Made by a program: the position numbers and the translations under genes
NCBI RefSeq assembly: GCF_900187975.1
Contig: NZ_FZPC01000014.1
Location: 1 to 64,000 of the forward strand
Origin: Pseudomonas delhiensis
GTDB taxonomy: Bacteria; Pseudomonadota; Gammaproteobacteria; Pseudomonadales; Pseudomonadaceae
Reading direction: 5' to 3'
Length of the DNA: 64,000 nucleotides
Shown here: piece after piece, positions 1 to 64,000 of the stretch
Position numbering within the stretch: the stretch's first letter is position 1
Layout of the letters: every line of letters begins with the position of its first letter
Notes under the pieces: model-generated
Told to the model about the DNA's origin: nothing
Seen by the model: only the letters and a program-made list of their open reading frames with translations
Databases searched by the model: none

Positions 1-153
1 GGGGCCGCGGGCTTCCTCCAGGCTGACCTGCACGCCGAACTCGGCGAAGGCCTCGACGAAGATCTGCGTCGGCGCGAAGGAGCCGAAGTCGACCATGGTG
101 CCGGCCCAGTCCAGGACGGCGGCCTGCAGTTGCTTGGGTTGCTGGTAGTGCAT
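1..153 (-). CDS. phnX: Phosphonoacetaldehyde hydrolase, N-terminal 51 residues (cut by window edge)
   Basis: Encodes the start of phosphonatase, which splits the C-P bond of phosphonoacetaldehyde to acetaldehyde and phosphate in 2-aminoethylphosphonate catabolism. The protein begins [10 protein letters not shown] and continues with the HAD nucleophile motif in [18 protein letters not shown]; the aspartate of LDWAGT is the expected nucleophile. This closely matches PhnX of P. aeruginosa. The ATG at 153 is preceded by a good AGGGAG ribosome site. The gene runs off the left edge. It lies downstream of a LysR regulator, an organophosphate-type transporter and an Fe-dependent alcohol dehydrogenase, all on the same strand, so this is the end of a phosphonate cluster. 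A phnW gene would be expected beyond the window but cannot be seen. Confidence 0.93.
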
Positions 154-230
154 GGGGTGTCTCCCTTTTTCGATGGTTGAGCGGGGCCCGCCGGGCGTGG
201 CGGCAGGCCGGTGATACGGGGTTCAGGGCT

Positions 231-1094
231 TCAGTGCTCGCTGTCGTCGAACAGCTCGGCGATGATCGGCCGGTTGCGCCGGATGGCCAGGCAGCACAGG
301 TAGTAGCTGATGTGGAACGGCCGCTCGGCGAAGGCGATGGAGCGCGTGCCCGGCCGGTCGACGTACTCCACCGCCGAGACGAAGCCCACGCCGATGCCGC
401 GTTCCACGGCGTGGACGATGGCCTCGCGGCTGTTCAGCTGCATGGCGCAGTCCAGCGTCACGCCGTGGCGCTGGCAGCCTTCCTCTACCAGTTGACGGGT
501 GCGCGAGGCCGGCTCGCGCAGGACCACGCGCTGGCCGCTGATCTGCTTCACGCTCACCTGCTCCTGGCCGGCCCAGGGGTGGTCGTCGCGCACCACCGCG
601 AGAATCGGGTAGGTGCGGTACAGCTGGGTGCTCAGGCGCTGGTCGAACTCCGACAGCGCCAGGATGGCAACGTCGATGTCGAAGCTGTACAGCCGCTCCA
701 GGGTGCCGGCCTCGCTGCTGAAGGAGGTCTCCAGCTCGATGTCCGGGTAGCGCTGCATCAGCGCGTAGGTCAGGTTCATGGCGATCGGCGGCGACACGGC
801 GCCGATGCGCAGCATGCCTTGCTTGCGCTGCTGGAAACTCTGCAGCAGCTGCAGCGCCTCGTCCTCCTGGCCGAACAGGCCCTGGGTGATCTCGTAGAGC
901 TGGCGCCCGGCCGGGCTCAGCTCGACGAAGCGGCCACGGCGATGCAGCAGCTCCACCGAGAAGCGCTTCTCCAGGCCGCTGACCTGCTCGCTGACGGTCG
1001 GCTGGCCGATGTTCAGCAGTTCCGCGGCCTGGGTGAAGCTGCCGGTCCTGGCGACCGCGTGAAAGGAACGCAACCACTTGTGATACTGGTACAT
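231..1094 (-). CDS. LysR-family transcriptional regulator of the phosphonate cluster
   Basis: A 287-residue LysR-type regulator. Residues 1-60 form the winged helix-turn-helix (FHAVARTGSFTQAAELLNIG, then QPTVSEQVSGLEKRF), followed by a periplasmic-binding-like effector domain. Length is normal for the family. It sits 77 bp upstream of phnX and 44 bp downstream of an organophosphate-family transporter, all co-oriented, so it probably activates aminoethylphosphonate catabolism; this role is inferred from position. The ribosome site before the ATG at 1094 (GAGAGAC) is weak. No operator could be identified with confidence. Confidence 0.85.
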   Translation of the reverse strand: MYQYHKWLRSFHAVARTGSFTQAAELLNIGQPTVSEQVSGLEKRFSVELLHRRGRFVELSPAGRQLYEITQGLFGQEDEALQLLQSFQQRKQGMLRIGAVSPPIAMNLTYALMQRYPDIELETSFSSEAGTLERLYSFDIDVAILALSEFDQRLSTQLYRTYPILAVVRDDHPWAGQEQVSVKQISGQRVVLREPASRTRQLVEEGCQRHGVTLDCAMQLNSREAIVHAVERGIGVGFVSAVEYVDRPGTRSIAFAERPFHISYYLCCLAIRRNRPIIAELFDDSEH

Positions 1095-1138
1095 GCCGTC
1101 TCTCGGGCTGGTGGGCGCAGGGGCTCATCATGCGTCCC

Positions 1139-2431
1139 TCAGCGCCGCACGAACAGGGCCACCAGCGCGCTGCACACGCAGGCCGTGGTGACCACGATGA
1201 AGATCAGCGAGGTATTGCCGGTGGTGTCGAGCATGCGCCCGATCATGGGTTCGGCGAGCCCGGCGAACAGGTAGGAGGAGAAGTTCATGATCCCGGTGGC
1301 GGTGCCGGCGCGCTTGGCGCCCACCAGGTCCGGGCACAACGCCCAGAAGCTGGAGGCCGGGCCGTAGATGAAGAAGCCGCAGAGGAACAGGGCGATCAGG
1401 CCCACCGCGCTGTGCGCCGGCAGGCTCCACATCCACAGGCTGGTGAGCGCGCCGAGGAACATGTAGAGCATGATCGCCAGGTAGCGCCGGGAGCCGAACA
1501 GGCGGTCGGATACCCAGCCGTTGCTCAGCGCGCCCACCGCCATGCCCACCGGCAGCGCCACGGTGATCCACTTCGGGTCGACGAAGCTTTCGCCCTTCTG
1601 CCAGTCGGCGCCGAGGAAGTGCACCGGGACCCAGACGATCAGCCCGTAGCGCGCGGCGTTCTGGAAGCCCAGGGACACCGCGGCGATCAGCAGGCGCGGG
1701 TTCTTCAGCACCGCCTTGTAGCGCTGCAGCGAGGGTTCCTCGTGGTGACCGGCCTCGCTGGCCTTGTCCTCGGCGTTGGCCACGCCGGTGTCGCCCAGCG
1801 GCTCGAAGCCCAGGTCCTGCGGGTGTTCGCGCGCCACCAGGTAGAAGGTGATGCCGCCGGCCAGCATCAGCAGCACCGGCAGGCGGAAGATCCAGCGCCA
1901 TTCCAGCTGCAGCACGTCGATCACCAGCACCGAGGTGACGTAGGACAGCACCGAGGCGCAGCCGGCGGCGAACACGTAGAAGCCGTAGACCTTGCCGCGC
2001 TCGCCGGCGCCCCACCAGTTGGACAGCAGGCGGCTGCCGGGCGCCCAGCCCAGGGCCTGGAAGTAACCGTTGATGCCCCAGGGCAGGATCAGGCTGCCGA
2101 AGCCGCCGGCGAAGCTGGTGACCCAGTTGGCGCCGCAGGACAGCACCGCGCCCAGGCTCATGATGCGGCGGCCGCCGAACTTGTCGGCGAGGTTGCCGTT
2201 GATCGCCTGGCCCACGGCATACATCCACAGCATGGCGCTGGAGGCCCAGCCGAGGGTTTCCTTGCTCAGGCCGAACTCGGCCTGGATGCCGGGAATGGCG
2301 AAGCCGAAGGTCTGGCGGCCGGTGTAGAAGAACAGGTAGCAGAACATCGCGGCGAGCAGCATGCGCCATTGCGCCACGCGGAAGGGGGAGGCGCCCGCGA
2401 GGGGGGCGGGCAGGGTTTGCGCACGGTTCAT
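1139..2431 (-). CDS. MFS transporter, organophosphate:phosphate antiporter type
   Basis: A 430-residue, twelve-helix major facilitator protein. The N-terminal helices (FYTGRQTFGFAIPG, then GWASSAMLWMYAVGQAINGN and LADKFGGRR) have the character of the GlpT/UhpT organophosphate antiporter family. The ATG at 2431 has an AGGAAA ribosome site. Located between a phosphonate-type alcohol dehydrogenase and the LysR-phnX genes, it most likely imports a phosphonate such as 2-aminoethylphosphonate or 2-hydroxyethylphosphonate. Substrate is inferred from context only. A sugar-phosphate or other anionic substrate cannot be excluded. Confidence 0.82.
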   Translation of the reverse strand: MNRAQTLPAPLAGASPFRVAQWRMLLAAMFCYLFFYTGRQTFGFAIPGIQAEFGLSKETLGWASSAMLWMYAVGQAINGNLADKFGGRRIMSLGAVLSCGANWVTSFAGGFGSLILPWGINGYFQALGWAPGSRLLSNWWGAGERGKVYGFYVFAAGCASVLSYVTSVLVIDVLQLEWRWIFRLPVLLMLAGGITFYLVAREHPQDLGFEPLGDTGVANAEDKASEAGHHEEPSLQRYKAVLKNPRLLIAAVSLGFQNAARYGLIVWVPVHFLGADWQKGESFVDPKWITVALPVGMAVGALSNGWVSDRLFGSRRYLAIMLYMFLGALTSLWMWSLPAHSAVGLIALFLCGFFIYGPASSFWALCPDLVGAKRAGTATGIMNFSSYLFAGLAEPMIGRMLDTTGNTSLIFIVVTTACVCSALVALFVRR

Positions 2432-2540
2432 GGTGGGTTTCCTTTTGTTCGCTGGCGCCGGCCATTGGCCGGCGTGTCGGCACTCTTGTTCGGTGCAACA
2501 GGAAAGCGCGGCGGCCCGCGCCGGGCCGCCAACTGGAGCT

Positions 2541-3629
2541 TCAGGCGGCCCGGGAGCCGATGAAGTTGCGCCCGCGTGCGCCCTGCATGGCGAAGTCGAT
2601 CATCGCCTCGGCCTCGGCCGGCGTCACACCGTAATCGCCGAACTCGGTCTTCACCCCGAGGCTGTGCAGGAAGTTGCGCAAGCGCGCCTGGGCCTTTTCC
2701 AGGTCATGGCCGAAGACCTTGCGCAGGGTCTGGTCGCGGGCGGCGTCGCGGCCCCAGGCCAGGCCCAGCACCAGCGGCAGGGTGAAGGAGCAGGCGATGC
2801 CGTGGGGCAGGCCGTGGCGCAGGGTCATTTCGTAGGAGATGGAGTGCGCCAGTGCGGTCTTGGTGTTGGAGAAGGCCATGCCCGCCTTCAGCGCGGCCAG
2901 GGCCATGCGTGAGCGCAGCTCGCGGTTGCGCAGGTCGTTGTGCAGGCGTGGCAGGCAGTCGAGGATGTCTTCGATGGCGGAGATGGCGAAGGTGTCGGAG
3001 AGGGGGTTGGCGTTGTGGTTCCAGATCGACTCCAGGGCGTGGGACAGCGCGTCCAGGCCGGTGGAGACCGTTACCCCGGCGGGCACGCTGAGCATCAGCT
3101 CGGGGTCGACGATGGCCGCCGCCGGCCAGGTGCAGTCCAGGTGCAGCGAGTACTTCTTCTGCTGCTGCGCGTCCCAGATGGTGGCCCAGGGCGTCACCTC
3201 GCTGCCGGTGCCGGCGGTGGTCGGCGCCGCCACCAGGCGCTTGCAGCGGGCCGGGGCGAAGGGGCGGCCGGCGGCGAGCAACTCCAGCAGTTCGTCGAAG
3301 CGGCCGGAGGCGGTGCCGACGATCAGCGCCTTGGCGGTGTCGATGGCGCTGCCGCCGCCCAGGGCGAAGACGCTGTCACAGTCCGCCGATTCGGCCCAGA
3401 AGCGCTCGTGCTCGCCACGCAGCCAGGCGACGTCGGGGTTGGGCTGGACGTCGTCGATGACATGCACCAGGCGTTCGCCGAGCAGCGCCTGTACGCGGTC
3501 GACCAAGCCCAGGCCGCGGGCTTCGGGGAAGGTCACCAGGGCCACCTTGCCGGGGCACAGGGCTGGGAGCTGGTCGAGGCTGCCGCTACCGAAGACGGTG
3601 GCGACCGGATTGTGGAATCGGGCAGGCAT
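2541..3629 (-). CDS. Iron-containing alcohol dehydrogenase, probably acting on phosphonoacetaldehyde
   Basis: A 362-residue group III (Fe-dependent) alcohol dehydrogenase. The NAD-binding GGGSAIDTAK motif, the GTGSEVTPWA segment, and the metal-site histidines in DALSHALESIWN and LRHGLPHGIACS are all present. I chose the ATG at 3629 (MPARFHNP) because it has an AAGGAA ribosome site; a longer reading frame extends upstream without one. In phosphonate biosynthesis, Fe-dependent dehydrogenases such as PhpC interconvert phosphonoacetaldehyde and 2-hydroxyethylphosphonate. Being first in a run with a transporter, a regulator and phnX, this enzyme could feed hydroxyethylphosphonate into the phosphonatase route. 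That assignment is inference. Confidence 0.8.
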   Translation of the reverse strand: MPARFHNPVATVFGSGSLDQLPALCPGKVALVTFPEARGLGLVDRVQALLGERLVHVIDDVQPNPDVAWLRGEHERFWAESADCDSVFALGGGSAIDTAKALIVGTASGRFDELLELLAAGRPFAPARCKRLVAAPTTAGTGSEVTPWATIWDAQQQKKYSLHLDCTWPAAAIVDPELMLSVPAGVTVSTGLDALSHALESIWNHNANPLSDTFAISAIEDILDCLPRLHNDLRNRELRSRMALAALKAGMAFSNTKTALAHSISYEMTLRHGLPHGIACSFTLPLVLGLAWGRDAARDQTLRKVFGHDLEKAQARLRNFLHSLGVKTEFGDYGVTPAEAEAMIDFAMQGARGRNFIGSRAA

Positions 3630-3884
3630 GGGCAGTTCCTTGTTGTTGTTTGAACCTGGGGCCATGCTCGGGGCATTGCGGTTTTCGCTCAAATCGATTG
3701 ATTGAAGGTATGCATCGGCCTGGCCGATAGCGGCGCGAAGCGGAGGCATCGCCAGGCATGAGCCTTGGGCATATGCCTCGAGGAATGCCATGGGGAGGAG
3801 GGCGATATCGGTGCCGCAGCGGCTAAAAAAAGGTTCTTCGCTTTACGACGCGTCCTGGGTGAAAAGCCAGCATGCGCTCAGTCA
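3630..3884. other. Intergenic gap between phosphonate cluster and T6SS island
   Basis: About 255 bp with no convincing gene. A run of seven A residues near 3825-3831 reads as a T-run for transcripts leaving the T6SS island on the minus strand, but I could not pair a strong stem beside it. No direct repeats, attachment site or tRNA remnant were seen here. Confidence 0.4.
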
Positions 3885-6800
3885 TCACGGCGTTTCCAAG
3901 GTGGAGGCAGAATCCGGTCTTGCAGCATTCACCTGAAAGACCGTGGTCGGCAGCCGAAAACCACGCAGACGCAGCATGGCCAGTGGGCCGTTCGGCGTTT
4001 TGCTGCGCAGGTGCCAGGTCAATGGCAAGCCATCGGGCGTGGTGAGCACCAGCCTGGATTGTATACCGCGACTATCGAGTGCCGTCACCTGGGCGTGTTC
4101 CAGCAAGCGCACCACACCCCAGGTGCCCAGGTAGTCACCGAACAGACGCGAGCCACTCTTGACACCCGACCACCTGAGCGATGCCCCCGGATGGTCATAA
4201 GGTCCAGGCCAGCGAAATGCCTGCCAACTCTCCGTCTGGTTGAAATAGTCCAACCGGGTGCCGTCGAGAATCAGTGAGGTCTCCACCACGTCCCGTACCG
4301 GCTTCGCCTGCAACTCGAAGGGAATGCCCCAGCCATCGCCATAGAGAGCCTCCCGTACCTCGCCCAATTGATTGAGCGCCGTGAGAAACGCCGGGTTGAA
4401 GGGCAATCCCTGATTGTCCCCGGTGCTAACCCAGCGCGGGCCGTCCTTGCGCAGTATGCCGCCGAGCTGATCACGGATGAATTGATCGATGACCCCGGTG
4501 TCCACGCGAAGCATCCGCCCCAGTGCCGGAAGGGACGCATCGGCGCCGTCTTTCGCAAAGGGATAACTCCCTTCAAACTCGCGCGCCCAGTGAGCAACGA
4601 TATCTCGCTGCCATTGCAGATTCAGGCGCTGTGCGATGGGTTGCAGTACATCCGACCAGGCTTGCTCCAAGGGCAACACAAACAGGTTCTGCCCAAAGAG
4701 CGCGTACTGGCTGCCCAAACTTTGGGTGATTCGCTTGCCGTAGTCGCGGGCATCCTGATCACCGAGAGTCCGTCCTTGCAGGACTGCTTGCCCCAAGGCG
4801 TATCCCCTGGCCTGTGGGTCGGGAGCATTGGCGACTTGCTGGAGCGTCATACGCAGGCGGTCTACGCGGTTCAAAAAGCTCTGCACACTGGGCCGCTCAT
4901 CAGCCCCCTGTGCAGCGGCTCGTTTGTCCAGCAACGCCTGCATCGGACCAAAGATCGCCTCCAGAGGAGCAGGCGTCGTTAACGCCTGCTCCGCAGCACC
5001 GTGCGCGTTACCACTGTCGCCCTGATACGCCAGGGTGTTGAGCAGGGCAAGCAACGGCGACTGGCGTCGGTCGGCCAGCAGCGTCAGTTGTCCAATGGCC
5101 TCCTCGAAGCTCTCCGCTCGCCGCCAACGCACACTGTTGATAAAGCCCAACCAGGCTTCACCGAACTGCTGGAAATACCGCTCGGTCAACTGTGCCTTCA
5201 GAACGTGCGGCTGCAATTCGCTGGCAATGTCTTGGGGCGTGTCGCTCAGTACCCAATCGATCTCCTCGCGCCGTGCGGCAGCAATGGCCTCTATCGATTG
5301 GCGAATGGAGCCTTCCCATGCCTGCCGGGTAAATACGCCGGGCACGCTGAGGGACGTGTCGAACAGCCGCACGGCATCGGTTTCGCCGACCATGCTGCGC
5401 AAACTCAAATCCACATACTGGTTTCGCGCCGCATCGAGCACCTGCTGATACAGCGTCTCCACACCGCTGCGCTGGCCCAGTTGAGCCAGCAGTATCTGGC
5501 GCGCCTGGGCCACTATTTCCGCGTCCGGCTCGATCTTCCAGTCGGCATGCGCCGGTAAATTCTGAGCATAGAAACGCCACAGTGCGGGAGAGCGCACTTG
5601 CTCAGTGGTTGCCAGCACCTTGGCCAGAAACTCGGCGTTAGCCCGCTCGGGATGCGCCATCATCAAGTAGGCTTTGAGCTGACCGTGCGCCGCCTGGGTT
5701 CGCTCGGCTTGCTGCTGAGCGCTTGGTGGCAGGGCGGCAAAGGCCCGCAGTTCGGACACCAGCGTACGGGCAGCTTCGTCACGCAGCAGGCGGCTATTGG
5801 CCTGGGTGTAGGGTGCCCATAAGGCGGCGAGCAACGCATCGTTCTGGCTCAAGCCAAAACCCAGATACCAGGGCACGCCCTGCGCTTGCCGGGTCTGCAA
5901 CTGAGCCATCGTGCGGGTGAGGTCGCTGAGCGCGGCGAGCTGATCGTCGATCTCGCCACCGTGCTGCAAGACCGCCACGGCGGATTGTGCGGTGGCAACC
6001 TGGCTGCGATTTCCGGCAAAGGACACCAGCACCGCCAGCACGGCAAGGCCGGCCAGCCCCAACAAGGATACCTGCGCGCCACGCCCCCAGGTCCAGCCCA
6101 GCACACGACCAGTTGCCTGCCGGTCCTCGCGCACCGCCTGCCAATCCGCGTTGGGCCACCAGGCGTGCTGCATACCCTCCACCGCCGAACGTGGTTGCGG
6201 CGGGCTGAAGACCAGGCCACGTAGCGGCATGCCCTTGGCGAAATGGATCAGCGAGGGGGCCAGAGCATCACGCCACTGGGTAATGCCGTCCCGCTCCAAA
6301 TCCCGGGACAAACGCAGCAAGAAGTCATGCGCCGGAACCTTGGCCATCTGCCCCAAGCCTTGCGCGTGCAGCGGCCTCACCAACTGGCGCAGGGATGATT
6401 CGATCTGTTCGACCGAAGCCTTTACCGGCAGCAGGCAGCACACGGATTGGCGTTCGCGCGTGGTCTGCTCCCAGTCACTCTGACAGACCTGCCACAGGTA
6501 CAGTGGAGCCTGCCAACGCAACTGGCGCGCCAGTTCGCGCAAGCGATGTGCCCCATGGCCCAGGCCCTGGGCATCACGGCACTGAGCCTCGTTCAGCGCC
6601 CAGACCACGCCATCCAGCGGAGACGCTGCGCGCAATGACGTTAAGGCCCTCCAGCGCCGGGTATTCTGCTCGCCGAGCAACGCGCCGCCCCACAGCAAAA
6701 CGTCGCCATTCGACTCCAGCCATCCTGCACCCTCCAATCCGGGCGCGATGGCTTCGACTTCAGCCGGCTCACCGAACACCAGCAGCAAGCGGACCTTGCT

Positions 6801-7145
6801 TCTCCACAGGGGGCCTAGCTCAGTGCGCAGATGCTCTTGCAGCCCGGCAAGCGCATCAGGCTCCGACGCCGCTTCAGGCATAAGCGCTTCCGGCTCAGCC
6901 GGGGCGCTGTGCCGCGTCTCCAGCCGATAGCGATCACGCCCCAGGCTCCGGCCTATCCAGAGATAGGCCGCCAGTATGAGCACCAGCAGCGTGCAAAAGC
7001 CGGCGATCATCCACCACGCCAACTGTTGTTCTTCGCTGCCCGGGCTGATGCCCAGCCATGCCGGCTGAACACTGACGAACAGGGCTGCGCCCAAGCCCAG
7101 CACCATGACAACGAAGATAAGAGAAACGAGCAAGAATAAACCCAC
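3885..7145 (-). CDS. Orphan TssM/IcmF-like inner-membrane protein with eroded P-loop
   Basis: A 1086-residue ImcF-family protein. TM helices lie at about 2-26 and 43-65, a third at 359-378, then a large periplasmic part ending in the TssM-type C-terminal beta domain (about 985-1075; FRWPGPYDHPGASLRWSG, then GPLAMLRLRGFRLP). In ordinary TssM the loop after TM2 holds a Walker A P-loop. Here the matching stretch (residues 122-136, LVFGEPAEVEAIAPG) lacks the GxxxxGKT signature, although the following hydrophobic strand (GDVLLWGGAL) and the SPLDGVVWALNE segment still align by pattern. It is the last gene of the vgrG operon, 10 bp after the 416-residue membrane protein, and no tssJ, tssL or tssK is nearby. 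It may be an accessory docking or delivery protein rather than part of a complete apparatus. Confidence 0.85.
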   Translation of the reverse strand: MGLFLLVSLIFVVMVLGLGAALFVSVQPAWLGISPGSEEQQLAWWMIAGFCTLLVLILAAYLWIGRSLGRDRYRLETRHSAPAEPEALMPEAASEPDALAGLQEHLRTELGPLWRSKVRLLLVFGEPAEVEAIAPGLEGAGWLESNGDVLLWGGALLGEQNTRRWRALTSLRAASPLDGVVWALNEAQCRDAQGLGHGAHRLRELARQLRWQAPLYLWQVCQSDWEQTTRERQSVCCLLPVKASVEQIESSLRQLVRPLHAQGLGQMAKVPAHDFLLRLSRDLERDGITQWRDALAPSLIHFAKGMPLRGLVFSPPQPRSAVEGMQHAWWPNADWQAVREDRQATGRVLGWTWGRGAQVSLLGLAGLAVLAVLVSFAGNRSQVATAQSAVAVLQHGGEIDDQLAALSDLTRTMAQLQTRQAQGVPWYLGFGLSQNDALLAALWAPYTQANSRLLRDEAARTLVSELRAFAALPPSAQQQAERTQAAHGQLKAYLMMAHPERANAEFLAKVLATTEQVRSPALWRFYAQNLPAHADWKIEPDAEIVAQARQILLAQLGQRSGVETLYQQVLDAARNQYVDLSLRSMVGETDAVRLFDTSLSVPGVFTRQAWEGSIRQSIEAIAAARREEIDWVLSDTPQDIASELQPHVLKAQLTERYFQQFGEAWLGFINSVRWRRAESFEEAIGQLTLLADRRQSPLLALLNTLAYQGDSGNAHGAAEQALTTPAPLEAIFGPMQALLDKRAAAQGADERPSVQSFLNRVDRLRMTLQQVANAPDPQARGYALGQAVLQGRTLGDQDARDYGKRITQSLGSQYALFGQNLFVLPLEQAWSDVLQPIAQRLNLQWQRDIVAHWAREFEGSYPFAKDGADASLPALGRMLRVDTGVIDQFIRDQLGGILRKDGPRWVSTGDNQGLPFNPAFLTALNQLGEVREALYGDGWGIPFELQAKPVRDVVETSLILDGTRLDYFNQTESWQAFRWPGPYDHPGASLRWSGVKSGSRLFGDYLGTWGVVRLLEHAQVTALDSRGIQSRLVLTTPDGLPLTWHLRSKTPNGPLAMLRLRGFRLPTTVFQVNAARPDSASTLETP

Positions 7146-7155
7146 TGAACACTAC

Positions 7156-8406
7156 CTACTTTGAAGACGGCGGCACGCCCGTGAGCGTGGTGCACCAGAG
7201 CATCTGTGTTGCGTCCTCAGCCCCACTGACAATGAACTGCGGCTTGGCGTTGATGCCGGCGGCCTCGGTGGCCGACGCGATGGCGATCCAGGGGGCTGCA
7301 CAGCCGGCATGCCCCAGCGAAGCACCCAGGTCGTACAGGCCAAGCCCGGGCTTGACCAGGCACGGCAAATCGAGCAGCGCCTTGGTGATATCCGGTTGGC
7401 GCGTTGGCGCGATACCGCTTAACCAGACATGTTCGACCGCTGCCACCGGCAGGGGAACCCAGGTCAACGCCTGCTGGGCGGCGTACAGCAGGTCATCCGC
7501 CGTGGTCGTACGCTCCTGCTCGGGGCGATGCAGGTAGGCCCGTGGAATGAGCCCGCCTTGGCGCTGACGATTGCTCAACAGCAGTCCTACTGCCGTCTCG
7601 GCAGTACCGTCCTGTTCCCCTGAGGCCAGCCGCATGGCCACCACCAGCAGTAGCGCCGGGTCATTGCTACGGGTATCCAGCCAATGATCAATGGCGGCCA
7701 GCCCGGTGCCCTTCACGGCGACGACCTCTTGCGTGATGCCAGACTCACGCCACGCTCGTGCCCAAACCCGGGCCCGATGCTCATCCGTTAAGGCACATTC
7801 GGTTTCCAGCAGCAAAGCCAGCGGCTGTGTCGTGGGAAGGGATGAAAGCGGCTTCGCCAAGTCGGACAACACACGGCGATAGAGTCCCAACAAATAGGTC
7901 TCTTCATCGGACTGCGCCGCAGACACGAGAGCAGCAGGCAATTGGCTGTGCCGGTACACCATCTCTTCGCGGCCTCGCGCCGGTTGACTCTTCAGAGCGC
8001 TGCGGTTACTGAGCAGTGCCTCGATCTGACCCGCTGTACCGCCGTCATTCCCCTCATGGGCGGCGCTGTAGAAACTGCTGGCCACGATTTGAAGAGAGCG
8101 CCGCCCTTGGCGCAGCCGATTACTCAGGTCCAGGAAACGCTGCTCATTGAACCCCTCGGCCTGCCCCTGTTGCAGCACCCACACCATCAGCCGCACCACC
8201 AGCAAGCCTCCCCAGATCAACAACGGAATGCCCAAACTGGTTCGCCAAAACGTCGTAGAGTCCTGCGCCGCCGCATCCTGGCTGAGCACTAATGTCAGGC
8301 CGAAGCCGACCATCAGAAACAGCACCAGCAACGCAAGCCACACCCACAGGCTGGGCGGGCTAGGTGACTCCGTAGGGGCGGGGATATTGTCCAGGCGTAC
8401 CGGCAT
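7156..8406 (-). CDS. T6SS-island membrane protein of unknown function, partner of the TssM-like protein
   Basis: A 416-residue protein I do not recognise. Two TM helices (about 19-42 and 57-77) precede a soluble domain. The second half (about 240-410) has alternating small hydrophobic strands and Gly/Ala-rich turns (PALLLVVAMRLASGE, AVGLLLSNRQRQGG, YDLGASLGHAGCAAPWIAIA). Their order reminds me of a thiolase-like fold, with GASLGHAGCAA resembling the GH-A-GAA turn of ketosynthases, but no catalytic triad is evident. It starts 2 bp after the PAAR gene and ends 10 bp before the TssM-like gene, so all are surely co-transcribed. It could be a chaperone or adaptor for loading the cell-wall effector. 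Relation to the Tla3/DUF2875 adaptor family is possible but not established. Confidence 0.6.
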   Translation of the reverse strand: MPVRLDNIPAPTESPSPPSLWVWLALLVLFLMVGFGLTLVLSQDAAAQDSTTFWRTSLGIPLLIWGGLLVVRLMVWVLQQGQAEGFNEQRFLDLSNRLRQGRRSLQIVASSFYSAAHEGNDGGTAGQIEALLSNRSALKSQPARGREEMVYRHSQLPAALVSAAQSDEETYLLGLYRRVLSDLAKPLSSLPTTQPLALLLETECALTDEHRARVWARAWRESGITQEVVAVKGTGLAAIDHWLDTRSNDPALLLVVAMRLASGEQDGTAETAVGLLLSNRQRQGGLIPRAYLHRPEQERTTTADDLLYAAQQALTWVPLPVAAVEHVWLSGIAPTRQPDITKALLDLPCLVKPGLGLYDLGASLGHAGCAAPWIAIASATEAAGINAKPQFIVSGAEDATQMLWCTTLTGVPPSSK

Positions 8407-8408
8407 GA

Positions 8409-8672
8409 TTAGCTCGCCGTGGCCTGTGGCAAAGACGTCAACAGGACGCAGCCACAGGCGCAGCGGTGTCCATGGAAAGCAACGGGAATGCCATGATCCT
8501 TGAAGGTTGGATGGCCTTCGGCAATGACCGTGGGGCCATGTCCCGGTAGCGGGCAGGTGACTGCATCACCCACGCGTGCCACGCCAATACCGTGAAACTT
8601 CATCACGGTAGAGCCCGAAATAACGGTGCCGCCGCCCGTGGTTTTATCGCCAATGCGGATGATTCCTTTCAT
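8409..8672 (-). CDS. PAAR-domain spike-tip protein
   Basis: An 87-residue single PAAR domain, the cone that sharpens the VgrG trimer tip and often recruits effectors. Typical features are the start MKGIIRIGDKTTGGGTVISG, the GIGVARVGDAVTCPLPGHG turn, and the zinc-site His/Cys cluster near the end (HGHRCACGCVLL). There is no fused toxin extension. It lies between the immunity candidate and the 416-residue membrane protein in the vgrG operon. An AGAGAG ribosome site precedes the ATG. Confidence 0.93.
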   Translation of the reverse strand: MKGIIRIGDKTTGGGTVISGSTVMKFHGIGVARVGDAVTCPLPGHGPTVIAEGHPTFKDHGIPVAFHGHRCACGCVLLTSLPQATAS

Positions 8673-8802
8673 TGAAACTCTCTTTCAAAAAATTTAAAAG
8701 AACATTAAGCCATATGCCTGGGATGATATTAAAGAAATGCGCCAGTGGATTCGGCTCTTCATAGTCTTTATGCCATCATTGAAATTCTAAAAGCTTGAGC
8801 TG

Positions 8803-9531
8803 TCAACGAAGTGACCGTAGCTCTGGTGGGACAAAATAATCTCCGCCCTTCATCTTAATCAAATGCTTGAGGGTCGTCTTGTTGGAATATGTATTCCTGC
8901 ATCCATCAAGTCCATCCACCGCTTTGATATCAACAGAGTCTTCCTTTATTTTTAATTCGTGATATCCATCAGTAGTTGGAGATATATAGATGGTGCTGCT
9001 CTTCTTATTAAATGCCCCCGAACAATGCATGTCCCACTCACCACTGTATTCGTACGTGCGCAGTCCGCTGAGTACTTTTACTAGCTCGCCACCCCTCAAT
9101 ATGTAAAGATTTAGGGATTGAGAGCTATAGGGGTTTGGCTGGGACTGTCCCACCCAATCTACACGAACACCAAATGCTCTAACCCCTTTGGAAATCTCAT
9201 ATTTTGCTGTATCGATTGAGGCTCCCGCAAACCTTATTGCCTCATCAGTAAGAGCGCCTGAATCGCTAGTCGCTGCAACAATTTTTCTATTCTTGGGGTT
9301 AAGCAAGAACACATCTAGGTCAACCTCGCCCCCATTGCGAACTGGAATAGCAAAAGCAACATAATCACCAGAGGCCAAATATTTGCAAGCGGCACCCACC
9401 CAATTTATTTCTTTGTGTGAATAATTAATGTCTATAACGGGCTTGAATTCCTCAAGGCAGCCTGCGTTAGCGCTCCCAAGCACTAGCGACAAAAGAAGAG
9501 GCATACAAGCTTTAATTTTTCCACAGGCCAT
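8803..9531 (-). CDS. Secreted protein, candidate periplasmic immunity protein for the cell-wall effector
   Basis: A 242-residue protein with a signal peptide (hydrophobic MPLLLSLVLG core, cleavage probably after SANA at residue 23). The mature part is beta-rich with several cysteines (near residues 25, 48, 177 and 200). I recognise no family. It directly follows the effector gene (50 bp), is exported to where peptidoglycan is attacked, and is markedly AT-rich compared with everything else in the window, all typical of T6SS immunity genes. The ATG at 9531 has a GGAG ribosome site. Function is inferred from position, export signal and base composition. Confidence 0.65.
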   Translation of the reverse strand: MACGKIKACMPLLLSLVLGSANAGCLEEFKPVIDINYSHKEINWVGAACKYLASGDYVAFAIPVRNGGEVDLDVFLLNPKNRKIVAATSDSGALTDEAIRFAGASIDTAKYEISKGVRAFGVRVDWVGQSQPNPYSSQSLNLYILRGGELVKVLSGLRTYEYSGEWDMHCSGAFNKKSSTIYISPTTDGYHELKIKEDSVDIKAVDGLDGCRNTYSNKTTLKHLIKMKGGDYFVPPELRSLR

Positions 9532-9580
9532 GCTTTGGAACTCCGCGCTCTACGGGGTTTCGATTAATTCGACCGCCAGA

Positions 9581-12373
9581 TTAATGTAGTATTCTATTGC
9601 TCCACAGACGAGCGAAGTTCCCCCTTCGACCGCGCCTGCTAAGCTCATCCGTTCCATGATTTATCACATTAGTCACAGAGTTTACTACGTCATCGGTAGC
9701 GCCCCTGTCCGCTATGCTGTATAAATTGTTGCTCAACCAAAAGAATGCCGCAGATCTAGCAGCGTACTTCATGGATGAAAGTAGGTCGGGATTCTGTAGA
9801 AAATTCACACTGCCGCCACCTAACAAGGATGAATTACTATTGTGCCATTCGGTAAAGCGGCTATAGTTATATCTGCCGGTAAGCTGCTTTAGGCCCCTGC
9901 CTCTGTACCGCCAGCCATCCCCAGAATCATAGCTTCCATTACCTAGCTCACTACGCCCACCATAGGCACCATTTGCAATAGCCTCAAAATCAAGCTGCCC
10001 CATCGGCTCGCCATTACTTTTTATTTTTCCAGCCCTAATTGAGTAACCGTGCGCATCAGCTTCGTTCGGATGAGCCCTAAAGTAACTAAAAAGACTTTTC
10101 AATGATGTTGATGAGTAGTAGAAGCCCTCAGTTACCGCCAAGTCGCTACCAGTCTCTTGCAGGATTTGAGCAAAAAAGTGCGCACGCCTCAATGGAGTGT
10201 CCAACTTATAGAAATCAAGATTTCCATTCAGCTCAGTTGCTATTTCCTGTAGGTCTGAGTTCCTGGAAGGGCTTAGATCGGGATAAATTGCTTGCATAAT
10301 TTCAAGCGTAAATATGAAGTCATTAGAAATAAAGCTTACAGCCATCCCAATTGGATTGAAGTGATAGGCTGTTCCGTCCTTCGGCAATATTCCTCGTTCC
10401 GCTACTTCGCCCCACCAACTCAACTCTTTGATGCGCGTTTTCTCAGCCGCCCAATTCAAAATGGGGGTTGAAGGCGTATGCCCCATTACTTGATCTAGGG
10501 AGTCCCATTTCCGCTGCTGGTAATACCACTCGCTTTCGTAGTGAATGACCAATTGCGAAATGGATTGAGCATAGGCCGGAATACTCAGTGCCTGTTGCAC
10601 TTCCTGCGCTTCGATCTTGCCATTTCGATTGGCATCGATAATGTCGAACAACCGTTGACGCACCGGTCCTTTGTCGGAGGCGTCAGCCAAAGGCTGCCAC
10701 TGCGCCAGTTCCTTCTCATCGAAATAGTTGCCCATGTTCTTCAAGAAGTACGAAAGCGCATTGTGCGGTGGGTCATTGTTGTAAATGACATCAAAGCCGT
10801 CCCACGACCACGGACTAACCCAAGGCGTTTTTCCTACCTCGTCACACACCCACACATCGGGCAGTAGCTTGCCATCCGTGCCAATTAACAGGTTCTCCAG
10901 GCGATACCAGCTCTTGGCCTTGGCGGCTTCGCTCGCGGGCACCTTGATCTTTCGGTCAGCGGCAAGACCGTCCAGCATCGAGCGGGGCAGCAGCAATGGC
11001 GCGCTACTCACGGAGTGAGCATGATTCAAGTCGGGGGGCGTGGCTGCACTGTAGCTGTCTTGGTGAATGACAGCCTTTGTGCCTGCCTCCAGCTTCAGCC
11101 AGGTCTTCTCTTTCTCGGGCAGGTCTTTCGCCCAGTCACGACTCTTCTTGAAGAAGGTCTCCACATTCTCGCAAGCAAACACTTCCAGGTGCAGCTTTTC
11201 TTGTGGATGTCCATCTCGGCAATCTTGATACGGGCCGAGATGGCCAATCAGATGGCCAGCCTTGATGGGAACGGGCTTGTCGAGCACGACCACCTTCCCA
11301 CATTCCGGTACGTGCTCAGGTTCAAGTGACGCAAAGTGTATGTACTGGGTGACGCTCTCCAGCTTGCGGAACTCTTCCGTGCCGCTGATGGTGAGTTCTG
11401 TACCTTTGGGCAGCTTGAACAGCACCGTTCCCGAGGTACTGGGAGTTGCACGCACGTTTAAATCATCACTGTGCGTATTGACCCGATGGATGCCGCCCCC
11501 CAGGTCTTGCAGCACACTAACGCTCACGTACCCACGCAAGGTGCCATCCGGGTTTTGCAGATCCACTGGCCCCTTGATGCCTTCGACTTTTCGATACTCG
11601 CCTGTACCACTGACGGTAACGGTTGCGCCGCGCGGCAGGAAACCAATGGTCTTTCCACGCAAGGGCGAGTGCCGAAGATTCAATCCCCTTTCATCTGGGT
11701 GATGTCGACGCCGATCTTCATTCGTTTCCTTGACCCGGCGCTGAGACGACTCGGGCCAGAAGGCAGGACGAGCCTTTCTGATATCAGCCTGATAGCTGTC
11801 CCAATCGGCCAGGTGCATGTACAGGCTGTAGAAGATCAGGGCCGGTGGCGATTCGGTCTTGCCCTCGATCCTGGGGGCTTCCAGTCGATGGCGTACCAGA
11901 ACAAAGCCCGAGGCGAAAGGCGCGTCCACTGTTACACCCGGAGCCGGGAAGAACTTCGTCTTGGGCGTGTGTTCGGGAATGCGGTAGGCAATCACCTCAC
12001 CATCGGCCAAACAGCGCACATGGCTCTGCCCCTCCGGGCCAACGGTTCCAGCCGTACCTGAGTCGAAATGCACCCCACCATGCCACAGGCCATTGCGGCC
12101 CAACGGGAAGTAGCCAGCCTGGGCTTTCGCCAGGTTGGTCAGTTGTTGGAGCGGGTCCGATTTAGCGCCAAACGGGTGACTCCAACTCTTCACAGCAGGC
12201 AAGTCACTGGAAGGCCCAGGTGAAGTGGGCCCCGGGGCTGGCGTTGGCAGCAATGGAGACGGGCGAGAGGTCAGTGGTGCCGTGCTGGAGCCTGGCTTCG
12301 GCGGCACAGGAGGACCATCACGCCACCGTCGATACTCGTCCTTCATGGCTTGATAGAGGTTAGAAAAGAACAA
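9581..12373 (-). CDS. T6SS peptidoglycan-targeting effector: M23-like, two SH3b, EF-hand, GH19 domains
   Basis: A 930-residue multidomain protein. After a Pro-rich linker (about 20-60) come M23-like segments: WHGGVHFDSG (about 97), YSLYMHLADW (about 183) and EKLHLEVF (about 370). They are interrupted by two SH3b-type repeats (about 228-285, RGLNLRHSPLRGKTIGFLPR; and 301-345, LNVRATPSTSGTVLFKLPKG). The M23 metal ligands look altered (HGGVH, KLH). An EF-hand-like loop, DANRNGKIEAQE, lies near 576. The C-terminus (about 690-930) is a GH19 chitinase/lysozyme domain with both catalytic-type glutamates (AQILQETGSD, AVTEGFYY), RYRGRGLKQLTGRYNY and VTNVINHGTDELSRR. The start is TTG at 12373, chosen because AGGAG lies 8 bp upstream; the ATG at 12346 has no ribosome site. 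GC falls toward the 3' end, suggesting an exchanged toxin domain. Confidence 0.85.
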   Translation of the reverse strand: MFFSNLYQAMKDEYRRWRDGPPVPPKPGSSTAPLTSRPSPLLPTPAPGPTSPGPSSDLPAVKSWSHPFGAKSDPLQQLTNLAKAQAGYFPLGRNGLWHGGVHFDSGTAGTVGPEGQSHVRCLADGEVIAYRIPEHTPKTKFFPAPGVTVDAPFASGFVLVRHRLEAPRIEGKTESPPALIFYSLYMHLADWDSYQADIRKARPAFWPESSQRRVKETNEDRRRHHPDERGLNLRHSPLRGKTIGFLPRGATVTVSGTGEYRKVEGIKGPVDLQNPDGTLRGYVSVSVLQDLGGGIHRVNTHSDDLNVRATPSTSGTVLFKLPKGTELTISGTEEFRKLESVTQYIHFASLEPEHVPECGKVVVLDKPVPIKAGHLIGHLGPYQDCRDGHPQEKLHLEVFACENVETFFKKSRDWAKDLPEKEKTWLKLEAGTKAVIHQDSYSAATPPDLNHAHSVSSAPLLLPRSMLDGLAADRKIKVPASEAAKAKSWYRLENLLIGTDGKLLPDVWVCDEVGKTPWVSPWSWDGFDVIYNNDPPHNALSYFLKNMGNYFDEKELAQWQPLADASDKGPVRQRLFDIIDANRNGKIEAQEVQQALSIPAYAQSISQLVIHYESEWYYQQRKWDSLDQVMGHTPSTPILNWAAEKTRIKELSWWGEVAERGILPKDGTAYHFNPIGMAVSFISNDFIFTLEIMQAIYPDLSPSRNSDLQEIATELNGNLDFYKLDTPLRRAHFFAQILQETGSDLAVTEGFYYSSTSLKSLFSYFRAHPNEADAHGYSIRAGKIKSNGEPMGQLDFEAIANGAYGGRSELGNGSYDSGDGWRYRGRGLKQLTGRYNYSRFTEWHNSNSSLLGGGSVNFLQNPDLLSSMKYAARSAAFFWLSNNLYSIADRGATDDVVNSVTNVINHGTDELSRRGRRGNFARLWSNRILH

Positions 12374-12428
12374 GTGTCAGTCTCCTGTCCTGAGAGTGGG
12401 GCAGATGCATCCGTGCAAGGGGCCAGCG

Positions 12429-14810
12429 CTATCCAGAGAAGTTCGAGAAACTCTGGTGGCTACGCTGGTATTCACCGAGCTGAGGAAGTTCGGGGAGCTG
12501 GGGTGGCTGCTTGGCGGGGCCTTGGTAATTGAAGTCCGCCGACTTGATCAGGACGTCGCCCTGGGTACCGGACTCGATGCCGTTCGGGGCCAAGGTGATG
12601 TAGGTGCCACCGGCGTTGAGTACGATCTTCTTCTTGGCGGTAAGGTGGATTTCGTCCTCGGTGCTGACGATATCCAGCGCCTGACGAGCAAGCAGTTCCA
12701 GGCGGTCGTTTTGCGCCTGAATCTGTACCGCGCCCTGGTTGGCGATGAGCTTCATGCCGAGCTTGCGCACGAACAGGCTCAGACCTTCGCCTACACCGAT
12801 GAACAGGCGTTTCATCACGCTGATGTCGGCCTCGTTGCCAGCGTTGAGCATCAGGTTGCGTTGGGCCGCCAGTTGCAAGTGATGGCCGCTGGTGACGGCA
12901 ATCCCTTGTGGTGCGCTGAGCAGTGCCACAGAAGCCTGCAAGGTATCGAGGCGCTCGCTCAGCAGGGTCAGTTGCGCCTGGACGTCCGCCGGCCCGGCAT
13001 TAGCGCCCTCGGCAGCTGAGGACAGCGATTTGAGCTGCTCTCCCGCCTCCTGCAAACGCTCCAAGGCAGCGGCCATGTGCAGCACTTGCCCTTGGGCTCC
13101 GGGCTGCTCGTCGGCGCTGATGAAGATGCCCCGGCCACTGCGGATGGCGCCCCAGCCATCGGTGCGCAGTTCAAAGCCTTCGCCTCGTTTCTGTCGCTTC
13201 GCGTCCACCAGATGGCCCAAGTTAAGCTGGCTCTTGCCGGCGTACTCGGTGCTGAGCTTGAGATGCTCCTGGCCCCGCGTGTCATCCAGGCGAATCTTGT
13301 TGTTCGCGGGCGTTCTTAAAATATTTCTGCGGTTATTCCGGATGGTGACGTGATCAGGGTGCAGGCTGTCATGCAGAGCATGGGCGATGAACGGGCGGTC
13401 CGGGTCGCCCTGCTCGAAGGCCACGGCCACTTCGGTGCCGGCCAGCAAGGGCATGTGCAGGCCGTAGGTATCGCCGGCATAGGGGCGCGCGAGACGCAGC
13501 CACATGCTTTCCCGTCCTGCCGGCCAGGTGTCGCGGTCGAAGAGGAAGTTGACGCGGTAGCGTCCTTCTCCGTCGAGGTGGGCGTAAGGGTCGTTCTGCT
13601 GCGGGCTGGTGACACGCGCCGGGACGGTGCCGGCGATGCGTGGTTTGGGCGGCACCGGTGGGCGGTAGGCGATGCTGTCGTTATCCGGGATGGCTTCGAA
13701 GCGCACCTCGAAGCTGCGGGCGCGGTCGGCGGTACAGTGGGTGCGGACGATCAGCGCGCCTTCGGTGAAGGCTGAAGGTGCCCCGCCCTCGACCTTGAGC
13801 ACTTGGCCCGGTGCCAGGGCCGCACTGCTGCTGGCACCGCTCAGGCGGAGCTGGTCATTCAGGTAGCGCTCGTAGGCCAGCTGCGCGTAGAAGACGCCGC
13901 TTTCGGAGTGGCCTTCTTCATCGCCACGCGCCAGGGGATCACCGAGGCTCTGATAATGCTCGTCGGCGTAGTGGTAAGCCTCGCCGTAGGTGGTGGCCGC
14001 CCCTCGGGTCAGATCGGCCTGGCCGTCGAGGTTGGCACCGGCGTCACGCGAATAGTAGGCCCGGGTGCTGACCAACTGCTGCACGACCTGGTGGCTGGCT
14101 TGCAGGTCCCAGACGGCATCCTGGCCACCACTCTCCAGGCCACTCAACGGACGCGGCGATAGCCTGACATCTCGCTGGTAATGCATCGGAGAGTCTTTAA
14201 ACTCGACGACATCGATTTTTAGCCTCAGGTCCATACTGAAGCTAAACCAGATACCACGCTCGGCGCAGAGGCGCTTGATGTACTGAAGATCTGACTCGCC
14301 GTACTGGAGCAGCTGTTCGTGCTGCTTATAGGTGCGACCAAGATCGATCAGGAAATCCTGCCCGCGCCATCCATGCCGCCGCAGGATGGTTTCCACCACC
14401 TCGGGCACGCTCTGGTTCTGGTAGATGCGGTACTGGCAGCCCTTGTCGAGCAGGGCCAGACGCGGCTCCAGCGTCAATTCGTAGTGCGCCTCGTCGCGGG
14501 AGGCCGACAGGCGTCGGAAGCGGGTGATCACCCCATGCAGGGTGCGCAGTGGGGCGATTTCTGGCGGCGGTATATAGCCGCGAATCGTCACCGACGGCGG
14601 CGCTGCACGCAGTCTGAAGCTGGCGCTTTTGCCGAGTATGGTGTCGGCGGCGATGTCCAGACTTGGGCTGGTGACTTCGATGACGTAGCTAAACGTCTCG
14701 CTGAGCGCCTCGGCGCCGGAAAAGGCGAGGACATCCAGCAGAGCGCTCTGGCCATCTACCGTGAGGGTGTGGCGGCTATGGTCGAAGAAGGGCCTGAACT
14801 CATTCAGCAT
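12429..14810 (-). CDS. vgrG: VgrG type VI secretion spike protein
   Basis: A 793-residue VgrG. Residues 1-400 are the gp27-like hub (LDVLAFSGAEALSETFSYVI near the start), followed by the gp5 OB-fold (DPYAHLDGEGRYRVNFLFDR, PYAGDTYGLHMPLLAGTEVA, FEQGDPDRPFI) and the repetitive beta-prism with a DUF2345-type C-terminus (GGTYITLAPNGIESG). No extra toxin domain is fused at the end. I use the ATG at 14810, which has a GGGAGG ribosome site; the frame extends 24 codons upstream without one. It is the first gene of the six-gene island, 55 bp before the effector, and no hcp is adjacent. Confidence 0.95.
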   Translation of the reverse strand: MLNEFRPFFDHSRHTLTVDGQSALLDVLAFSGAEALSETFSYVIEVTSPSLDIAADTILGKSASFRLRAAPPSVTIRGYIPPPEIAPLRTLHGVITRFRRLSASRDEAHYELTLEPRLALLDKGCQYRIYQNQSVPEVVETILRRHGWRGQDFLIDLGRTYKQHEQLLQYGESDLQYIKRLCAERGIWFSFSMDLRLKIDVVEFKDSPMHYQRDVRLSPRPLSGLESGGQDAVWDLQASHQVVQQLVSTRAYYSRDAGANLDGQADLTRGAATTYGEAYHYADEHYQSLGDPLARGDEEGHSESGVFYAQLAYERYLNDQLRLSGASSSAALAPGQVLKVEGGAPSAFTEGALIVRTHCTADRARSFEVRFEAIPDNDSIAYRPPVPPKPRIAGTVPARVTSPQQNDPYAHLDGEGRYRVNFLFDRDTWPAGRESMWLRLARPYAGDTYGLHMPLLAGTEVAVAFEQGDPDRPFIAHALHDSLHPDHVTIRNNRRNILRTPANNKIRLDDTRGQEHLKLSTEYAGKSQLNLGHLVDAKRQKRGEGFELRTDGWGAIRSGRGIFISADEQPGAQGQVLHMAAALERLQEAGEQLKSLSSAAEGANAGPADVQAQLTLLSERLDTLQASVALLSAPQGIAVTSGHHLQLAAQRNLMLNAGNEADISVMKRLFIGVGEGLSLFVRKLGMKLIANQGAVQIQAQNDRLELLARQALDIVSTEDEIHLTAKKKIVLNAGGTYITLAPNGIESGTQGDVLIKSADFNYQGPAKQPPQLPELPQLGEYQRSHQSFSNFSG

Positions 14811-15226
14811 GTTCCGCCTCCCGCTCACCCAAGCACTGGAGACTCCTTGCTGAGCAGTAGAACGATGGTACCCGAACCTCAATCAACCCACTCAGTGTGT
14901 ATCCCGCATCCCGTACGATATTGCTCATTCATCATCCTTGGGAAAAGCAATGCAATGGCAGCAAATACTATCGTCGGCTTACAGCGCCTTTCTGTAGGAC
15001 TTATCCCAAAAGTAACGATGATCTTCGAAAGCCTTGAAATCATGACGTGCGTCCGTAGGAGCACGGGCTCCGCCCATTCACCGGGTTTTCGTACCCAGTG
15101 ACGATGGCCCCTTCCTCGGTGCCGAGGCATGGCTAGGGCAGCGAGATGAATCCGACGCTCGGGCGGGGCACTGCTCACTGGTCCGGCAGGAGTGTTTCGC
15201 GCTCGATACAGGCTTGCTCTGTGCCG
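14811..15226. other. Upstream region of the vgrG operon
   Basis: About 416 bp without a supported gene. The half nearest vgrG is relatively AT-rich (about 14880-15050) and should hold the operon promoter. I looked for a -24/-12 sigma-54 element and for clear -35/-10 hexamers and found none convincing. The half nearest 15227 is GC-rich and appears to be degraded sequence trailing the recombinase pseudogene. Confidence 0.4.
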
Positions 15227-15800
15227 TCACTTCTCTGTGTGTCGAGGTGCTTCGAGCAGAGGCGTTGAATCCAGCACGGAGCGCGCCGCGAGGCCGCCGA
15301 AGGAGGTCGCCGGGTCGATGTAGCACATGGCTGACTTGATGTCCTTCCAACCCACGTATGTCATCAGTGTCTTGTTGTCCCAGCCTGGCCGTGGCCCAGG
15401 TGGCACAACCACGCCGCAGCGAGTGGCTGGTATCGGCCTCAGCCGTGAGTCCCGAGCGTTGCAGTGCCCGGTGTAGCAGCCTGATCAGGCTGCCTGGGTT
15501 CAGCGCGTCGTCATTCAAGTGCCCCGAGCGAGCCAGGCGACGGAACACCGCGCCCCGGACAAGCCCCGCCGCGCTGATCCAGTCCAAGTAGGCCTGTACG
15601 GGGTAGAGGCGTTTCAGCGCCGGTGCATAGTGGGTGGTGCCGTGGTTATCCCGGTCGCTCTCGCTCCAGGGCAGGAACAGCGTCATGCCGGCACCGGCTT
15701 GGGCCTGGATATGTTCAACCTGCAGGCGACACAGCTCATCGCTACGAAAGCCGCGCCAAAAGCCGATCAGCAGTAGCGCGGCATCGCGTCGGCAGCGCAG
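15227..15800 (-). pseudogene. Truncated, frameshifted tyrosine recombinase
   Basis: The C-terminal catalytic half of a phage-type integrase. Read on the minus strand from about 15800, one frame gives RRDAALLLIGFWRGFRSDEL (box I arginine region) and SHSLRRGCATWATARLGQQD (His-x-x-Arg box). A frameshift near 15370-15410 moves the rest into another frame (NKTLMTYVGWKDIKSAMCYI), holding the GW turn and the nucleophilic tyrosine in MCYIDPA, with a stop at 15227. The N-terminal core-binding domain is missing: sequence upstream of 15800 switches to a KfrA-like gene on the other strand. It is probably a dead remnant of the element that brought in, or was carried near, the T6SS island. Confidence 0.82.
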
Positions 15801-16259
15801 ATGGCCAATCTGGTTGTACAGATGGAGGAGCAGATGACTGAGGAGGCGCAAGCGGCGGTGGCCGAGGAGCGGGAGCAGCTAGCCCGCGAGCGGCGCGACT
15901 ACCAAAAGCGTATTCACCAGGTGGAGAGCCGCAGCCAGCAATTCGAGGCGCAATGCGGCCCTCGCGGAGAAATTGCAGGCCTTAGAGCAAGGCCTCCAGC
16001 AGGAGCTGCAGCAACGGCAGCAGGCCGACGTTGATATAAGCCCGCCAACGGCGATCTGGAAACCCGCCAGCAGGATTGCGATGAGCGAATTCGCTCACAG
16101 GAAGAGAAGCATCAGCACGCCCGCGATGCACTGGAACACTATCGCCAGGCCAGTAAAGAACAGCGTGAACAAGAGCAGCGTCGGCACGAGTCCCAGGTAC
16201 AACAACTGCAAATTTCGCGAGGCTTCGACGGAGCAGGTTCCGCACGCACAGAGCCTTAA
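15801..16259 (+). pseudogene. KfrA-like coiled-coil DNA-binding protein remnant
   Basis: A degraded gene of the KfrA type found on plasmids and integrative elements. The long charged coiled coil is visible in three successive pieces: first frame to about 15955 (AQAAVAEEREQLARERRDYQ, IHQVESRSQQFEAQ), second frame about 15957-16040 (KLQALEQGLQQELQQRQQAD), then back in the first frame from about 16041 (LETRQQDCDERIRSQEEKHQ, ARDALEHYRQASKEQREQ) to a stop at 16259. Two compensating indels with a stop between them make it non-functional. The N-terminal DNA-binding domain is absent. It starts head to head with the truncated recombinase, so one event may have removed both 5' ends. Confidence 0.75.
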
Positions 16260-16296
16260 AAAAAGGGCCCACCTCACGGAACAACGAGGTGGGCCC
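16258..16296 (-). terminator. Rho-independent terminator of the ccoN4-ccoQ4 operon
   Basis: A perfect 11-bp inverted repeat, GGGCCCACCTC at 16265-16275 pairing with 16286-16296 around a 10-nt loop. On the minus strand it is followed by a run of seven T residues (16264-16258). Its polarity fits transcripts from the cytochrome oxidase genes, ending about 50 bp past the last stop codon. Confidence 0.9.
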
Positions 16297-16348
16297 CGGA
16301 AAGTGCCAGACAGGCACAAGGGAGGGATCCGTCCCTGGATCGGGGAAA

Positions 16349-16558
16349 TCAGGCCCGCAGGCGGCACTCGCGGCGCGGGTCGAACAGCCGTTCGCAGTGC
16401 TGGCCGGTGGCGGCGCTCATCCGCGCGGCGGCCTCGGGGTCGTCGGCGAAGGGCAGCAGGGCCGCCTGTTGCAGGTCGTGGCGGCTGGCGCGGCGCAGGT
16501 GCAGGCAGAGGGCGATGGCCAGGGCCAGCAGCGTGGCCAGGGCGAACAGCAGTTGCAT
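16349..16558 (-). CDS. Small membrane protein, CcoQ4-like partner of orphan CcoN
   Basis: A 69-residue protein with one N-terminal membrane helix (MQLLFALATLLALAIALCLH) and a cytosolic tail. It starts 11 bp after the ccoN stop with an AGGAG ribosome site. In P. aeruginosa the orphan cbb3 subunit ccoN4 (PA4133) is followed by a small gene (PA4134) described as ccoQ4. Position, size and topology here match that arrangement. Sequence similarity to CcoQ itself is weak, so the name rests on context. Confidence 0.7.
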   Translation of the reverse strand: MQLLFALATLLALAIALCLHLRRASRHDLQQAALLPFADDPEAAARMSAATGQHCERLFDPRRECRLRA

Positions 16559-16569
16559 GGCGGGGCTCC

Positions 16570-18006
16570 TCAGGCGGCGCTGGCGATGGGCATGCGGTCG
16601 ATGCGCTGGCCGGCGCGCACGGTCAGCCAGGTGTTGCCGGCCATGAGGAACATGCCGCTGGCGAACAGGGCGCCGCCGAACAGGCGCACCATGTAGCCGG
16701 GGTGGCTGGCCTGCAGGGCCTCGACGAAGGAGTAGGTGAGGGTGCCGTCGGCGTTGACCGCGCGCCACATCAGGCCCTGGGTGATGCCGTTGACCCACAT
16801 CGAGGCGATGTAGAGCACGGTGCCGATGGTGGCCAGCCAGAAGTGCGCGTTGATCAGCCCGACGCTGTACATCCGTTCGCGGCCGTAGAGCTTGGGGATC
16901 ATGTGGTACAGCGCGCCGATGGAGATCATCGCCACCCAGCCCAGGGCGCCGGCGTGCACGTGGCCGATGGTCCAGTCGGTGTAGTGGGACAGCGAGTTCA
17001 CCGTCTTGATGGCCATCATCGGGCCTTCGAAGGTGGACATGCCGTAGAAGGCCAGGGACACCACCAGGAAGCGCAGGATGGGGTCGGTGCGCAGCTTATG
17101 CCAGGCGCCGGAGAGGGTCATCATGCCGTTGATCATGCCGCCCCAGGACGGCGCCAGCAGCACCAGCGACATGACCATGCCCAGGGACTGGGCCCAGTCG
17201 GGCAGGGCGGTGTAGTGCAGGTGGTGCGGGCCGGCCCAGATGTACAGGGTGATGATCGCCCAGAAGTGCACGATGGACAGGCGGTAGGAGTAGATCGGCC
17301 GCTCGGCCTGGCGCGGCACGTAGTAGTACATCATGCCGAGGAAGCCCACCGAGAGGATGAAACCGACCACGCTGTGGCCGTACCACCACTGGATCATCGC
17401 GTCGGTGGCGCCGGAATACAGCGGGTAGGACTTCAGCAGGCTGACCGGGCGCGCCAGGTGGTTGACCACGTGGACCATGCCGGTGACCACGATGAAGGCG
17501 CCGTAGAACCAGTTGCCCACGTAGATGTGCTGCACCGTGCGGCGGGCGATGGTGCCGAAGAACAGGTAGGCGTAGGCCAGCCACACCACCGTGACCCAGA
17601 GCGCGATGGGCCACTCCATCTCGGCGTATTCCTTCGAGGTGGTGATGCCCAGCGGGTAGCTCACCAGCATCGCCAGGATGCTCGCCTGCCAGCCCCAGAA
17701 CACGAAGTTGGCCAGGCTGTCGGAGACCAGGCGCACCCGGCAGGTGCGCTGCACCACGTAGAAGGAGGTGGCGAACAGCGCGCTGCCGCCGAAGGCGAAG
17801 ATCACCAGGTTGGTATGGATCGGGCGGATGCGCCCGAAGCTGGTCCAGGGCAGGCCGAGGTTGAGTTCCGGCCACACCAGCTGGGCGGCGATCACCACGC
17901 CCATGCTCATGCCCAGCACGCCCCAGAACAGGGTGGTGAGGGTGAAGCGGCGGACGATCTCGTAGTTGTAGGTGTCGTTCTTGTCGAGGGCTTGCACGCT
18001 GGCCAT
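16570..18006 (-). CDS. ccoN4: Orphan cbb3-type cytochrome c oxidase subunit I (CcoN4-like)
   Basis: A 478-residue heme-copper oxidase catalytic subunit with about 12 membrane helices. Characteristic cbb3 blocks are intact: [20 protein letters not shown] (low-spin heme histidine), [11 protein letters not shown] (CuB histidine), [16 protein letters not shown] (two CuB histidines) and [17 protein letters not shown] (heme histidines). The ATG at 18006 begins [20 protein letters not shown]; an upstream in-frame ATG lacks a ribosome site. No ccoO or ccoP follows, only a CcoQ-like gene and a terminator, so it must assemble with CcoO/CcoP encoded elsewhere. P. aeruginosa CcoN4 isoforms have been linked to phenazine reduction and cyanide tolerance. 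No clear ANR box was found upstream. Confidence 0.92.
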
Positions 18007-18405
18007 CTTGGGTTCCGTCGAAATGCGCGGTGACTGGCTGCTCCCCCACTGCACGGGGAACGTGGCAGCGGGTGCAGGATGCTGGTTGGAGTGGGGGCCA
18101 GAACCCTTGCTGGGAGCCGATACAGTCTGCGGAACGTCAAGGCATGCAACAAATTAATAATAATGAAGGCTGAATCAACTTATTTTGATATGAACGCTGC
18201 GACCGTCGCCCGCGCGACCCTTTGCCGCAGGCGGGCCTGGGCAAGGAAAGCGTGGCTTGCAGGGGGCGGGTGCGCTCGACGGCATGGCGTCGACGTATTC
18301 ATTTTAATGCACTAATCGGCCATTAAATTTCATTTAAATTCAGTTAAGCCCAGGGCCTACCATTGTCCTGTCGCCGCTCTGCCTTGCGGCTTCAGGAGTA
18401 CCGCC
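18007..18405. promoter_or_regulatory. Divergent promoter region between ccoN4 and the nitronate monooxygenase gene
   Basis: About 400 bp without a gene. Two AT-rich patches stand out: 18150-18200, likely part of the ccoN4 promoter, and 18295-18350, likely the promoter for the plus-strand genes. An ATCAA-N6-TTGAT inverted repeat lies near 18175-18191, but it has the opposite half-site order to an FNR/ANR site. I do not assign a regulator. Confidence 0.4.
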
Positions 18406-19785
18406 ATGCTTCATCCCGCGCTGAATACCCCCCTGGTCGAACTGCTGGGTTGCCGGGTACCCATCATCTGCGCCGGCATGGGCGGCGTGGCGCGCCACGA
18501 ACTGGCCGCGGCGGTGAGCAACGCCGGCGGTTTCGGCTGCCTGGGCATGGTGCGCGAGCCGGTGGCGCTGATCCGCCGCGAGGTGGCGGCCTACCGCGAG
18601 CTCAGCCACGACCCCTTCGCCGTCAACCTGATCCCCGCGGCGACCCCCGCCGAGCTGCTGGAGGCGCAGGTGGCCGCCTGCCTGGACCTGCGGGTGCCGG
18701 CGGTGGCGCTGTTCTGGGACGTGCAGGCCGAGGTCGTCCGCCGCTTCAAGGACGCCGGCGTGCTGGTGTTGCACCAGGTGGGCCACCGCGCCGATGCCGA
18801 GGCCGCGCTGCGCGCCGGCGTGGACGTGCTGATCGCCCAGGGCGTGGAAGCCGGCGGGCACGTGCGCGGCCAGGTTTCCACCTTCGCCCTGGTGCCGGAG
18901 CTGGTGGCCCTGGGCGAAGTGCCGGTGGTGGCCTGCGGCGGCATCGCCAGCGGCGCCGCCATCGCCGCCGCGCTGGCCCTGGGCGCCCAGGGCGTGGCCT
19001 GCGGTTCGGCCTTCCTCGCCACCGACGAGTCCTACGCCCACGACTACCACAAGCGCTGCCTGGTGGAGGCCGAGGCGGAGCAGACGCTGCTCACCGAGGC
19101 CTTCTTCCGCAACTGGCCGATGCCGGCGCCGGTGCGCGTGCTGCCCAACGCCGTGACCCGCGGCGACTACGCGAACCTGCACGCCCGCCGCGAGACGCCG
19201 GTGATCGGAGAGCAGGACGGCGGCCCCATCTACCTGTTCTCCACCGACTCGCCGTTGCGCGGCGCCTATGGCCGCCTGGAGGACATGCCCATCTACGCCG
19301 GCCAGTCCTGCGCCCAGTTGCGCGACATCCGCCCGGCCGCCGAGCGCCTGCTGCAACTGGTGACCGAGACCGAGGCCTGCCTGGCCCGGCTGCAGGGCGG
19401 CGACGACGAAACCGACCTGGTCGACTGGCTGCAGGAACTGTTGCGCGCCGAGCGCGCCGGCGCCCGGGTAATGCTCGACAGCGCCCGGCAGACCGAAGAC
19501 GGGCAATTGCTGCAGCGCCTGCACGCGCTGCACCTGGGCGAGGCGGAAAGCTGCCGCCGCCTGCGCCGCAGCCTGCAGCGCCTGGGCGCCGAGCCCGACC
19601 GCGCGCTGGGCGCCTTCCATGCCAGGGCCATGGCCATCGACGACCTGGCCGAGCGCCTGCGCTTCATCGCCCGCGGCCAGCGCTGGGTGGCACGGCGCCT
19701 CGCCGAGCGCCTGCCGCGCATCCGCCAGGCCTGGCTGCGCGAGGAATTGCGCGCGGTCCTGCGCCTGCACCGCGACGACGCCTGA
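18406..19785 (+). CDS. Nitronate monooxygenase-family flavoprotein with extra C-terminal helical domain
   Basis: A 459-residue protein. Residues 1-320 form a TIM-barrel flavoenzyme of the nitronate monooxygenase / 2-nitropropane dioxygenase family: start LLGCRVPIICAGMGGVARHE, GCLGMV turn, LVLHQVGHRADAEAA, GVEAGGH, and the FMN phosphate-binding VPVVACGGIASGAAIAAALA. A further 130 residues (about 330-459), rich in Arg/Leu/Glu helices (LLRAERAGARVMLDSAR), are not part of the usual enzyme and resemble a domain of unknown function. The ATG at 18406 has an AGGAG site. It lies 37 bp upstream of a cyclopropane fatty acid synthase and is probably co-transcribed. Substrate unknown; enoyl reductase-like activity is another possibility. 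Confidence 0.82.
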   Translation: MLHPALNTPLVELLGCRVPIICAGMGGVARHELAAAVSNAGGFGCLGMVREPVALIRREVAAYRELSHDPFAVNLIPAATPAELLEAQVAACLDLRVPAVALFWDVQAEVVRRFKDAGVLVLHQVGHRADAEAALRAGVDVLIAQGVEAGGHVRGQVSTFALVPELVALGEVPVVACGGIASGAAIAAALALGAQGVACGSAFLATDESYAHDYHKRCLVEAEAEQTLLTEAFFRNWPMPAPVRVLPNAVTRGDYANLHARRETPVIGEQDGGPIYLFSTDSPLRGAYGRLEDMPIYAGQSCAQLRDIRPAAERLLQLVTETEACLARLQGGDDETDLVDWLQELLRAERAGARVMLDSARQTEDGQLLQRLHALHLGEAESCRRLRRSLQRLGAEPDRALGAFHARAMAIDDLAERLRFIARGQRWVARRLAERLPRIRQAWLREELRAVLRLHRDDA

Positions 19786-19822
19786 GCGCCGACGGATATC
19801 TAGAAAACACAAGGGAAACACC

Positions 19823-20980
19823 ATGCCTTCCGAGCTCTCCACCACCCGCCCGACCCCGGCGGCGGCCGACGGCCGCGCCCATCGTTTCGCCCGCTCGCTG
19901 CTCCAGCAGGCCGGCCTCGGCCTCGACGGCCGCCAGCCCTGGGACATGCGCCTGCATCACCCCGGCGTGCCGCAACGCGCCCTGGCCCAGGGCAACCTCG
20001 GCCTCGGCGAGGCCTACATGGACGGCGACTGGGACTGCGACCAGCTCGACGAGTTCTTCGCCCGCCTGCTGCGCAGCGGGGTGGTCGACCAGGTCAGCCC
20101 GGCCAGGCTGATCCTCCACGCCCTGCAGGCGCGCCTGTGCAACCTGCAGACGGCGCAGCGCGCCTGGGCGGTGGGCGAGCGCCACTACGACCTTGGCAAC
20201 GACTTCTACGCCGCCATGCTCGACCCGCGCATGACCTACACCTGCGGCTACTGGAAGGACGCCGACGACCTGGCCCAGGCCCAGGAGGCCAAGCTCGACC
20301 TGGTGTGCCGCAAGCTCGACCTGCGTCCGGGCATGCGCGTGCTGGACATCGGCTGCGGCTGGGGCAGCTTCATGGCCTTCGCCGCCGAGCGCTACGGCGT
20401 GGAGTGCGTGGGCGTGACCATCTCCCGCGAGCAGTGCGAATGGGCGCGCAAGCGTTACGCCGGGCTGCCGCTGGAGTTCCGCCTGCAGGACTACCGCGAC
20501 CTCGACGAGCGCTTCGAACGCATCGTCAGCATCGGCATGTTCGAGCACGTCGGGCGCAAGAACCACCGCACCTTCATGGAGGTGGCGGCGCGCTGCCTGG
20601 ACGACGACGGCCTGTTCCTGCTGCACACCATCGGCAAGAACCAGCGCCGCAGCGTGCCGGACCGCTGGATCGACAAATACATCTTCCCCAACGGCGACCT
20701 GCCCTCCATCGGCCAGATCGGCGACGCCGCCGACGGCCTGCTGGTGGTGGAGGACCTGCACAACTTCGGCGCCGACTACGACCGCACCCTGATGGCCTGG
20801 GCCCGCAACTTCGAAGCGAGCTGGCCGCGCTTCGCCGAGGAGCTGGGCGAGCGCTTCTACCGCATGTGGCGCTACTACCTGCTGTCCTGCGCGGGGGCTT
20901 TCCGCGCGCGGGACATCCAGCTGTGGCAGTGGGTGATGTCGCGCCGCGGGGTGATGGGCGGGTACCGGCGGGTGAGCTGA
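19823..20980 (+). CDS. cfa: Cyclopropane-fatty-acyl-phospholipid synthase family methyltransferase
   Basis: A 385-residue SAM-dependent enzyme that adds a methylene bridge to unsaturated acyl chains of membrane phospholipids. The SAM-binding motif VLDIGCGWGSFMAFAAERYG, the GVTISREQCEWARKR segment, DYRDLDERFERIVSIGMFEH and HTIGKN all match CFA synthase. The ATG at 19823 follows AAGGGAAA. It follows a nitronate monooxygenase-like gene, suggesting a two-gene operon linked to membrane or redox stress. Pseudomonads often carry more than one CFA-type enzyme, so this may not be the main housekeeping copy. Confidence 0.9.
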   Translation: MPSELSTTRPTPAAADGRAHRFARSLLQQAGLGLDGRQPWDMRLHHPGVPQRALAQGNLGLGEAYMDGDWDCDQLDEFFARLLRSGVVDQVSPARLILHALQARLCNLQTAQRAWAVGERHYDLGNDFYAAMLDPRMTYTCGYWKDADDLAQAQEAKLDLVCRKLDLRPGMRVLDIGCGWGSFMAFAAERYGVECVGVTISREQCEWARKRYAGLPLEFRLQDYRDLDERFERIVSIGMFEHVGRKNHRTFMEVAARCLDDDGLFLLHTIGKNQRRSVPDRWIDKYIFPNGDLPSIGQIGDAADGLLVVEDLHNFGADYDRTLMAWARNFEASWPRFAEELGERFYRMWRYYLLSCAGAFRARDIQLWQWVMSRRGVMGGYRRVS

Positions 20981-21316
20981 CAGCCTATAGGAGCGAGCTT
21001 GCTCGCGAACGGGGTTTGCCGGTGGCTGCGGTGTTGGGGTTGAGAGCGCCCTCTCCCTAACCCTCTCCCTGAAGGGAGAGGGGACCGTTGGGCAGAGTCG
21101 GATGCTCTGGAGTTAGCCGGCAACACCGAAGGTTTCCGGCTGAAACCATTCCTCCTCTCGGCACGGACAAGCCCCCTCTCCCTTCAGGGAGAGGGTTGTG
21201 ACTACCGCCCACCACCACACCTCCCCGGAAAAACACCCCTCCACCGTCATTCCCCCAGCAGTCCCCCCAACCCTGGTTTAGAATCCCGCCTCCCGCCCCT
21301 CCGCCAGCCAAGCAGC
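20981..21316. repeat. REP element plus composite hairpin repeat (copy 1)
   Basis: 336 bp gap dominated by repeats. A REP-like hairpin (TAGGAGCGAGCTTGCTCGCG) lies at 20988-21010. A composite element spans about 21043-21197: a CTCTCCCT-GA-AGGGAGAG hairpin at each end flanking about 90 bp that contains CCGGCAACACCG and GGCTGAAACCAT. The same composite arrangement recurs at 27604-27757. The last 100 bp before the LysR gene show nothing clear. Confidence 0.75.
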
Positions 21317-22177
21317 ATGGACATCGACCTGACCCGCACCTTCCTGGAGATCGCCCGCCACGGCAGCTTCGTCGCCGCCGCCGAGCGCATGCACGTCACC
21401 CAGACGGCGATCACCGCGCGCATCCAGAAGCTGGAAAGCCACCTCAACTGCAAGCTGTTCGTGCGCAACCGCGCCGGCGCGCGGCTGACCGCCGACGGCG
21501 AGGCGTTCATCATCTACGCCAACCAGATGCTGCAGACCTGGGAAGCGGCGCAGCGCGACCTGCCGCTGCCCGAGGGCGTGGACAACGTGCTGCACATCGG
21601 CGGCGAGGTGAGCCTGTGCAATCCGCTGATGCTGCGCTGGGTCTCCCGCATCCGGCAGACCATCGACAGCTATGCGGTGCGCGCCGAGATCGGCAGCGGC
21701 GACGCCCTGCTGCGCCAGCTGGAGCTGGGCGTGCTGGACGCCGCCCTGGTGTACCAGCCGCACTACTGGCCGGGCATGCAGGTGGAGCAGTTGCTGGAGG
21801 AGAAGCTCATCCTGGTGCGCGCCAGGAACCCCGAGCCCTACGTGTACATCGACTGGGGCGAGGGTTTCCGCCAGCAGCACGACAGCGCGCTGCCGGACAA
21901 GGCCCGCGCGCCGGTGGCCTTCAACCTCGGCCCGCTGGCGCTGCAGTACATCCTGGAGAACGGCGGTTCGGGCTACTTCCGCACGCGGGTGGTGCAGAGC
22001 TACCTCGACAAGGGCGTGCTGCGCCGCGTGCCGCGGGCCCCGGAGTTCAGCTACCCGACCTACCTGGTGTACTCCCGCGAGCGCGACTCGCTGCCGTTGC
22101 AGCAGGCCTTCGCGCTGCTGCGCGAGCTGGTGCGCGAGGACCCGGACTGGTCGCAGCGCTGGGACCCGACGCTCTGA
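21317..22177 (+). CDS. LysR-family transcriptional regulator
   Basis: A 286-residue LysR regulator. The N-terminal helix-turn-helix is clear (LTRTFLEIARHGSFVAAAER, MHVTQTAITARIQKLE). The effector domain contains an unusual aromatic-rich stretch (QPHYWPGMQ, PYVYIDWGEGF). Its target cannot be told: the CFA gene upstream is 336 bp away on the same strand, and the KGG stress gene downstream is convergent. Confidence 0.85.
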   Translation: MDIDLTRTFLEIARHGSFVAAAERMHVTQTAITARIQKLESHLNCKLFVRNRAGARLTADGEAFIIYANQMLQTWEAAQRDLPLPEGVDNVLHIGGEVSLCNPLMLRWVSRIRQTIDSYAVRAEIGSGDALLRQLELGVLDAALVYQPHYWPGMQVEQLLEEKLILVRARNPEPYVYIDWGEGFRQQHDSALPDKARAPVAFNLGPLALQYILENGGSGYFRTRVVQSYLDKGVLRRVPRAPEFSYPTYLVYSRERDSLPLQQAFALLRELVREDPDWSQRWDPTL

Positions 22178-22241
22178 AGGCGCCTGTGCAGGCCTTCCGC
22201 CGCCGGCTAACCGGGAGGCCTTCCCTGGCCCGCCGGGTGGC

Positions 22242-22412
22242 CTAGCCCTTGCCGCCGTGGCTGCGCTGGCCGCCCTTGCGGCCGGCCTCGGCAGCCCGTT
22301 CACGATCGTTGGCGAAGTTGCCGCCGCTGCGCGAGCCGCCTTTCCTGCCGGCTTCCGAAGCCTTCTGGCGGTCGTTGGCGAAGTTGCCGGGGTTGCTGTT
22401 GTTCGAAGCCAT
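22242..22412 (-). CDS. KGG-repeat general stress protein
   Basis: A 56-residue, very hydrophilic protein with two copies of the con-10/GsiB-type stress motif: FANDRQKASEAGRKGGSRSG and FANDRERAAEAGRKGGQRSH. It starts MASNNSNPGN at 22412 and has an excellent GGAGG ribosome site 8 bp upstream. Relatives such as YciG are induced in stationary phase and are thought to protect during desiccation or osmotic stress. It is easily missed because of its length. Confidence 0.88.
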   Translation of the reverse strand: MASNNSNPGNFANDRQKASEAGRKGGSRSGGNFANDRERAAEAGRKGGQRSHGGKG

Positions 22413-22547
22413 GCTGAAACCTCCGTGGGTGGATCCGCTTTCGCGGGCCGCGTATCGGCCCGCTCCTCTACTCGGAAGGCCGCAGGGCGCAATGGTTCGA
22501 AGAAGTTGCGCCAGCGGCGCCGTTCAGCGTTCGGGGGAGGCCAGCGG

Positions 22548-22645
22548 CGCCTGCTCGAGGTGGCCGCCAAGACCATCGCCTGCACCCTGCTCGACCTGTT
22601 CGCCCAACCGGAGCTGCTGGCCGCCGCCGCCCGTCGCGCGAGTGC
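22548..22645 (+). pseudogene. Possible fragment of an M20-type amidohydrolase C-terminus
   Basis: One forward frame reads LEVAAKTIACTLLDLFAQPE followed by LLAAAARR, which resembles the last helices of AbgB-like amidohydrolases. No upstream catalytic part and no start are present, and the frame runs on into low-complexity Arg-rich sequence. It may be a decayed remnant or chance. The rest of 22413-22705 holds nothing I recognise. Confidence 0.3.
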
Positions 22646-22705
22646 AACCCGAAGGCGGCGGCGCCACTCAACCGCAGGAAGCCGCAGAGAGAGGGAGGAG
22701 CAGCC

Positions 22706-22936
22706 ATGCCGAGCTGGATGATCAGTTACCACAAGGACGACAACACGAGCACGCTGTCGATGCCCTGCGAGCACGCGCCGGGCCTGGAGGAGGCCGAGCG
22801 CTACCTGCTGGAATGGGCCCGGCACAACCTGGAGGCCGGCGACTACGGCGCGGCCCACGAGGCCACCGACGGCAAGCCGGGCGCGCTGCTGCTGCAACTG
22901 TACGGCATCACCATCAGCGGCATCACCCGCGAGTGA
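22706..22936 (+). CDS. Small conserved-type hypothetical protein
   Basis: A 76-residue acidic protein starting MPSWMISYHKDDNTSTLSMP, with no signal peptide or membrane helix. A strong GGAGG site precedes the ATG at 22706, and codon use is like neighbouring genes, so it is probably real. The layout (short strand, helix with LEEAERYLLEWARHNLEAGD, and a terminal strand LLLQLYGITISGI) suggests a small alpha/beta fold. I do not recognise a family. Confidence 0.65.
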   Translation: MPSWMISYHKDDNTSTLSMPCEHAPGLEEAERYLLEWARHNLEAGDYGAAHEATDGKPGALLLQLYGITISGITRE

Positions 22937-23088
22937 GGGGCCGCGCGGCAAGGCCGGGCACCCGGCCATGCCGCGGTGCCTGCAGGGCGTTTCGAGGCAA
23001 TGGTTCCCTTGGGCGGGCTGGAAATGGCTCTTTGTAGAAGGCCAATCGCCGCGCATCATGGTGGCCTTTCCCGCACCCGGAGAACGGC

Positions 23089-23706
23089 ATGTACCTGCCC
23101 GAGCATTTCCGCGAGAGCCGCGTCGACGAGCTGCGCCGCCTGATCCAGGCCCACCCGCTGGGCATGCTGGTGCACGCCAGCGGCGGCGCGCTGGACGCCG
23201 ACCACATTCCCTTCGAACTGCTGCCCGAAGAGGGTTGCCTGCGCGCCCACGTGGCCCGGGCCAACCCCTTGTGGCTGCACGCCGATGGCAGCGAGGTGCT
23301 GGTGGTGTTCCGCGGCGCGGAGCACTACATCTCGCCCAACTGGTACCCCAGCAAGCACGTCGCCCATGAACAGGTGCCCACCTGGAACTACCAGGTGGTG
23401 CACGTGCGCGGCACCCTGCGGGTGGTCGACGACGAGCGCTTCGTCCGCGGCCTGGTGGGCCGCCTCACGCGCACCCACGAAGCCGGCGAGGCGCGGCCCT
23501 GGCGCATGGCCGATTCCACCCCCGAGTTCATCGCCGGGATGCTGGCCAGGGTGGTTGGCATCGAGGTGCAGATCCAGGCGCTGGTCGGCAAGTCCAAGCT
23601 CAGCCAGAACAAGGTGGCCGACGACGTGCGCGGCGCGGCCGCGCGCCTGGACGAGGAGGGCGCCGCCGAACTGGCCGGGGCCATGCGCACGCACGTGCCG
23701 TCCTGA
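23089..23706 (+). CDS. FMN-binding PaiB-family protein
   Basis: A 205-residue split-barrel flavin-binding protein of the PaiB type. Matching features are the start MYLPEHFRESRVDELRRLIQ, HASGGALDADHIPF, HVARANPLW, VLVVFRGAEHYISPNWYPSK, and KSKLSQNK near the end. PaiB was described in Bacillus as a negative regulator of sporulation and protease genes; in Pseudomonas the family is usually a stand-alone flavoprotein of unknown role. It is followed 76 bp later by a cysteine hydrolase on the same strand. Confidence 0.88.
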   Translation: MYLPEHFRESRVDELRRLIQAHPLGMLVHASGGALDADHIPFELLPEEGCLRAHVARANPLWLHADGSEVLVVFRGAEHYISPNWYPSKHVAHEQVPTWNYQVVHVRGTLRVVDDERFVRGLVGRLTRTHEAGEARPWRMADSTPEFIAGMLARVVGIEVQIQALVGKSKLSQNKVADDVRGAAARLDEEGAAELAGAMRTHVPS

Positions 23707-23782
23707 CGCGGCGCTGGCCAGCCCGCCCGCGAGCGGCTATCGTCCCGGGCGGCCTTCAATACAGTTCCAAGGACACCTCGCC

Positions 23783-24319
23783 ATGACCGTCGCCCTGCTC
23801 ATCATCGATGTCCAGCACGTCCTCTGCGGCGGCGCCGAGACCTGCTTCGACCACCAGGGCGTGGTCGAGCGCATCAACGGCCTGAGCCGCCGCGCCCGCG
23901 ACCTCGGCCTGCCGGTGGTCTTCGTCCAGCACGAAGAGGCCGGGGGCGACTTCCGCCATGGCAGCCCGGGCTGGCAACTGGCCCCGGCGCTGCAGGTGGG
24001 CGAGGACGAGCCGCGGGTGCGCAAGACCACCCCGGATGCGTTCAACGGCACCGAGCTGGATGCCCTGCTGCGCCGCCTGGGCGTGACCGGCCTGGTGATC
24101 TGCGGCATGCAGACCGACTTCTGCGTGGACACCACGGTGCGCCGCGCCCTGGCCGAGGGCTACGACGTGGTGCTGGCCGGCGATGCCCACAGCACCACGG
24201 ACAACGGCGTGCTGCGCGCCGAGCAGATCATCGCCCACCACAACGAGGTGTTCAGCCGCATGAGCAGCTTCGCCCCGCGCCTGGAGGTGCTGCCCAGCGC
24301 CGCGGTGGCCTTCGACTGA
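23783..24319 (+). CDS. Isochorismatase-family cysteine hydrolase
   Basis: A 178-residue alpha/beta hydrolase of the isochorismatase-like superfamily. The catalytic triad is visible: Asp in ALLIIDVQHVL, Lys in VRKTTPDAFNGTELD, and Cys in GMQTDFCVDTTVRRA. Start at 23783 is supported by AAGGA. Such enzymes include nicotinamidases and other amide hydrolases; the substrate cannot be told here. Confidence 0.87.
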   Translation: MTVALLIIDVQHVLCGGAETCFDHQGVVERINGLSRRARDLGLPVVFVQHEEAGGDFRHGSPGWQLAPALQVGEDEPRVRKTTPDAFNGTELDALLRRLGVTGLVICGMQTDFCVDTTVRRALAEGYDVVLAGDAHSTTDNGVLRAEQIIAHHNEVFSRMSSFAPRLEVLPSAAVAFD

Positions 24320-24736
24320 GGCCCGGCGCGGATAGCCGCGGTTGCTTACGGCGTGTTCCTTTTAAACGCGATCCGCGCCGACATGCCCCGCTATCGCGGA
24401 AAAGTTCCGCTCCTACGGTTCCAGGAAGCACGGACGTAGGCGCAACTGTCTTGCAGGCTGCGCCGCCTCTTTCCAACCCGTAGGGCGCATAACGCCTACG
24501 GCGTTATCCGCCGCGGCCGTCGGGCACCGGCGTTCCGGCCAACGGCGGATAACCGCGAACGGTTATTCGCCCTACGGTCGAGCACGGACGTAGGACTCCG
24601 TCCGCGATAGCCTGGGCGCCCGCAGGCGCGACCGCCGCGCGTCCGGAGCGCCGGCCATGGGCTGCCGCCGGGGGTAAGGTGAGGGGACGCGGGGGTGGTC
24701 CGGTGTGCGGGCCGGCCCGGTGCGGAGGAAGAGCCG
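24320..24736. repeat. Intergenic repeat cluster (two REP-like families)
   Basis: About 417 bp without a gene. A REP-type element of the CTATCGCGGA...TCCGCTCCTAC form lies at about 24389-24418. A second family, CGTAGGGCG(C/A)ATAACG...TTATCCGCCG, is present as an inverted pair at about 24479-24513 and 24543-24577, separated by about 30 bp. This paired layout is that of a REPIN-like unit. The last 100 bp include the ribosome site (CGGAGGA) of the lipoprotein gene. Confidence 0.7.
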
Positions 24737-25759
24737 ATGGCCAGCCGAGCGACAGCCTGGCGACCGCTGCGCTGCCTGTTGCTGGCGGCGTTGCTGGCGC
24801 TTGCGGCCTGTGCCGGGCGCCAGGCCGCCGAGCCGGCCGCGGCGCCGGTGACGGCGGCCACCTGGGCGCAGGTGGACCGCGACATCGCCGATGCCTCCAT
24901 GGCCGCCGCCGACAAGGCCGAGGACTATGCCCGCAACGCCATGGAGGGCTGGATGGACCTGGTCTACCAGCGCACCGACAGCGACTTCATCCCCTGGTTC
25001 TCCGGCTACTGGACGCAGCAGTGGCTGGGCCTGCGGGTGGCCTGGTACAAGCTCGGCGACAGCGAGAAGAGCCCGGCGGTCAGCCGCCTGTCCGTCTACC
25101 TGCAGGGGCAGTACCAGCGCCGCGTGCTTGACCCGGTGGCGAAGCAGGTCGACCCCGCCGCGGTGATGGAAGCCGCCACCCGCCTCTACGTGCAGGCCCT
25201 GGCCGGGCAGTTGGACGCCATCCCCGAGCGCCTGGGCGTGCCGCGCGCGCAGCTGGACCAGCGCCTGCAGGCCATCCCCGCCATCGCCCTGGGCCCGCCC
25301 GCCGCCCGCGACGCCTCGCTGTACCAACTGCTGCGGGCGAAACGCCTGGACCAGTTGCCGGCCTACCAGGCGCTGATCGCCCGGGTGCACGACGCCTCGA
25401 CGCGCACCGGGGTGGACGTGGACGAGCCGGACCAGGGCGTGTCCGCCGTGGCCCGGCGCACCAGCGAGAAGCTGCTGGGCGAGGTGACCGTCAGTGGCGC
25501 CGTCGGCGCCATCGCCGCGGCGGTGGGCAAGGCGGCGGGGACGGTGCTGTCCCTGGCCAGCACCGGCTTCACCGCGCTGTCCCGTGACCGCGAGCGCCCG
25601 CAACTGGAGGCGCAACTGCGCAAGGACCTCAACGATGCCTTCGACCAGCAGTGGCTGGCGCTGATGGGCAACAGCCAGAGCGGCGTGCTGGCCGGCGTGC
25701 ACTACCTGTCGCTGCAGGTGGAAGCGGGCGTCGCCGCGCCCTGGACGGCGCAGCCATAG
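24737..25759 (+). CDS. Predicted lipoprotein of unknown function
   Basis: A 340-residue protein with a lipoprotein signal: Arg-containing N-terminus, hydrophobic core (LLLAALLALAAC), and lipobox cysteine at residue 25. Residue +2 is Ala, so outer-membrane sorting is likely. The body is helical and charged, with a Trp-rich segment (WFSGYWTQQWLGLRVAW) and a Gly/Ala-rich hydrophobic stretch near 255-280 (VSGAVGAIAAAVGKAAGTVL) that could insert into a membrane. I recognise no family. GGAGGA before the ATG at 24737 sets the start. Confidence 0.75.
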   Translation: MASRATAWRPLRCLLLAALLALAACAGRQAAEPAAAPVTAATWAQVDRDIADASMAAADKAEDYARNAMEGWMDLVYQRTDSDFIPWFSGYWTQQWLGLRVAWYKLGDSEKSPAVSRLSVYLQGQYQRRVLDPVAKQVDPAAVMEAATRLYVQALAGQLDAIPERLGVPRAQLDQRLQAIPAIALGPPAARDASLYQLLRAKRLDQLPAYQALIARVHDASTRTGVDVDEPDQGVSAVARRTSEKLLGEVTVSGAVGAIAAAVGKAAGTVLSLASTGFTALSRDRERPQLEAQLRKDLNDAFDQQWLALMGNSQSGVLAGVHYLSLQVEAGVAAPWTAQP

Positions 25760-25820
25760 AGGGCGCCGCGTGGAACGGGTAGATTAGGCGCACTTTCCGC
25801 CACCCTCCCGGAGCCGCCCC

Positions 25821-26684
25821 ATGCCCACCGCCGCGCCCGCCAGGTTCCTGCCCAGCCTGGACTCGATCATCGCCGCCCACGCCGAACTGCGCGCCGCGCG
25901 ACCGCTGGTGCAGTGCCTGAGCAACGTGGTGTCGGCCAACTTCATGGCCAACGTGCTGCTGGCCGCCGGGGCCTCGCCGGCGATGGTCGACAACCCCGAG
26001 GAGGCCGCCGGCTTCGCCCGCGTGGCCGGCGCCGTGCTGGTCAACCTGGGCACCCCGACCGGCGCCCAGGTGGAGGGCATGCGCCAGGCGGTGCGTTCGG
26101 CGGTGGCCCATGGCACGCCCTGGGTGCTGGACCCCATCGGCGCCGGCGGCCTGCCCTGGCGCGGCGGGGTGGCCGCCGAGCTGCTGCAGCAGCGCCCGGC
26201 GGTGGTGCGTGGCAACGCCTCGGAGATCATCGGCCTGGCCGGGCTGGGGCAGGGCGCGCCGGGCTTCGACAGTTCCGACGACCCGGCCCGCGCGGTGCCG
26301 GCGGCGGTGGAGCTGCTGCGCAACTGCCAGGCGGTGTCGGCCTCGGGGGCGGTGGACCACCTGCTGGGCTGGGTCGGCGACAGCCGCGAGAGCGCCGTGC
26401 CGCGCCTGCTGCGCATCGGCGGCGGCAGCGCGCTGTTGCCGCGGGTGACGGCCTCCGGCTGTGCCCTGGGGGCGTTGGTGGCGGCCTATGCGGCGGTGGC
26501 GGTGGACGCCTTCACCGCCCTGGCGGCGGCCCACGTGCATTTCGCCGTGGCCGCGGAAATCGCCGAGGCGGCCAGCCGCGGCCCGGGTTCCTTCGCCGTG
26601 GCCTTCGTCGATGCCCTGGACGCGGTGGACGCCAACCTGCTGCGCCAGCGCGCCAGGCTCATGTCGGTGCAGTCCACGGCCTGA
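25821..26684 (+). CDS. thiM: Hydroxyethylthiazole kinase
   Basis: A 287-residue ThiM, which phosphorylates 4-methyl-5-hydroxyethylthiazole for thiamine salvage. Family signatures are present: VQCLSNVVSANFMANVLLAA near the N-terminus, MVDNPEEAAGF, LVNLGTP, VLDPIGAGG, VVRGNASEI, and the active-site cysteine in TASGCALGALVAAYA. The N-terminal block is a variant of the usual HxITN sequence. It appears to be a single gene without other thi genes beside it and without a visible TPP riboswitch. Confidence 0.92.
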   Translation: MPTAAPARFLPSLDSIIAAHAELRAARPLVQCLSNVVSANFMANVLLAAGASPAMVDNPEEAAGFARVAGAVLVNLGTPTGAQVEGMRQAVRSAVAHGTPWVLDPIGAGGLPWRGGVAAELLQQRPAVVRGNASEIIGLAGLGQGAPGFDSSDDPARAVPAAVELLRNCQAVSASGAVDHLLGWVGDSRESAVPRLLRIGGGSALLPRVTASGCALGALVAAYAAVAVDAFTALAAAHVHFAVAAEIAEAASRGPGSFAVAFVDALDAVDANLLRQRARLMSVQSTA

Positions 26685-26696
26685 GGCGAGGCGCGC

Positions 26697-27038
26697 TCAG
26701 TCGTCGCGGGTCAGCACTTCCAGCAGCTCGATTTCGAAGATGAGGTTGGAGTTCGGCTTGATGTGCGTGCCGATCTGCCGCTCGCCATAGGCCAGGTGGG
26801 CCGGCACGAAGAGCTTGCGCTTGCCGCCGACCTGCATGCCCATCAGCCCTATGTCCCAGCCTTTAATGACGCGTCCGGTGCCGATCACGCACTGGAAGGG
26901 GCGGCCCTTGTCGTAGGAGGAGTCGAAGACGCTGCCGTCTTCCAGGGTGCCCCTGTAGTTCGTGGTGATCAGGGCGCCCTTGACCACCGCCTTGCCGTCG
27001 CCCGGGCGGATGTCCTCGATACGCAGTTCGTCGCTCAT
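26697..27038 (-). CDS. FKBP-type peptidyl-prolyl isomerase
   Basis: A 113-residue cytoplasmic FKBP domain. Typical features include YRGTLEDGSVFDSSYDKGRP, VIKGWDIGLMGMQVGGKRKL and PAHLAYGERQ. ATG at 27038 is preceded by AGGAAG. The C-terminal FEIELLEV strand is complete, so the gene is full length. It ends 12 bp from the convergent thiM stop. Confidence 0.92.
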   Translation of the reverse strand: MSDELRIEDIRPGDGKAVVKGALITTNYRGTLEDGSVFDSSYDKGRPFQCVIGTGRVIKGWDIGLMGMQVGGKRKLFVPAHLAYGERQIGTHIKPNSNLIFEIELLEVLTRDD

Positions 27039-27127
27039 GTCTGTCTTCCTATCGCAGGTGGCGGCCCGGCCGGGCCGTTTCGGGGCGCCGTTTTCGCAGG
27101 AAACGCCGCGCAAGGCAACAGGCGGGC

Positions 27128-27490
27128 TCAGGAGTCCTTGTTGAGCAACGCGGCCAGCCCGGCCAGCGCCTTGTGCGTGACCTTCGGCCCGCTGGCGCCG
27201 GCGTCGTTGCCCTGGTAGTGGGCGTCGACCTGGCGCTGGTGCTCGTTGTCGTGGCAGTAGAGGCACAGCAGCTCCCAGTTGGAGCCGTCCTCGGGGTTGT
27301 TGTCGTGGTTGTGGTCGCGGTGGTGCACGGTCAGCTCGCTCAGGCGCTTGCCGGAGAACTCGCGGCCGCAGCGCCCGCAGATCCAGGGGTACATCTTCAG
27401 GGCCTTTTCCCGGTAGCTGCTCTCGCGGCGCTGCTGCGCCTCGGCCAGGAGCTGGTCGACCTTGCTGGTGGGTTTGGCGGGGGTTGGCAT
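27128..27490 (-). CDS. yajD: YajD-family HNH nuclease
   Basis: A 120-residue HNH protein. A zinc knuckle (CGRCGREF and CLYCHDNEH) frames the nuclease core (LTVHHRDHNHDNNPEDGSNW). This matches YajD. I use the ATG at 27490 (MPTPAKPTSKVDQLL); the frame extends 13 codons further up without support. The biological role of YajD is not known. It is transcribed divergently from a repeat-rich gap and followed by the FKBP gene. Confidence 0.88.
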   Translation of the reverse strand: MPTPAKPTSKVDQLLAEAQQRRESSYREKALKMYPWICGRCGREFSGKRLSELTVHHRDHNHDNNPEDGSNWELLCLYCHDNEHQRQVDAHYQGNDAGASGPKVTHKALAGLAALLNKDS

Positions 27491-27603
27491 GGTGGTGGCT
27501 CGGGGTGGTTGGGGGCAGGTTTCCAGCATACCTCCGTTGGGGGGGGATTTGCTTTTTGTGGGGGGCTTGGGGACTTTTCCTGGTTGCGCTGGTGCCAGGG
27601 TTA

Positions 27604-27832
27604 AGAGCGCCCTCTCCCTAACCCTCTCCCTGAAGGGAGAGGGGACCGTTCGGTGCGATCTGGTTTTCCCGAGTCAGCCGGCAAACACGGCGGTTTCCAG
27701 CTGAAACCATGCCTTATCTCGGCACGGACTGGCCCCCTCTCCCTTCAGGGAGAGGGCTGGGGAGAGGGAACGGAGCAACCGGCAACATCATGGTCACCGG
27801 CTAGCACGGTTCGCGAGCAAGCTCGCTCCTAC
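27604..27832. repeat. Composite hairpin repeat (copy 2) and adjacent REP element
   Basis: About 27604-27757 repeats, with minor changes, the composite element at 21043-21197: GCGCCCTCTCCCTAACC, a CTCTCCCTGAAGGGAGAG hairpin, AGCCGGCAA, GCTGAAACCAT, TCTCGGCACGGA and a terminal CTCTCCCTTCAGGGAGAG hairpin. A REP element on the opposite strand (GTTCGCGAGCAAGCTCGCTC) lies at 27809-27832. Confidence 0.78.
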
Positions 27833-27843
27833 GAAGAGCACCC

Positions 27844-28254
27844 CTACGAATTTTGCTCCGGCCCCGTCGCCGGCCGATCATCCGGCCGCGACCAGATCCA
27901 CAGGTTGCCGATCGCCATTCCCAGCACCACCGCGTACAGCCAGTAGCCGTGGGGCAGGGTGACCAGCATGATCGCCAGCGCCGCGAGCATCGCCAGGCTG
28001 GCGGCGACCTTGGCCCGGCGGGCGATGGCGCGGCCGTTGCGCCAGTTGGCGAGGATGGGGCCGAACAGCCGGTGGTTCTCCAGCCAGGCGCTCAGCCGGG
28101 GCGAGCTCCTGGCCGCGGCCCAGGCCGCCAGCAGGACGAACTCGGTGGTCGGCAGGCCGGGCACCACCAGGCCGACCATGCCCACGCCCAGGCTGGTGTA
28201 AGCGAGCAGGGCATAGAGCAGGCGGGCGGTGCGCGAACGGGCGGGCTGGGACAT
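27844..28254 (-). CDS. YbaN-like DUF454 membrane protein
   Basis: A 136-residue protein with about three membrane helices. The YbaN hallmark GLVVPGLPTTEFVLLAAWAA is followed by SSPRLSAWLENHRLFGPIL and KVAASLAMLA. Relatives are often near heme and iron genes but have no known function. I choose the ATG at 28254 (MSQPARSRT); an upstream start would overlap the heme oxygenase stop. It is co-oriented with hemO, 67 bp downstream of it. Confidence 0.85.
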   Translation of the reverse strand: MSQPARSRTARLLYALLAYTSLGVGMVGLVVPGLPTTEFVLLAAWAAARSSPRLSAWLENHRLFGPILANWRNGRAIARRAKVAASLAMLAALAIMLVTLPHGYWLYAVVLGMAIGNLWIWSRPDDRPATGPEQNS

Positions 28255-28321
28255 CGGGACGGCAGCGACGGGGGTGACAGGCGCATCCTGGCCGCTGCCG
28301 GGATGCGCGTCAATCACCGCG

Positions 28322-28921
28322 TCAGGCGCGGGCGGCGGCATGCTCGTAGGCGTGCTGCAGCAGCACGCCGAAACGCTCGAAGGCGGCCAGGGCGCCGGCT
28401 TCGGCTTCGCGCTCTTCCGCGGCGCTCAGCGCCAGGCCGTCGAGGGTGCGGGTGAAGCGCTTCCAACCTTCGGCGCGGCCGCCGGCCGGCTCGCCCAGGT
28501 GGCGGGCGCCGAAGTTCTCGTCCAGGCCCAGGGCGGCCACGCGCTTGATCAGGAAGGCGGCGCCGAGCTTGGAGCCCTCGGAGACGAACAGCCAGCCCAG
28601 GGCTTCGGCGCGGGATGGCCTGGCGAGCGCGCCGGCCACCGGCGCCGGGACTTCCGCGCCCAGGTCGGCGAGGTCGGCCTTGGCCTGCAGGGCGCGGCAG
28701 CGCTCGGGCAGGTCGGGGAAGAGGGCGCCCAGCTCGGCGTCCTGGTACAGCGCCTGCAGTTCCGACTGGAACAGGTACTGGGCGACGACGAAGGGGGTGA
28801 AGTTCTCGCGGCTGGCGAAGGGCTCGTGGGCCTTCACCGCGTTGTCCAGGCACTGGTGCGGGGCGTGGGTCGCCAGGTTCAGGCGCTGGGAGCGCAGGGC
28901 GGGGGCTTCCAGGGTGGTCAT
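28322..28921 (-). CDS. hemO: Heme oxygenase HemO/PigA
   Basis: A 199-residue biliverdin-forming heme oxygenase that releases iron from imported heme in the cytoplasm. Its proximal histidine lies in ATHAPHQCLDNAVKAHEPFA, and the distal helix is GWLFVSEGSKLGAAFL. Other blocks (LRSQRLNL, LDENFGARHL) match PigA of P. aeruginosa closely, so the delta-biliverdin regiochemistry of PigA is plausible though not proven. It lies 268 bp downstream of a heme-type TonB receptor on the same strand, and YbaN follows. Confidence 0.93.
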   Translation of the reverse strand: MTTLEAPALRSQRLNLATHAPHQCLDNAVKAHEPFASRENFTPFVVAQYLFQSELQALYQDAELGALFPDLPERCRALQAKADLADLGAEVPAPVAGALARPSRAEALGWLFVSEGSKLGAAFLIKRVAALGLDENFGARHLGEPAGGRAEGWKRFTRTLDGLALSAAEEREAEAGALAAFERFGVLLQHAYEHAAARA

Positions 28922-29006
28922 GCAACGGGTTCCTTGAAGTGGTGGATCACTGAAGACGAGACGAACGAGAGAGGGAAAAACGTAAAGAACGATGAGAGAT
29001 TTTCCT

Positions 29007-29147
29007 GTAGGAGCGGGCCCTGCCCGCGATTTCGCGCGCAGGGCGCGCTCCTACGGGTGAATCCGGAGGTGGGCATGGCGTAGGAGCGGATCTTATCCGC
29101 GAATCGCGCCGGTGGTTCCGGCTATCGCGGACAAGGTCCGCTCCTAC
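29007..29147. repeat. Two REPIN-like inverted REP pairs
   Basis: Pair one at 29007-29054 runs from GTAGGAGCGGGCCCTGCCCG to a facing GCGCGCTCCTAC. Pair two at 29080-29147 runs from GTAGGAGCGGATCTTATCCG to a facing GGACAAGGTCCGCTCCTAC. Each is two inverted REP units around a short spacer. They sit between the heme receptor stop and hemO, where they could also attenuate or stabilise the shared transcript. Confidence 0.75.
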
Positions 29148-29189
29148 ACCGTCGGTACCCGCAACATCATCCTACGAAGAGCGGTTACC

Positions 29190-31793
29190 TCAGATATCCC
29201 ACTCCAGGTTGAGCGAGAAGTTGCGGCCCGGCTGGGTCAGGCGGTCGAGGTTGGCCGGGGCCAGCACCGCGGCCTCGCCGACGCTGTCGTAGCCGCGCAC
29301 GTCGTCCCACAGCCAGTACTTCTTGTCGGTGAGGTTGTACACGCCGGCGTTCAGCGTCAGGTCGTCGGTCAGCTTGTAGTAGGCGGTCAGGTCGAGGATG
29401 CCGAAGCCGGGGGTCTTGAACTGGCTGCTGGTGCCGTCCGGGGCGTTGAAGGTGGTGTCGTCGACGCGGTCCTTGCGCTTGACCAGGGTCCAGTTCAGTA
29501 GGCCGCCGTAGACCTGGCCGGGGGCGTCGTAGCCCAGGCCGAACACGCCGGTCAGCGGGTTGACGCTGTTGATCGGCTCGCCGGTGTCCTTGTTGCGGCC
29601 GTAGGCGTAGGCCACCGAGCCCTTGGTGTAGAGGCCCTGGGGCGCGCCGAACGGGGCCAGTTCCAGGCGGCCCTTGAGCTCCACGCCCTTGATGATGGCG
29701 TGCTTGATGTTGTTGCTCTGGAAGGTGACCTCGTTGTAGCCGGCGGTGATGGCGTCCTCGTTGATGAAGTCGCGGTACTTGTTGTAGAACACCGAGACGT
29801 CGAAGGTGCCGACGTCGAAGGTGCCGCGCAGGCCGGTCTCGTAGCTCTGGCTGCGCTCCGGGTCGAGGTCCGGGTTGGGTTCGACGCGGTAGCCGCTGGT
29901 GGGGTTGTCGAAGCGGCCGTACAGGGCCTTGGCGGTCGGGGTGCGGAAGCCCTGGGCGTACTGGCCGTACCACAGGTAGTTGTCGTCGAAGGCGTAGGTC
30001 ACGCCGAGCTTGGGCGAGAGCTGGTGCCAGGTCTTGTCCTCGCTGCTGACCTCGCCGTCGCCGCTCTGGTCCGCGGTGTTGAGGAACTCCTCGGTGATGT
30101 GCGGCTTCAGCCGGGTGTAGTCGTAGCGCAGGCCGGGCAGGAAGGTCCAGGCGTTCCAGCGGATCTCGTCCTGGGCGAACAGGCCGTAGGTGTCGATGGT
30201 CGGGTCCGGGAAGTCGCTGCTGCGCGCCAGCACGTCGCTGGCGCTGGTGGCGCCGACGGCGCTGCAGCCGCGGCCCACCGCCAGGCAGGTGCCGTTGCCT
30301 TCGCGGTAGCCGGTGACCTTCTGCCGCTTGAGGTTGGTGCCGTAGGTCAGCAGATGGTCGGTCTGGCCCAGCTCGAAGCTCTTGTCCAGCTGCAGGTCGA
30401 ACACCCACTGGCGTTCCTTGTAAAGGGTGTCGCGGGTGCGCAGGACCTGGCGGGTGATGGGGTAGTAGAACTCCTCGGTGCCCTGTTCGGTCTTCGCCAC
30501 CTGGTAGTTGAAGGTCCACTTGGCGTGGTCGGCCAGCGCGCTGTCGAGCAGGAACTGGTGGTCCAGGCCGAAGCGCTCGCGGGTGATGGTGTCGTTGGCC
30601 TTGCGCCACTGGTACATGCCGCCGGGCAGCACGCTGTCGGGGATGGTCGGCGCGCCGTTGAAGTAGGGGCCGCCGTAGGCGCTCTTCTGGTCGGAGTCGA
30701 CGTCGTCCTTGTAGTGCTCGTAGGTCAGGCCGAAGCGCGAGCCTTCGGCGTAGTTCCAGCCCAGCTTGGCCAGCACGTTGGTGGTGCGCACGTCCTCGGG
30801 GTTGGCCTCGGTGCGGGAGAGGCCGGTGCCGCCGTGGCTGCCGTAGGACTCGGTCTCGTGGCCGTTGCGCTGGCTGACGTGGAGCAGGGCGTCGAAGTCG
30901 TCGTGGCGGCCGGCGACGGTGGCGGAGGTCAGCCAGCTGTCGTCGGCCGAGCTGTAGCCGGCCTTCAGGCGCGCGCCGACGTCCTTGCCGTCCTTGATGA
31001 TGTCGTCCGGGTCGAGGGTGAAGTAGCTCACCGCGCCGCCGATGGCGTTGCTGCCGTACAGCGCCGAGGCCGGGCCGCGGAGGATTTCCACGCGCTTGAC
31101 GATCTCCGGGTCGACGTAGTTGCGCTCGGTCTGGGCATAGGGGCCGTTGAAGAAGGAGCCGGGGATCTCGACGCCGTCGACCTGCGTCAGCACGCGGTCG
31201 CCGTCGATGCCGCGGATGTTGTAGCCGGTGATGCCCGAGCGCTGGCCGGTGCCGCCGACGCTGACGCCCGGCTCGTCGCGCACCAGGTCCTTGATGCTGT
31301 TGACGTTGTTGCGGTCCAGGTCGGTGCGGCTGCGCACGCTGACGCTGTTCGGCACCTCGTTGACGTTCTGCGCCTGGCGGGTGGCGGTGACGGTCTGCGG
31401 TTGCAGCTCGATGGCGCGGGCGCCCGGGGTGCGGAACAGCACGACGTTGCGTTCGGAGACCTGGCGGTAGTCCAGGCCGCTGCCGGCCAGCAGGCGCTTG
31501 AGCGCCTGCTCGGCGCCCAGGCGGCCGGTGACGCCGGGGGAGGTGACGCCGCTGGCCAGTTCCGCCGGCAGGGCCACCTGCCAGCCGGTGACCGAGCTGA
31601 AGGCATTCAGCGCGCCGGCCAGCGGCTGGCGCTCGATGGCGAAGCGGTAGCCGGCCTGGGCCTGGCTGCTGGGTTCGGCGGCCTGGGCGCTGACGGCGGG
31701 CGCGGCGGCCAGGGCGATGGACAGTGCCAGCAGCGAAAGGCTGGCCGGTGCGCGCAGGCGATGCAGGGTGGAGCGTCGGGCGTGAGGGATCAT
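29190..31793 (-). CDS. TonB-dependent heme/hemoglobin receptor with signalling (STN) domain
   Basis: An 867-residue outer-membrane receptor. A signal peptide ends near residue 39. An STN domain (about 47-115, FAIERQPLAGALNAFSSVTG) shows it can signal to an inner-membrane regulator. The plug begins near IELQPQTVTATRQ (TonB-box region) and contains ILRGPASALYGSNAIGGAVS. The barrel has heme-receptor-type FRTPTAKALYG and PNPDLDPERSQSYE motifs and ends SLNLEWDI, with the final charged/aromatic pattern usual for barrels. HemO encoded next supports heme as substrate; HxuA or HasR-like receptors are the closest concept. The ATG at 31793 has a GAGAG site; a longer frame upstream is rejected. Confidence 0.9.
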   Translation of the reverse strand: MIPHARRSTLHRLRAPASLSLLALSIALAAAPAVSAQAAEPSSQAQAGYRFAIERQPLAGALNAFSSVTGWQVALPAELASGVTSPGVTGRLGAEQALKRLLAGSGLDYRQVSERNVVLFRTPGARAIELQPQTVTATRQAQNVNEVPNSVSVRSRTDLDRNNVNSIKDLVRDEPGVSVGGTGQRSGITGYNIRGIDGDRVLTQVDGVEIPGSFFNGPYAQTERNYVDPEIVKRVEILRGPASALYGSNAIGGAVSYFTLDPDDIIKDGKDVGARLKAGYSSADDSWLTSATVAGRHDDFDALLHVSQRNGHETESYGSHGGTGLSRTEANPEDVRTTNVLAKLGWNYAEGSRFGLTYEHYKDDVDSDQKSAYGGPYFNGAPTIPDSVLPGGMYQWRKANDTITRERFGLDHQFLLDSALADHAKWTFNYQVAKTEQGTEEFYYPITRQVLRTRDTLYKERQWVFDLQLDKSFELGQTDHLLTYGTNLKRQKVTGYREGNGTCLAVGRGCSAVGATSASDVLARSSDFPDPTIDTYGLFAQDEIRWNAWTFLPGLRYDYTRLKPHITEEFLNTADQSGDGEVSSEDKTWHQLSPKLGVTYAFDDNYLWYGQYAQGFRTPTAKALYGRFDNPTSGYRVEPNPDLDPERSQSYETGLRGTFDVGTFDVSVFYNKYRDFINEDAITAGYNEVTFQSNNIKHAIIKGVELKGRLELAPFGAPQGLYTKGSVAYAYGRNKDTGEPINSVNPLTGVFGLGYDAPGQVYGGLLNWTLVKRKDRVDDTTFNAPDGTSSQFKTPGFGILDLTAYYKLTDDLTLNAGVYNLTDKKYWLWDDVRGYDSVGEAAVLAPANLDRLTQPGRNFSLNLEWDI

Positions 31794-32132
31794 CGAGGGC
31801 TCTCTTCTGAGTGTCGTCGCATTAAAAATGCGAATCAGTTGCATTGGCATCTGACGAAACGATCGAGGCCTCGGGATCGCGTAAAAATAATTTTTGGGGA
31901 ATCGGGAGCCCGACCGTAGGGCGGATGACCGTTCGCGGTTATCCGCCGCTGGCCCATGCACCGAGGCCCACGAACAGCGGCGGATAACGCCGTAGGCGTT
32001 ATGCGCCCTACGAGTTAGCGGGAATTACAAGGACTACACCTGACCTCGCTCCCGCTCGGGACGGCCCCCTCTCCCGCTTGCGGGAGAGGGTTGGGGAGAG
32101 GGCGCTCCTACAAGGGCGAGGGCAGGCGGGGT
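31794..32132. promoter_or_regulatory. Receptor promoter region with possible Fur site and a REPIN-like pair
   Basis: 339 bp without a gene. An AT-rich patch at about 31824-31847, containing AAAATGCGAATCAGTTGCAT, partly resembles a Fur box and lies 30-55 bp before the receptor start. An inverted pair of the GTAGGGCG/TTATCCGCCG repeat family fills 31915-32012. A CCCTCTCCCGC-GCGGGAGAGGG hairpin at 32066-32090 could end the anti-sigma transcript. Confidence 0.5.
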
Positions 32133-32882
32133 TCAGAACCCCAGCAACTGCCCCACCTGGTCCCCCTGCGGGTTGTCGCTGCGGCTCACCAGCGCGTAGT
32201 TGTAGTCGCCCTGGCTCCAGTAGCGCGTCAGCAGCTCGCCGTCCTGCCGCTGGCCGTGGGGCAGCAGGAGGTGGCCGGGGCCCGGCGGGCGGATGAAGAA
32301 GCTCAGGCGGTGGCCCTGGGCGTCTTCGTATATCACCAGCGCCGCCGCGCCCTGCTCGGTGGCCAGCAGGCGCGCGCCGACGGTGCGCAGGCCCAGGCGG
32401 TCGAGGTCGGAGGGCAGGCTGGCGTTCTCCAGGTAGCGGCCGAGCCAGTTGCGCACGTTCTCGCCGGCCCGGGTATCCAGCGGCGCGCTGCTGCCGTTGG
32501 CGGCGAACAGGCGGTAGGCCTGCACCGCGTCCTCCATCGGCTTGCCGTGCCGGACCAGGCTCATCTCGCGGGCCTGCCAGCCGCCCAGGCTGCCCACGCC
32601 CAGGGCCACCAGCAGGGCGGCGGCGACGGCCAGGCGGGCGTGGCGGCGTTCGCGCAGGCGGCGGCGGATGTGCGCCGGGTCCAGCGCCGCGCCGGCCGGC
32701 GGCAGGGGGCGGCTGGCCAGGGCGGCGCGCAGGTGCTGGGCGTCCTGTTTCCAGCCCTCGACGCGGCGGGCGTCCTGCGGGTGGCTGGCCAGCCAGGCCT
32801 CGATCCACTGCCGGCGCTCGGCGTCCAGCTGGCCGTCGACGTAGGCGTGCAGGTCGCTTTCGGTAGGAGTCAGTTCGCTCAT
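32133..32882 (-). CDS. Membrane anti-sigma factor
   Basis: A 249-residue protein with an N-terminal cytoplasmic anti-sigma domain (SDLHAYVDGQLDAERRQWIE), one membrane helix (about 83-103, LAVAAALLVALGVGSLGGW) and a periplasmic domain of about 145 residues. It lacks the zinc-binding HxxxCxxC motif of ZAS anti-sigma factors and is not of the FecR type. Its ATG overlaps the sigma factor stop by 4 bp. It should hold the adjacent ECF sigma factor at the membrane until a periplasmic signal is sensed. Confidence 0.87.
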   Translation of the reverse strand: MSELTPTESDLHAYVDGQLDAERRQWIEAWLASHPQDARRVEGWKQDAQHLRAALASRPLPPAGAALDPAHIRRRLRERRHARLAVAAALLVALGVGSLGGWQAREMSLVRHGKPMEDAVQAYRLFAANGSSAPLDTRAGENVRNWLGRYLENASLPSDLDRLGLRTVGARLLATEQGAAALVIYEDAQGHRLSFFIRPPGPGHLLLPHGQRQDGELLTRYWSQGDYNYALVSRSDNPQGDQVGQLLGF

Positions 32883-33388
32883 TTGAGTACCCGTAGGGAA
32901 GGGGCGCCGCCACTGCCTTCGCTGAGCGCGCGCAGGGCCTGGCGTGCGCGCGACAGGCGCGACATCACGGTGCCGATGGGGATCTGCAGGGCCTCGCCGA
33001 CCTCGCGGTAGCTCAGCCCCTCGACGCTGACCAGGGTGAGCAGGGCGCGCTGTTCGGCCGGCAGGCGTTCGAAGGCCTCCAGGGTGGACTGGGCGCTGAC
33101 GATGTCCTCGGTGGAGGGGCTGTGTTCGTCCGCGCCGCCGAACAGCGAGAGGATGCGCGCATAGCGGCGGGCGCGGCGCTGGCCGTCGACGAACAGGCGG
33201 TAGAGGATGGCGAACAGCCAGGCGCGCAGGTCGCCGTCGCCGCGCTTGCCGCCCCAGGCCGACAGGGCCTTTTCCAGGGTGGCCTGGACCAGGTCGTCGG
33301 CGCTGGCCGCGTGGCGCGTCAGGGAGAGCGCGAAGCGCCGCAGGCGCGGCAGCAGTTCGCGCAGTTGCTGGTCATCCAGTTCGTTCAT
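32879..33388 (-). CDS. ECF RNA polymerase sigma factor
   Basis: A 169-residue ECF sigma factor. Region 2 is visible in RHAASADDLVQATLEKAL and LRAWLFAILYRLFVDGQRR; region 4 in LPAEQRALLTLVSVEGLSYR and GEALQIPIGTVMSRLSRARQ. It is encoded head-on with a catalase-like peroxidase gene (170 bp gap) and translationally coupled to its anti-sigma. The same GGAATAA-N14-CGTC motif lies upstream of both directions, indicating autoregulation and control of the peroxidase operon. Confidence 0.92.
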   Translation of the reverse strand: MNELDDQQLRELLPRLRRFALSLTRHAASADDLVQATLEKALSAWGGKRGDGDLRAWLFAILYRLFVDGQRRARRYARILSLFGGADEHSPSTEDIVSAQSTLEAFERLPAEQRALLTLVSVEGLSYREVGEALQIPIGTVMSRLSRARQALRALSEGSGGAPSLRVLK

Positions 33389-33433
33389 CGCACCGCGGCC
33401 GTCGGCCGTCTCCGTGGTTCGTCGAGCCCGTGG

Positions 33434-33458
33434 GACGAGCCTGCGGGCAGTTTATTCC
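33434..33458 (-). promoter_or_regulatory. Predicted ECF promoter for sigma/anti-sigma operon
   Basis: On the minus strand GGAATAA (33458-33452) is separated by 14 bp from CGTC (33437-33434), 46 bp before the sigma-factor ATG. The identical motif and spacing occur on the opposite strand in front of the peroxidase gene. This is strong internal evidence for a shared ECF promoter. Confidence 0.72.
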
Positions 33459-33494
33459 ACCGCCGATCGGCCTTGCGGCGGATTTTCCGTGCCG

Positions 33495-33520
33495 GGAATA
33501 ACCGGGCGCCTGGGACGTCG
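33495..33520 (+). promoter_or_regulatory. Predicted ECF promoter for peroxidase/cytochrome b561 operon
   Basis: GGAATAA (33495-33501), 14-bp spacer, then CGTCG (33516-33520), about 38 bp before the peroxidase ATG. It matches the divergent sigma-gene promoter in both elements and in spacing. Confidence 0.72.
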
Positions 33521-33557
33521 TACGGGCTCATCGAACGCAGCCCAACGAGGACGCCCC

Positions 33558-34619
33558 ATGACCCAACCCGACTCGGCGCCGCCGAACCTGCCCCTGCGCC
33601 TGGCGGCCATCGCCCTGGCGGTGGGCGGCCTGGCCGCCGCCTTCGCCTACGCCGCCGGCTGGATCGGCCCGCAGCGCCTGACCCCGGCGCGCCTGGTGGA
33701 CAGCCTGGAGCGCAACGCCGGCGTCTACCCGGCCTACCGCCGCAACCACGCCAAGGGCCTGTGCGTGGTCGGCCATTTCGACAGCAACGGCGCCGGCGGC
33801 GAAGTTTCCCGCGCCGCGCTGTTCGCCCCGGGCAGCGTGCCGGTGGTGGGGCGCCTGGCCATCCCCGGCGGCAACCCGGCCGCCAGCGACGGCGCCGCGC
33901 CGATCCGCAGCCTGGCCCTGCGCTTCCTGCCCGGGCACGGCGGCGAATGGCGCACCGGCATGAACGCCATGCCGGTGTTCGTGGTGAACAGCGTGCAGGG
34001 CTTCTACGCGCTGCAACAGGCCTCGCAGCCGCAGCCGGGCAGCGGCAAGCCCGACCCGGCGAAGCTGGCCGCGTTCTTCCAGGCGCACCCGGAGACCGCC
34101 GCCTTCCGCGAATGGGTGAAGCGTTCCACGCCCTCGTCCAGCTATGCCAACAGCGCCTACTACGGCCTCAACGCCTTCCTCCTGGTGGACGGGCAGGGCC
34201 GCGAGCACCCGGTGCGCTGGTCGGTGCAGCCGGAGGCGCCGTACCAGCCGATCAGCGCCGAGCAGCGCGGCGAGGCCGACTTCCTCGCCGCCGAGCTGCA
34301 GCAGCGCCTGGCCCGGGGGCCGCTGAAGTGGCGCCTGCAGCTGACCCTCGGCGAGCCCGGCGACTCCACCGCCGACGCCACCCGCGCCTGGCCGGCGCAG
34401 CGCCGCAGCATCGATGCCGGCGAGCTGGTCATCGAACGCGCGCTGCTCGAGCAGGGCGGGCCCTGCCAGGACGTCAACTACGACCCGCTGGTGCTCCCCG
34501 ACGGCATCCGCGCCTCCGACGACCCGCTGCTGAGCGCGCGCTCGGCGGCCTATTCGGAGTCCTTCAACCGCCGTACCCGCGAACAGGCCGCCCTGCCGGC
34601 CAGGGAGCCGCAGCCGTGA
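33558..34619 (+). CDS. Membrane-anchored catalase-family (SrpA-like) peroxidase
   Basis: A 353-residue catalase-related heme protein, much shorter than true catalases. An N-terminal hydrophobic segment (about 11-33, LAAIALAVGGLAAAFAYAAG) should anchor or export it to the periplasm. The distal histidine is in YRRNHAKGLCVVGHFDSNG, the distal asparagine in PVFVVNSVQGFYAL, and the proximal tyrosine in LLSARSAAYSESFNRR. ATG at 33558 follows GAGGA. A cytochrome b561 overlaps its stop, suggesting that electrons from the quinone pool reduce peroxide or an organic peroxide here; that coupling is inferred. Confidence 0.88.
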   Translation: MTQPDSAPPNLPLRLAAIALAVGGLAAAFAYAAGWIGPQRLTPARLVDSLERNAGVYPAYRRNHAKGLCVVGHFDSNGAGGEVSRAALFAPGSVPVVGRLAIPGGNPAASDGAAPIRSLALRFLPGHGGEWRTGMNAMPVFVVNSVQGFYALQQASQPQPGSGKPDPAKLAAFFQAHPETAAFREWVKRSTPSSSYANSAYYGLNAFLLVDGQGREHPVRWSVQPEAPYQPISAEQRGEADFLAAELQQRLARGPLKWRLQLTLGEPGDSTADATRAWPAQRRSIDAGELVIERALLEQGGPCQDVNYDPLVLPDGIRASDDPLLSARSAAYSESFNRRTREQAALPAREPQP

Positions 34620-35182
34620 ACGCCGAACCCCGCTACTTCCCCTTGCCGTTGCGCATCCTGCACTGGCTGATGGCGCCGCTGGTGATCGCCATGCTGCTGA
34701 TCGGCCTGGCCATGGTCGCCAGCGCATCGCCCGCCCACGCCACCCTGGTGGCGATCCACAAGCCCCTGGGCGCGGCCCTGCTGGTGCTGGTGCTGCTGCG
34801 CCTGGCCATCCGCCTGAGCGGCCGGGTGCCGCCGCTGCCGCGGGCGATGCCGCGCTGGCAGCAACGCCTGGCCCATGCCTCGCACTACCTGCTGTACACG
34901 TTGCTGGTCCTGCAGCCGCTGGTGGGCTGGACCATGCAGTCGGCCGGCGGCTACCCGGTGGTGCTGTTCGAAGGTCACGAGCTGCCGGCCCTGGTCGATC
35001 CGTCGGTGTGGCTGCACAGCGTGCTGCGCAGCGCCCACAGCCTGATCGCCTACCTGTTGATGGCGACCATCCTGCTGCACCTGGCGGCCGCCCTGTTCCA
35101 TGGCCTGGTGCGCCGCGACGCGGTGCTGCCCAGCATGACCGGCGGCCGCCTGCCGGCCGACGCCCCGGGAGAACGTCCATGA
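34616..35182 (+). CDS. Cytochrome b561-family membrane protein
   Basis: A 188-residue four-helix di-heme cytochrome b. Heme-ligand histidines appear in ILHWLMAPLV, LVAIHKPLGAALL, LAHASHYLLYTLLV and ILLHLAAALFH. The start is GTG at 34616, overlapping the peroxidase stop (GTGA), a translational-coupling arrangement. It probably carries electrons from quinol to the periplasmic peroxidase. Confidence 0.87.
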   Translation: MNAEPRYFPLPLRILHWLMAPLVIAMLLIGLAMVASASPAHATLVAIHKPLGAALLVLVLLRLAIRLSGRVPPLPRAMPRWQQRLAHASHYLLYTLLVLQPLVGWTMQSAGGYPVVLFEGHELPALVDPSVWLHSVLRSAHSLIAYLLMATILLHLAAALFHGLVRRDAVLPSMTGGRLPADAPGERP

Positions 35183-35273
35183 ACATCCGCCCCCTCAAGC
35201 CCGTCCTGCTCGTCCTGGCCGCTACCCGGCCGCCTTCGCCGGCGAGGCCGGCGAGGCGCGTGCCGGCCCGCGT
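35179..35273 (+). pseudogene. Truncated start of a secreted protein gene
   Basis: An ATG overlapping the cytochrome b561 stop begins a signal-peptide-like MNIRPLKPVLLVLAA. One base later a shift to the next frame would continue YPAAFAGEAGEARAG, a natural signal-peptide end. Both frames then run into the 3' end of the convergent efflux gene at 35274. The gene looks frameshifted and cut off. YceI-type exported proteins often follow cytochrome b561, so it may be the remains of one, but nothing of the mature domain is left to test this. Confidence 0.5.
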
Positions 35274-36242
35274 TCACTGCCGCTGCGCGCTGCCTTCGAC
35301 CACGGTGACGGTGGCGGTGGTGCCGGCGCGCAGGCGGTCGCGGCCGGCGTAGGCCGGGTCCACGGCGATGCGCACCGGGATGCGCTGGGCCAGCTTGACC
35401 CAGGTGTAGCTGGGGTTGATGTTGGCCAGCAGGCGGTTGCCGGGGGCGTTCTCGCGGTCGGTGATGGCGAAGGCGATGCTCTGCACCCGGCCTTCGAAGC
35501 GCTCGCCGCTCATCAGTTCGATGCGCACCCGGTCGCCCTCGTGGATGCGCGGCAGCTTGGTTTCCTCGAAGTAGCCGCCGACGTAGAAGGAGTCGCTGTC
35601 CACCAGCGCCAGCAGTGGCGCGCCGGCGCTGGCGAAGTCGCCGGCGCGGGTCAGCAGGTTGGTCACGTAGCCGTTCACCGGGGCGTAGACGCGGGTTCGC
35701 TCCAGGTCCACCCGGGCCTGCTGCAGGGCGGTCTCGGCGAGGTGCACCTGGGCCTCGGCCAGGCCCAGGTTGGCCTGCTCGCGCACCAGCTGGGCCTGCG
35801 CCACCGAGACGTCGGTGTTGGCTTTCTCCCATTCCTCGGCGGAGATCGCCGAGCGCGCCTTGAGCGCGCGGCGGCGGTATTCCTCGCTCTGCCGCTGGCG
35901 CAGCAGCGCCTGGTTGGCGGCGATGGAGGCCCGGGACTGGCCGAGCGCGGCCCTGGCCACCGCCACCGCGCGCTCGGCGTGCTGCACCGCCAGGGCGTAG
36001 CGCTCGGGGTCGATGCGCAGCAGCAGGTCGCCCTTGTTCACGTGCTGGTTGTCCTGCACGCGCAGCTCGACGATGCGCCCGGAGACGTCCGCCGCCAGGC
36101 TCACCACGTCGGCGCGCACGCGGGCGTCGCGGGTCCAGGGGGCGCGGGTGTAGTAGCTCCAGGCGTAGCTGCCCAGGACCACGGCCAGCAGCACCACGGC
36201 CAGGGTGAGGAGCGGCGGCAACAGCTTGCGTAGCGAACCCAT
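35274..36242 (-). CDS. HlyD-type membrane fusion protein (AaeA-like)
   Basis: A 322-residue periplasmic adaptor. One N-terminal membrane helix (LTLAVVLLAVVLGSYAWSYY) precedes the lipoyl half-motif VVSLAADVSGRIVELRVQDN, QHVNKGDLLLRID, a coiled-coil hairpin and the second half-motif VYAPVNGYVTNLLTRAGD. It is the last gene of an operon with a FUSC pump and a DUF1656 protein, the layout of AaeXAB-type efflux for aromatic acids. Confidence 0.9.
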   Translation of the reverse strand: MGSLRKLLPPLLTLAVVLLAVVLGSYAWSYYTRAPWTRDARVRADVVSLAADVSGRIVELRVQDNQHVNKGDLLLRIDPERYALAVQHAERAVAVARAALGQSRASIAANQALLRQRQSEEYRRRALKARSAISAEEWEKANTDVSVAQAQLVREQANLGLAEAQVHLAETALQQARVDLERTRVYAPVNGYVTNLLTRAGDFASAGAPLLALVDSDSFYVGGYFEETKLPRIHEGDRVRIELMSGERFEGRVQSIAFAITDRENAPGNRLLANINPSYTWVKLAQRIPVRIAVDPAYAGRDRLRAGTTATVTVVEGSAQRQ

Positions 36243-36243
36243 G

Positions 36244-36450
36244 TCAGTGCAGCGCTCCCATCAGCAGGACCAGGCCGGCGCAGAGGCAGGCGTAGAGGGC
36301 GCCCTCGAACAGCGCCTCGTGCCACACCAGGCGCATCACGCCGATGCGCCGCAGCAGCCAGTCCAGGGCGATGAACAGGGGTAGGGCGAGGATCAGCGCC
36401 TGGGCGACGGGGGGCAGGTAGACGCCGCCGATCTCGAAGTCAGTGGGCAT
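36244..36450 (-). CDS. DUF1656 small membrane protein (AaeX-like)
   Basis: A 68-residue protein with two helices (PPVAQALILALPLFIALDWL and LYACLCAGLVLLMGAL) and the family start FEIGGVYLPP. It overlaps the end of the FUSC pump gene by 11 bp and precedes the fusion-protein gene by 1 bp. Confidence 0.9.
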   Translation of the reverse strand: MPTDFEIGGVYLPPVAQALILALPLFIALDWLLRRIGVMRLVWHEALFEGALYACLCAGLVLLMGALH

Positions 36451-38599
36451 GCAGGTTCTCCCGCGTGGCTTGCAGGGGGGACGGGGGTTCGCCGAGCAGG
36501 TCGCGGTAGCGCTCCAGCAGGGCGGCGGCGATCAGCAGCGACACGGCGCTGGCGAACAGGGGCCGCAGGGCCAGGCCAGGGGCGGTTTCGCGTTCGGCGT
36601 GAAAGGCGTCCAGGCGCTCGCTCAGGCCGGGCAGGCGCGGCAGCAGCTCGTCCAGGCCACGGCGTGGCGGCTGCGCCAGCGCCTCGGCGAGGTCGTCCAG
36701 GCACTGCGCCAGGGGCGCGCGGAAGTCCGCCGGCAACCCCGGGGCCAGGGCCTCGCGGCGCAGCTGGTGCAGCACCACGCCGAGGGTCATGCACGCCAGG
36801 GTGCATTCGAAGCGCCGCGCCGACAGCGCCTCGCGCGCCGCCGGCAGCAGCCCGAGCATGTTCGCCAGGCGGTCCACCAGGCGGCTCTCGAAACTGAAGC
36901 GGTGCGCCTCGTCGGGCCGGGCCAGCAGCACCTGGCGCACCTCGTCGCGGCTCTGCAGGAACAGCCGGCGGATGCGCGCGTCCGGGGCGAAGGGGAAGAT
37001 GCAGGCGTAGGCCAGCAGCGACAGGCCGGTGGCGAAGGCGTAGCCGCCGGCGAACTCGAACCACTGGATGGCGTCGTTGAACCAGACGCCCTGGTTCTGC
37101 GGCCCGACCATGAGGAAGCTGGTCAGCCCCAGGCCGATGGCGATGCCGGCGGTCTGCGGGCTGTACAGGCCGATGGCGACCAGGTACAGCAGCGGCGCGA
37201 GCAGCAGCGCCAGCATCTCGAAGTCGGCCACCGTCGGCAGGCCGAGGAACAGCAGCAGCGCCGAGGCCAGGAAGGCCAGCAGCAGGCCGCGCAGGTAGTT
37301 CTGGCAGGCCGCCAGCGGCCGCGGGAAGGTGGCCAGCAGGGAGCAGAGGATGGCCACCAGGATCAATCCGCCGCGGGCGCCGTCCCAGGCCGTCTCGACC
37401 CACACCAGCGCGCCCAGGCTCAGCGCCAGGAAGGCGCGCACCCCGTTCATCAGCGCCAGGCGGTAGTCCAGGTGCAGGGCCTGGGCGCGGCCCTGGTGCA
37501 CCGCGCAGCTGCCCGGGCGGCCCTCGCGGATGGCCTCGGCCAGCTCCAGCATTTCGTCCAGCTGCTGCATCAGCCGCGCCTGCTCGTAGCGCAGGCCCCA
37601 GGCCAGCGAACGCAGGGCGGCGGGCAGGCCGTCGGCGAGCTGCTCGACTTCGCTGGCGGCGTTGTCGAAGCGCCGGCGCAGCCGGGTGATGCGCTTGCGG
37701 CTGGCGGCGGGCAGGGCGTTGCCGTGGCGCGCCAGTTCTTCCAGGCAGGCCAGCTCGTCCTCGCGCAGGCGCTGCACGGCCGGCGGCAGCGGGCCGTCCA
37801 GGCGTTGCAGGACGAGCGTGCGCTGGCGGTGCAGGATGGCCAGGCGCGAGGTCATCAGCACCAGCTGGTTGCCCAGCAGCTGCACCAGGCCGTCGACGCT
37901 GCGCAGGCGCGGGGCGTCGAAGTAGAGGTGGCGGCGCAAGCCTTCCAGGGCGCCGATCTCGCCCAGCAGCTGCATCTGCCGGCGGCGGAAGTCTTCCTCC
38001 GGTTCCTGCGCGCGCACCGCCGCGGCGGCATGCACGGCGATCAGCCGCAGCAGCACGTCGACCTTGGCGAAGTAGCCGCGCGCCACGCCTTCGGGGCGGG
38101 CGAAGAACAGGCTGACCAGGGTCACGCAGGCCACCCCCAGCAGCGTCTCGGTGACCCGCGTGATGGCCAGGCCGTAGGTGCCCTGCGGGTCGGGCTGGGC
38201 CAGCAGCGCCACTATCACCGCGGTGAAGCCGGCGAGCACGAAGGCATGGGAATGGGTGTAGCGCAGCAGGGTGCCGCCGGCGGTGCACAGCCCCAGCCAC
38301 AGCGCCAGGGTGAGCAGGAAGGGCAGCGGCGCCTGGGGGAACAGCGCCATGACGCCCACCGCCACCGCGCCGCCGAGGGTGGTGCCCAGCACCTGGGCGA
38401 AGCTCTTCTGCAGGGTCATGCCGGCCAGCGGCTGGCTGATGATGACCACCGTCATGCTCGCCCACTTGGGTTGGTCGAGGTCGAGCAGGAAGGCCAGGTA
38501 CAGCGTCAGCAGCCCGGCCAGCACGGTGCGCAGGGCGAACAGCAGGCTGTCGGCCGTGGGCTGCAGCAAGGCGCGGAGGTAGACGAGCAGGGGTTGCAT
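36440..38599 (-). CDS. FUSC-family efflux pump (AaeB-like)
   Basis: A 719-residue inner-membrane transporter with two sets of membrane helices (about 15-170 and 375-525) and large cytoplasmic regions, the FUSC/aromatic acid exporter layout. Typical segments are LDLDQPKWASMTVVIISQPL and GMTLQKSFAQVLGTTLGGAV near the N-terminus. With the downstream DUF1656 and HlyD proteins it should form a tripartite pump for aromatic carboxylates or similar compounds. No regulator is adjacent. Confidence 0.9.
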   Translation of the reverse strand: MQPLLVYLRALLQPTADSLLFALRTVLAGLLTLYLAFLLDLDQPKWASMTVVIISQPLAGMTLQKSFAQVLGTTLGGAVAVGVMALFPQAPLPFLLTLALWLGLCTAGGTLLRYTHSHAFVLAGFTAVIVALLAQPDPQGTYGLAITRVTETLLGVACVTLVSLFFARPEGVARGYFAKVDVLLRLIAVHAAAAVRAQEPEEDFRRRQMQLLGEIGALEGLRRHLYFDAPRLRSVDGLVQLLGNQLVLMTSRLAILHRQRTLVLQRLDGPLPPAVQRLREDELACLEELARHGNALPAASRKRITRLRRRFDNAASEVEQLADGLPAALRSLAWGLRYEQARLMQQLDEMLELAEAIREGRPGSCAVHQGRAQALHLDYRLALMNGVRAFLALSLGALVWVETAWDGARGGLILVAILCSLLATFPRPLAACQNYLRGLLLAFLASALLLFLGLPTVADFEMLALLLAPLLYLVAIGLYSPQTAGIAIGLGLTSFLMVGPQNQGVWFNDAIQWFEFAGGYAFATGLSLLAYACIFPFAPDARIRRLFLQSRDEVRQVLLARPDEAHRFSFESRLVDRLANMLGLLPAAREALSARRFECTLACMTLGVVLHQLRREALAPGLPADFRAPLAQCLDDLAEALAQPPRRGLDELLPRLPGLSERLDAFHAERETAPGLALRPLFASAVSLLIAAALLERYRDLLGEPPSPLQATRENLHAH

Positions 38600-38665
38600 G
38601 CCGGCTCCGGGGCGGCTGGGGAACCCCTTCAGTCTGGCCCAGGCGGCGGATTTTGCCGGCCGGCT

Positions 38666-39061
38666 TCAGCGCAGCCGGCTGTCGATGTGGATTTCACCGC
38701 TGAGCAGCTTGTGCACCGGGCAGGCGTTGGCGATCTCCAGCAGGCGCTGGCGCTGGGCGTCGTCCAGCGCGCCGTTCAGGTCGATGTCGCGGGCGATGCG
38801 GCTGTTGCCGGGCTTCTCCTGGCTCAGCGCGAGTTGCACCTGGATGCCGTCCAGCGGCCACTGCTTGCGCCGCGCGTACATGGCCAGGGTGATGGCGGTG
38901 CAGGCGCCCAGGGACGACAGCAGCAGTTGGAAGGGCGCCGGCCCCTGGTTGCCGCCGCCCAGTTCGGCGGGCTCGTCGGCCAGCCACTGGTGCAGGCCGT
39001 CGGACAGGCTGACCTGGTAGGGAATGCCGGCGTGGCTGGCGGTGACGGTGGCGTCGCTCAT
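38666..39061 (-). CDS. OsmC/YhfA-family thiol peroxidase-like protein
   Basis: A 131-residue OsmC-fold protein. The two family cysteines are in SSLGACTAITLAMYARRKQW and NACPVHKLL. Length and layout match the YhfA-like branch rather than Ohr. Probably detoxifies organic hydroperoxides or binds thiols. It starts 37 bp downstream of a small antitoxin-like gene on the same strand. Confidence 0.88.
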   Translation of the reverse strand: MSDATVTASHAGIPYQVSLSDGLHQWLADEPAELGGGNQGPAPFQLLLSSLGACTAITLAMYARRKQWPLDGIQVQLALSQEKPGNSRIARDIDLNGALDDAQRQRLLEIANACPVHKLLSGEIHIDSRLR

Positions 39062-39098
39062 GGCAAGGCTCCTTGGCCTGGATGGGTGGCTTGGGAGT

Positions 39099-39296
39099 CT
39101 AACCGCCCAGCGCCTCGGCGCGCAGTGCGTTGAAAGTAGCCTCTACTTCGTCGTTGGGACGGCCCAGCCCCGCCAGCAGCGAGGCGCGTGCCGTGTCTAC
39201 CTTTTGTTGCAGATACTCGTCGTATTCGTCGAGCCGCGTCTGCTCGGTTGGTGGTGCAGCAACGGCGGGCGATTCGGTCTTCGTCTTTGCGTTCAT
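39099..39296 (-). CDS. Small antitoxin-like protein without a partner toxin
   Basis: A 65-residue acidic protein. After a disordered start (MNAKTKTESPAVAAPP) comes YDEYLQQKVDTARASLLAGL and NDEVEATFNALRAEAL, a helix pattern similar to ParD/PaaA-like type II antitoxins. ATG at 39296 has a GGA ribosome site. The next gene downstream is osmC, and no RelE/ParE-type reading frame is present, so any toxin has been lost or was never here. The family assignment is tentative. Confidence 0.45.
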   Translation of the reverse strand: MNAKTKTESPAVAAPPTEQTRLDEYDEYLQQKVDTARASLLAGLGRPNDEVEATFNALRAEALGG

Positions 39297-39355
39297 CGCT
39301 CATTTCCAGGTGGGCCAGGAAGCGTTCGCATTCTGCCTGGTAGCTAGCTGCGCTG

Positions 39356-40756
39356 TCAGGCCCCCCGCGCCTGCTGCAAGCGGATGTGCCGCCGCGCGCT
39401 GCGCGCCAGGCGGATGCCCAGCAGGATGGCCGCGCAGGTCAGGCCGACGATCAGCCCCTCCCACAGCCCGCGCGGGCCGGTGGGTTGTTGGAACCAGTCG
39501 GTGAGGCCGAGGCTGTAGCCCACCGGCAGGCCGATGCCCCAGTAGGCGAACAGGGTGATGATCATGGTCGCGCGGGTGTCCTGGTAGCCGCGCAGGGCGC
39601 CGGCGGCGGTGACCTGCAGGCCGTCGGAGAACTGGAACAGCGCCGAGTACACCAGCAGCGCGGCGGCCAGGGCCAGCACCTCGGGGTCGCGGGTGTAGAG
39701 CGCGGCGATGTGCTCGCGGAACAGCAGCATGGCGCTGGCCGAGATGGCCGCCCAGGCCAGCGCCGTGGCCATCCCTGTGCCGGCGGAGAAGCGCGCGTCG
39801 CGCGGGCGGCTGGCGCCCAGGGCCTGGCCGACGCGCACGGTCACCGCCATGGCCAGGGCGTAGGGGATCATGAAGGCCAGGGCGCTGATGTTCAGGGCGA
39901 TCTGGTGGCCGGCCACGACCTTCTCGCCCAGCTCGCCGATCAGCAGGGCGATCACCGAGAAGATGCTCGACTCGGCGAAGATGGCGATGCCGATGGGCAG
40001 GCCGACGCTGACCAGGGCGCCGATCACCTTGCGGTCGGGCCGCTCCCAGCGGGCGAACAGGGCGCTGGGCTTGTACACCCGGGCGCTGTTCACCCACCCC
40101 AGCATACCCAGCAGCATGAACCACATCACCGTGCCGGTGGCCCAGCCGCAGCCGGCGCCGCCCAGGGCGGGGAAGCCCAGGTGGCCGTATATCAGCACGT
40201 AGTTGAGGGGGATGTTCAGCAGCAGCCCGCAGATGCCCAGCACCATGCTCGGCCGGGTGCGTCCCAGGCCGTCGCTGAAGCAGCGCAGCACGTGGTACAG
40301 GGCCACCGCCGGCAGGCCGCAGGCGATGCCGCGCAGGTAGAAGCGGCTGGGTTCGATCAGCGCATCCTCGACCTTCATCGCCCGCAGGATGGGCTCGGAG
40401 AGGAACCACAGCGCGGCCGCCGCCAGCGGCCCCACCAGCAGCGCCAGCCACAGCGCCTGGCGCACCAGCGGGCCGGTGCCGGGCTGGTCGCCGGCGCCGA
40501 AGCGCTGGGCGACCTTGGCGGTGGTGGCCAGCAGGGTGCCGGTCATCAGCAGGAACACCGGGATCCAGATGGAGTTGCCCAGGGCCACCGCGGCCAGGTC
40601 GCGCGGGCCGACGCGGCCGGCCATGACGGCGTCGACGAAGCCCATGGCGGTGGTGGCCAGCTGGGCGATCATGATGGGCGCGGCGAGGGTGAGCAGCTCC
40701 CTGAGTTCGGTGGCGATGCGCCGTCCGCGCGAGACGGGCTGGGCAATGGCAGTCAC
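39356..40756 (-). CDS. pmpM: MATE-family multidrug efflux transporter PmpM
   Basis: A 466-residue, twelve-helix MATE exporter using H+ or Na+ to expel cationic drugs. Blocks TLAAPIMIAQLATTAMGFVD, LAAVALGNSIWIPVFLLMTG and GALRGYQDTRATMI are near identical to PmpM of P. aeruginosa. The start is GTG at 40756 (VTAIAQPVSRG) with AAGGA 5 bp upstream, which fits the known length; the longer frame to an upstream ATG is not supported. pdxB is divergent, 158 bp away. Confidence 0.92.
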   Translation of the reverse strand: MTAIAQPVSRGRRIATELRELLTLAAPIMIAQLATTAMGFVDAVMAGRVGPRDLAAVALGNSIWIPVFLLMTGTLLATTAKVAQRFGAGDQPGTGPLVRQALWLALLVGPLAAAALWFLSEPILRAMKVEDALIEPSRFYLRGIACGLPAVALYHVLRCFSDGLGRTRPSMVLGICGLLLNIPLNYVLIYGHLGFPALGGAGCGWATGTVMWFMLLGMLGWVNSARVYKPSALFARWERPDRKVIGALVSVGLPIGIAIFAESSIFSVIALLIGELGEKVVAGHQIALNISALAFMIPYALAMAVTVRVGQALGASRPRDARFSAGTGMATALAWAAISASAMLLFREHIAALYTRDPEVLALAAALLVYSALFQFSDGLQVTAAGALRGYQDTRATMIITLFAYWGIGLPVGYSLGLTDWFQQPTGPRGLWEGLIVGLTCAAILLGIRLARSARRHIRLQQARGA

Positions 40757-40914
40757 GGCTGTCCTTGGCTGAGCGTACGTGGGGAAGCCGGCCAGTCTAT
40801 CGCCTGACGCCATGGTCAGGAAAGCGCCGCGCACGCGGGCCGCGACCCCCGGCCGTGGCGCTGGTAAAGTGACGGGAATCATCCGTAGGCGCTTTCCTCA
40901 CAGGAGCTTTGCCC

Positions 40915-42063
40915 ATGCGCATCCTTGCCGACGAGAACATTCCCCTGGCCGAGGCCTTCTTCGGCGCCCAGGGCGAGATCCGCCGCCTGCCCGGGCGCGC
41001 CATCGACCGCGCCGCCCTGGACGACGCCGAGGTGCTGCTGGTGCGCTCGGTGACCCAGGTCGACCGCGAGTTGCTGGAAGGCAGCGCGGTACGCTTCGTC
41101 GGCACTTGCACCATCGGCACCGACCATCTGGACCTGGGCTACTTCGCCGAGGCTGGCATCGCCTGGTCCAGCGCGCCGGGCTGCAACGCCCGCGGCGTGG
41201 TGGACTGGGTGCTGGGCAGCCTGCTGGCGCTGGCCGAAGCCCACGGCGCGGACCTGGCCAGGCGCCGCTACGGCGTGGTCGGCGCCGGCCAGGTCGGCGG
41301 GCGCCTGGTGGACGTGCTGCGCGGCCTGGGCTGGGACGTGCGGGTGTGCGACCCGCCGCGGCAGGCCGCCGAGGGCGGCGACTTCGTCAGCCTGGAGGAG
41401 ATCGTCCACGAGTGCGACGTGATCAGCCTGCACACGCCGCTGACCAGCATGGGCGCGCACATGACCCGCCACCTGATCGACGCCGAGCGCCTGGCCCACC
41501 TGCGCCCCGGCACCTGGCTGCTAAACGCCAGCCGCGGCGCGGTGGTGGACAACCTGGCGCTGCGCCAGCGCCTGGAGAGCGGCGCCGCCCTCGACGTGGC
41601 GCTGGACGTCTGGGAGGGCGAGCCCCAGGCCGACCCCGAGCTGGCCCAGCTGTGCCGCATCGCCACCCCGCACATCGCCGGCTACAGCCTGGACGGCAAG
41701 TTGCGCGGCACCGCGCAGATCTACGAGGCCTTCTGCGCCTGGCGCGGCATCGAGCCCAGCGTGCAGCTGGACGACCTGCTGCCGGCGCAATGGCTGATGG
41801 AACTGGGCCTGGGCGAGGACTGCGCGCCGGACTGGGCGCTGGGCCTGCTGTGCCGCGCGGTGTACGACCCGCGTGGCGACGACGCGGCCTTCCGCCGTAG
41901 CCTGGTGGGCGGCGCCGAAGCGCGCCGCGAGGCCTTCGATGCGCTGCGCAAGCATTACCCGCCGCGCCGCGAGATCACCGGCCTGTGGGTGGACATCCAG
42001 GGCGAGGCGCCGGCGCTGGAACGCCTGGTGCGGGCGCTGGGCGCCAACCGGGTGGGCGAGTAG
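40915..42063 (+). CDS. pdxB: 4-phosphoerythronate dehydrogenase
   Basis: A 382-residue enzyme of pyridoxal 5'-phosphate synthesis (DXP-dependent route), oxidising 4-phospho-erythronate. The start [17 protein letters not shown], the Rossmann motif [16 protein letters not shown], catalytic Arg in NASRGAVVD, Glu in DVWEGEP and His in [12 protein letters not shown] are all present, with the PdxB-specific C-terminal dimerisation domain. AGGAG lies 8 bp before the ATG at 40915. Confidence 0.95.
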
Positions 42064-42079
42064 GCGAGACGGGGAAGAG

Positions 42080-42103
42080 GGCCCGCCGCGGGCGCGGCGG
42101 GCC
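42080..42103. terminator. GC-rich hairpin between convergent pdxB and small gene
   Basis: A perfect 10-bp stem (GGCCCGCCGC at 42080-42089 pairing with 42094-42103) with a 4-nt loop. It lies 17 bp after the pdxB stop and 9 bp from the end of the converging small gene, so it may serve both. There is no T-run on either side, which weakens the terminator call. Confidence 0.6.
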
Positions 42104-42111
42104 GGAGGGGC

Positions 42112-42294
42112 TCAGCGCGCGCGCTTTTGCACGCAGCTGCCCTCCAGTTCGCGGCAGGCGCGCTGGATCATGTCTTCGGTGATGGGTATTTCGCGGCCCT
42201 GGGCGTCGATGATCGAGCCGCCCACCGGCTGGTCCGGGGTCGGCCGCGGGGGTTCGCGACGTGGGGCGTTGTCGTGGGTCGGGTGCGAGCTCAT
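42112..42294 (-). CDS. Small PA1571-like conserved protein
   Basis: A 60-residue protein beginning MSSHPTHDNAPRREPP. Its conserved core, QPVGGSIIDAQGREIPITED followed by MIQRACRELEGSC, resembles a family of short Pseudomonas proteins typified, as I recall, by PA1571. GAGGAG precedes the ATG at 42294. Function unknown. The preceding 192 bp up to 42487 show nothing clear beyond promoter-like sequence for the next gene. Confidence 0.75.
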   Translation of the reverse strand: MSSHPTHDNAPRREPPRPTPDQPVGGSIIDAQGREIPITEDMIQRACRELEGSCVQKRAR

Positions 42295-42486
42295 GGCCAA
42301 ACTCCTCATCGAAAGCTGCTGCAGTCTAGGCAGAATCACATGAAGTCCCGGTGACAGCGCAGCGCACGCCGGGCGAAACGACCGCCATGGCCGCGGGCGC
42401 AAGCCGGGCGGCGGGGCGGTGAATGCTTGTTATGAGCCGGTCCCTCCCGGACCTGGTATCCGTGGGAAAGTCCCTTGAGGTTGAGT

Positions 42487-43608
42487 ATGGACGGATTTCA
42501 CCTGGGCCTGATCGTCAATCCGCTGGCCGGTATCGGCGGCGCCGCCGCGCTCAAGGGCAGCGATGGCGTCGCCGAACGGGCCCTGGCGCTGGGGGCCGCG
42601 CCGCGCGCGGCCGAGCGTACCCGCCAGGCCCTGGAGGTGCTGCTGCCGCTGCGCGAGCGCCTGCGCTGGCTGACCTTCCCGGGACCGATGGGCGGCGACC
42701 TGCTGGCCGAGCTGGGCTTCCGCTTCGAGGTGGTCGGCGAGCTGGCAGGCGAGCGCACCAGCGCCGCGGACACTCGCCGCGCCGTGACCCTGCTGCAGGA
42801 CGCCGGGGTGGCGCTGATCCTCTTCGCCGGCGGCGACGGCACCGCCCGCGACGTCGCCGCGGTGGCGCGCGAGGGCCAGCCGGTGCTGGGCATCCCGGCC
42901 GGGGTGAAGATCCATTCCGGGGTCTACGCGGTCAGCCCGCGGGCGGCCGGCGAGCTGGCCCGGCGCCTGGTGGAGGGCGGCCTGGTGCGCCTGGCCCAGG
43001 GCGAGGTGCGCGACCTCGACGAGGCGGCGCTGCGCGAGGGCAGGGTGGCGGCGCGCTGGTACGCCGAGCTGACGGTGCCGGAGGAAGGCAGCTTCATGCA
43101 GCACGTGAAGCAGGCCGGGGTGGAGACCGAGGAACTGGTGCTGGCCGACATCGCCGACTGGCTGCGCGACACCTGGGAGGACGACGTGCGCTACGTCTTC
43201 GGCCCCGGCTCGACGCTGCACGGCCTGGCCCGCGAGCTGGGCCTGGAGACCACGCTGCTGGGCGTGGACGTGATCGAGAACGGCGAGGTGATCGCCCGCG
43301 ACGTCACCGAGCAGCAATTGTTCGAACTGGTGGACGACTACCCCAGCTGGCTGCTGGTGACGGTGATCGGCGGCCAGGGCCACGTGATCGGCCGCGGCAA
43401 CCAGCAGATCAGCCCGCGGGTGCTGCGCGCCATCGGCCTGGAACGCCTGCGGGTGGTGGCCACCAAGCGCAAGCTCGGCACCCTGGAGGGCCGGCCGCTG
43501 CTGGTGGACAGCGGCGACCCGCAGCTGGACGCGAGCTTCCCCGACGTGCTGCGGGTCTGGGCCGGCTACAAGGAAGAGCTGCTCTACCCGTTGGCCGAGG
43601 CGCTGTAG
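42487..43608 (+). CDS. ATP-NAD kinase family protein
   Basis: A 373-residue protein with the NAD kinase/diacylglycerol kinase nucleotide motif FAGGDGTARDVAAV, the family start HLGLIVNPLAGIGGAAALKG and VLGIPAGVKIHSGVYAVSPR. It is longer than ordinary NAD kinase (about 295 residues) and belongs to the AcoX-like branch, whose substrate is uncertain. Its last 25 bp overlap the 3' end of the convergent PepSY gene. Confidence 0.87.
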   Translation: MDGFHLGLIVNPLAGIGGAAALKGSDGVAERALALGAAPRAAERTRQALEVLLPLRERLRWLTFPGPMGGDLLAELGFRFEVVGELAGERTSAADTRRAVTLLQDAGVALILFAGGDGTARDVAAVAREGQPVLGIPAGVKIHSGVYAVSPRAAGELARRLVEGGLVRLAQGEVRDLDEAALREGRVAARWYAELTVPEEGSFMQHVKQAGVETEELVLADIADWLRDTWEDDVRYVFGPGSTLHGLARELGLETTLLGVDVIENGEVIARDVTEQQLFELVDDYPSWLLVTVIGGQGHVIGRGNQQISPRVLRAIGLERLRVVATKRKLGTLEGRPLLVDSGDPQLDASFPDVLRVWAGYKEELLYPLAEAL

Positions 43609-44969
43609 CCGCCCAGGCCGAGGAAGCGCGCCAGCGGGGCGATGCGCGACAGCAGGCAGCGCTCCAGCAGCCAGACCAGCAGCGACGCCCCCAGCAGCGG
43701 CAGGTACAGCCCCAGCAGCACCAGCACGGCGAGGGCCAGTGCCGGGTAGCGGGCGCCTGCCATGGCCACCGGCGCGCCCAGCACACCTTGCGGCCGGCGC
43801 CGCCACCAGAGCACCAGGGCGCTGAGCGCCAGGCAGACCAGCCCCAGGGTGGTGAACAGGCCGAGCAGTTGGTTGGCCACGCCGAACAGCTGGCCCTCGT
43901 GGGCCGCCACGCCATAGCCGATGACGCGGTCCAGCAGCGGCCGCTGGACGAAGTCCACGCGCTCGAGCACTGCGCCGGTCTGCCCGTCCAGCACCAGGTT
44001 GACGCGCTGCGGGCGGTTGGCCGCGTCCGAACGCGCCGTCCACCGCGGCGCCATGGCCGAGGGCGGCGCCAGCAGCACGGGGTAGGGCAGGTCCAGCGCC
44101 TGCACGGTCGGCAGCATGCGGTCCAGGGCGGTGTAGTCCGGTGCCGGCGGCGGCATGCCGGGCATGGCGTGGTGCATCATGCCCGGCATGTTGGCGTGCT
44201 CGTCCGCCGGGGCGGCGTTCTGCGCGCGGCGCTGGGCCATTTCCGAGGCGCGGCCGGTGGTCCAGTCCTGTTGCACCGTCTGCCTGGCCACCCATTGGCG
44301 GACGTCCTTGAGCGCACCGCCCCAGAAGGTTGCCCAGGGCAGGCCGCTGAGGATCAGCAGCAGGGCGAACAGCGACACCCAGAACCCGGTCACCCCGTGC
44401 AAGTCGCGCCAGAACAGGCGCCCGCGCTGGCCCAGGCGCGGGTAGAGCACCCCGCCCAGGCGCGTGCCGCGCGGCCACCAGAGGTACAGGCCGGTCACCA
44501 GCAACAGCACCGTCCAGCAGGCGGCCAGCTCCACCAGGTAGGAACCGGTGCTGCCCATCAGCAACTCGCCGTGCAGGTGGAACAGCTGGCGGCTGAAGCG
44601 CTGGTCCTCGGCCACCCGGTGCAGCACCCGGGCATCGGTCGGGTCGACGTAGACGCGGTACAGCCCCTCGCCGCTGCCGACCAGCACCTGCGCCGCATCG
44701 CGCGGGCCATCGGGCAACTGGTAGGCGTTCAGTCGCGCGCCGGGCACGGCGGCCAGGGCTGCGCGCACCTGTTCGCTGACCGGCAGCCGCGCGGCGGCCG
44801 CGTCTACCTGGTTGTAGGGGCTGTCGAGCAGGGCGTCGATCTGCGGGCGGAACAGGTAGACCGAGCCGGTCAGCGACAGGGCGAGGACGAACGGGATGCA
44901 GAACAGGCCTGCATAGAAGTGCCAGCGCCAGATCAGGCGGTACAGCGCGGCGCGGTTGGCTGGTTGCAT
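43584..44969 (-). CDS. PepSY-domain membrane protein with Met/His-rich loop
   Basis: A 461-residue inner-membrane protein with about five helices, beginning RLIWRWHFYAGLFCIPFVLA and containing RQLFHLHGELLMGSTGSYLV and LHGVTGFWVSLFALLLILSG. Such proteins accompany TonB receptors and are thought to be ferric or metal reductases. A loop near residue 260 reads NMPGMMHHAMPGMPPP, a Met/His cluster typical of copper-binding sites. Start ATG at 44969 is 8 bp after the stop of the receptor gene. Confidence 0.87.
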   Translation of the reverse strand: MQPANRAALYRLIWRWHFYAGLFCIPFVLALSLTGSVYLFRPQIDALLDSPYNQVDAAAARLPVSEQVRAALAAVPGARLNAYQLPDGPRDAAQVLVGSGEGLYRVYVDPTDARVLHRVAEDQRFSRQLFHLHGELLMGSTGSYLVELAACWTVLLLVTGLYLWWPRGTRLGGVLYPRLGQRGRLFWRDLHGVTGFWVSLFALLLILSGLPWATFWGGALKDVRQWVARQTVQQDWTTGRASEMAQRRAQNAAPADEHANMPGMMHHAMPGMPPPAPDYTALDRMLPTVQALDLPYPVLLAPPSAMAPRWTARSDAANRPQRVNLVLDGQTGAVLERVDFVQRPLLDRVIGYGVAAHEGQLFGVANQLLGLFTTLGLVCLALSALVLWWRRRPQGVLGAPVAMAGARYPALALAVLVLLGLYLPLLGASLLVWLLERCLLSRIAPLARFLGLGGYSASANG

Positions 44970-44977
44970 GGCGGGCC

Positions 44978-47290
44978 TCAGTAGTCGTAGCTCAGGCCGA
45001 GGAAGGCCGTGCGCTGCGGGTAGGGGTGGCTGACGTAGTACTTCTCGTTGCCCAGGTTGTCGATCCCGGCCGAGGCGGTGAGGTGCTCGTCGATGCGGTA
45101 GCTGGCCTTGACGTCGAACACGCTGTAGCGGCTGATGCCGCCGTAGGTGTCGTGGTTGTCGTCGGTGTTCAGCAGGGTGCCGTAGGCGGCGCTGGAATAG
45201 CGGTAGCCCAGGGCATAGGTCAGGCGCGAATCCTGGTGGTAGACCGCGGACAGGCGCGCCCGCCAGCGCGGGATGCGCGGGTAGTCGTTGCCCTCGGCGG
45301 CGGGGGTCGGCTGGTCCTCGAGGATTTCCGCCTGGGTCCAGGTCAGGCTGGCGGACAGGTCCAGGCCGGGCAGGCCGACGTCCCTGGCGTCCAGCGCGCT
45401 CTCGATGCCGCGCAGGCGCGCGCGGTCGATGTTGGCGATGCGGGTGACGTTGGGGCTGACGCTGGTGTCGGTCTGCGAGAACAGCGCGTCGTGGCGTTCC
45501 TCCTGGAACAGCGAGACGCGCAGCAGGTAGCGGTCCCAGCCGTACTGGGTGGTCCAGTCGAAGGAACGCACGTCCTCGGGCTTCAGGTCCGGGTTGTTCT
45601 GCACCAGCTGGGTGCCGCTGCTGATCTGCTGGAACAGCTCGCCCACGGTCGGGTAGCGCACCGCGCGGCCATAGGAGAAGCGCGTCTGCAGGGCGTCGGT
45701 GATGTCGAAGGCCAGCGCCGCCTTGGGCGAGATGTCGTTGCGCTGCTGGTCGTCGTAGTGGGCCACCTGGGGCGTGGTGGTGACGTCGCGGTTGAAGCCG
45801 TCGAAGGCTTCCCAGTGCTCGGCGCGGGCGCCCAGGGTCAGCGTCCAGCGCGGGGCGAACTTCCAGGCGTCCTGCAGGTACAGCGCCTGGGTGCGCGTCT
45901 CGCCGCCGGAGGCCGCGACCTTGGCGCCGTCGCCGCCGGACTTCCAGTCGTCCAGCTGGTAGGTGCGCTGCTTCAGCAGGTAGTCGTCGATGTGGTAGCC
46001 GAAGGTCAGCTCGTGCGCGTCGGGGCGCCAGGTGCCGCGCAGTTCGCCGGTCTGCCAGCCGGTGCCGTCCTGCACCTGGCGGGTGCCGGCCAGGCTCTGG
46101 CCGTAGTTGGAGGCGGTGCGGGTGGCCGAATCCAGGTAGCGGTAGTCGCTGAGCGAGGCCTGCCAGTCGAAGGGCCCGCCGCTGTGGCTGGCCAGCGACA
46201 GGCCGTTGAGCAGGTGCAACTCGTCGGTGCGGCTGGGGTTGAGGCCGGAGACCTTGTACGAATGCCCGTCGATGTTGACCGTGCCGTTGTACAGGGTGCG
46301 CCCGCTGGCGTCCTTGAGGTAGCTGTCGACGCCGGTGTGGGAGTCGTTGGACCACAGGCCCAGGGTGTAGACCGCGGTGACGTCTTCGTTCAGGTCCCAG
46401 CCCAGCTTGAGCTTGCCCTGGTCCTGCAGGGTATGGTCGATGGAGTAGCCGCCGAACACCAGGCGCTGCTTGCCGTTCTGGTCGCTGTCCGCGTGGGCGC
46501 CGCTGGCCGTGGGCGCGCCGGCCACCGGGGCCTTGCTCGACAGGCCGGCGGTGGAATAGCTCATCGGCTGGCCCTGGCTGTCCAGGTGGTCGTAGGAAAC
46601 CCATACCGACAGCGGCCCGCGGCGGTCGCCGGCGGCCAGGCTGATGTCGCCGGTGCCATAGTCGTCATGGCTGCCGTAGAGGTCGAAGTCCTGCCGCGAG
46701 CCGGTGACCGAGGCGTGGAATTCCGGGCGCGTGGGCATGCGCGTCTCCAGGGTCACCACGCCGCCCAGGGAGTTGCCCGGGTAGAGCGCGCTGAACGGGC
46801 CGTAGAGCACGTCGACGCGGGAAATCTCGGCGGGCGCCACCAGGCCCCAGCGTGGCGGGAAGCCGTAGCTGTTGCCGAGCAGGTTGGAGAGCAGCAGGTC
46901 ATCGGCGTAGACCAGCGACTGCGCGCTGGAGATGGTGCCGGTGGTGCGGGTGGCGAGGATGCCGTTGCGGTCGCCGATGAAGCGCTCGCGCACCTCGAGG
47001 CTGGGCAGGTACTTCAGGGCCTGGGCGGAGGTCACCAGGTTGGTGCTCTCGCGCAGTTGTTCGGCCGTGCGGCTCTCGACCACGGCGGGGGCGCTGGCCA
47101 GGGCGGCGGGCAGCGGCTGCTGGCCTTCGGCGCTGACCACCACGTCGGCCAGGCGGGTGGGGGCGTCGCCGTCGGCGGCGGTTTCGGCGTGGGCCGGCAG
47201 CAGCAGGCTGCCGGCCAGGCCGCAGAGCAGGGTGCGGGCGGCCGGGGGCTTCAGTGCGTAGGCAACGCACCGGCGCAGGGATGTGGACAT
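44978..47290 (-). CDS. TonB-dependent metal or siderophore receptor
   Basis: A 770-residue outer-membrane receptor with signal peptide (about 1-35), TonB-box region (LADVVVSAEGQQPL), plug (VDVLYGPFSALYPGNSLGGV) and 22-strand-type barrel ending TAFLGLSYDY. No STN domain, so no signalling role. The operon partners, a PepSY protein with a Met/His-rich loop and a DUF2946 protein with Cys/Met/His-rich sequence, suggest copper or another soft metal as substrate rather than ferric siderophore. It lacks obvious OprC copper-site residues, so this is inferred from neighbours. Confidence 0.88.
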   Translation of the reverse strand: MSTSLRRCVAYALKPPAARTLLCGLAGSLLLPAHAETAADGDAPTRLADVVVSAEGQQPLPAALASAPAVVESRTAEQLRESTNLVTSAQALKYLPSLEVRERFIGDRNGILATRTTGTISSAQSLVYADDLLLSNLLGNSYGFPPRWGLVAPAEISRVDVLYGPFSALYPGNSLGGVVTLETRMPTRPEFHASVTGSRQDFDLYGSHDDYGTGDISLAAGDRRGPLSVWVSYDHLDSQGQPMSYSTAGLSSKAPVAGAPTASGAHADSDQNGKQRLVFGGYSIDHTLQDQGKLKLGWDLNEDVTAVYTLGLWSNDSHTGVDSYLKDASGRTLYNGTVNIDGHSYKVSGLNPSRTDELHLLNGLSLASHSGGPFDWQASLSDYRYLDSATRTASNYGQSLAGTRQVQDGTGWQTGELRGTWRPDAHELTFGYHIDDYLLKQRTYQLDDWKSGGDGAKVAASGGETRTQALYLQDAWKFAPRWTLTLGARAEHWEAFDGFNRDVTTTPQVAHYDDQQRNDISPKAALAFDITDALQTRFSYGRAVRYPTVGELFQQISSGTQLVQNNPDLKPEDVRSFDWTTQYGWDRYLLRVSLFQEERHDALFSQTDTSVSPNVTRIANIDRARLRGIESALDARDVGLPGLDLSASLTWTQAEILEDQPTPAAEGNDYPRIPRWRARLSAVYHQDSRLTYALGYRYSSAAYGTLLNTDDNHDTYGGISRYSVFDVKASYRIDEHLTASAGIDNLGNEKYYVSHPYPQRTAFLGLSYDY

Positions 47291-47387
47291 CCGGATGATC
47301 CTTGTTCAGGACGACGGGAGCGCGGCCAGGCGTGCGCGCAGGGGCACGCACGCGCGGGGCGCGGGTTCGGGGTGTCGTGGAACGGGA

Positions 47388-47840
47388 TCAGGCCAGGGGC
47401 GGGCCGCGCGGACGGACGTCCAGCAGGTGCAGGAAGGGCGGGAGGGGCAGCGCCGGCGGCGGCGCCTGGGCGTTGACCGGCCCCAGCGCCGGGGCCATGG
47501 CAATGGCCCAGAGCAGCGCCGGGCTGTCGTGCAGCAGGGTGCAGTAGCCGCAGGCCGGGTCGAGGCTGTCGTGGGCCATGCCGCCGTGGTCGCCGGCCGG
47601 GGCCTGCTGCATCGCCCCGTGGTCCATGGGCATCTGCCCCATGTCATGGGCGGAACACCAGGCGCCCTGGGGCGGCGGGGAATGCTCGACGGCTTCGAGG
47701 GTGCGCGAGAAGGTCGGGGCGAACAGCAACAGCCCGAGGGCCATGACGGCCAGCCAGGAGGCGAGGCGGTACTGTGCTGAATGACGGCGCAAGATGCAGC
47801 GTCCCGATCGGTGGGCCGGACTGGGCCGATATGCTGCCAT
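47388..47840 (-). CDS. DUF2946 protein, probable exported metal-binding protein
   Basis: Up to 150 residues. A hydrophobic N-terminal segment (ASWLAVMALGLLLFAPTFSR) should export or anchor it. The mature part has CSAHDMGQMPMDHGAMQQ, DHGGMAHDSL and ACGYCTLLHD, dense in Met, His and Cys, and the GYC motif is the DUF2946 hallmark. It is first in the operon with the TonB receptor and PepSY genes. The start is uncertain: the ATG at 47840 lacks a ribosome site, and a TTG near 47792, just before RRHSAQYRLASW, is an alternative. Confidence 0.75.
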   Translation of the reverse strand: MAAYRPSPAHRSGRCILRRHSAQYRLASWLAVMALGLLLFAPTFSRTLEAVEHSPPPQGAWCSAHDMGQMPMDHGAMQQAPAGDHGGMAHDSLDPACGYCTLLHDSPALLWAIAMAPALGPVNAQAPPPALPLPPFLHLLDVRPRGPPLA

Positions 47841-47987
47841 GGTTGGGGCGTGGGGGAAAGGCGGAGCGGAGCGTGCAGGGCGCCGTTGGCCAGTGCACCG
47901 TAGCCCGAGGACTTGCGCGGCCCGGAGCCCAATCGCGGACTTGGGCTTTCAGGATGACGCCGGACTTCCCGACAACGCCGGACGGCT

Positions 47988-48011
47988 CCCTCTCCCGCTT
48001 GCGGGAGAGGG
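47988..48011. repeat. Hairpin repeat of the CCCTCTCCCGC family
   Basis: CCCTCTCCCGCTTGCGGGAG at 47988 onward with its closing arm to 48011, an 11-bp stem. The same hairpin occurs at 32066-32090 and, in variant form, near 62450-62475. It ends the gap after the MarR gene. The remainder of 47841-48044 holds the DUF2946 promoter region with no clear boxes. Confidence 0.65.
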
Positions 48012-48044
48012 CCGCCGCCGGCAAGCACCGTTCGCGGGCAGGAA

Positions 48045-48512
48045 CTAGGCGTCCCCGGGTTTCTGCTGGGCGTAGGCGCGGGCCTTTTCCTCCATCAGCC
48101 GCAGCACCCGGGTGGCGGTCTCGACGTCTTCCCGGGGGATGCTGCCGAGCACTTCGGCGCGCAGGGCGTTGAGGGCTTTCTCCAGGCGTTCGGCCAATTC
48201 CCTTCCCGCATCCTGCAAATGGATGGCGCGCAGCCGCCGGTTGCCCGGCACCATGCGCCGTTCCAGCAGGCCGGCGGCCTCGGCCTGGTCGAGGGTGCGC
48301 ACCAGGGCCGCCGGGTGCACGCCGATGCGGTCGGCCAGCACGTTCTGCAGCACCCCGTCGCCCATGCGCGAGACCAGCAGCACCGGCGTGGCCACCGCCA
48401 GCGACAGGCCGCTCTCGGCCAGCACCAGGCTGGCGGCCTGCTGCCAGGCGCGGCGCGCCGGTTGCAGCGAGCCGGTGAGGGCGAACAGAGGGTCCTGGGG
48501 CGGGCTGGGCAT
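48045..48512 (-). CDS. MarR-family transcriptional regulator
   Basis: A 155-residue winged-helix repressor: GDGVLQNVLADRIGVHPAAL and VRTLDQAEAAGLLERRMVPG, then NRRLRAIHLQDAGRELAERL. ATG at 48512 gives the usual family length. It is divergent from an EmrB-type exporter (188 bp gap) with a palindromic operator between, so it very likely represses that exporter and itself in response to a substrate. Confidence 0.9.
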   Translation of the reverse strand: MPSPPQDPLFALTGSLQPARRAWQQAASLVLAESGLSLAVATPVLLVSRMGDGVLQNVLADRIGVHPAALVRTLDQAEAAGLLERRMVPGNRRLRAIHLQDAGRELAERLEKALNALRAEVLGSIPREDVETATRVLRLMEEKARAYAQQKPGDA

Positions 48513-48596
48513 GGGGCGGTCCGTTGCGGGTGGATTCGCGCCGATGATACGGGCCCGGGCGGGGAGCACAAGGCCGGCGTCGTTAACCTGTGCAAA

Positions 48597-48614
48597 GTCA
48601 ATTATTGAATTGAC
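48597..48614. promoter_or_regulatory. Probable MarR operator
   Basis: GTCAATTATTGAATTGAC: 7-bp perfect inverted arms (GTCAATT/AATTGAC) with a 4-bp centre, midway between the divergent MarR and EmrB genes, in an otherwise GC-rich stretch. AT-rich palindromes of 16-20 bp are typical MarR sites. Confidence 0.75.
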
Positions 48615-48699
48615 AGCTATCGATCGCGGATTCCAGAATCCACCGAAGCCGCCGCCAGTGCGCGGCCGGCCCCACTGACGCCACGCCAGGTCCCCCACC

Positions 48700-50226
48700 A
48701 TGAGCACCGAATTCCGCCCGCCGAGCCTGGCCCTCGCCACCCTCGGCCTGGCCCTGGCCACCTTCATGCAGGTGCTGGACACCACCATCGCCAACGTGGC
48801 CCTGCCGACCATCGCCGGCAACCTGGGGGCGAGCGCCAACCAGGGCACCTGGGTGATCACCTCGTTCGCCGTCAGCCAGGCCATCTCCCTGCCGCTGACC
48901 GGCTTCCTGTCCCGGCGCCTGGGCGAGGTGCCGCTGTTCATCGGCTGCGCGCTGCTGTTCGTGGTCACCTCGTTCCTCTGCGGCGTGGCCCGCGACCTGC
49001 CCATGCTCATCCTGTTCCGCGCCCTGCAGGGCGCCGTGGCCGGGCCCATGTACCCGATCACCCAGAGCCTGATGATCAGCATCTACCCGCCGCACAAGCG
49101 CGGCATCGCCCTGGCGCTGCTGTCGATGGTGGCGGTGGTGGCGCCCATCACCGGGCCCATCCTCGGCGGCTGGATCACCGACAACTACTCCTGGCCGTGG
49201 ATCTTCTTCATCAACCTGCCCATCGGCGCCTTCGCCGTGTTCGTCATCAGCCGGCAGATGCGCGGCCGCCCCGAGCGCCTGCAGCGCACCCGCATCGACT
49301 ACGTGGGCCTGGCGACCCTGGTGGTGGGCGTCGGCGCCCTGCAGGTGCTGCTGGACAAGGGCAACGACGAGGACTGGTTCGCCTCGCCGTTCATCATCGG
49401 CTGCGCGGTGGTGGCGGCCATCAGCCTGGCGGCCTTCCTGATCTGGGAGCTGACCGACCGCGAGCCCATCGTCGACCTGCGGCTGTTCCGCCACCACAAC
49501 TTCCGCTACGGCACCCTGGCCCTGGTGCTGTCGTTCTCGGCCTACTTCGCCATCAACCTGCTGCTGCCGCAGTGGCTGCAGCGCAACCTCGGCTACACCG
49601 CCACCTGGGCGGGCCTGGCGGCGGCGCCGCTGGGCATCGCGCCGCTGCTGCTGAGCCTGCTGGTGGGGCGCTACGCGGCCAACTTCGACCTGCGCCTGGT
49701 GGCCTCGGTGGCCTTCGTCGCCATGGGCGCCACCTGCTTCCTGCGCGCCGGCTTCACCCTGGACATCGACTTCCGCCACGTCGCCCTGATGCAGGCGCTG
49801 ATGGGCGTGGGCGTGGCGCTGTTCTTCATGCCCACCACGGTGATCCTGCTGTCGGACCTGGAGCCCCACGAGATCGCCGCCGGCTCCGGGCTGTCGACCT
49901 TCCTGCGGACCCTGAGCGGCAGCTTCTCGGCCTCGCTCACCACCTTCCTCTGGGACCGCCGCGCGGTGCTGCACCACGCCCAGCTCAGCGAAAGCGTCAC
50001 GGCCTTCGACAGCGGCACGCGGCAGAGCCTGGAACTGCTGGGCCAGGGCGACCCCCACCTGGGGGCGAGCCTGCTGAACCAGATGATCACCCAGCAGGCC
50101 TACCAGATCAGCTTCAACGAGCTGTTCCACGCCCTGGGCTGGATCTTCCTGGTGCTGATGAGCGTGATCTGGCTGACGCGCCCGCCGTTCACCGGCAAGG
50201 CGCGGGTGGCGGTGGCGGACCACTAG
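48700..50226 (+). CDS. DHA2-family MFS drug exporter (EmrB-like)
   Basis: A 508-residue, fourteen-helix exporter. DHA2 signatures include FMQVLDTTIANVALPTIAGN, TWVITSFAVSQAISLPLTGF, FRALQGAVAGPMYPITQSLM and SMVAVVAPITGPILGGWITD. No EmrA-like fusion protein is adjacent. The divergent MarR gene indicates drug-inducible expression. Confidence 0.92.
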   Translation: MSTEFRPPSLALATLGLALATFMQVLDTTIANVALPTIAGNLGASANQGTWVITSFAVSQAISLPLTGFLSRRLGEVPLFIGCALLFVVTSFLCGVARDLPMLILFRALQGAVAGPMYPITQSLMISIYPPHKRGIALALLSMVAVVAPITGPILGGWITDNYSWPWIFFINLPIGAFAVFVISRQMRGRPERLQRTRIDYVGLATLVVGVGALQVLLDKGNDEDWFASPFIIGCAVVAAISLAAFLIWELTDREPIVDLRLFRHHNFRYGTLALVLSFSAYFAINLLLPQWLQRNLGYTATWAGLAAAPLGIAPLLLSLLVGRYAANFDLRLVASVAFVAMGATCFLRAGFTLDIDFRHVALMQALMGVGVALFFMPTTVILLSDLEPHEIAAGSGLSTFLRTLSGSFSASLTTFLWDRRAVLHHAQLSESVTAFDSGTRQSLELLGQGDPHLGASLLNQMITQQAYQISFNELFHALGWIFLVLMSVIWLTRPPFTGKARVAVADH

Positions 50227-50258
50227 GGCCGCCGAGCCTGCGGGGCCCGGCGGGCCGT

Positions 50259-50894
50259 TCAGCCCCTGGGCCGGCGCACCGCGCGGACCTTGCCGCTGGC
50301 GCCGCCGCCGCAGTAGAAGCGGTCGCCGCCGCCGGCCTCCAGCCCCGAGACGCCGGTGCCGGCCGGCAGCGCCAGGGCCTCGAGGACTTCGCCGCTGCGC
50401 GGGTCGATGCGCCGCAGCTCGCTCTCGTCGTTCTCCCAGGTGCCGTGCCAGAGCTGGCCGTCGACCCAGCTGACACCGGTGACGAAGCGGTCCGATTCCA
50501 GGGTGCGCAGCACCGCGCCGGTCTGCGCGTCGATCTGCTGGATGCGCCGCGCCTGGTACTGGCCCACCCACAGCGAGCCTTCGGCCCAGGCCAGCCCGGA
50601 GTCGCCGCCGTGGCCGGGGGCGGGGAGGGTGGCGAGCACTTCCCCGGTGCGCGGGTCGAGCTTGCGGATGAGCTCTTCGCCGATCTGGTACAGGTAGCGG
50701 CCGTCGAAGGCGGTGCCGGCGTAGGCGGGGACCTCGATCGTGCGCTCGATGGCGCCGCTGTCCGGGGCCAGGGCGTTGAGCCGCTCGCCGGAGGCGAACC
50801 AGACGTGCTGGCCGTCCCAGGTCAGGCCGTGGACCTTGTCGATGCCCGGGAAGGGGCCGTATTCGCGGAGGATTTCCGCGGGTCGGGTTTTCAT
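50259..50894 (-). CDS. Beta-propeller protein (glutaminyl cyclase / YncE-like)
   Basis: A 211-residue cytoplasmic protein of about four to five repeated blades, each ending in a pattern like LWVGQYQARRIQQIDAQTGA or LWHGTWENDESELRRIDPRS. The repeats resemble PQQ/YncE or glutamine-cyclotransferase-like propellers. It has no signal peptide. The gene lies just downstream of a probable regulator on the same strand, 40 bp away. Ligand unknown. Confidence 0.7.
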   Translation of the reverse strand: MKTRPAEILREYGPFPGIDKVHGLTWDGQHVWFASGERLNALAPDSGAIERTIEVPAYAGTAFDGRYLYQIGEELIRKLDPRTGEVLATLPAPGHGGDSGLAWAEGSLWVGQYQARRIQQIDAQTGAVLRTLESDRFVTGVSWVDGQLWHGTWENDESELRRIDPRSGEVLEALALPAGTGVSGLEAGGGDRFYCGGGASGKVRAVRRPRG

Positions 50895-50934
50895 GGTGGC
50901 GTCCTCCTTCGTGTGGTGCCTGGGGCCATCCTAG

Positions 50935-52149
50935 TCAGCCATTGACGGGGGCCGGGAGTAACAAGGTGGTCGCGAAACCCACCGGCGGGCTCAGCCAGCG
51001 CCGCGCCCGGCCCTGGCCGAAGGCCTGCACCCGGGCGTCCGCCGCCAGGGTTTCCAGCGCGCGCTGTACCTGGCGCTGGCTGCTGCCCAGGGCCAGCGCC
51101 AGGGCCGAACTGGACCAGGCCCGGCCATCGGCGAGGCAGGCCAGCACCGCGGCGTGGCGGTCTTCCAGCGGGCGCGCCAGGACCAGCACCTCGTCCACCT
51201 GCAGGGGTTCGAGCACGAAGCCCGTGCGGGTGGCGGCGATGCCGGCCAGCCCCTCCAGGGCCGTGCGCAGCCGGCCGATCTCCACCCGCAGGCGGGCGCG
51301 GTGGCTGTCGTCGAAGTGGCGGGTGCGGAAGGCGCCGGCGATCAGCTGCGCGCGGCTGGCGTCCGCCGGCCAGGCCTCGGCCAGGATGCGGGCGAGGGCG
51401 AACAGCACCGGCCGGCTGGCCAGCGGCACCCTGGCCCGCGGCGTGCCGACCCGGTAGCGGCAGGCATCCACCAGCAGGGCCTGGCGTTGCAGCAGCGGCT
51501 CGACTTCCTCCAGCCGCAGCAGGCGTTCCGCGCCGCGGGCGATGCAGCGCGCGGCGGGGGCGTCGAGCAGCCGTTGCGCCGCCTCGACCTCCGCCTGCAG
51601 CGCGGCGATGCCGGCTTCGCGGGCCGCGGCCGCGGCTTCGAGCAGGGCGGCGCGGGCGGCGCCTGCGCGTAGCTGGCGCAGGGCGATGCCGGCCGCTGTC
51701 AACCGATGGATCGCCCGCAGGGGCGCCGCCAGGGCCTGGGGCTGCAGCCGTTCCAGCTGCGCGCCGGCTGCATCGAGCTGGCCGAGCAGCAGCTGGCGGC
51801 GCGCCGCGAGCAGGCGCGCGTGGGCCGCGTTCAGGCGGTCGCCATGGGCTTCCAGGGTGGCCAGCGCCGCCTCCAGGCGTGCCACCGGCCAGCCCAGTTC
51901 GCGGTCGGCGAAGGCGATTTCCGCCTCGGCCACCTGGCAGCGTGCGCGGGCCACGGCCTCCCGCGGGCCGAAGGCCCGGGCGGCGGCGCGCAGCAGTTCG
52001 CGGGCGCGGGCCAGGTCGCCCAGCTGCGCCATGGCGATGCCGCGCAGGGCCAGCGCCGGGGCGTCGTCGCGCAGCGCCACGCGGTTCAGCGCGGCGAAGG
52101 GGTCGCCCATGGCCAGGGCGCGGGCGGCGGCAGTGAGCAGGGCATCCAT
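50935..52149 (-). CDS. Helical-repeat regulator with C-terminal winged-helix domains
   Basis: A 404-residue, Ala/Arg/Leu-rich protein. The first 230 residues form TPR-like helical pairs (MAQLGDLARARELLRAAARA). The middle has a transcriptional-activator-like helix-turn-helix (DDSHRARLRVEIGRLRTALE), and the end a second HTH-like unit (AWSSSALALALGSSQRQVQR). I use ATG at 52149 (MDALLTAAARALAM); the longer frame to 52332 lacks support. It probably regulates the propeller gene behind it. I do not recognise a named family. Confidence 0.65.
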   Translation of the reverse strand: MDALLTAAARALAMGDPFAALNRVALRDDAPALALRGIAMAQLGDLARARELLRAAARAFGPREAVARARCQVAEAEIAFADRELGWPVARLEAALATLEAHGDRLNAAHARLLAARRQLLLGQLDAAGAQLERLQPQALAAPLRAIHRLTAAGIALRQLRAGAARAALLEAAAAAREAGIAALQAEVEAAQRLLDAPAARCIARGAERLLRLEEVEPLLQRQALLVDACRYRVGTPRARVPLASRPVLFALARILAEAWPADASRAQLIAGAFRTRHFDDSHRARLRVEIGRLRTALEGLAGIAATRTGFVLEPLQVDEVLVLARPLEDRHAAVLACLADGRAWSSSALALALGSSQRQVQRALETLAADARVQAFGQGRARRWLSPPVGFATTLLLPAPVNG

Positions 52150-52501
52150 TGGTCGGTTCCCGGGGTTCCTGCCCAGTCTAGCCAGCGCACCGCTTGTGGG
52201 CGTCCGCGCCCTGGCCGGGACGCGGCGGCCTGCTTCGGGCGGGGACTCGACGAACGGCAGCAGCCCCCATGGGGTGGGCGTCGTGGCGGCGCGATCGGTA
52301 GCCGGGGAGGGGCGGCGAGGGCGCCAAGGCATGGACCTTGCTGAACTTGCATGGGGCCGGGAAGGTCCGTCCCAGAGCGGGAGGATGCGGCCGGCGGCAC
52401 GGCCGCGCGCTGCATTTCCCCGTGTTAGTCTTTTGGATTCTCATTCGCTTCGCCGTCCGCGCCGGTTGTTCGCGGGCGGCCCGAAACGTGGAGACCGGCC
52501 C
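52150..52501. promoter_or_regulatory. Divergent promoter region upstream of the trehalose operon
   Basis: About 350 bp without a supported gene. The stretch 52420-52450 (GTGTTAGTCTTTTGGATTCT) is the only AT-rich part and likely carries the otsB promoter. I could not fit a confident sigma-S or other consensus. Confidence 0.4.
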
Positions 52502-53323
52502 ATGTCCCGCCCGATCGATCCCGGTCTGGCCGACGCGGCCATTGCTGCTTGCGGCGATGCCTCGGCCAGGGCCCTGCTCGATGACTGGTTGAGCGAGCGC
52601 GAAGCCCGTTGCGCGCTCTTTCTCGATGTCGACGGTACCCTCCTGGATATCGTCGCGACCCCCGACGCGGTGCGCGTCCCCGATGACCTGCGCACCGCCC
52701 TGCAAAGCCTGCACCGCCGGCTGGACGGTGCCCTGGCGCTGGTCAGCGGACGCCCGCTGGCGCAGCTCGACGACCTGTTCGCCCCCCTGCGCCTGCCGGC
52801 CAGCGGCGGCCACGGCGCGCAGTGGCGCCTGGCCGGCGGGCAGCCCATGCGGCAATTGCCGGCGGCCCGATTCGGCGCGGCGCAGCGCGAACGCCTGCTG
52901 GCCCTGGCCCGGCGGCACCCCGGCGTGCTGGCCGAGGACAAGGGCAGCAGCCTGGCCCTGCATTACCGCGCCGTGCCCGAGGCCGGCCCGGCCCTGCGGG
53001 CCGCCCTCGACCGGCTGCTGCGCGGCCCCGACGGCGCCGGGCTGCGGCTGCTGCCGGGGAAGATGGTGTTCGAGGTGCTGGCCCATGCCAGCGACAAGGC
53101 CCAGGCCATCCGCCGCTTTCTCGGCGCGCCGCCCTTCGCCGGGCGCCGGCCGCTGTTCATCGGCGACGACCATACCGACGAGCCGGCCCTGGCGCTGATG
53201 CCGCAGCTGGGTGGGCTGGGCCTTTCGGTCGGGCGTCCGGCCCCTGGCGCCCGTGCCGTCTTCGACCATCCGCGAACGGTGCGCGAGACACTCATACAGG
53301 CCACGAGGAGGACACAGGCATGA
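52502..53323 (+). CDS. otsB: Trehalose-6-phosphate phosphatase
   Basis: A 273-residue HAD phosphatase that makes trehalose from trehalose 6-phosphate. HAD motif I is ALFLDVDGTLLDI, followed by VSGRPLAQLDDLF, SGGHGAQWR, LPGKMVFEVL and the motif IV acids in LFIGDDHTDEPAL. ATG at 52502 has GGAGA upstream. Its stop overlaps the GH15 start (ATGA). Confidence 0.94.
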   Translation: MSRPIDPGLADAAIAACGDASARALLDDWLSEREARCALFLDVDGTLLDIVATPDAVRVPDDLRTALQSLHRRLDGALALVSGRPLAQLDDLFAPLRLPASGGHGAQWRLAGGQPMRQLPAARFGAAQRERLLALARRHPGVLAEDKGSSLALHYRAVPEAGPALRAALDRLLRGPDGAGLRLLPGKMVFEVLAHASDKAQAIRRFLGAPPFAGRRPLFIGDDHTDEPALALMPQLGGLGLSVGRPAPGARAVFDHPRTVRETLIQATRRTQA

Positions 53324-55100
53324 GCGGCAAGCACAACGGCGCGCTGGACCTGGGGCTGATCGGCAACTGCCGCGTCGCCGCCCTGGTGAACCGGCAGGGG
53401 CGCCTGGTGTGGTGGTGCTACCCGAACTTCGATGGCGACCCGGCCTTCTCCCGGCTGCTGGCCGGCGAGGAGGAGAAGGGCTTCTGCGACGTGCTGCTCG
53501 ACGGCATGGTCAGCAGCCATGCGGAGTACCAGCCGAACACCGCGATCATTCGCACCACCCTCACCGACGCCGCCGGCAACGCCGTGCGCATCACCGACTT
53601 CGCCCCGCGCTTCCTCCAGTACGGCCGCTACTTCCGCCCGGCGCAGCTGTGCCGGCTGGTGGAGCCGGTGCAGGGGCTGCCGCGGGTGACCCTGCGCATG
53701 CGCCCGACGCACCACTACGGCAAGCCCTGCGAGGCGGTGGCCGGCTCCAGCCACATCCGCTACCTGGGCGGCGACCAGGCGCTGCGCCTGACCACGGATG
53801 CGCCGCTGTCCTACGTCATGCAGGAAACGCCCTTCGCCCTCAAGCACCCGGTGAGCCTGGTGATGGGCGTCGACGAACCGCTGGACGAGTCCCCCGAGCA
53901 GGTGGTCAGAAGCTTCCTCGAACGCACCCGCGCCGGCTGGTACGAGTGGGTGCGCTCGCTGGCCATCCCCTTCGAATGGCAGGACGTGGTGATCCGCGCG
54001 GCCATCACCCTGAAGCTGTGCAGCTTCGAGGAAACCGGGGCGATCATCGCCGCGGTGACCACCTCGGTGCCCGAGGCGCCGGGCACCCAGCGCAACTGGG
54101 ACTACCGCTACTGCTGGCTGCGCGACGCCTACTTCGTGGTGCTGGCGCTGAACCGCCTGGGCGCCACCAAGACCATGGAACGCTACGTCGACTTCATCAC
54201 CACGGTGGCGGTGGAGGGCGCAGAGCTGCGGCCGCTGTACGGGGTGGTCCCGGCCATGGACCTGACCGAGCGCATCGAGCCGGACCTGGCCGGCTTCCTC
54301 GGCCACGCCCCGGTGCGCGTCGGCAACCAGGCGGTGGAGCAGGTGCAGCACGACGTGTTCGGTTCGGTGGTGCTGGCGGTGCTGCAGAGCTTCGTCGACC
54401 AGCGCCTGCCGCACCCCGGCGACGAGGGCATGCTGCGCCTGCTGGAAAGCCTGGCCGAGCGCGCCTCGCGCTGCGCCTTCGTGCCCGACGCGGGCATCTG
54501 GGAATACCGTGGCCGGCAGCGCGTGCACACCCATTCGGCGATGCTCTGCTGGGCCGCCTGCGACCGCGTGGCGCGCATCGCCGCGCGCCTGGGCCACGGC
54601 GACTCGGCGGCGCGCTGGCGCAAGGAGGCCGAGCGCCTGCGCGAGGGCATCCTGCGCGAGGCCTGGAGCGAGCGCCGGCAGTCCTTCACCGGCAGCTTCG
54701 GCGTCGACGATCTGGACGCCAGCGTGCTGCTGATGCACGAGCTGGGCCTGATCGAGGCCGACGACCCGCGCTTCGTCGCCACCGTCGACTGCATCGGCCG
54801 CGAGCTGAACGTCAACGGCCACCTGCTGCGCTATGCCGCCGCCGACGACTTCGGGGTGCCGGAGACCGCCTTCCTGGTGGTCAAGTTCTGGTACCTGGAC
54901 GCCCTGGCCGCCATCGGCCGGCGCGACCAGGCCCGCGCGCTGTACGCCGAGCTGCTGGCCGCGCGCAACAGCTTCGGCCTGCTGTCCGAGGACCTGCATC
55001 CGCACACCGGCGAGATGTGGGGCAACATTCCGCAGACGTATTCCATGGCCGGGTTGATCAACACCGCCATGCGTCTGTCCATGAGCTGGGAGGAGGGCCT

Positions 55101-55116
<16 letters not shown>
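53320..55116 (+). CDS. GH15 family glycoside hydrolase (trehalase or glucoamylase-like)
   Basis: A 598-residue cytoplasmic GH15 enzyme. The N-terminal super-sandwich begins LGLIGNCRVAALVNRQGRLV. The (alpha/alpha)6 barrel holds RNWDYRYCWLRDAYF, the general acid region PDAGIWEYRGRQRVHTHSAM (about residue 393) and the base region HTGEMWGNIPQTYSMAGLIN (about residue 564). Encoded between otsB and otsA, with 4-bp and 16-bp overlaps, it is fully coupled to trehalose synthesis. Bacterial GH15 members of this type include trehalases; degradation of trehalose or of a related glucan would both fit. Confidence 0.9.
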
Positions 55117-56516
<1,400 letters not shown>

Positions 56517-56546
56517 GGCCGCCGGGCAGCGGGCCCTGGGCGCCGC

Positions 56547-57914
56547 TCACGGGCCCCGCGGCAGGCGCAGGCGGACGCGCAGGCCGCCTTCGGTGCGGTT
56601 GGCCAGCTGCACGCTGCCGCCCAGGCGCTGCATGATCATGGCCACGATGGATAGCCCCAGGCCCGCGCCGCCCTCGTTGCCTTCGCTGTAGAAGCGCTGG
56701 AAGGCGCGCTCCAGGTGGGCCTCGGCGATGCCCGGGCCCTGGTCCTCGACGCTCAGCTCGAAGTGCGCGCCCTCCGCGCGCAGGCCGATGCGCACCAGCG
56801 CGCCGGGCGGGGAGAAGTTCACCGCGTTGGTCACCAGGTTCTGCAGGGCGATGCCGATGGCGCCGGCGTCGCTGTCCAGGCGGTAGTCGCCGGGCTCGAT
56901 CTCCAGCACCGGCTCCAGGCCCTGGCGGAGCATCCAGGGGGTGAGTTCGGCGAGGGTGTCGGTGACCACCGCGGCCAGGTCCACCGGGGCGAACTGGCGC
57001 TGGGCCAGCTGCGGCTCGACGCGGGCCAGGGTCAGCAACTGGTTGACCACCCGGCTGAGGCGGTCGACGCCGCCGATGAGGAAGTCCAGGGCCTCGCGGC
57101 GCTCGGCCTCGTTGCGCGCCTGCAGGGCATTCTGTGCGTGCAGGCGGAGCACCGCCAGGGGCGTGCGCATCTCGTGGGCGGCATCGGCGATGAAACGGTG
57201 CTCGCGGCGCAGCAGCGCCTCGAGCTGGCCGAGCAGGCGGTTGAGCGCGGCCTGCATGGGCTCCAGTTCTCTGGGCAGCGGCACCAGTTGCAGCGGCTCC
57301 AGGGAATCGGCGTGGCGGGCGCGGATCACCTTCGCCATGTTCTGCAGCGGCTGCAGGCCCCAGCCGATGGCCAGCCAGACCAGCAGCACCAGGGCCAGGC
57401 TGCCGAGCATGAAGGGCAGCAGGGTGTGGCGGACGATGCGCCCCACCAGGTCCTCGCGCACGTCGTCGCGCTCGCCCACCCAGATCAGCAGCTTCTGCGC
57501 CGGCACCGGCAGCAGGAAGCCGCGCCAGTGCCGGCCCTCCACCTCGTAGTTGGCGAACCCCGGCGTGCGCAGCGGCGCGCTGAAGGTGGGCGCGCTGGGG
57601 GTGTGCACCAGGATCTGGCCGTCCTCGCGCCAGACCTGGAAGGCCAGCTTGTTCTCGTAGGGGTGGCCGACGCGGTGCTTGCCGACCTGGCTCAGCGCCT
57701 CGTCGAAGGCGGCGTAGAGGTTGCGCCGCCCGGCCTCGTCCAGCGGCATGCTCATCACCCCCTGCAGCAGGCGGGCATTCTGCGCCAGGTGGGCGTCGTA
57801 GACCTCGGCGATCTCGTGGCTGCTGTCGTGGTAGTTGTACAACGTCAGCAGGGCGGTGCCGATCAGCAGCAGGGCCGTCACCCGCAGCAGGGTGCGCTGG
57901 CGCAGCGAGCTCAT
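56547..57914 (-). CDS. Sensor histidine kinase (PmrB/QseC-like)
   Basis: A 455-residue kinase with helices at about 9-27 and 165-187, a periplasmic loop of about 140 residues, a HAMP-like linker (PLQNMAKVIRARHADSLEPL), the phospho-acceptor HEMRTPLAVLRLHAQNAL, and N, G1 and G2 boxes (NLVTNAVNFSPP, VEDQGPGIAEAH, GAGLGLSIVAMIM). It overlaps the response regulator stop by 4 bp and ends the six-gene operon. The signal is unknown. Confidence 0.92.
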   Translation of the reverse strand: MSSLRQRTLLRVTALLLIGTALLTLYNYHDSSHEIAEVYDAHLAQNARLLQGVMSMPLDEAGRRNLYAAFDEALSQVGKHRVGHPYENKLAFQVWREDGQILVHTPSAPTFSAPLRTPGFANYEVEGRHWRGFLLPVPAQKLLIWVGERDDVREDLVGRIVRHTLLPFMLGSLALVLLVWLAIGWGLQPLQNMAKVIRARHADSLEPLQLVPLPRELEPMQAALNRLLGQLEALLRREHRFIADAAHEMRTPLAVLRLHAQNALQARNEAERREALDFLIGGVDRLSRVVNQLLTLARVEPQLAQRQFAPVDLAAVVTDTLAELTPWMLRQGLEPVLEIEPGDYRLDSDAGAIGIALQNLVTNAVNFSPPGALVRIGLRAEGAHFELSVEDQGPGIAEAHLERAFQRFYSEGNEGGAGLGLSIVAMIMQRLGGSVQLANRTEGGLRVRLRLPRGP

Positions 57915-58573
57915 GCCTGGCCTTCCACCAGGTAGCCGATGCCGCGCACGGTGCGGATGAGCTCGCCGGAGAGCTTCTTGCGCAGGTGGTAGATGTGCAC
58001 CTCCAGGGTGTTGCTCTCGGCTTCCTCGTCCCAGCCATAGAGCAGTTGCGTCAGGCGCTCGCGGGTGAAGACCTTGCCCGGCTGAGCCAGCAGTTCGTGC
58101 AGCAGCAGGTATTCCTTGGGCGTCAGCACCACCGGCTGGCCGCGGTAGCTGACCTGCTGGGTGGCCGGGTCGAGGCTCACCCCGGCGTGCTCGATCAGCA
58201 CCCGCGCGCGCCCGGCGCTGCGCCGCAGCAGGGCGCGCAGGCGGGCCTTGAGTTCGTCCAGGTCGAAGGGCTTGACCAGGTAGTCGTCGGCGCCGGCGTC
58301 CAGCCCGGCGATGCGGTCCTCGGTGGCGTCGCGCGCGGTGAGGATCAGCACCGGCAGGTTGGCGCCGCCGGCGCGCAGGCGCCTGAGCACCTCGACGCCG
58401 TCCAGGCGCGGCAGGCCCAGGTCGAGCACCACGAGGTCGAATGCCTCGTGCTGCAATGCGTGCAGCGCGCTGGCGCCGTCCTTGAGCCAGTCGATGGTGT
58501 AGCCCTCCTGGCGCAGCCCGGTACGTACCCCTTCGCCCAGGGCGCTGTCGTCCTCCACCAGCAGTAGCCGCAT
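57911..58573 (-). CDS. OmpR-family response regulator (PmrA/QseB-like)
   Basis: A 220-residue regulator. The receiver has MRLLLVEDDSALGEGVRTGL, phospho-acceptor Asp in LVVLDLGLPRLDG, the LTARD Thr and the YLVKPFDLDEL Lys. The winged helix shows SNTLEVHIYHLRKKLSG and IRTVRGIGYLV. It begins 2 bp after the SDR stop, so it is expressed with the biosynthetic-looking genes it may control. Confidence 0.93.
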   Translation of the reverse strand: MRLLLVEDDSALGEGVRTGLRQEGYTIDWLKDGASALHALQHEAFDLVVLDLGLPRLDGVEVLRRLRAGGANLPVLILTARDATEDRIAGLDAGADDYLVKPFDLDELKARLRALLRRSAGRARVLIEHAGVSLDPATQQVSYRGQPVVLTPKEYLLLHELLAQPGKVFTRERLTQLLYGWDEEAESNTLEVHIYHLRKKLSGELIRTVRGIGYLVEGQA

Positions 58574-58575
58574 GC

Positions 58576-59442
58576 TCAGTCCTGTTTGTCCCCGGTGGCC
58601 TTGAGTAAAGCATCGATTTCGCCGCGGCGGCCCTGGTCGGCCGGCCCGCGGGCGTTGGCGTCGCTGCTGTAGCGGCGGATCAGCGGCAGTTGCTTGCGCA
58701 GGGCGCGGTCGACCACGCCCGGCAGCATGCCGTTCAGGCGCACGAAGAGTTTCTCCGGCCAGCCCAGGTACAGCTCGCTGCGGTTCTTCTGCACGGCGTC
58801 GAGCACCGCCCGGGCGACGTCGCGCGGCTCGTCCATGCCGACCTTCAGGGCCAGATTCAGCGCCGTGGCGGCGGCCGAGTTCATGCCGGTGCGGGTCGCC
58901 CGCGGGGCGACGTAGAGCACATCCACCGGGGTGTCGGCCAGCTCCCGGCGCAGGGCCTCGGAGAAGCCGCGCAGGGCGAACTTGCTGGCGCAGTAGGTGG
59001 CGTAGCCGGGGTAGCCGATGGAGCCATAGGTGGAGCCGACGTTCACCACCAGGGCGTGGGGCTGTTCGCGCAGCAGCGGCAGCATCACCCGCGTCAGTTG
59101 CAGGGTGGCGTTGATGTTCAGTTCCAGCAGGTCGTCCAGGGCCTGTTCGTCCAACTGTTCGAGCAGGGCGAAGCGGTTCACCCCGGCGGCGTTGATCAGC
59201 AGGTTGGCGCCGCCCATCTGCCACGCCGCCTCGACCACCGCCTGGCGGCCGCCGGCCGTGCGCAGGTCGGCGCACGCCCAGCGCAGCTGGTGCGGGTAGC
59301 GTTGCCGCAGCCCGGCGAGGGGGCCGGGGTGGCGGCTGACCGCCAGCACCTGGGCGCCGGCGGCGCACAGCTGTTCGGCCAGCTGCAGGCCGATGCCGCC
59401 GCTGGCGCCGGTGAGCACCGCGCGGCAGTCAGGCAGGCGCAT
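58576..59442 (-). CDS. Short-chain dehydrogenase/reductase
   Basis: A 288-residue classical SDR. NAD(P) motif VLTGASGGIGLQLAEQLCAA; NAAGVNR; catalytic Ser in VVNVGSTYGSIGYPGY and the Tyr/Lys pair in YATYCASKFALRGFSE. A long C-terminal extension with a hydrophobic or amphipathic part (PEKLFVRLNGMLPGVVDRAL) suggests membrane association, as in lipid-acting SDRs. It overlaps the upstream TenA-like gene by 14 bp. Confidence 0.9.
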   Translation of the reverse strand: MRLPDCRAVLTGASGGIGLQLAEQLCAAGAQVLAVSRHPGPLAGLRQRYPHQLRWACADLRTAGGRQAVVEAAWQMGGANLLINAAGVNRFALLEQLDEQALDDLLELNINATLQLTRVMLPLLREQPHALVVNVGSTYGSIGYPGYATYCASKFALRGFSEALRRELADTPVDVLYVAPRATRTGMNSAAATALNLALKVGMDEPRDVARAVLDAVQKNRSELYLGWPEKLFVRLNGMLPGVVDRALRKQLPLIRRYSSDANARGPADQGRRGEIDALLKATGDKQD

Positions 59443-60115
59443 GCTGCACCTCGTCCTGGCCGGCCCGGGCCCGCGGCAGGCCGCGGAACATGTCGGCGTA
59501 CAGCCGGTACACCACCCGGGCGGCGTGGATCACCGCCTGCTGGTCGGCGGCGTCGTCCAGGCGGTCCATCAGCGTGCGGTAGGTGGCCATGTGGCCCTGG
59601 TCCAGGGCGCCGTGGGAACTCAGGTAGCCGAAGGCGCCCGGCGGCAGGCCGAGGCTCTCCCGGATGCTGCCGGCGGCGCGGGTGGCCAGGGCGATGCTGG
59701 TGCCCTCCAGCACGTTGACCATGCCGAACAGGCCCACCGGGTTGTCGCGGGCGATCAGGTCGTAGAGGAAGGCCACCATCAGCTCGATGGGCAGCTCCGG
59801 GTGGCCGTTGCGCACCTGTTCGGGGTCGCCGCCGCAGGCGGCGATGTCGTCGAGGATCCACTGCTCGTGGCCGTATTCCTCCTCGATGTAGTCGCACACC
59901 GCCTTGCGCAGCCATTCCAGGCGCGGGGGCAGGCGGGCGCCGCAGGCCATCATCAGCGGCACGGTATGGCGCACGTGGTGGTAGGCCTGGGTGAGGAAGG
60001 CGACGTAGCCCTCCAGGCTGACGACGCCGTCCAGGGCGTCGCGGATCACCGGTACGCCGAACAGCGCCTGGCGCTCCTGGGCGGTGGCCGATTGCAGGGT
60101 GTCGAAGAATGCCAT
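59429..60115 (-). CDS. TenA/PqqC-superfamily (heme-oxygenase-like) probable metal oxidase
   Basis: A 228-residue helical-bundle protein of the TenA/CADD/PqqC superfamily. Candidate iron ligands are the Glu and His of YIEEEYGHEQWILDD (about 77-91), a Glu in FGMVNVLEGTSIALA (about 148) and a His in ALDQGHMATYRTL (about 174). The cysteine of true thiaminase II is not evident. Many relatives are non-heme iron oxidases acting on fatty acids or amino acids. In this operon, between an AMP ligase and an SDR, an oxidative step on an activated acyl substrate is a reasonable guess. GAGGT precedes the ATG at 60115. Confidence 0.8.
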   Translation of the reverse strand: MAFFDTLQSATAQERQALFGVPVIRDALDGVVSLEGYVAFLTQAYHHVRHTVPLMMACGARLPPRLEWLRKAVCDYIEEEYGHEQWILDDIAACGGDPEQVRNGHPELPIELMVAFLYDLIARDNPVGLFGMVNVLEGTSIALATRAAGSIRESLGLPPGAFGYLSSHGALDQGHMATYRTLMDRLDDAADQQAVIHAARVVYRLYADMFRGLPRARAGQDEVQHAPA

Positions 60116-60125
60116 GGGGTGAACC

Positions 60126-61592
60126 TCATTCGGTCACGAGGGAGAAGAGTTCGTTGCGGTAGCGTTCGAGGATTTCCGCGCGGCGCGGCCGGCCGTTGCC
60201 GGTCAGGGTGCCCTCGGCGGCGCTGAACGGCCGTGGCAGGCGGCGCCAGGCGTGCACCCGGGCGTAGTCGGGGAGGGCGGCGTTGCAGCGCTGCACCGCC
60301 TGTTCCAGGTCGCTGTCGGCGGCCTGCGGGTCCAGCGGCCAGAGCAGCGCCAGGTTCTGGTGCAGGCCCTCGCCATGGACGAAGGCCTGGAGGATGACGC
60401 CGCCCTGGGTCAGCTCGGCCTCGATCCATTCCGGGTTGAGGTTGCGCCCGAAGCTGGTGATGAACTGGTTCTTCTTGCGCCCGGCCAGGTACAGGTAGCC
60501 ATCGGCATCGAAGTGGCCGAGGTCGCCCGTGGGCCACCATTGCCCGGTGAAGGGCGGTTCGCCCAGGTAGCCGAGCAGGGTGGCGCCGCGCACCAGCACC
60601 TCGCCGTCCTCGGCCAGGCGCACCTGGGCGTGCGGCAGTGGCTGGCCGACGCTGCCCGGGCGCCGCTCGCCGGGGCGGTTGAGGCAGACCACCGAGGCGC
60701 ACTCGGACAGCCCGTAGCCCTCGTACACCGGCAGGCCGACGGCGGCGGCGCGCTCCAGCAGGCCCGTGGACACCCGTGCGCCGCCCACCGCGACGAAACG
60801 CAGCGGGCCGACGCGCATCAGGCCGCGCTCGATGGCGCTGACCAGGCCGAGCAGCAGCTGCGGCACCAGGATCAGGCTCTGCGCGCCGCTGAGCGCAACG
60901 CAGCCGAGCAGGCGCTTCCAGTCCACCCCGCTGGCGCCGCTGATGCCCAGTTGCCCCTGGGGCAGCAGGGTGACGCCGGCGCCGGCCAGCAGCGCGGCGT
61001 ACAGGCCGAGGTTCTCCAGCAATACCGCCAGCGGCAGCACCGCCAGGTAGCTGGAAGGCTCGGCCGGGCGGCTGGCCCGTTCCAGTTCGCCGGCCACCCG
61101 CAGCAGGGCCCCGGCGGACAGGCACACGCCCTTGGGCGTGCCAGTGCTGCCGGAGGTGTAGGTGATTTTCGCGGTGCCGGGCGGCAGGCCCGCGTCCGCC
61201 GTCGCCGGGCGTTGCCAGAAGGGCTCGCCGGGGCTGAAGCCCAGTTCGCGCAATTCGTCGTGCAGCCCGGCCGGGGCCAGGGCCAGTGTCGCCTGGCTCT
61301 GCAGCAGGCAGTGGGCGCGCTGGGCCGGGCTGAAGAAGGGCGGCAGGATCACGCAGGGGCGCTCGCCGAACAGCGCCGCCAGGTCCCAGAACAGCGCCTC
61401 GGGGCCGTTGTCCAGGGCGATGGCGAGGACGCCCGGCGGTTGCTGGCGCAACAGCGCCTCGCGGGCTTGCACCTGCTTCAGCAACTGGGCATGGCTGTAG
61501 CGTTCGCTGGCGCCGCGCAGGGCAATGCGTTCGCCCCGCTGCCGCGCGAGTTCCTCCAGGCGTTGGCGGAAGGCCTGCAATTCAGGCTGCAT
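60126..61592 (-). CDS. AMP-binding acyl-adenylate/acyl-CoA ligase-like protein
   Basis: A 488-residue ANL-superfamily enzyme. Adenylation motifs: ITYTSGSTGTPKGVCLSAGA, VYEGYGLSECASVVCLNRPG, PTGDLGHFDADGYLYLAGRK and the C-terminal lysine region LTGNGRPRRAEILERY. It is shorter than ordinary acyl-CoA synthetases in the N-terminal part. Substrate unknown, probably a carboxylic acid passed to the neighbouring enzymes. Overlaps the hemolysin-family gene by 11 bp. Confidence 0.9.
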   Translation of the reverse strand: MQPELQAFRQRLEELARQRGERIALRGASERYSHAQLLKQVQAREALLRQQPPGVLAIALDNGPEALFWDLAALFGERPCVILPPFFSPAQRAHCLLQSQATLALAPAGLHDELRELGFSPGEPFWQRPATADAGLPPGTAKITYTSGSTGTPKGVCLSAGALLRVAGELERASRPAEPSSYLAVLPLAVLLENLGLYAALLAGAGVTLLPQGQLGISGASGVDWKRLLGCVALSGAQSLILVPQLLLGLVSAIERGLMRVGPLRFVAVGGARVSTGLLERAAAVGLPVYEGYGLSECASVVCLNRPGERRPGSVGQPLPHAQVRLAEDGEVLVRGATLLGYLGEPPFTGQWWPTGDLGHFDADGYLYLAGRKKNQFITSFGRNLNPEWIEAELTQGGVILQAFVHGEGLHQNLALLWPLDPQAADSDLEQAVQRCNAALPDYARVHAWRRLPRPFSAAEGTLTGNGRPRRAEILERYRNELFSLVTE

Positions 61593-62259
61593 GGCCGGCC
61601 TCCGTCAGCAACAGGGGAAAGCCCAGGCGGTCGAGCACCTGGTTGCGCTCCAGCTGCGCGTGCCCGTAGCGGATATCGCCGGCGAACACCTGTGGGTGCT
61701 GGTCGTAGTAGCTGCCCCAGCTGGCGCCTTCGCCACCCAGGCGGGCGGGGTCGGCGCGGCCCAGCACGCTCGGCTCCAGCCCCAGGCGGTGGAAGCTGTT
61801 GACCAGGCTCGCGGCCCCGGTGAAGGCCACCCAGTCGAGGTCGCGGGCGGCCAGCAGCCAGGTCATCGCGACAACGATCAGGCGCGCGCTGCCGGCGCTG
61901 AGCGCGGACAGGTTGCCCACCTCCACCAACTCCTCGCGCCCGACGATGCGCCCGGCCAGGCGCGATACCGGCACCTCCAGCGGTTCGTCCAGGTAGCGTT
62001 CGAGGAACAGCGGCCCGCCGGCGGCCAGGCGGATGCCCACCGCGGCGCTCAGCCGGCCCTGGCCGTCGTACAGGCCGAGCAGGTCGGGCAGGAAGTGCTG
62101 GACGTCGGCATGGTGCATCCGCGCGAAGCGCTCGTGGACGAAAGCCTCCAGCGCCTCGCGCCCGGGCTCCCCCTCGCGGCGCAGGACCAGGCTGGCCCTG
62201 CGCTCGGGGTGGGTGCCGAACTGGAATGGAAAGAGGGCACTCCATTCTGCTTGTGTCAT
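61582..62259 (-). CDS. Thermostable hemolysin family protein (GNAT-like fold)
   Basis: A 225-residue protein matching the family named after Vibrio delta-VPH: FVHERFARMHHADVQHFLPD, LLGLYDGQGRLSAAVGIRLA, GPLFLERYLDEPLE and LVEVGNLSALSAGSARLIVV. Despite the name there is no signal peptide or membrane segment, and the pattern resembles acyltransferase or autoinducer-synthase-like folds, so it may be an acyltransferase. It is the first gene of the operon. ATG at 62259 has a GGGGGA ribosome site. As I recall, in Vibrio the gene is also followed by ligase, TenA-like and SDR genes. Confidence 0.82.
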   Translation of the reverse strand: MTQAEWSALFPFQFGTHPERRASLVLRREGEPGREALEAFVHERFARMHHADVQHFLPDLLGLYDGQGRLSAAVGIRLAAGGPLFLERYLDEPLEVPVSRLAGRIVGREELVEVGNLSALSAGSARLIVVAMTWLLAARDLDWVAFTGAASLVNSFHRLGLEPSVLGRADPARLGGEGASWGSYYDQHPQVFAGDIRYGHAQLERNQVLDRLGFPLLLTEAGHAA

Positions 62260-62705
62260 GTTTCCCCCAAGGCGGGACTGGCAATGGGAGGGGAGTATCG
62301 GCAGCGAATCTGAATGCAGTCTGAAGCTGTGGCGGGGCTGCTCAGTCATCCCGAGTAGATCGCCGCGGCGATTCGGCGGATAACGCCGTAGGCGTTATGC
62401 GCCCTACGTGGGTACCCGGGAGCTTCGTGATTCTGCTTCACGCCGAACGGTCCCCTCTCCCGCTTGCGGGGGAGGGTTAGGGAGGGGGCGCGGCGTCAGG
62501 GTTGGCAGAGGTACGTGAGCGAAGTCCGTCCCCTCTCCCCAACCCTCGCCTACGCGGCCCGCCCTGAAGGGAGAGGGGGCTGTCCCGAGCAAGCGGATAA
62601 CGCAGCGTCAGCCGGCAAACTCGTAGGGCGAATAACCGTTCGCGGTTATCCGCCGCCATTCGTGCCGCCGGTGAGTCCAATCGCGGACTCTGTCCGCGAT
62701 CGTCC
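62260..62705. repeat. Repeat-rich gap (REP-like and hairpin families)
   Basis: 446 bp without a gene. A single GGCGGATAACGCC...GCGCCCTACG element lies at 62374-62408; a reversed and altered relative of the composite repeat (hairpins, then GTCAGCCGGCAAAC) at about 62445-62620; and a CGTAGGGCG...TTATCCGCCG element at 62622-62655. The operon promoter for the hemolysin-family gene must lie in the 100 bp next to 62259. Confidence 0.65.
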
Positions 62706-63521
62706 TCACTCGATCTCGAACAACCCGTTGCGGATCGGCCCCACGTTCAGGCGCTCGCGCACGTCGTCGTCGATGCGCGGGGCGTCCGGGCGGTACAGCT
62801 TCACCTGGCGGTAGGCGCTGATGCGGTTGATCTCCAGGCCCAGGTATTCCCAGACCACCCGGGTGCACGCCGGGGTGCGCCGGTCGCCGCTGGAGACGCC
62901 GGTCTTCAGGCCGTTCAGGCGGGTGATGCGGCTCTTGAAGCTGGGGATGAGGATGGTCTGGCTCATCTCGTTGACGGTGAGCGACTCGTAGTCGATCAGG
63001 AACACCCGGTCCTGCAGCTGGAAGGCCGCGCCCAGGTAGCGGCAGCGCACCCAGTCCTCGGCCTGCACGTCGGTGCTGCTGGAGCGCTCCTGGCGCTCCT
63101 GGCGTTCGAACAGGAAGCTGCCGTCCTCCTCCCACAGGTGCACCAGCGACAGCAGGATGGAGCCGGGCACCGACATGCAGTTGGAGTATTCGAAGTAGTA
63201 GCCGCAGTAGCGCGACAGGTTGCCGGACTGTTCGCGCAGCGGCTCCAGCAGGCGCAGCAGCGGGTCGTTGCGCGGCACGCTGGCCTGGCTGGCGCGGGCG
63301 CCGATCAGGCGGGCGAACTGATCCGGCGGCAGGCCCAGCTCGTAGTCCTCGACGCCGAAGAAGTCGCCGATGCGCTTGAGGTTGAAGGGGGTGGGCTGGC
63401 TCTGCCCGCCGAGGTACTTGTTGAACTGCGCGCGGTTGATCTGCAGCTGCCGGCAGACCTCGGAGATGGAGCGGTAGTGGCTGCAGGCGAGCTTGAGGTT
63501 TTCGCCCAGGTGGTCGGACAT
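62706..63521 (-). CDS. HTH (XRE-like) transcriptional regulator
   Basis: A 271-residue regulator. The N-terminal HTH is RSISEVCRQLQINRAQFNKY with LGGQSQPTPFNLKRIGDFFG, and the remaining 190 residues form a sensor domain rich in aromatic residues (YCGYYFEYSNCMSVPG). ATG at 63521 has a GGAAG site; the longer frame upstream is not supported. It is divergent from a sodium:amino-acid symporter with an inverted repeat between, so control of that transporter is likely. Confidence 0.82.
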   Translation of the reverse strand: MSDHLGENLKLACSHYRSISEVCRQLQINRAQFNKYLGGQSQPTPFNLKRIGDFFGVEDYELGLPPDQFARLIGARASQASVPRNDPLLRLLEPLREQSGNLSRYCGYYFEYSNCMSVPGSILLSLVHLWEEDGSFLFERQERQERSSSTDVQAEDWVRCRYLGAAFQLQDRVFLIDYESLTVNEMSQTILIPSFKSRITRLNGLKTGVSSGDRRTPACTRVVWEYLGLEINRISAYRQVKLYRPDAPRIDDDVRERLNVGPIRNGLFEIE

Positions 63522-63566
63522 CGGTGGCTTCCGGGGTGATGCGAGTGGCGCAAGTATAGCATCAGG

Positions 63567-63592
63567 TCGCATCAACTCGTAACAGGATGCGA
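63567..63592. promoter_or_regulatory. Inverted repeat, probable operator of the divergent HTH regulator
   Basis: TCGCATC at 63567-63573 and GATGCGA at 63586-63592, 7-bp perfect arms with a 12-bp spacer, within the AT-richer centre of the 178-bp divergent gap. A further GCATC lies 4 bp upstream of the first arm. Confidence 0.6.
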
Positions 63593-63699
63593 AATTGTCA
63601 CGGGCCCGCGCCTTGGCCAACCTTGCCCGCCAACGCCAGGCCCCACCCGGCGCCTGACGCCTCTCTTCCATCCGAAGAACAAGAATCGAGGTCATACCC

Positions 63700-64000
63700 A
63701 TGCTCGAAGCGCTCAACGACTTCCTCTCCGGGAAGGTTCTCATCGTGCTCATCGTCGGACTCGGCAGCTACTTCACCCTGCGCTCCCGGTTCGTCCAGTT
63801 CCGCCACTTCGGCCACATGTTCGGCGTGTTCAAGGAGTCCATCCGCGGCCAGGCCGGCCAGCTGAGCTCGTTCCAGGCGCTGATGCTGAGCCTCGCCGGG
63901 CGCGTGGGCGCGGGCAACATCGCCGGCGTCGGCATCGCCGTGACCCTCGGCGGCCCCGGCGCGGTGTTCTGGATGTGGGTGACCGCGCTGGTGGGCATGT
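63700..64000 (+). CDS. Sodium:alanine/glycine symporter family protein, N-terminus (cut by window edge)
   Basis: The first 100 residues of an AGCS-family transporter (MLEALNDFLSGKVLIVLIVG, RSRFVQFRHFGHMFGVFKES, and the signature SLAGRVGAGNIAGVGIAVTL followed by GGPGAVFWMW). GAGGT precedes the ATG at 63700. It runs off the right edge. Confidence 0.92.
   Translation, partial: MLEALNDFLSGKVLIVLIVGLGSYFTLRSRFVQFRHFGHMFGVFKESIRGQAGQLSSFQALMLSLAGRVGAGNIAGVGIAVTLGGPGAVFWMWVTALVGM

Follow-up and report, generated by a model that had tools for sequence, protein, structure and literature searches.

The window, by which we mean the whole 64,000 nt stretch of DNA analysed (Pseudomonas delhiensis, assembly GCF_900187975.1, contig NZ_FZPC01000014.1), contains a stand-alone cargo cassette that belongs to an EAEC-type T6SS. 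Its genes, all on the minus strand, run from vgrG through those for a predicted wall hydrolase (the effector), a PA3715-family protein and PAAR to X and tssM. A VgrG spike of 817 aa with a DUF2345 extension (12429..14882) is followed by a predicted peptidoglycan-hydrolase effector of 930 aa (9581..12373), whose own matches are to SH3 and EF-hand and whose relatives additionally match M23, GH19 or pesticin, by a 242 aa PA3715-family protein (8803..9531; NCBIfam NF052451, 164.6 bits), likely to be the immunity protein judging from the position of its gene, and by an 87 aa PAAR tip protein (8409..8672; Pfam PF05488, 84 bits). The last two genes encode protein X (P0002; 416 aa; 7156..8406), a predicted Tla3-like adaptor with two TM helices and a ketosynthase-like domain, and the orphan TssM (P0001; 1086 aa; 3885..7145). 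Identical gene order is found inside EAEC-type (i2-like) clusters, for example the EAEC-type E. coli cluster L139, the i2-like label being taken from gene order and from passages of papers that deal with i2 clusters of Enterobacter and Klebsiella, not from TssB phylogeny (SecReT6). Besides vgrG, PAAR and tssM, no further apparatus gene of the EAEC type was found within the 64 kb window, where the nearest contig end lies 3.9 kb from the cassette.

With vgrG and putative adaptor, effector and immunity genes outside an apparatus cluster, the cassette qualifies as a VgrG auxiliary module, as does the VgrG5a module of P. ogarae F113; the main text describing the latter contains no tssM, icmF or vasK (PMC10671463), whereas the module in the window includes a full TssM. 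The incomplete T6SS loci II and III of K. pneumoniae likewise combine vgrG, effectors and PAAR with an incomplete apparatus, locus II being described in the cited section as lacking hcp, clpV, tssB and tssC and as having tssJ interrupted by an insertion (PMC7108748). By comparison with these loci, the window retains only vgrG, PAAR and tssM.

The orphan TssM scores above the Pfam cut-offs for the IcmF-related, helical and C2-like domains, and its relation to TssM of EAEC T6SS-1 (Sci-1; PDB 6ixh/6hs7) is clear, with 42% identity over 478 structurally aligned residues; the window copy differs in having only vgrG and PAAR as same-type company in 64 kb. It falls below the NCBIfam TIGR03348 equivalog score (225.5 bits versus 388.15) and is a relative of the EAEC kind of TssM, not a TIGR03348 equivalog. 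A sequence-only reading of this DNA had noticed a TssM-like protein without a P-loop at the end of a vgrG operon, and this observation is borne out by the Pfam domains and by the absence of GK[ST] at the place of the Walker A motif (residues 119–136; 6738..6791). The same reading took the lost P-loop as the sign of a special pseudo-ATPase orphan, which comparison did not support. The missing P-loop is no special mark, because the solved E. coli EAEC TssM and all 63 aligned TssM rows (window included) lack GK[ST] at this place; the P-loop is also absent from all 33 surveyed TssMs that adjoin apparatus genes and from the resident TssM of the same genome. According to the cited passages of a review, nucleotide motifs occur in some TssMs but not all, and Walker A substitutions in Edwardsiella EvpO left secreted proteins unchanged (PMC9972734). 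The Walker A motif is not a defining feature of TssM, and its absence is not what sets this locus apart. That a TssM without ATPase activity would gate or poison the machine resident in this genome is therefore highly improbable: the genome does have a resident cluster of the EAEC type (C57) on which such a protein could act, but as the P-loop is missing from the resident TssM too, its absence offers no contrast to act through.

Attention turns instead to protein X. The top Foldseek match of the X model was Tla3 (8yz3; E 2.1e-11, TM score 0.51/0.49, rmsd 7.9), with many ketosynthases scoring just below; a profile search with X also found 8yz3 (E 2.5e-5, runner-up 0.96), and hhalign of X to three Pseudomonas Tla3 proteins gave E 3.4e-6 over 103 columns. 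A sequence relation between X and Tla3 is thus supported, but over an alignment of only about 100 residues, and X matched no Tla3 Pfam model, with no Tla3_N (PF11394) hit at E up to 5. We accordingly call X Tla3-like, a remote relative of this T6SS cargo adaptor by sequence comparison, and not a DUF2875 protein. Tla3 (DUF2875; PF11394, Tla3_N) is encoded in the vgrG2b island of P. aeruginosa, where it serves Tle3 as its adaptor. In the cited part of its description, it binds its own effector and the TTR domain of VgrG2b (PMC6560169). X resembles Tla3 in the 100-residue C-terminal motif region, in its vgrG-effector-immunity operon setting and perhaps in fold, where ketosynthases score alike, and differs from it in having two TM helices (Tla3 is cytoplasmic), no Tla3 Pfam match and tssM as a neighbour.

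The pairing of X with TssM is recurrent. We mapped 76 X loci and left out L092 (X <300 aa); 15 of the remaining 75 were X–TssM pairs without TssA/F/G/J/E, a locus being classed as orphan when none of these was seen and more than 2.5 kb of sequence lay past tssM. Two of these 15 (L085 and L088) have upstream ClpV or TssB pieces, and at some orphan loci a contig end cuts the upstream side. Among relatives found through TssM, X or a divergent X adjoins all 15 TssMs in 14 regions, a set from which three partial matches were left out. The coupling of a two-helix membrane protein to the orphan TssM, pointed out in the sequence-only reading, thus recurs linked to vgrG cassettes; the partner is Tla3-like and adjoins TssM inside ordinary T6SS clusters as well.

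The best explanation that we can offer, to which we give a little less than an even chance, is that X loads the effector on VgrG and docks the tip on the hairpin of the spare TssM. By analogy with Tla3, X would bind both the cargo and the VgrG extension and so likely load the cassette's effector onto VgrG; it would then probably dock this tip, once loaded, on the TM1–TM2 hairpin of the TssM front, against which the two TM helices of X would pack, while the spare TssM would enter the resident membrane complex via its conserved periplasmic part. In EAEC, the cited text reports that TssK localisation requires PAAR and that TssM localisation does not (PMC10715212).

Comparison of relatives showed that TssM evolves in blocks. 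The front block (residues 1–107; 6825..7145), comprising the TM1–TM2 hairpin, is the part closest to X (partial Mantel 0.74 given TssM-C, p 0.0005, 32 loci). The G-domain-like cytoplasmic block (residues 108–355; 6081..6824) is linked weakly to X (0.32 given TssM-C, p 0.007, 33 loci) and strongly to the C-block (0.60), and the block with TM3 and the periplasmic part (residues 356–1086; 3885..6080) goes with the apparatus genes (TssM-C with TssA, 0.80 given TssM-N, p 0.0005, 17 loci). The link to X thus weakens along the DNA from hairpin to cytoplasmic domain to periplasmic part. Plain linkage predicts the same decay, which moves weight from docking to an alternative that we consider equally probable, namely that homologous recombination between the 5' part of vgrG and the conserved part of tssM swaps cassettes, X and the TssM front being passengers without a cargo-specific role and orphans being by-products of duplication or capture. 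Against hitch-hiking of this kind, X tracks the C-terminal part of VgrG (partial Mantel given TssM-C 0.30, p 0.0045) but shows no such link to the VgrG N-terminus (−0.17, p 0.95; 19 loci), and linkage alone does not explain how far X and the TssM front have diverged. Across 44 loci, cargo labels changed 8 times on X, 10 on TssM-N and 12 on TssM-C, against 14.3–14.5 for shuffled labels. Counting against docking, TssM-N did not track the C-terminal part of VgrG (0.13, p 0.11), the raw correlation of TssM-C with the effector (0.75) was near that of TssM-N (0.78), and the Tle1 cargo class did not cluster on any tree of the 44 loci.

Where periplasmic blocks are alike, a sharp front switch (threshold 20 points) was seen in 13 of 14 different-cargo pairs versus 4 of 17 same-cargo pairs. 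The breakpoint count covered 34 pairs, from which three L041 pairs (cargo off its contig; two switched) were left out. All four same-cargo switches involve L050, which switches in each of its four same-cargo pairs; its cytoplasmic domain is short by about 130 residues, it shares 56% identity with L049 in the front, and its X diverges as well (56–60%). Excluding L050 leaves 0/13 same-cargo switches, although the pair L030–L044 (62 to 82%) lies narrowly below the threshold. The Fisher value for 13/14 versus 0/13 (7.5e-7) assumes that pairs are independent, which they are not; excluding L057, which is split by a frame change, the count is 11/12 for different-cargo pairs and, with L050 also excluded, 0/12 for same-cargo pairs. 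The Mantel results and front switches are compatible, indirectly, with the cargo-linked docking that the sequence-only reading had raised. Breakpoints fall at residues 105–109 and 349–373, as exchange by recombination would have it, and the former, found in 5 of 13 switched pairs, argues against docking, since there X and cargo were exchanged but the cytoplasmic domain remained with the apparatus. The SCB32 orphan is a natural chimera with its joint at TM3: DNA identity to the window tssM is 84–95% in segments across residues 11–334 and 52–71% beyond TM3. Judged from sequence, the TssM front is naturally exchanged along with X and the cargo genes.

Several further observations favour hitch-hiking. 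The SCB32 tssM is followed by a 35-residue TssA remnant, the X-only island L037 retains a TssM C-terminal remnant, and the starred branches require that the orphan state was gained or lost at least nine times; in P. aeruginosa, effector swapping has its dominant breakpoint at the vgrG 3' end in the cited account (PMC11751169). Against it, all 15 orphan TssMs are open across 1086–1178 aa, and in the pair L020–L061 dN/dS is 0.20–0.27 for X and both TssM parts despite the lack of a matching TssF or TssK in both genomes (0.08–0.47 across all pairs computed).

The docking explanation also has to accommodate G018 and G022, hosts of orphans from the window's sister clade, in which no EAEC-type TssF or TssK was found, only a TssF of another type (31–33%), so that the spare TssM there has no matching machine. 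Such genomes, which keep the cassette, raise the alternative that the orphan TssM and X serve a T6SS of another type in the same cell, and in G018 the tssM end lies about 11.5 kb from the TssF of that system. We consider this very improbable, as about 140 kb separate the two in G022 and the TssM of that system carries a PF14331 domain and was not found by the search with P0001.

These findings touch on the question of which tip is built in by one T6SS that has several VgrG-effector sets. In K. pneumoniae i2 clusters, tssM is 97% identical overall with bp 1–400 variable, and vgrG is variable past bp 1,700 (PMC10964426); these variable ends match those found here, and the passage presents them as advice on primer design, with no tie there to cargo, X or recombination. 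A broader reading, which we regard as rather unlikely, is that X and the TssM front form an exchangeable docking face, each EAEC-type VgrG cassette bringing its own X and matching hairpin and orphan cassettes adding alternative TssMs to one shared machine that accepts several tips; in the model EAEC cluster, the adaptor would on this reading be the product of the gene flanked by PAAR and tssM. If X and the TssM front are indeed matched to the cassette, the membrane complex would share in the choice of cargo rather than being a passive base, the variability at the 5' end of Klebsiella i2 tssM genes would be accounted for, and an uncharacterised gene of the best-studied E. coli system would gain a testable role.

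The cassette runs on the minus strand of the window (C35:1-64000; genome size 6.7 Mb) from 14882 to 3885 and comprises vgrG, a 930-aa SH3/EF-hand protein, a PA3715-family protein, an 87-aa PAAR protein, X (416 aa; 7156..8406), a Tla3-like predicted adaptor whose closest protein match is in P. sp. SCB32 (78%), and TssM (1086 aa; 3885..7145), the gene of which lies 3.9 kb from the contig end. The sequence-only reading had described this gene run correctly, within the limit set by that contig end. Its statement that no tssJ, tssK or tssL is nearby also held: tblastn of the 64 kb with TssA, B, C, E, F, G, J, K, L, ClpV, TagL and OmpA/ImpA taken solely from the resident EAEC-type (i2-like) cluster on contig C57 found no further apparatus genes. 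Matches of the left flank to other relatives stop at about 3765 and those of the right flank to genomes G008, G010, G016 and G021 start only at about 16258-16312, which suggests a 12.5 kb island around the cassette. An integrase-like ORF (15078-15851; Pfam, 28 bits) adjoins vgrG, and the iron-containing alcohol dehydrogenase PsrA (2541-3791; 553 bits) directly follows tssM. The block at 1130-3790 has 86-87% identity in 11 relatives, and no EAEC-type TssM match adjoined it in the 10 covered by our TssM search.

The same reading had taken P-loop loss as the mark of a special orphan. The Walker A motif is indeed absent, GK[ST] being found at its place in 0/63 aligned rows, the window's included, but it is equally missing from the 33 TssMs that adjoin apparatus genes and from the EAEC TssM of solved structure (aligned at 646 bits). 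The strict pattern occurred at the right place in none of the 120 listed of 159 homologues of the TssM N-terminal part, the sole match among those listed being off that place at residue 236 of P0230. In the context survey, which includes those 33, a looser pattern was found there in none of 49 full-length TssMs; at locus L083 it matched upstream, at residue 88. Because the P-loop is absent throughout these sets, its loss is, on sequence comparison, a trait of this kind of TssM. In the window genome, TssM-like genes lie on five contigs: two on C59 and one on C47 have a P-loop, and those on C35, C57 and C71 lack it. The C57 cluster contains recognizable TssB, C, K, L, TagL, ClpV, VgrG, M, A, F, G, J and E (Pfam; Hcp was outside the search). 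On C71:1-18000 (L009), a second X-TssM pair with a PLD-type effector as cargo precedes genes for a zinc-ribbon protein, TssA, TssF, a short TssG, TssJ and an OmpA-like protein; as the contig begins inside the cassette, these genes may represent one half of another cluster.

A genome survey for the pair of TssM and two-helix partner pointed out in that reading showed it to be recurrent. Run against 84,980 species genomes, the X profile matched 73 loci, which belong to Pseudomonas and Enterobacterales, and with three loci of the window genome 75/76 could be classified: 33 X-TssM loci with TssA/F/G/J/E, a class set by these genes in the locus and not by cluster completeness, 15 X-TssM loci without them (orphans; ClpV or TssB pieces lay upstream in two), 13 with X alone, 11 at contig edges and three with a broken TssM. 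Conversely, a TssM search gave 14 regions (three partial matches left out; six also among the X-search loci), in which 15/15 TssMs had X, or a divergent X linked to Tle1, as a neighbour. X thus belongs to the ordinary cluster. Since one X-only island retains a TssM C-terminal remnant (residues 1029-1108) directly after X (L037:11294-11550), some such islands may derive from X-TssM by deletion. The divergent X accompanies Tle1 cargo at L010:6039-7172, L124, L126, L127 and L137, the last within an E. coli cluster; other Tle1-labelled loci carry the common type. In E. coli E06 (L138) an IS21-type element splits X from tssM, and in the EAEC-type E. coli cluster (L139) a 382-aa hypothetical protein occupies the X position, a likeness of place that we keep apart from homology to X. 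As EC042_4537 is the EAEC PAAR in the accessible part of the source (PMC10715212), EC042_4538 would be the EAEC gene at this position; no use of that locus tag was found in the literature searched.

Judged by these sequences, TssM evolves in blocks. In the Pseudomonas loci the C-block (residue 356 on) followed TssA, F, G, J, E, OmpA/ImpA and ClpV with Spearman coefficients of 0.78-0.91, and the N-block (residues 1-355) with 0.55-0.70 (ClpV 0.80, on 28 pairs); the N-block followed X at 0.71 and the SH3 effector at 0.78, the latter also followed by the C-block (0.75). Median identities over 91 common pairs were 49% for X, 48% for the N-block, 73% for the C-block, and 80, 85 and 80% for TssA, TssF and TssG. 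Partial Mantel tests linked the N-block to X given the C-block (0.52, p 0.0005, 33 loci) and the C-block to TssA given the N-block (0.80, p 0.0005, 17 loci); N-block to TssA given the C-block was 0.17 (p 0.19). X was linked to the SH3 effector (0.40, p 0.0145, 16 loci; C-block to effector given X, 0.25, p 0.099) and to the C-terminal part of VgrG (0.30, p 0.0045, 19 loci; N-block to the same part, 0.13, p 0.11), its value for the VgrG N-terminal part being -0.17 (p 0.95). The TM1-TM2 hairpin (residues 1-107) tracked X most (0.74, p 0.0005, 32 loci); residues 108-355 tracked it less (0.32, p 0.007) and the C-block at 0.60 given the hairpin. The orphan TssM in the closed SCB32 genome is a natural chimera: its DNA is 84-95% identical to the window's from residue 11 to 334 and 52-71% thereafter, and compared with the SCB32 resident TssM it is 38-68% before TM3 and 92-100% from about residue 424. 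A TssA remnant of 35 initial residues lies about 1.2 kb after this tssM (L123).

Exchange of the TssM front goes with cargo, classed by the protein clusters between vgrG and X. For the same 44 loci, the number of class changes required was eight for X, 10 for the N-block and 12 for the C-block tree, against 14.3-14.5 in shuffles (2/200 came down to 12 for the C-block); the four rows of the Tle1 class clustered on none of the three trees. Among 34 pairs with C-blocks at least 80% alike, 31 of known cargo, a front switch (changepoint drop of at least 20 points) was seen in 13/14 different-cargo and 4/17 same-cargo pairs. All four of the latter involve L050, whose X also differs, leaving 0/13 without it; the L050 TssM, which adjoins apparatus genes, is about 130 residues short in the cytoplasmic domain with its frame open. 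Because breaks in the 13 switched pairs fall at residues 105-109 (five pairs) or 349-373 (eight), where the cytoplasmic domain begins and ends, the hairpin is the part that goes with cargo in all 13, with the cytoplasmic domain along in eight. The post-vgrG family (19 members scanned; 9581-12373 in the window) varies in make-up as polymorphic wall-cutting toxins do (SH3_3 in 11, GH19 in seven, M23 in five, pesticin in three; E up to 0.1).

By analogy with Tla3, X would hold the effector and the VgrG extension, and its two helices probably pack on the TssM hairpin, bringing the tip (VgrG, PAAR and effector) to the membrane complex. Through its periplasmic block a spare TssM would be able to join the resident complex. 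Plain linkage, in which crossovers in the conserved part of tssM carry X and the TssM front along, accounts equally well for the data: crossovers require homology, which that part offers, and the tie to X decays with distance, as observed. The surveyed loci share two variable ends, the tssM front and the vgrG end, with K. pneumoniae i2 clusters, for which the accessible parts of two papers give tssM bp 1-400 and the part of vgrG beyond bp 1,700 (PMC10964426) and strain-specific genes in the vgrG-tssM interval (PMC9550808). In the literature searched, largely without subscription papers, we found neither an account of X, next to tssM, as an adaptor nor a report that the TssM front is exchanged along with cargo, and no vgrG cassette described as having a single TssM of the EAEC kind; the nearest known cases, from sources available in part, are incomplete loci and tssM 5' variability in K. 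pneumoniae and vgrG auxiliary modules.

A tree with 48 labelled rows requires the orphan state to have been gained or lost many times, at least nine by its starred branches. All 15 orphan TssMs are open over 1086-1178 aa. Pairwise dN/dS (Nei-Gojobori) was 0.08-0.47 in every pair computed, higher in the N-block than in the C-block in seven pairs, that is, all but the chimeric window-SCB32 pair. In the window's sister clade, G002 and G008 have an EAEC-type TssF elsewhere in the genome, with only partial TssK matches. G018 (C12, L134) and G022 (C5, L132), of the same clade, carry orphan cassettes, and no EAEC-type TssF or TssK was found in either genome; in G018 about 11.5 kb separate the end of tssM from the TssF gene of another T6SS. 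An orphan can therefore outlive its machine, or be captured without it, which weakens the view that the orphan always serves a resident one.
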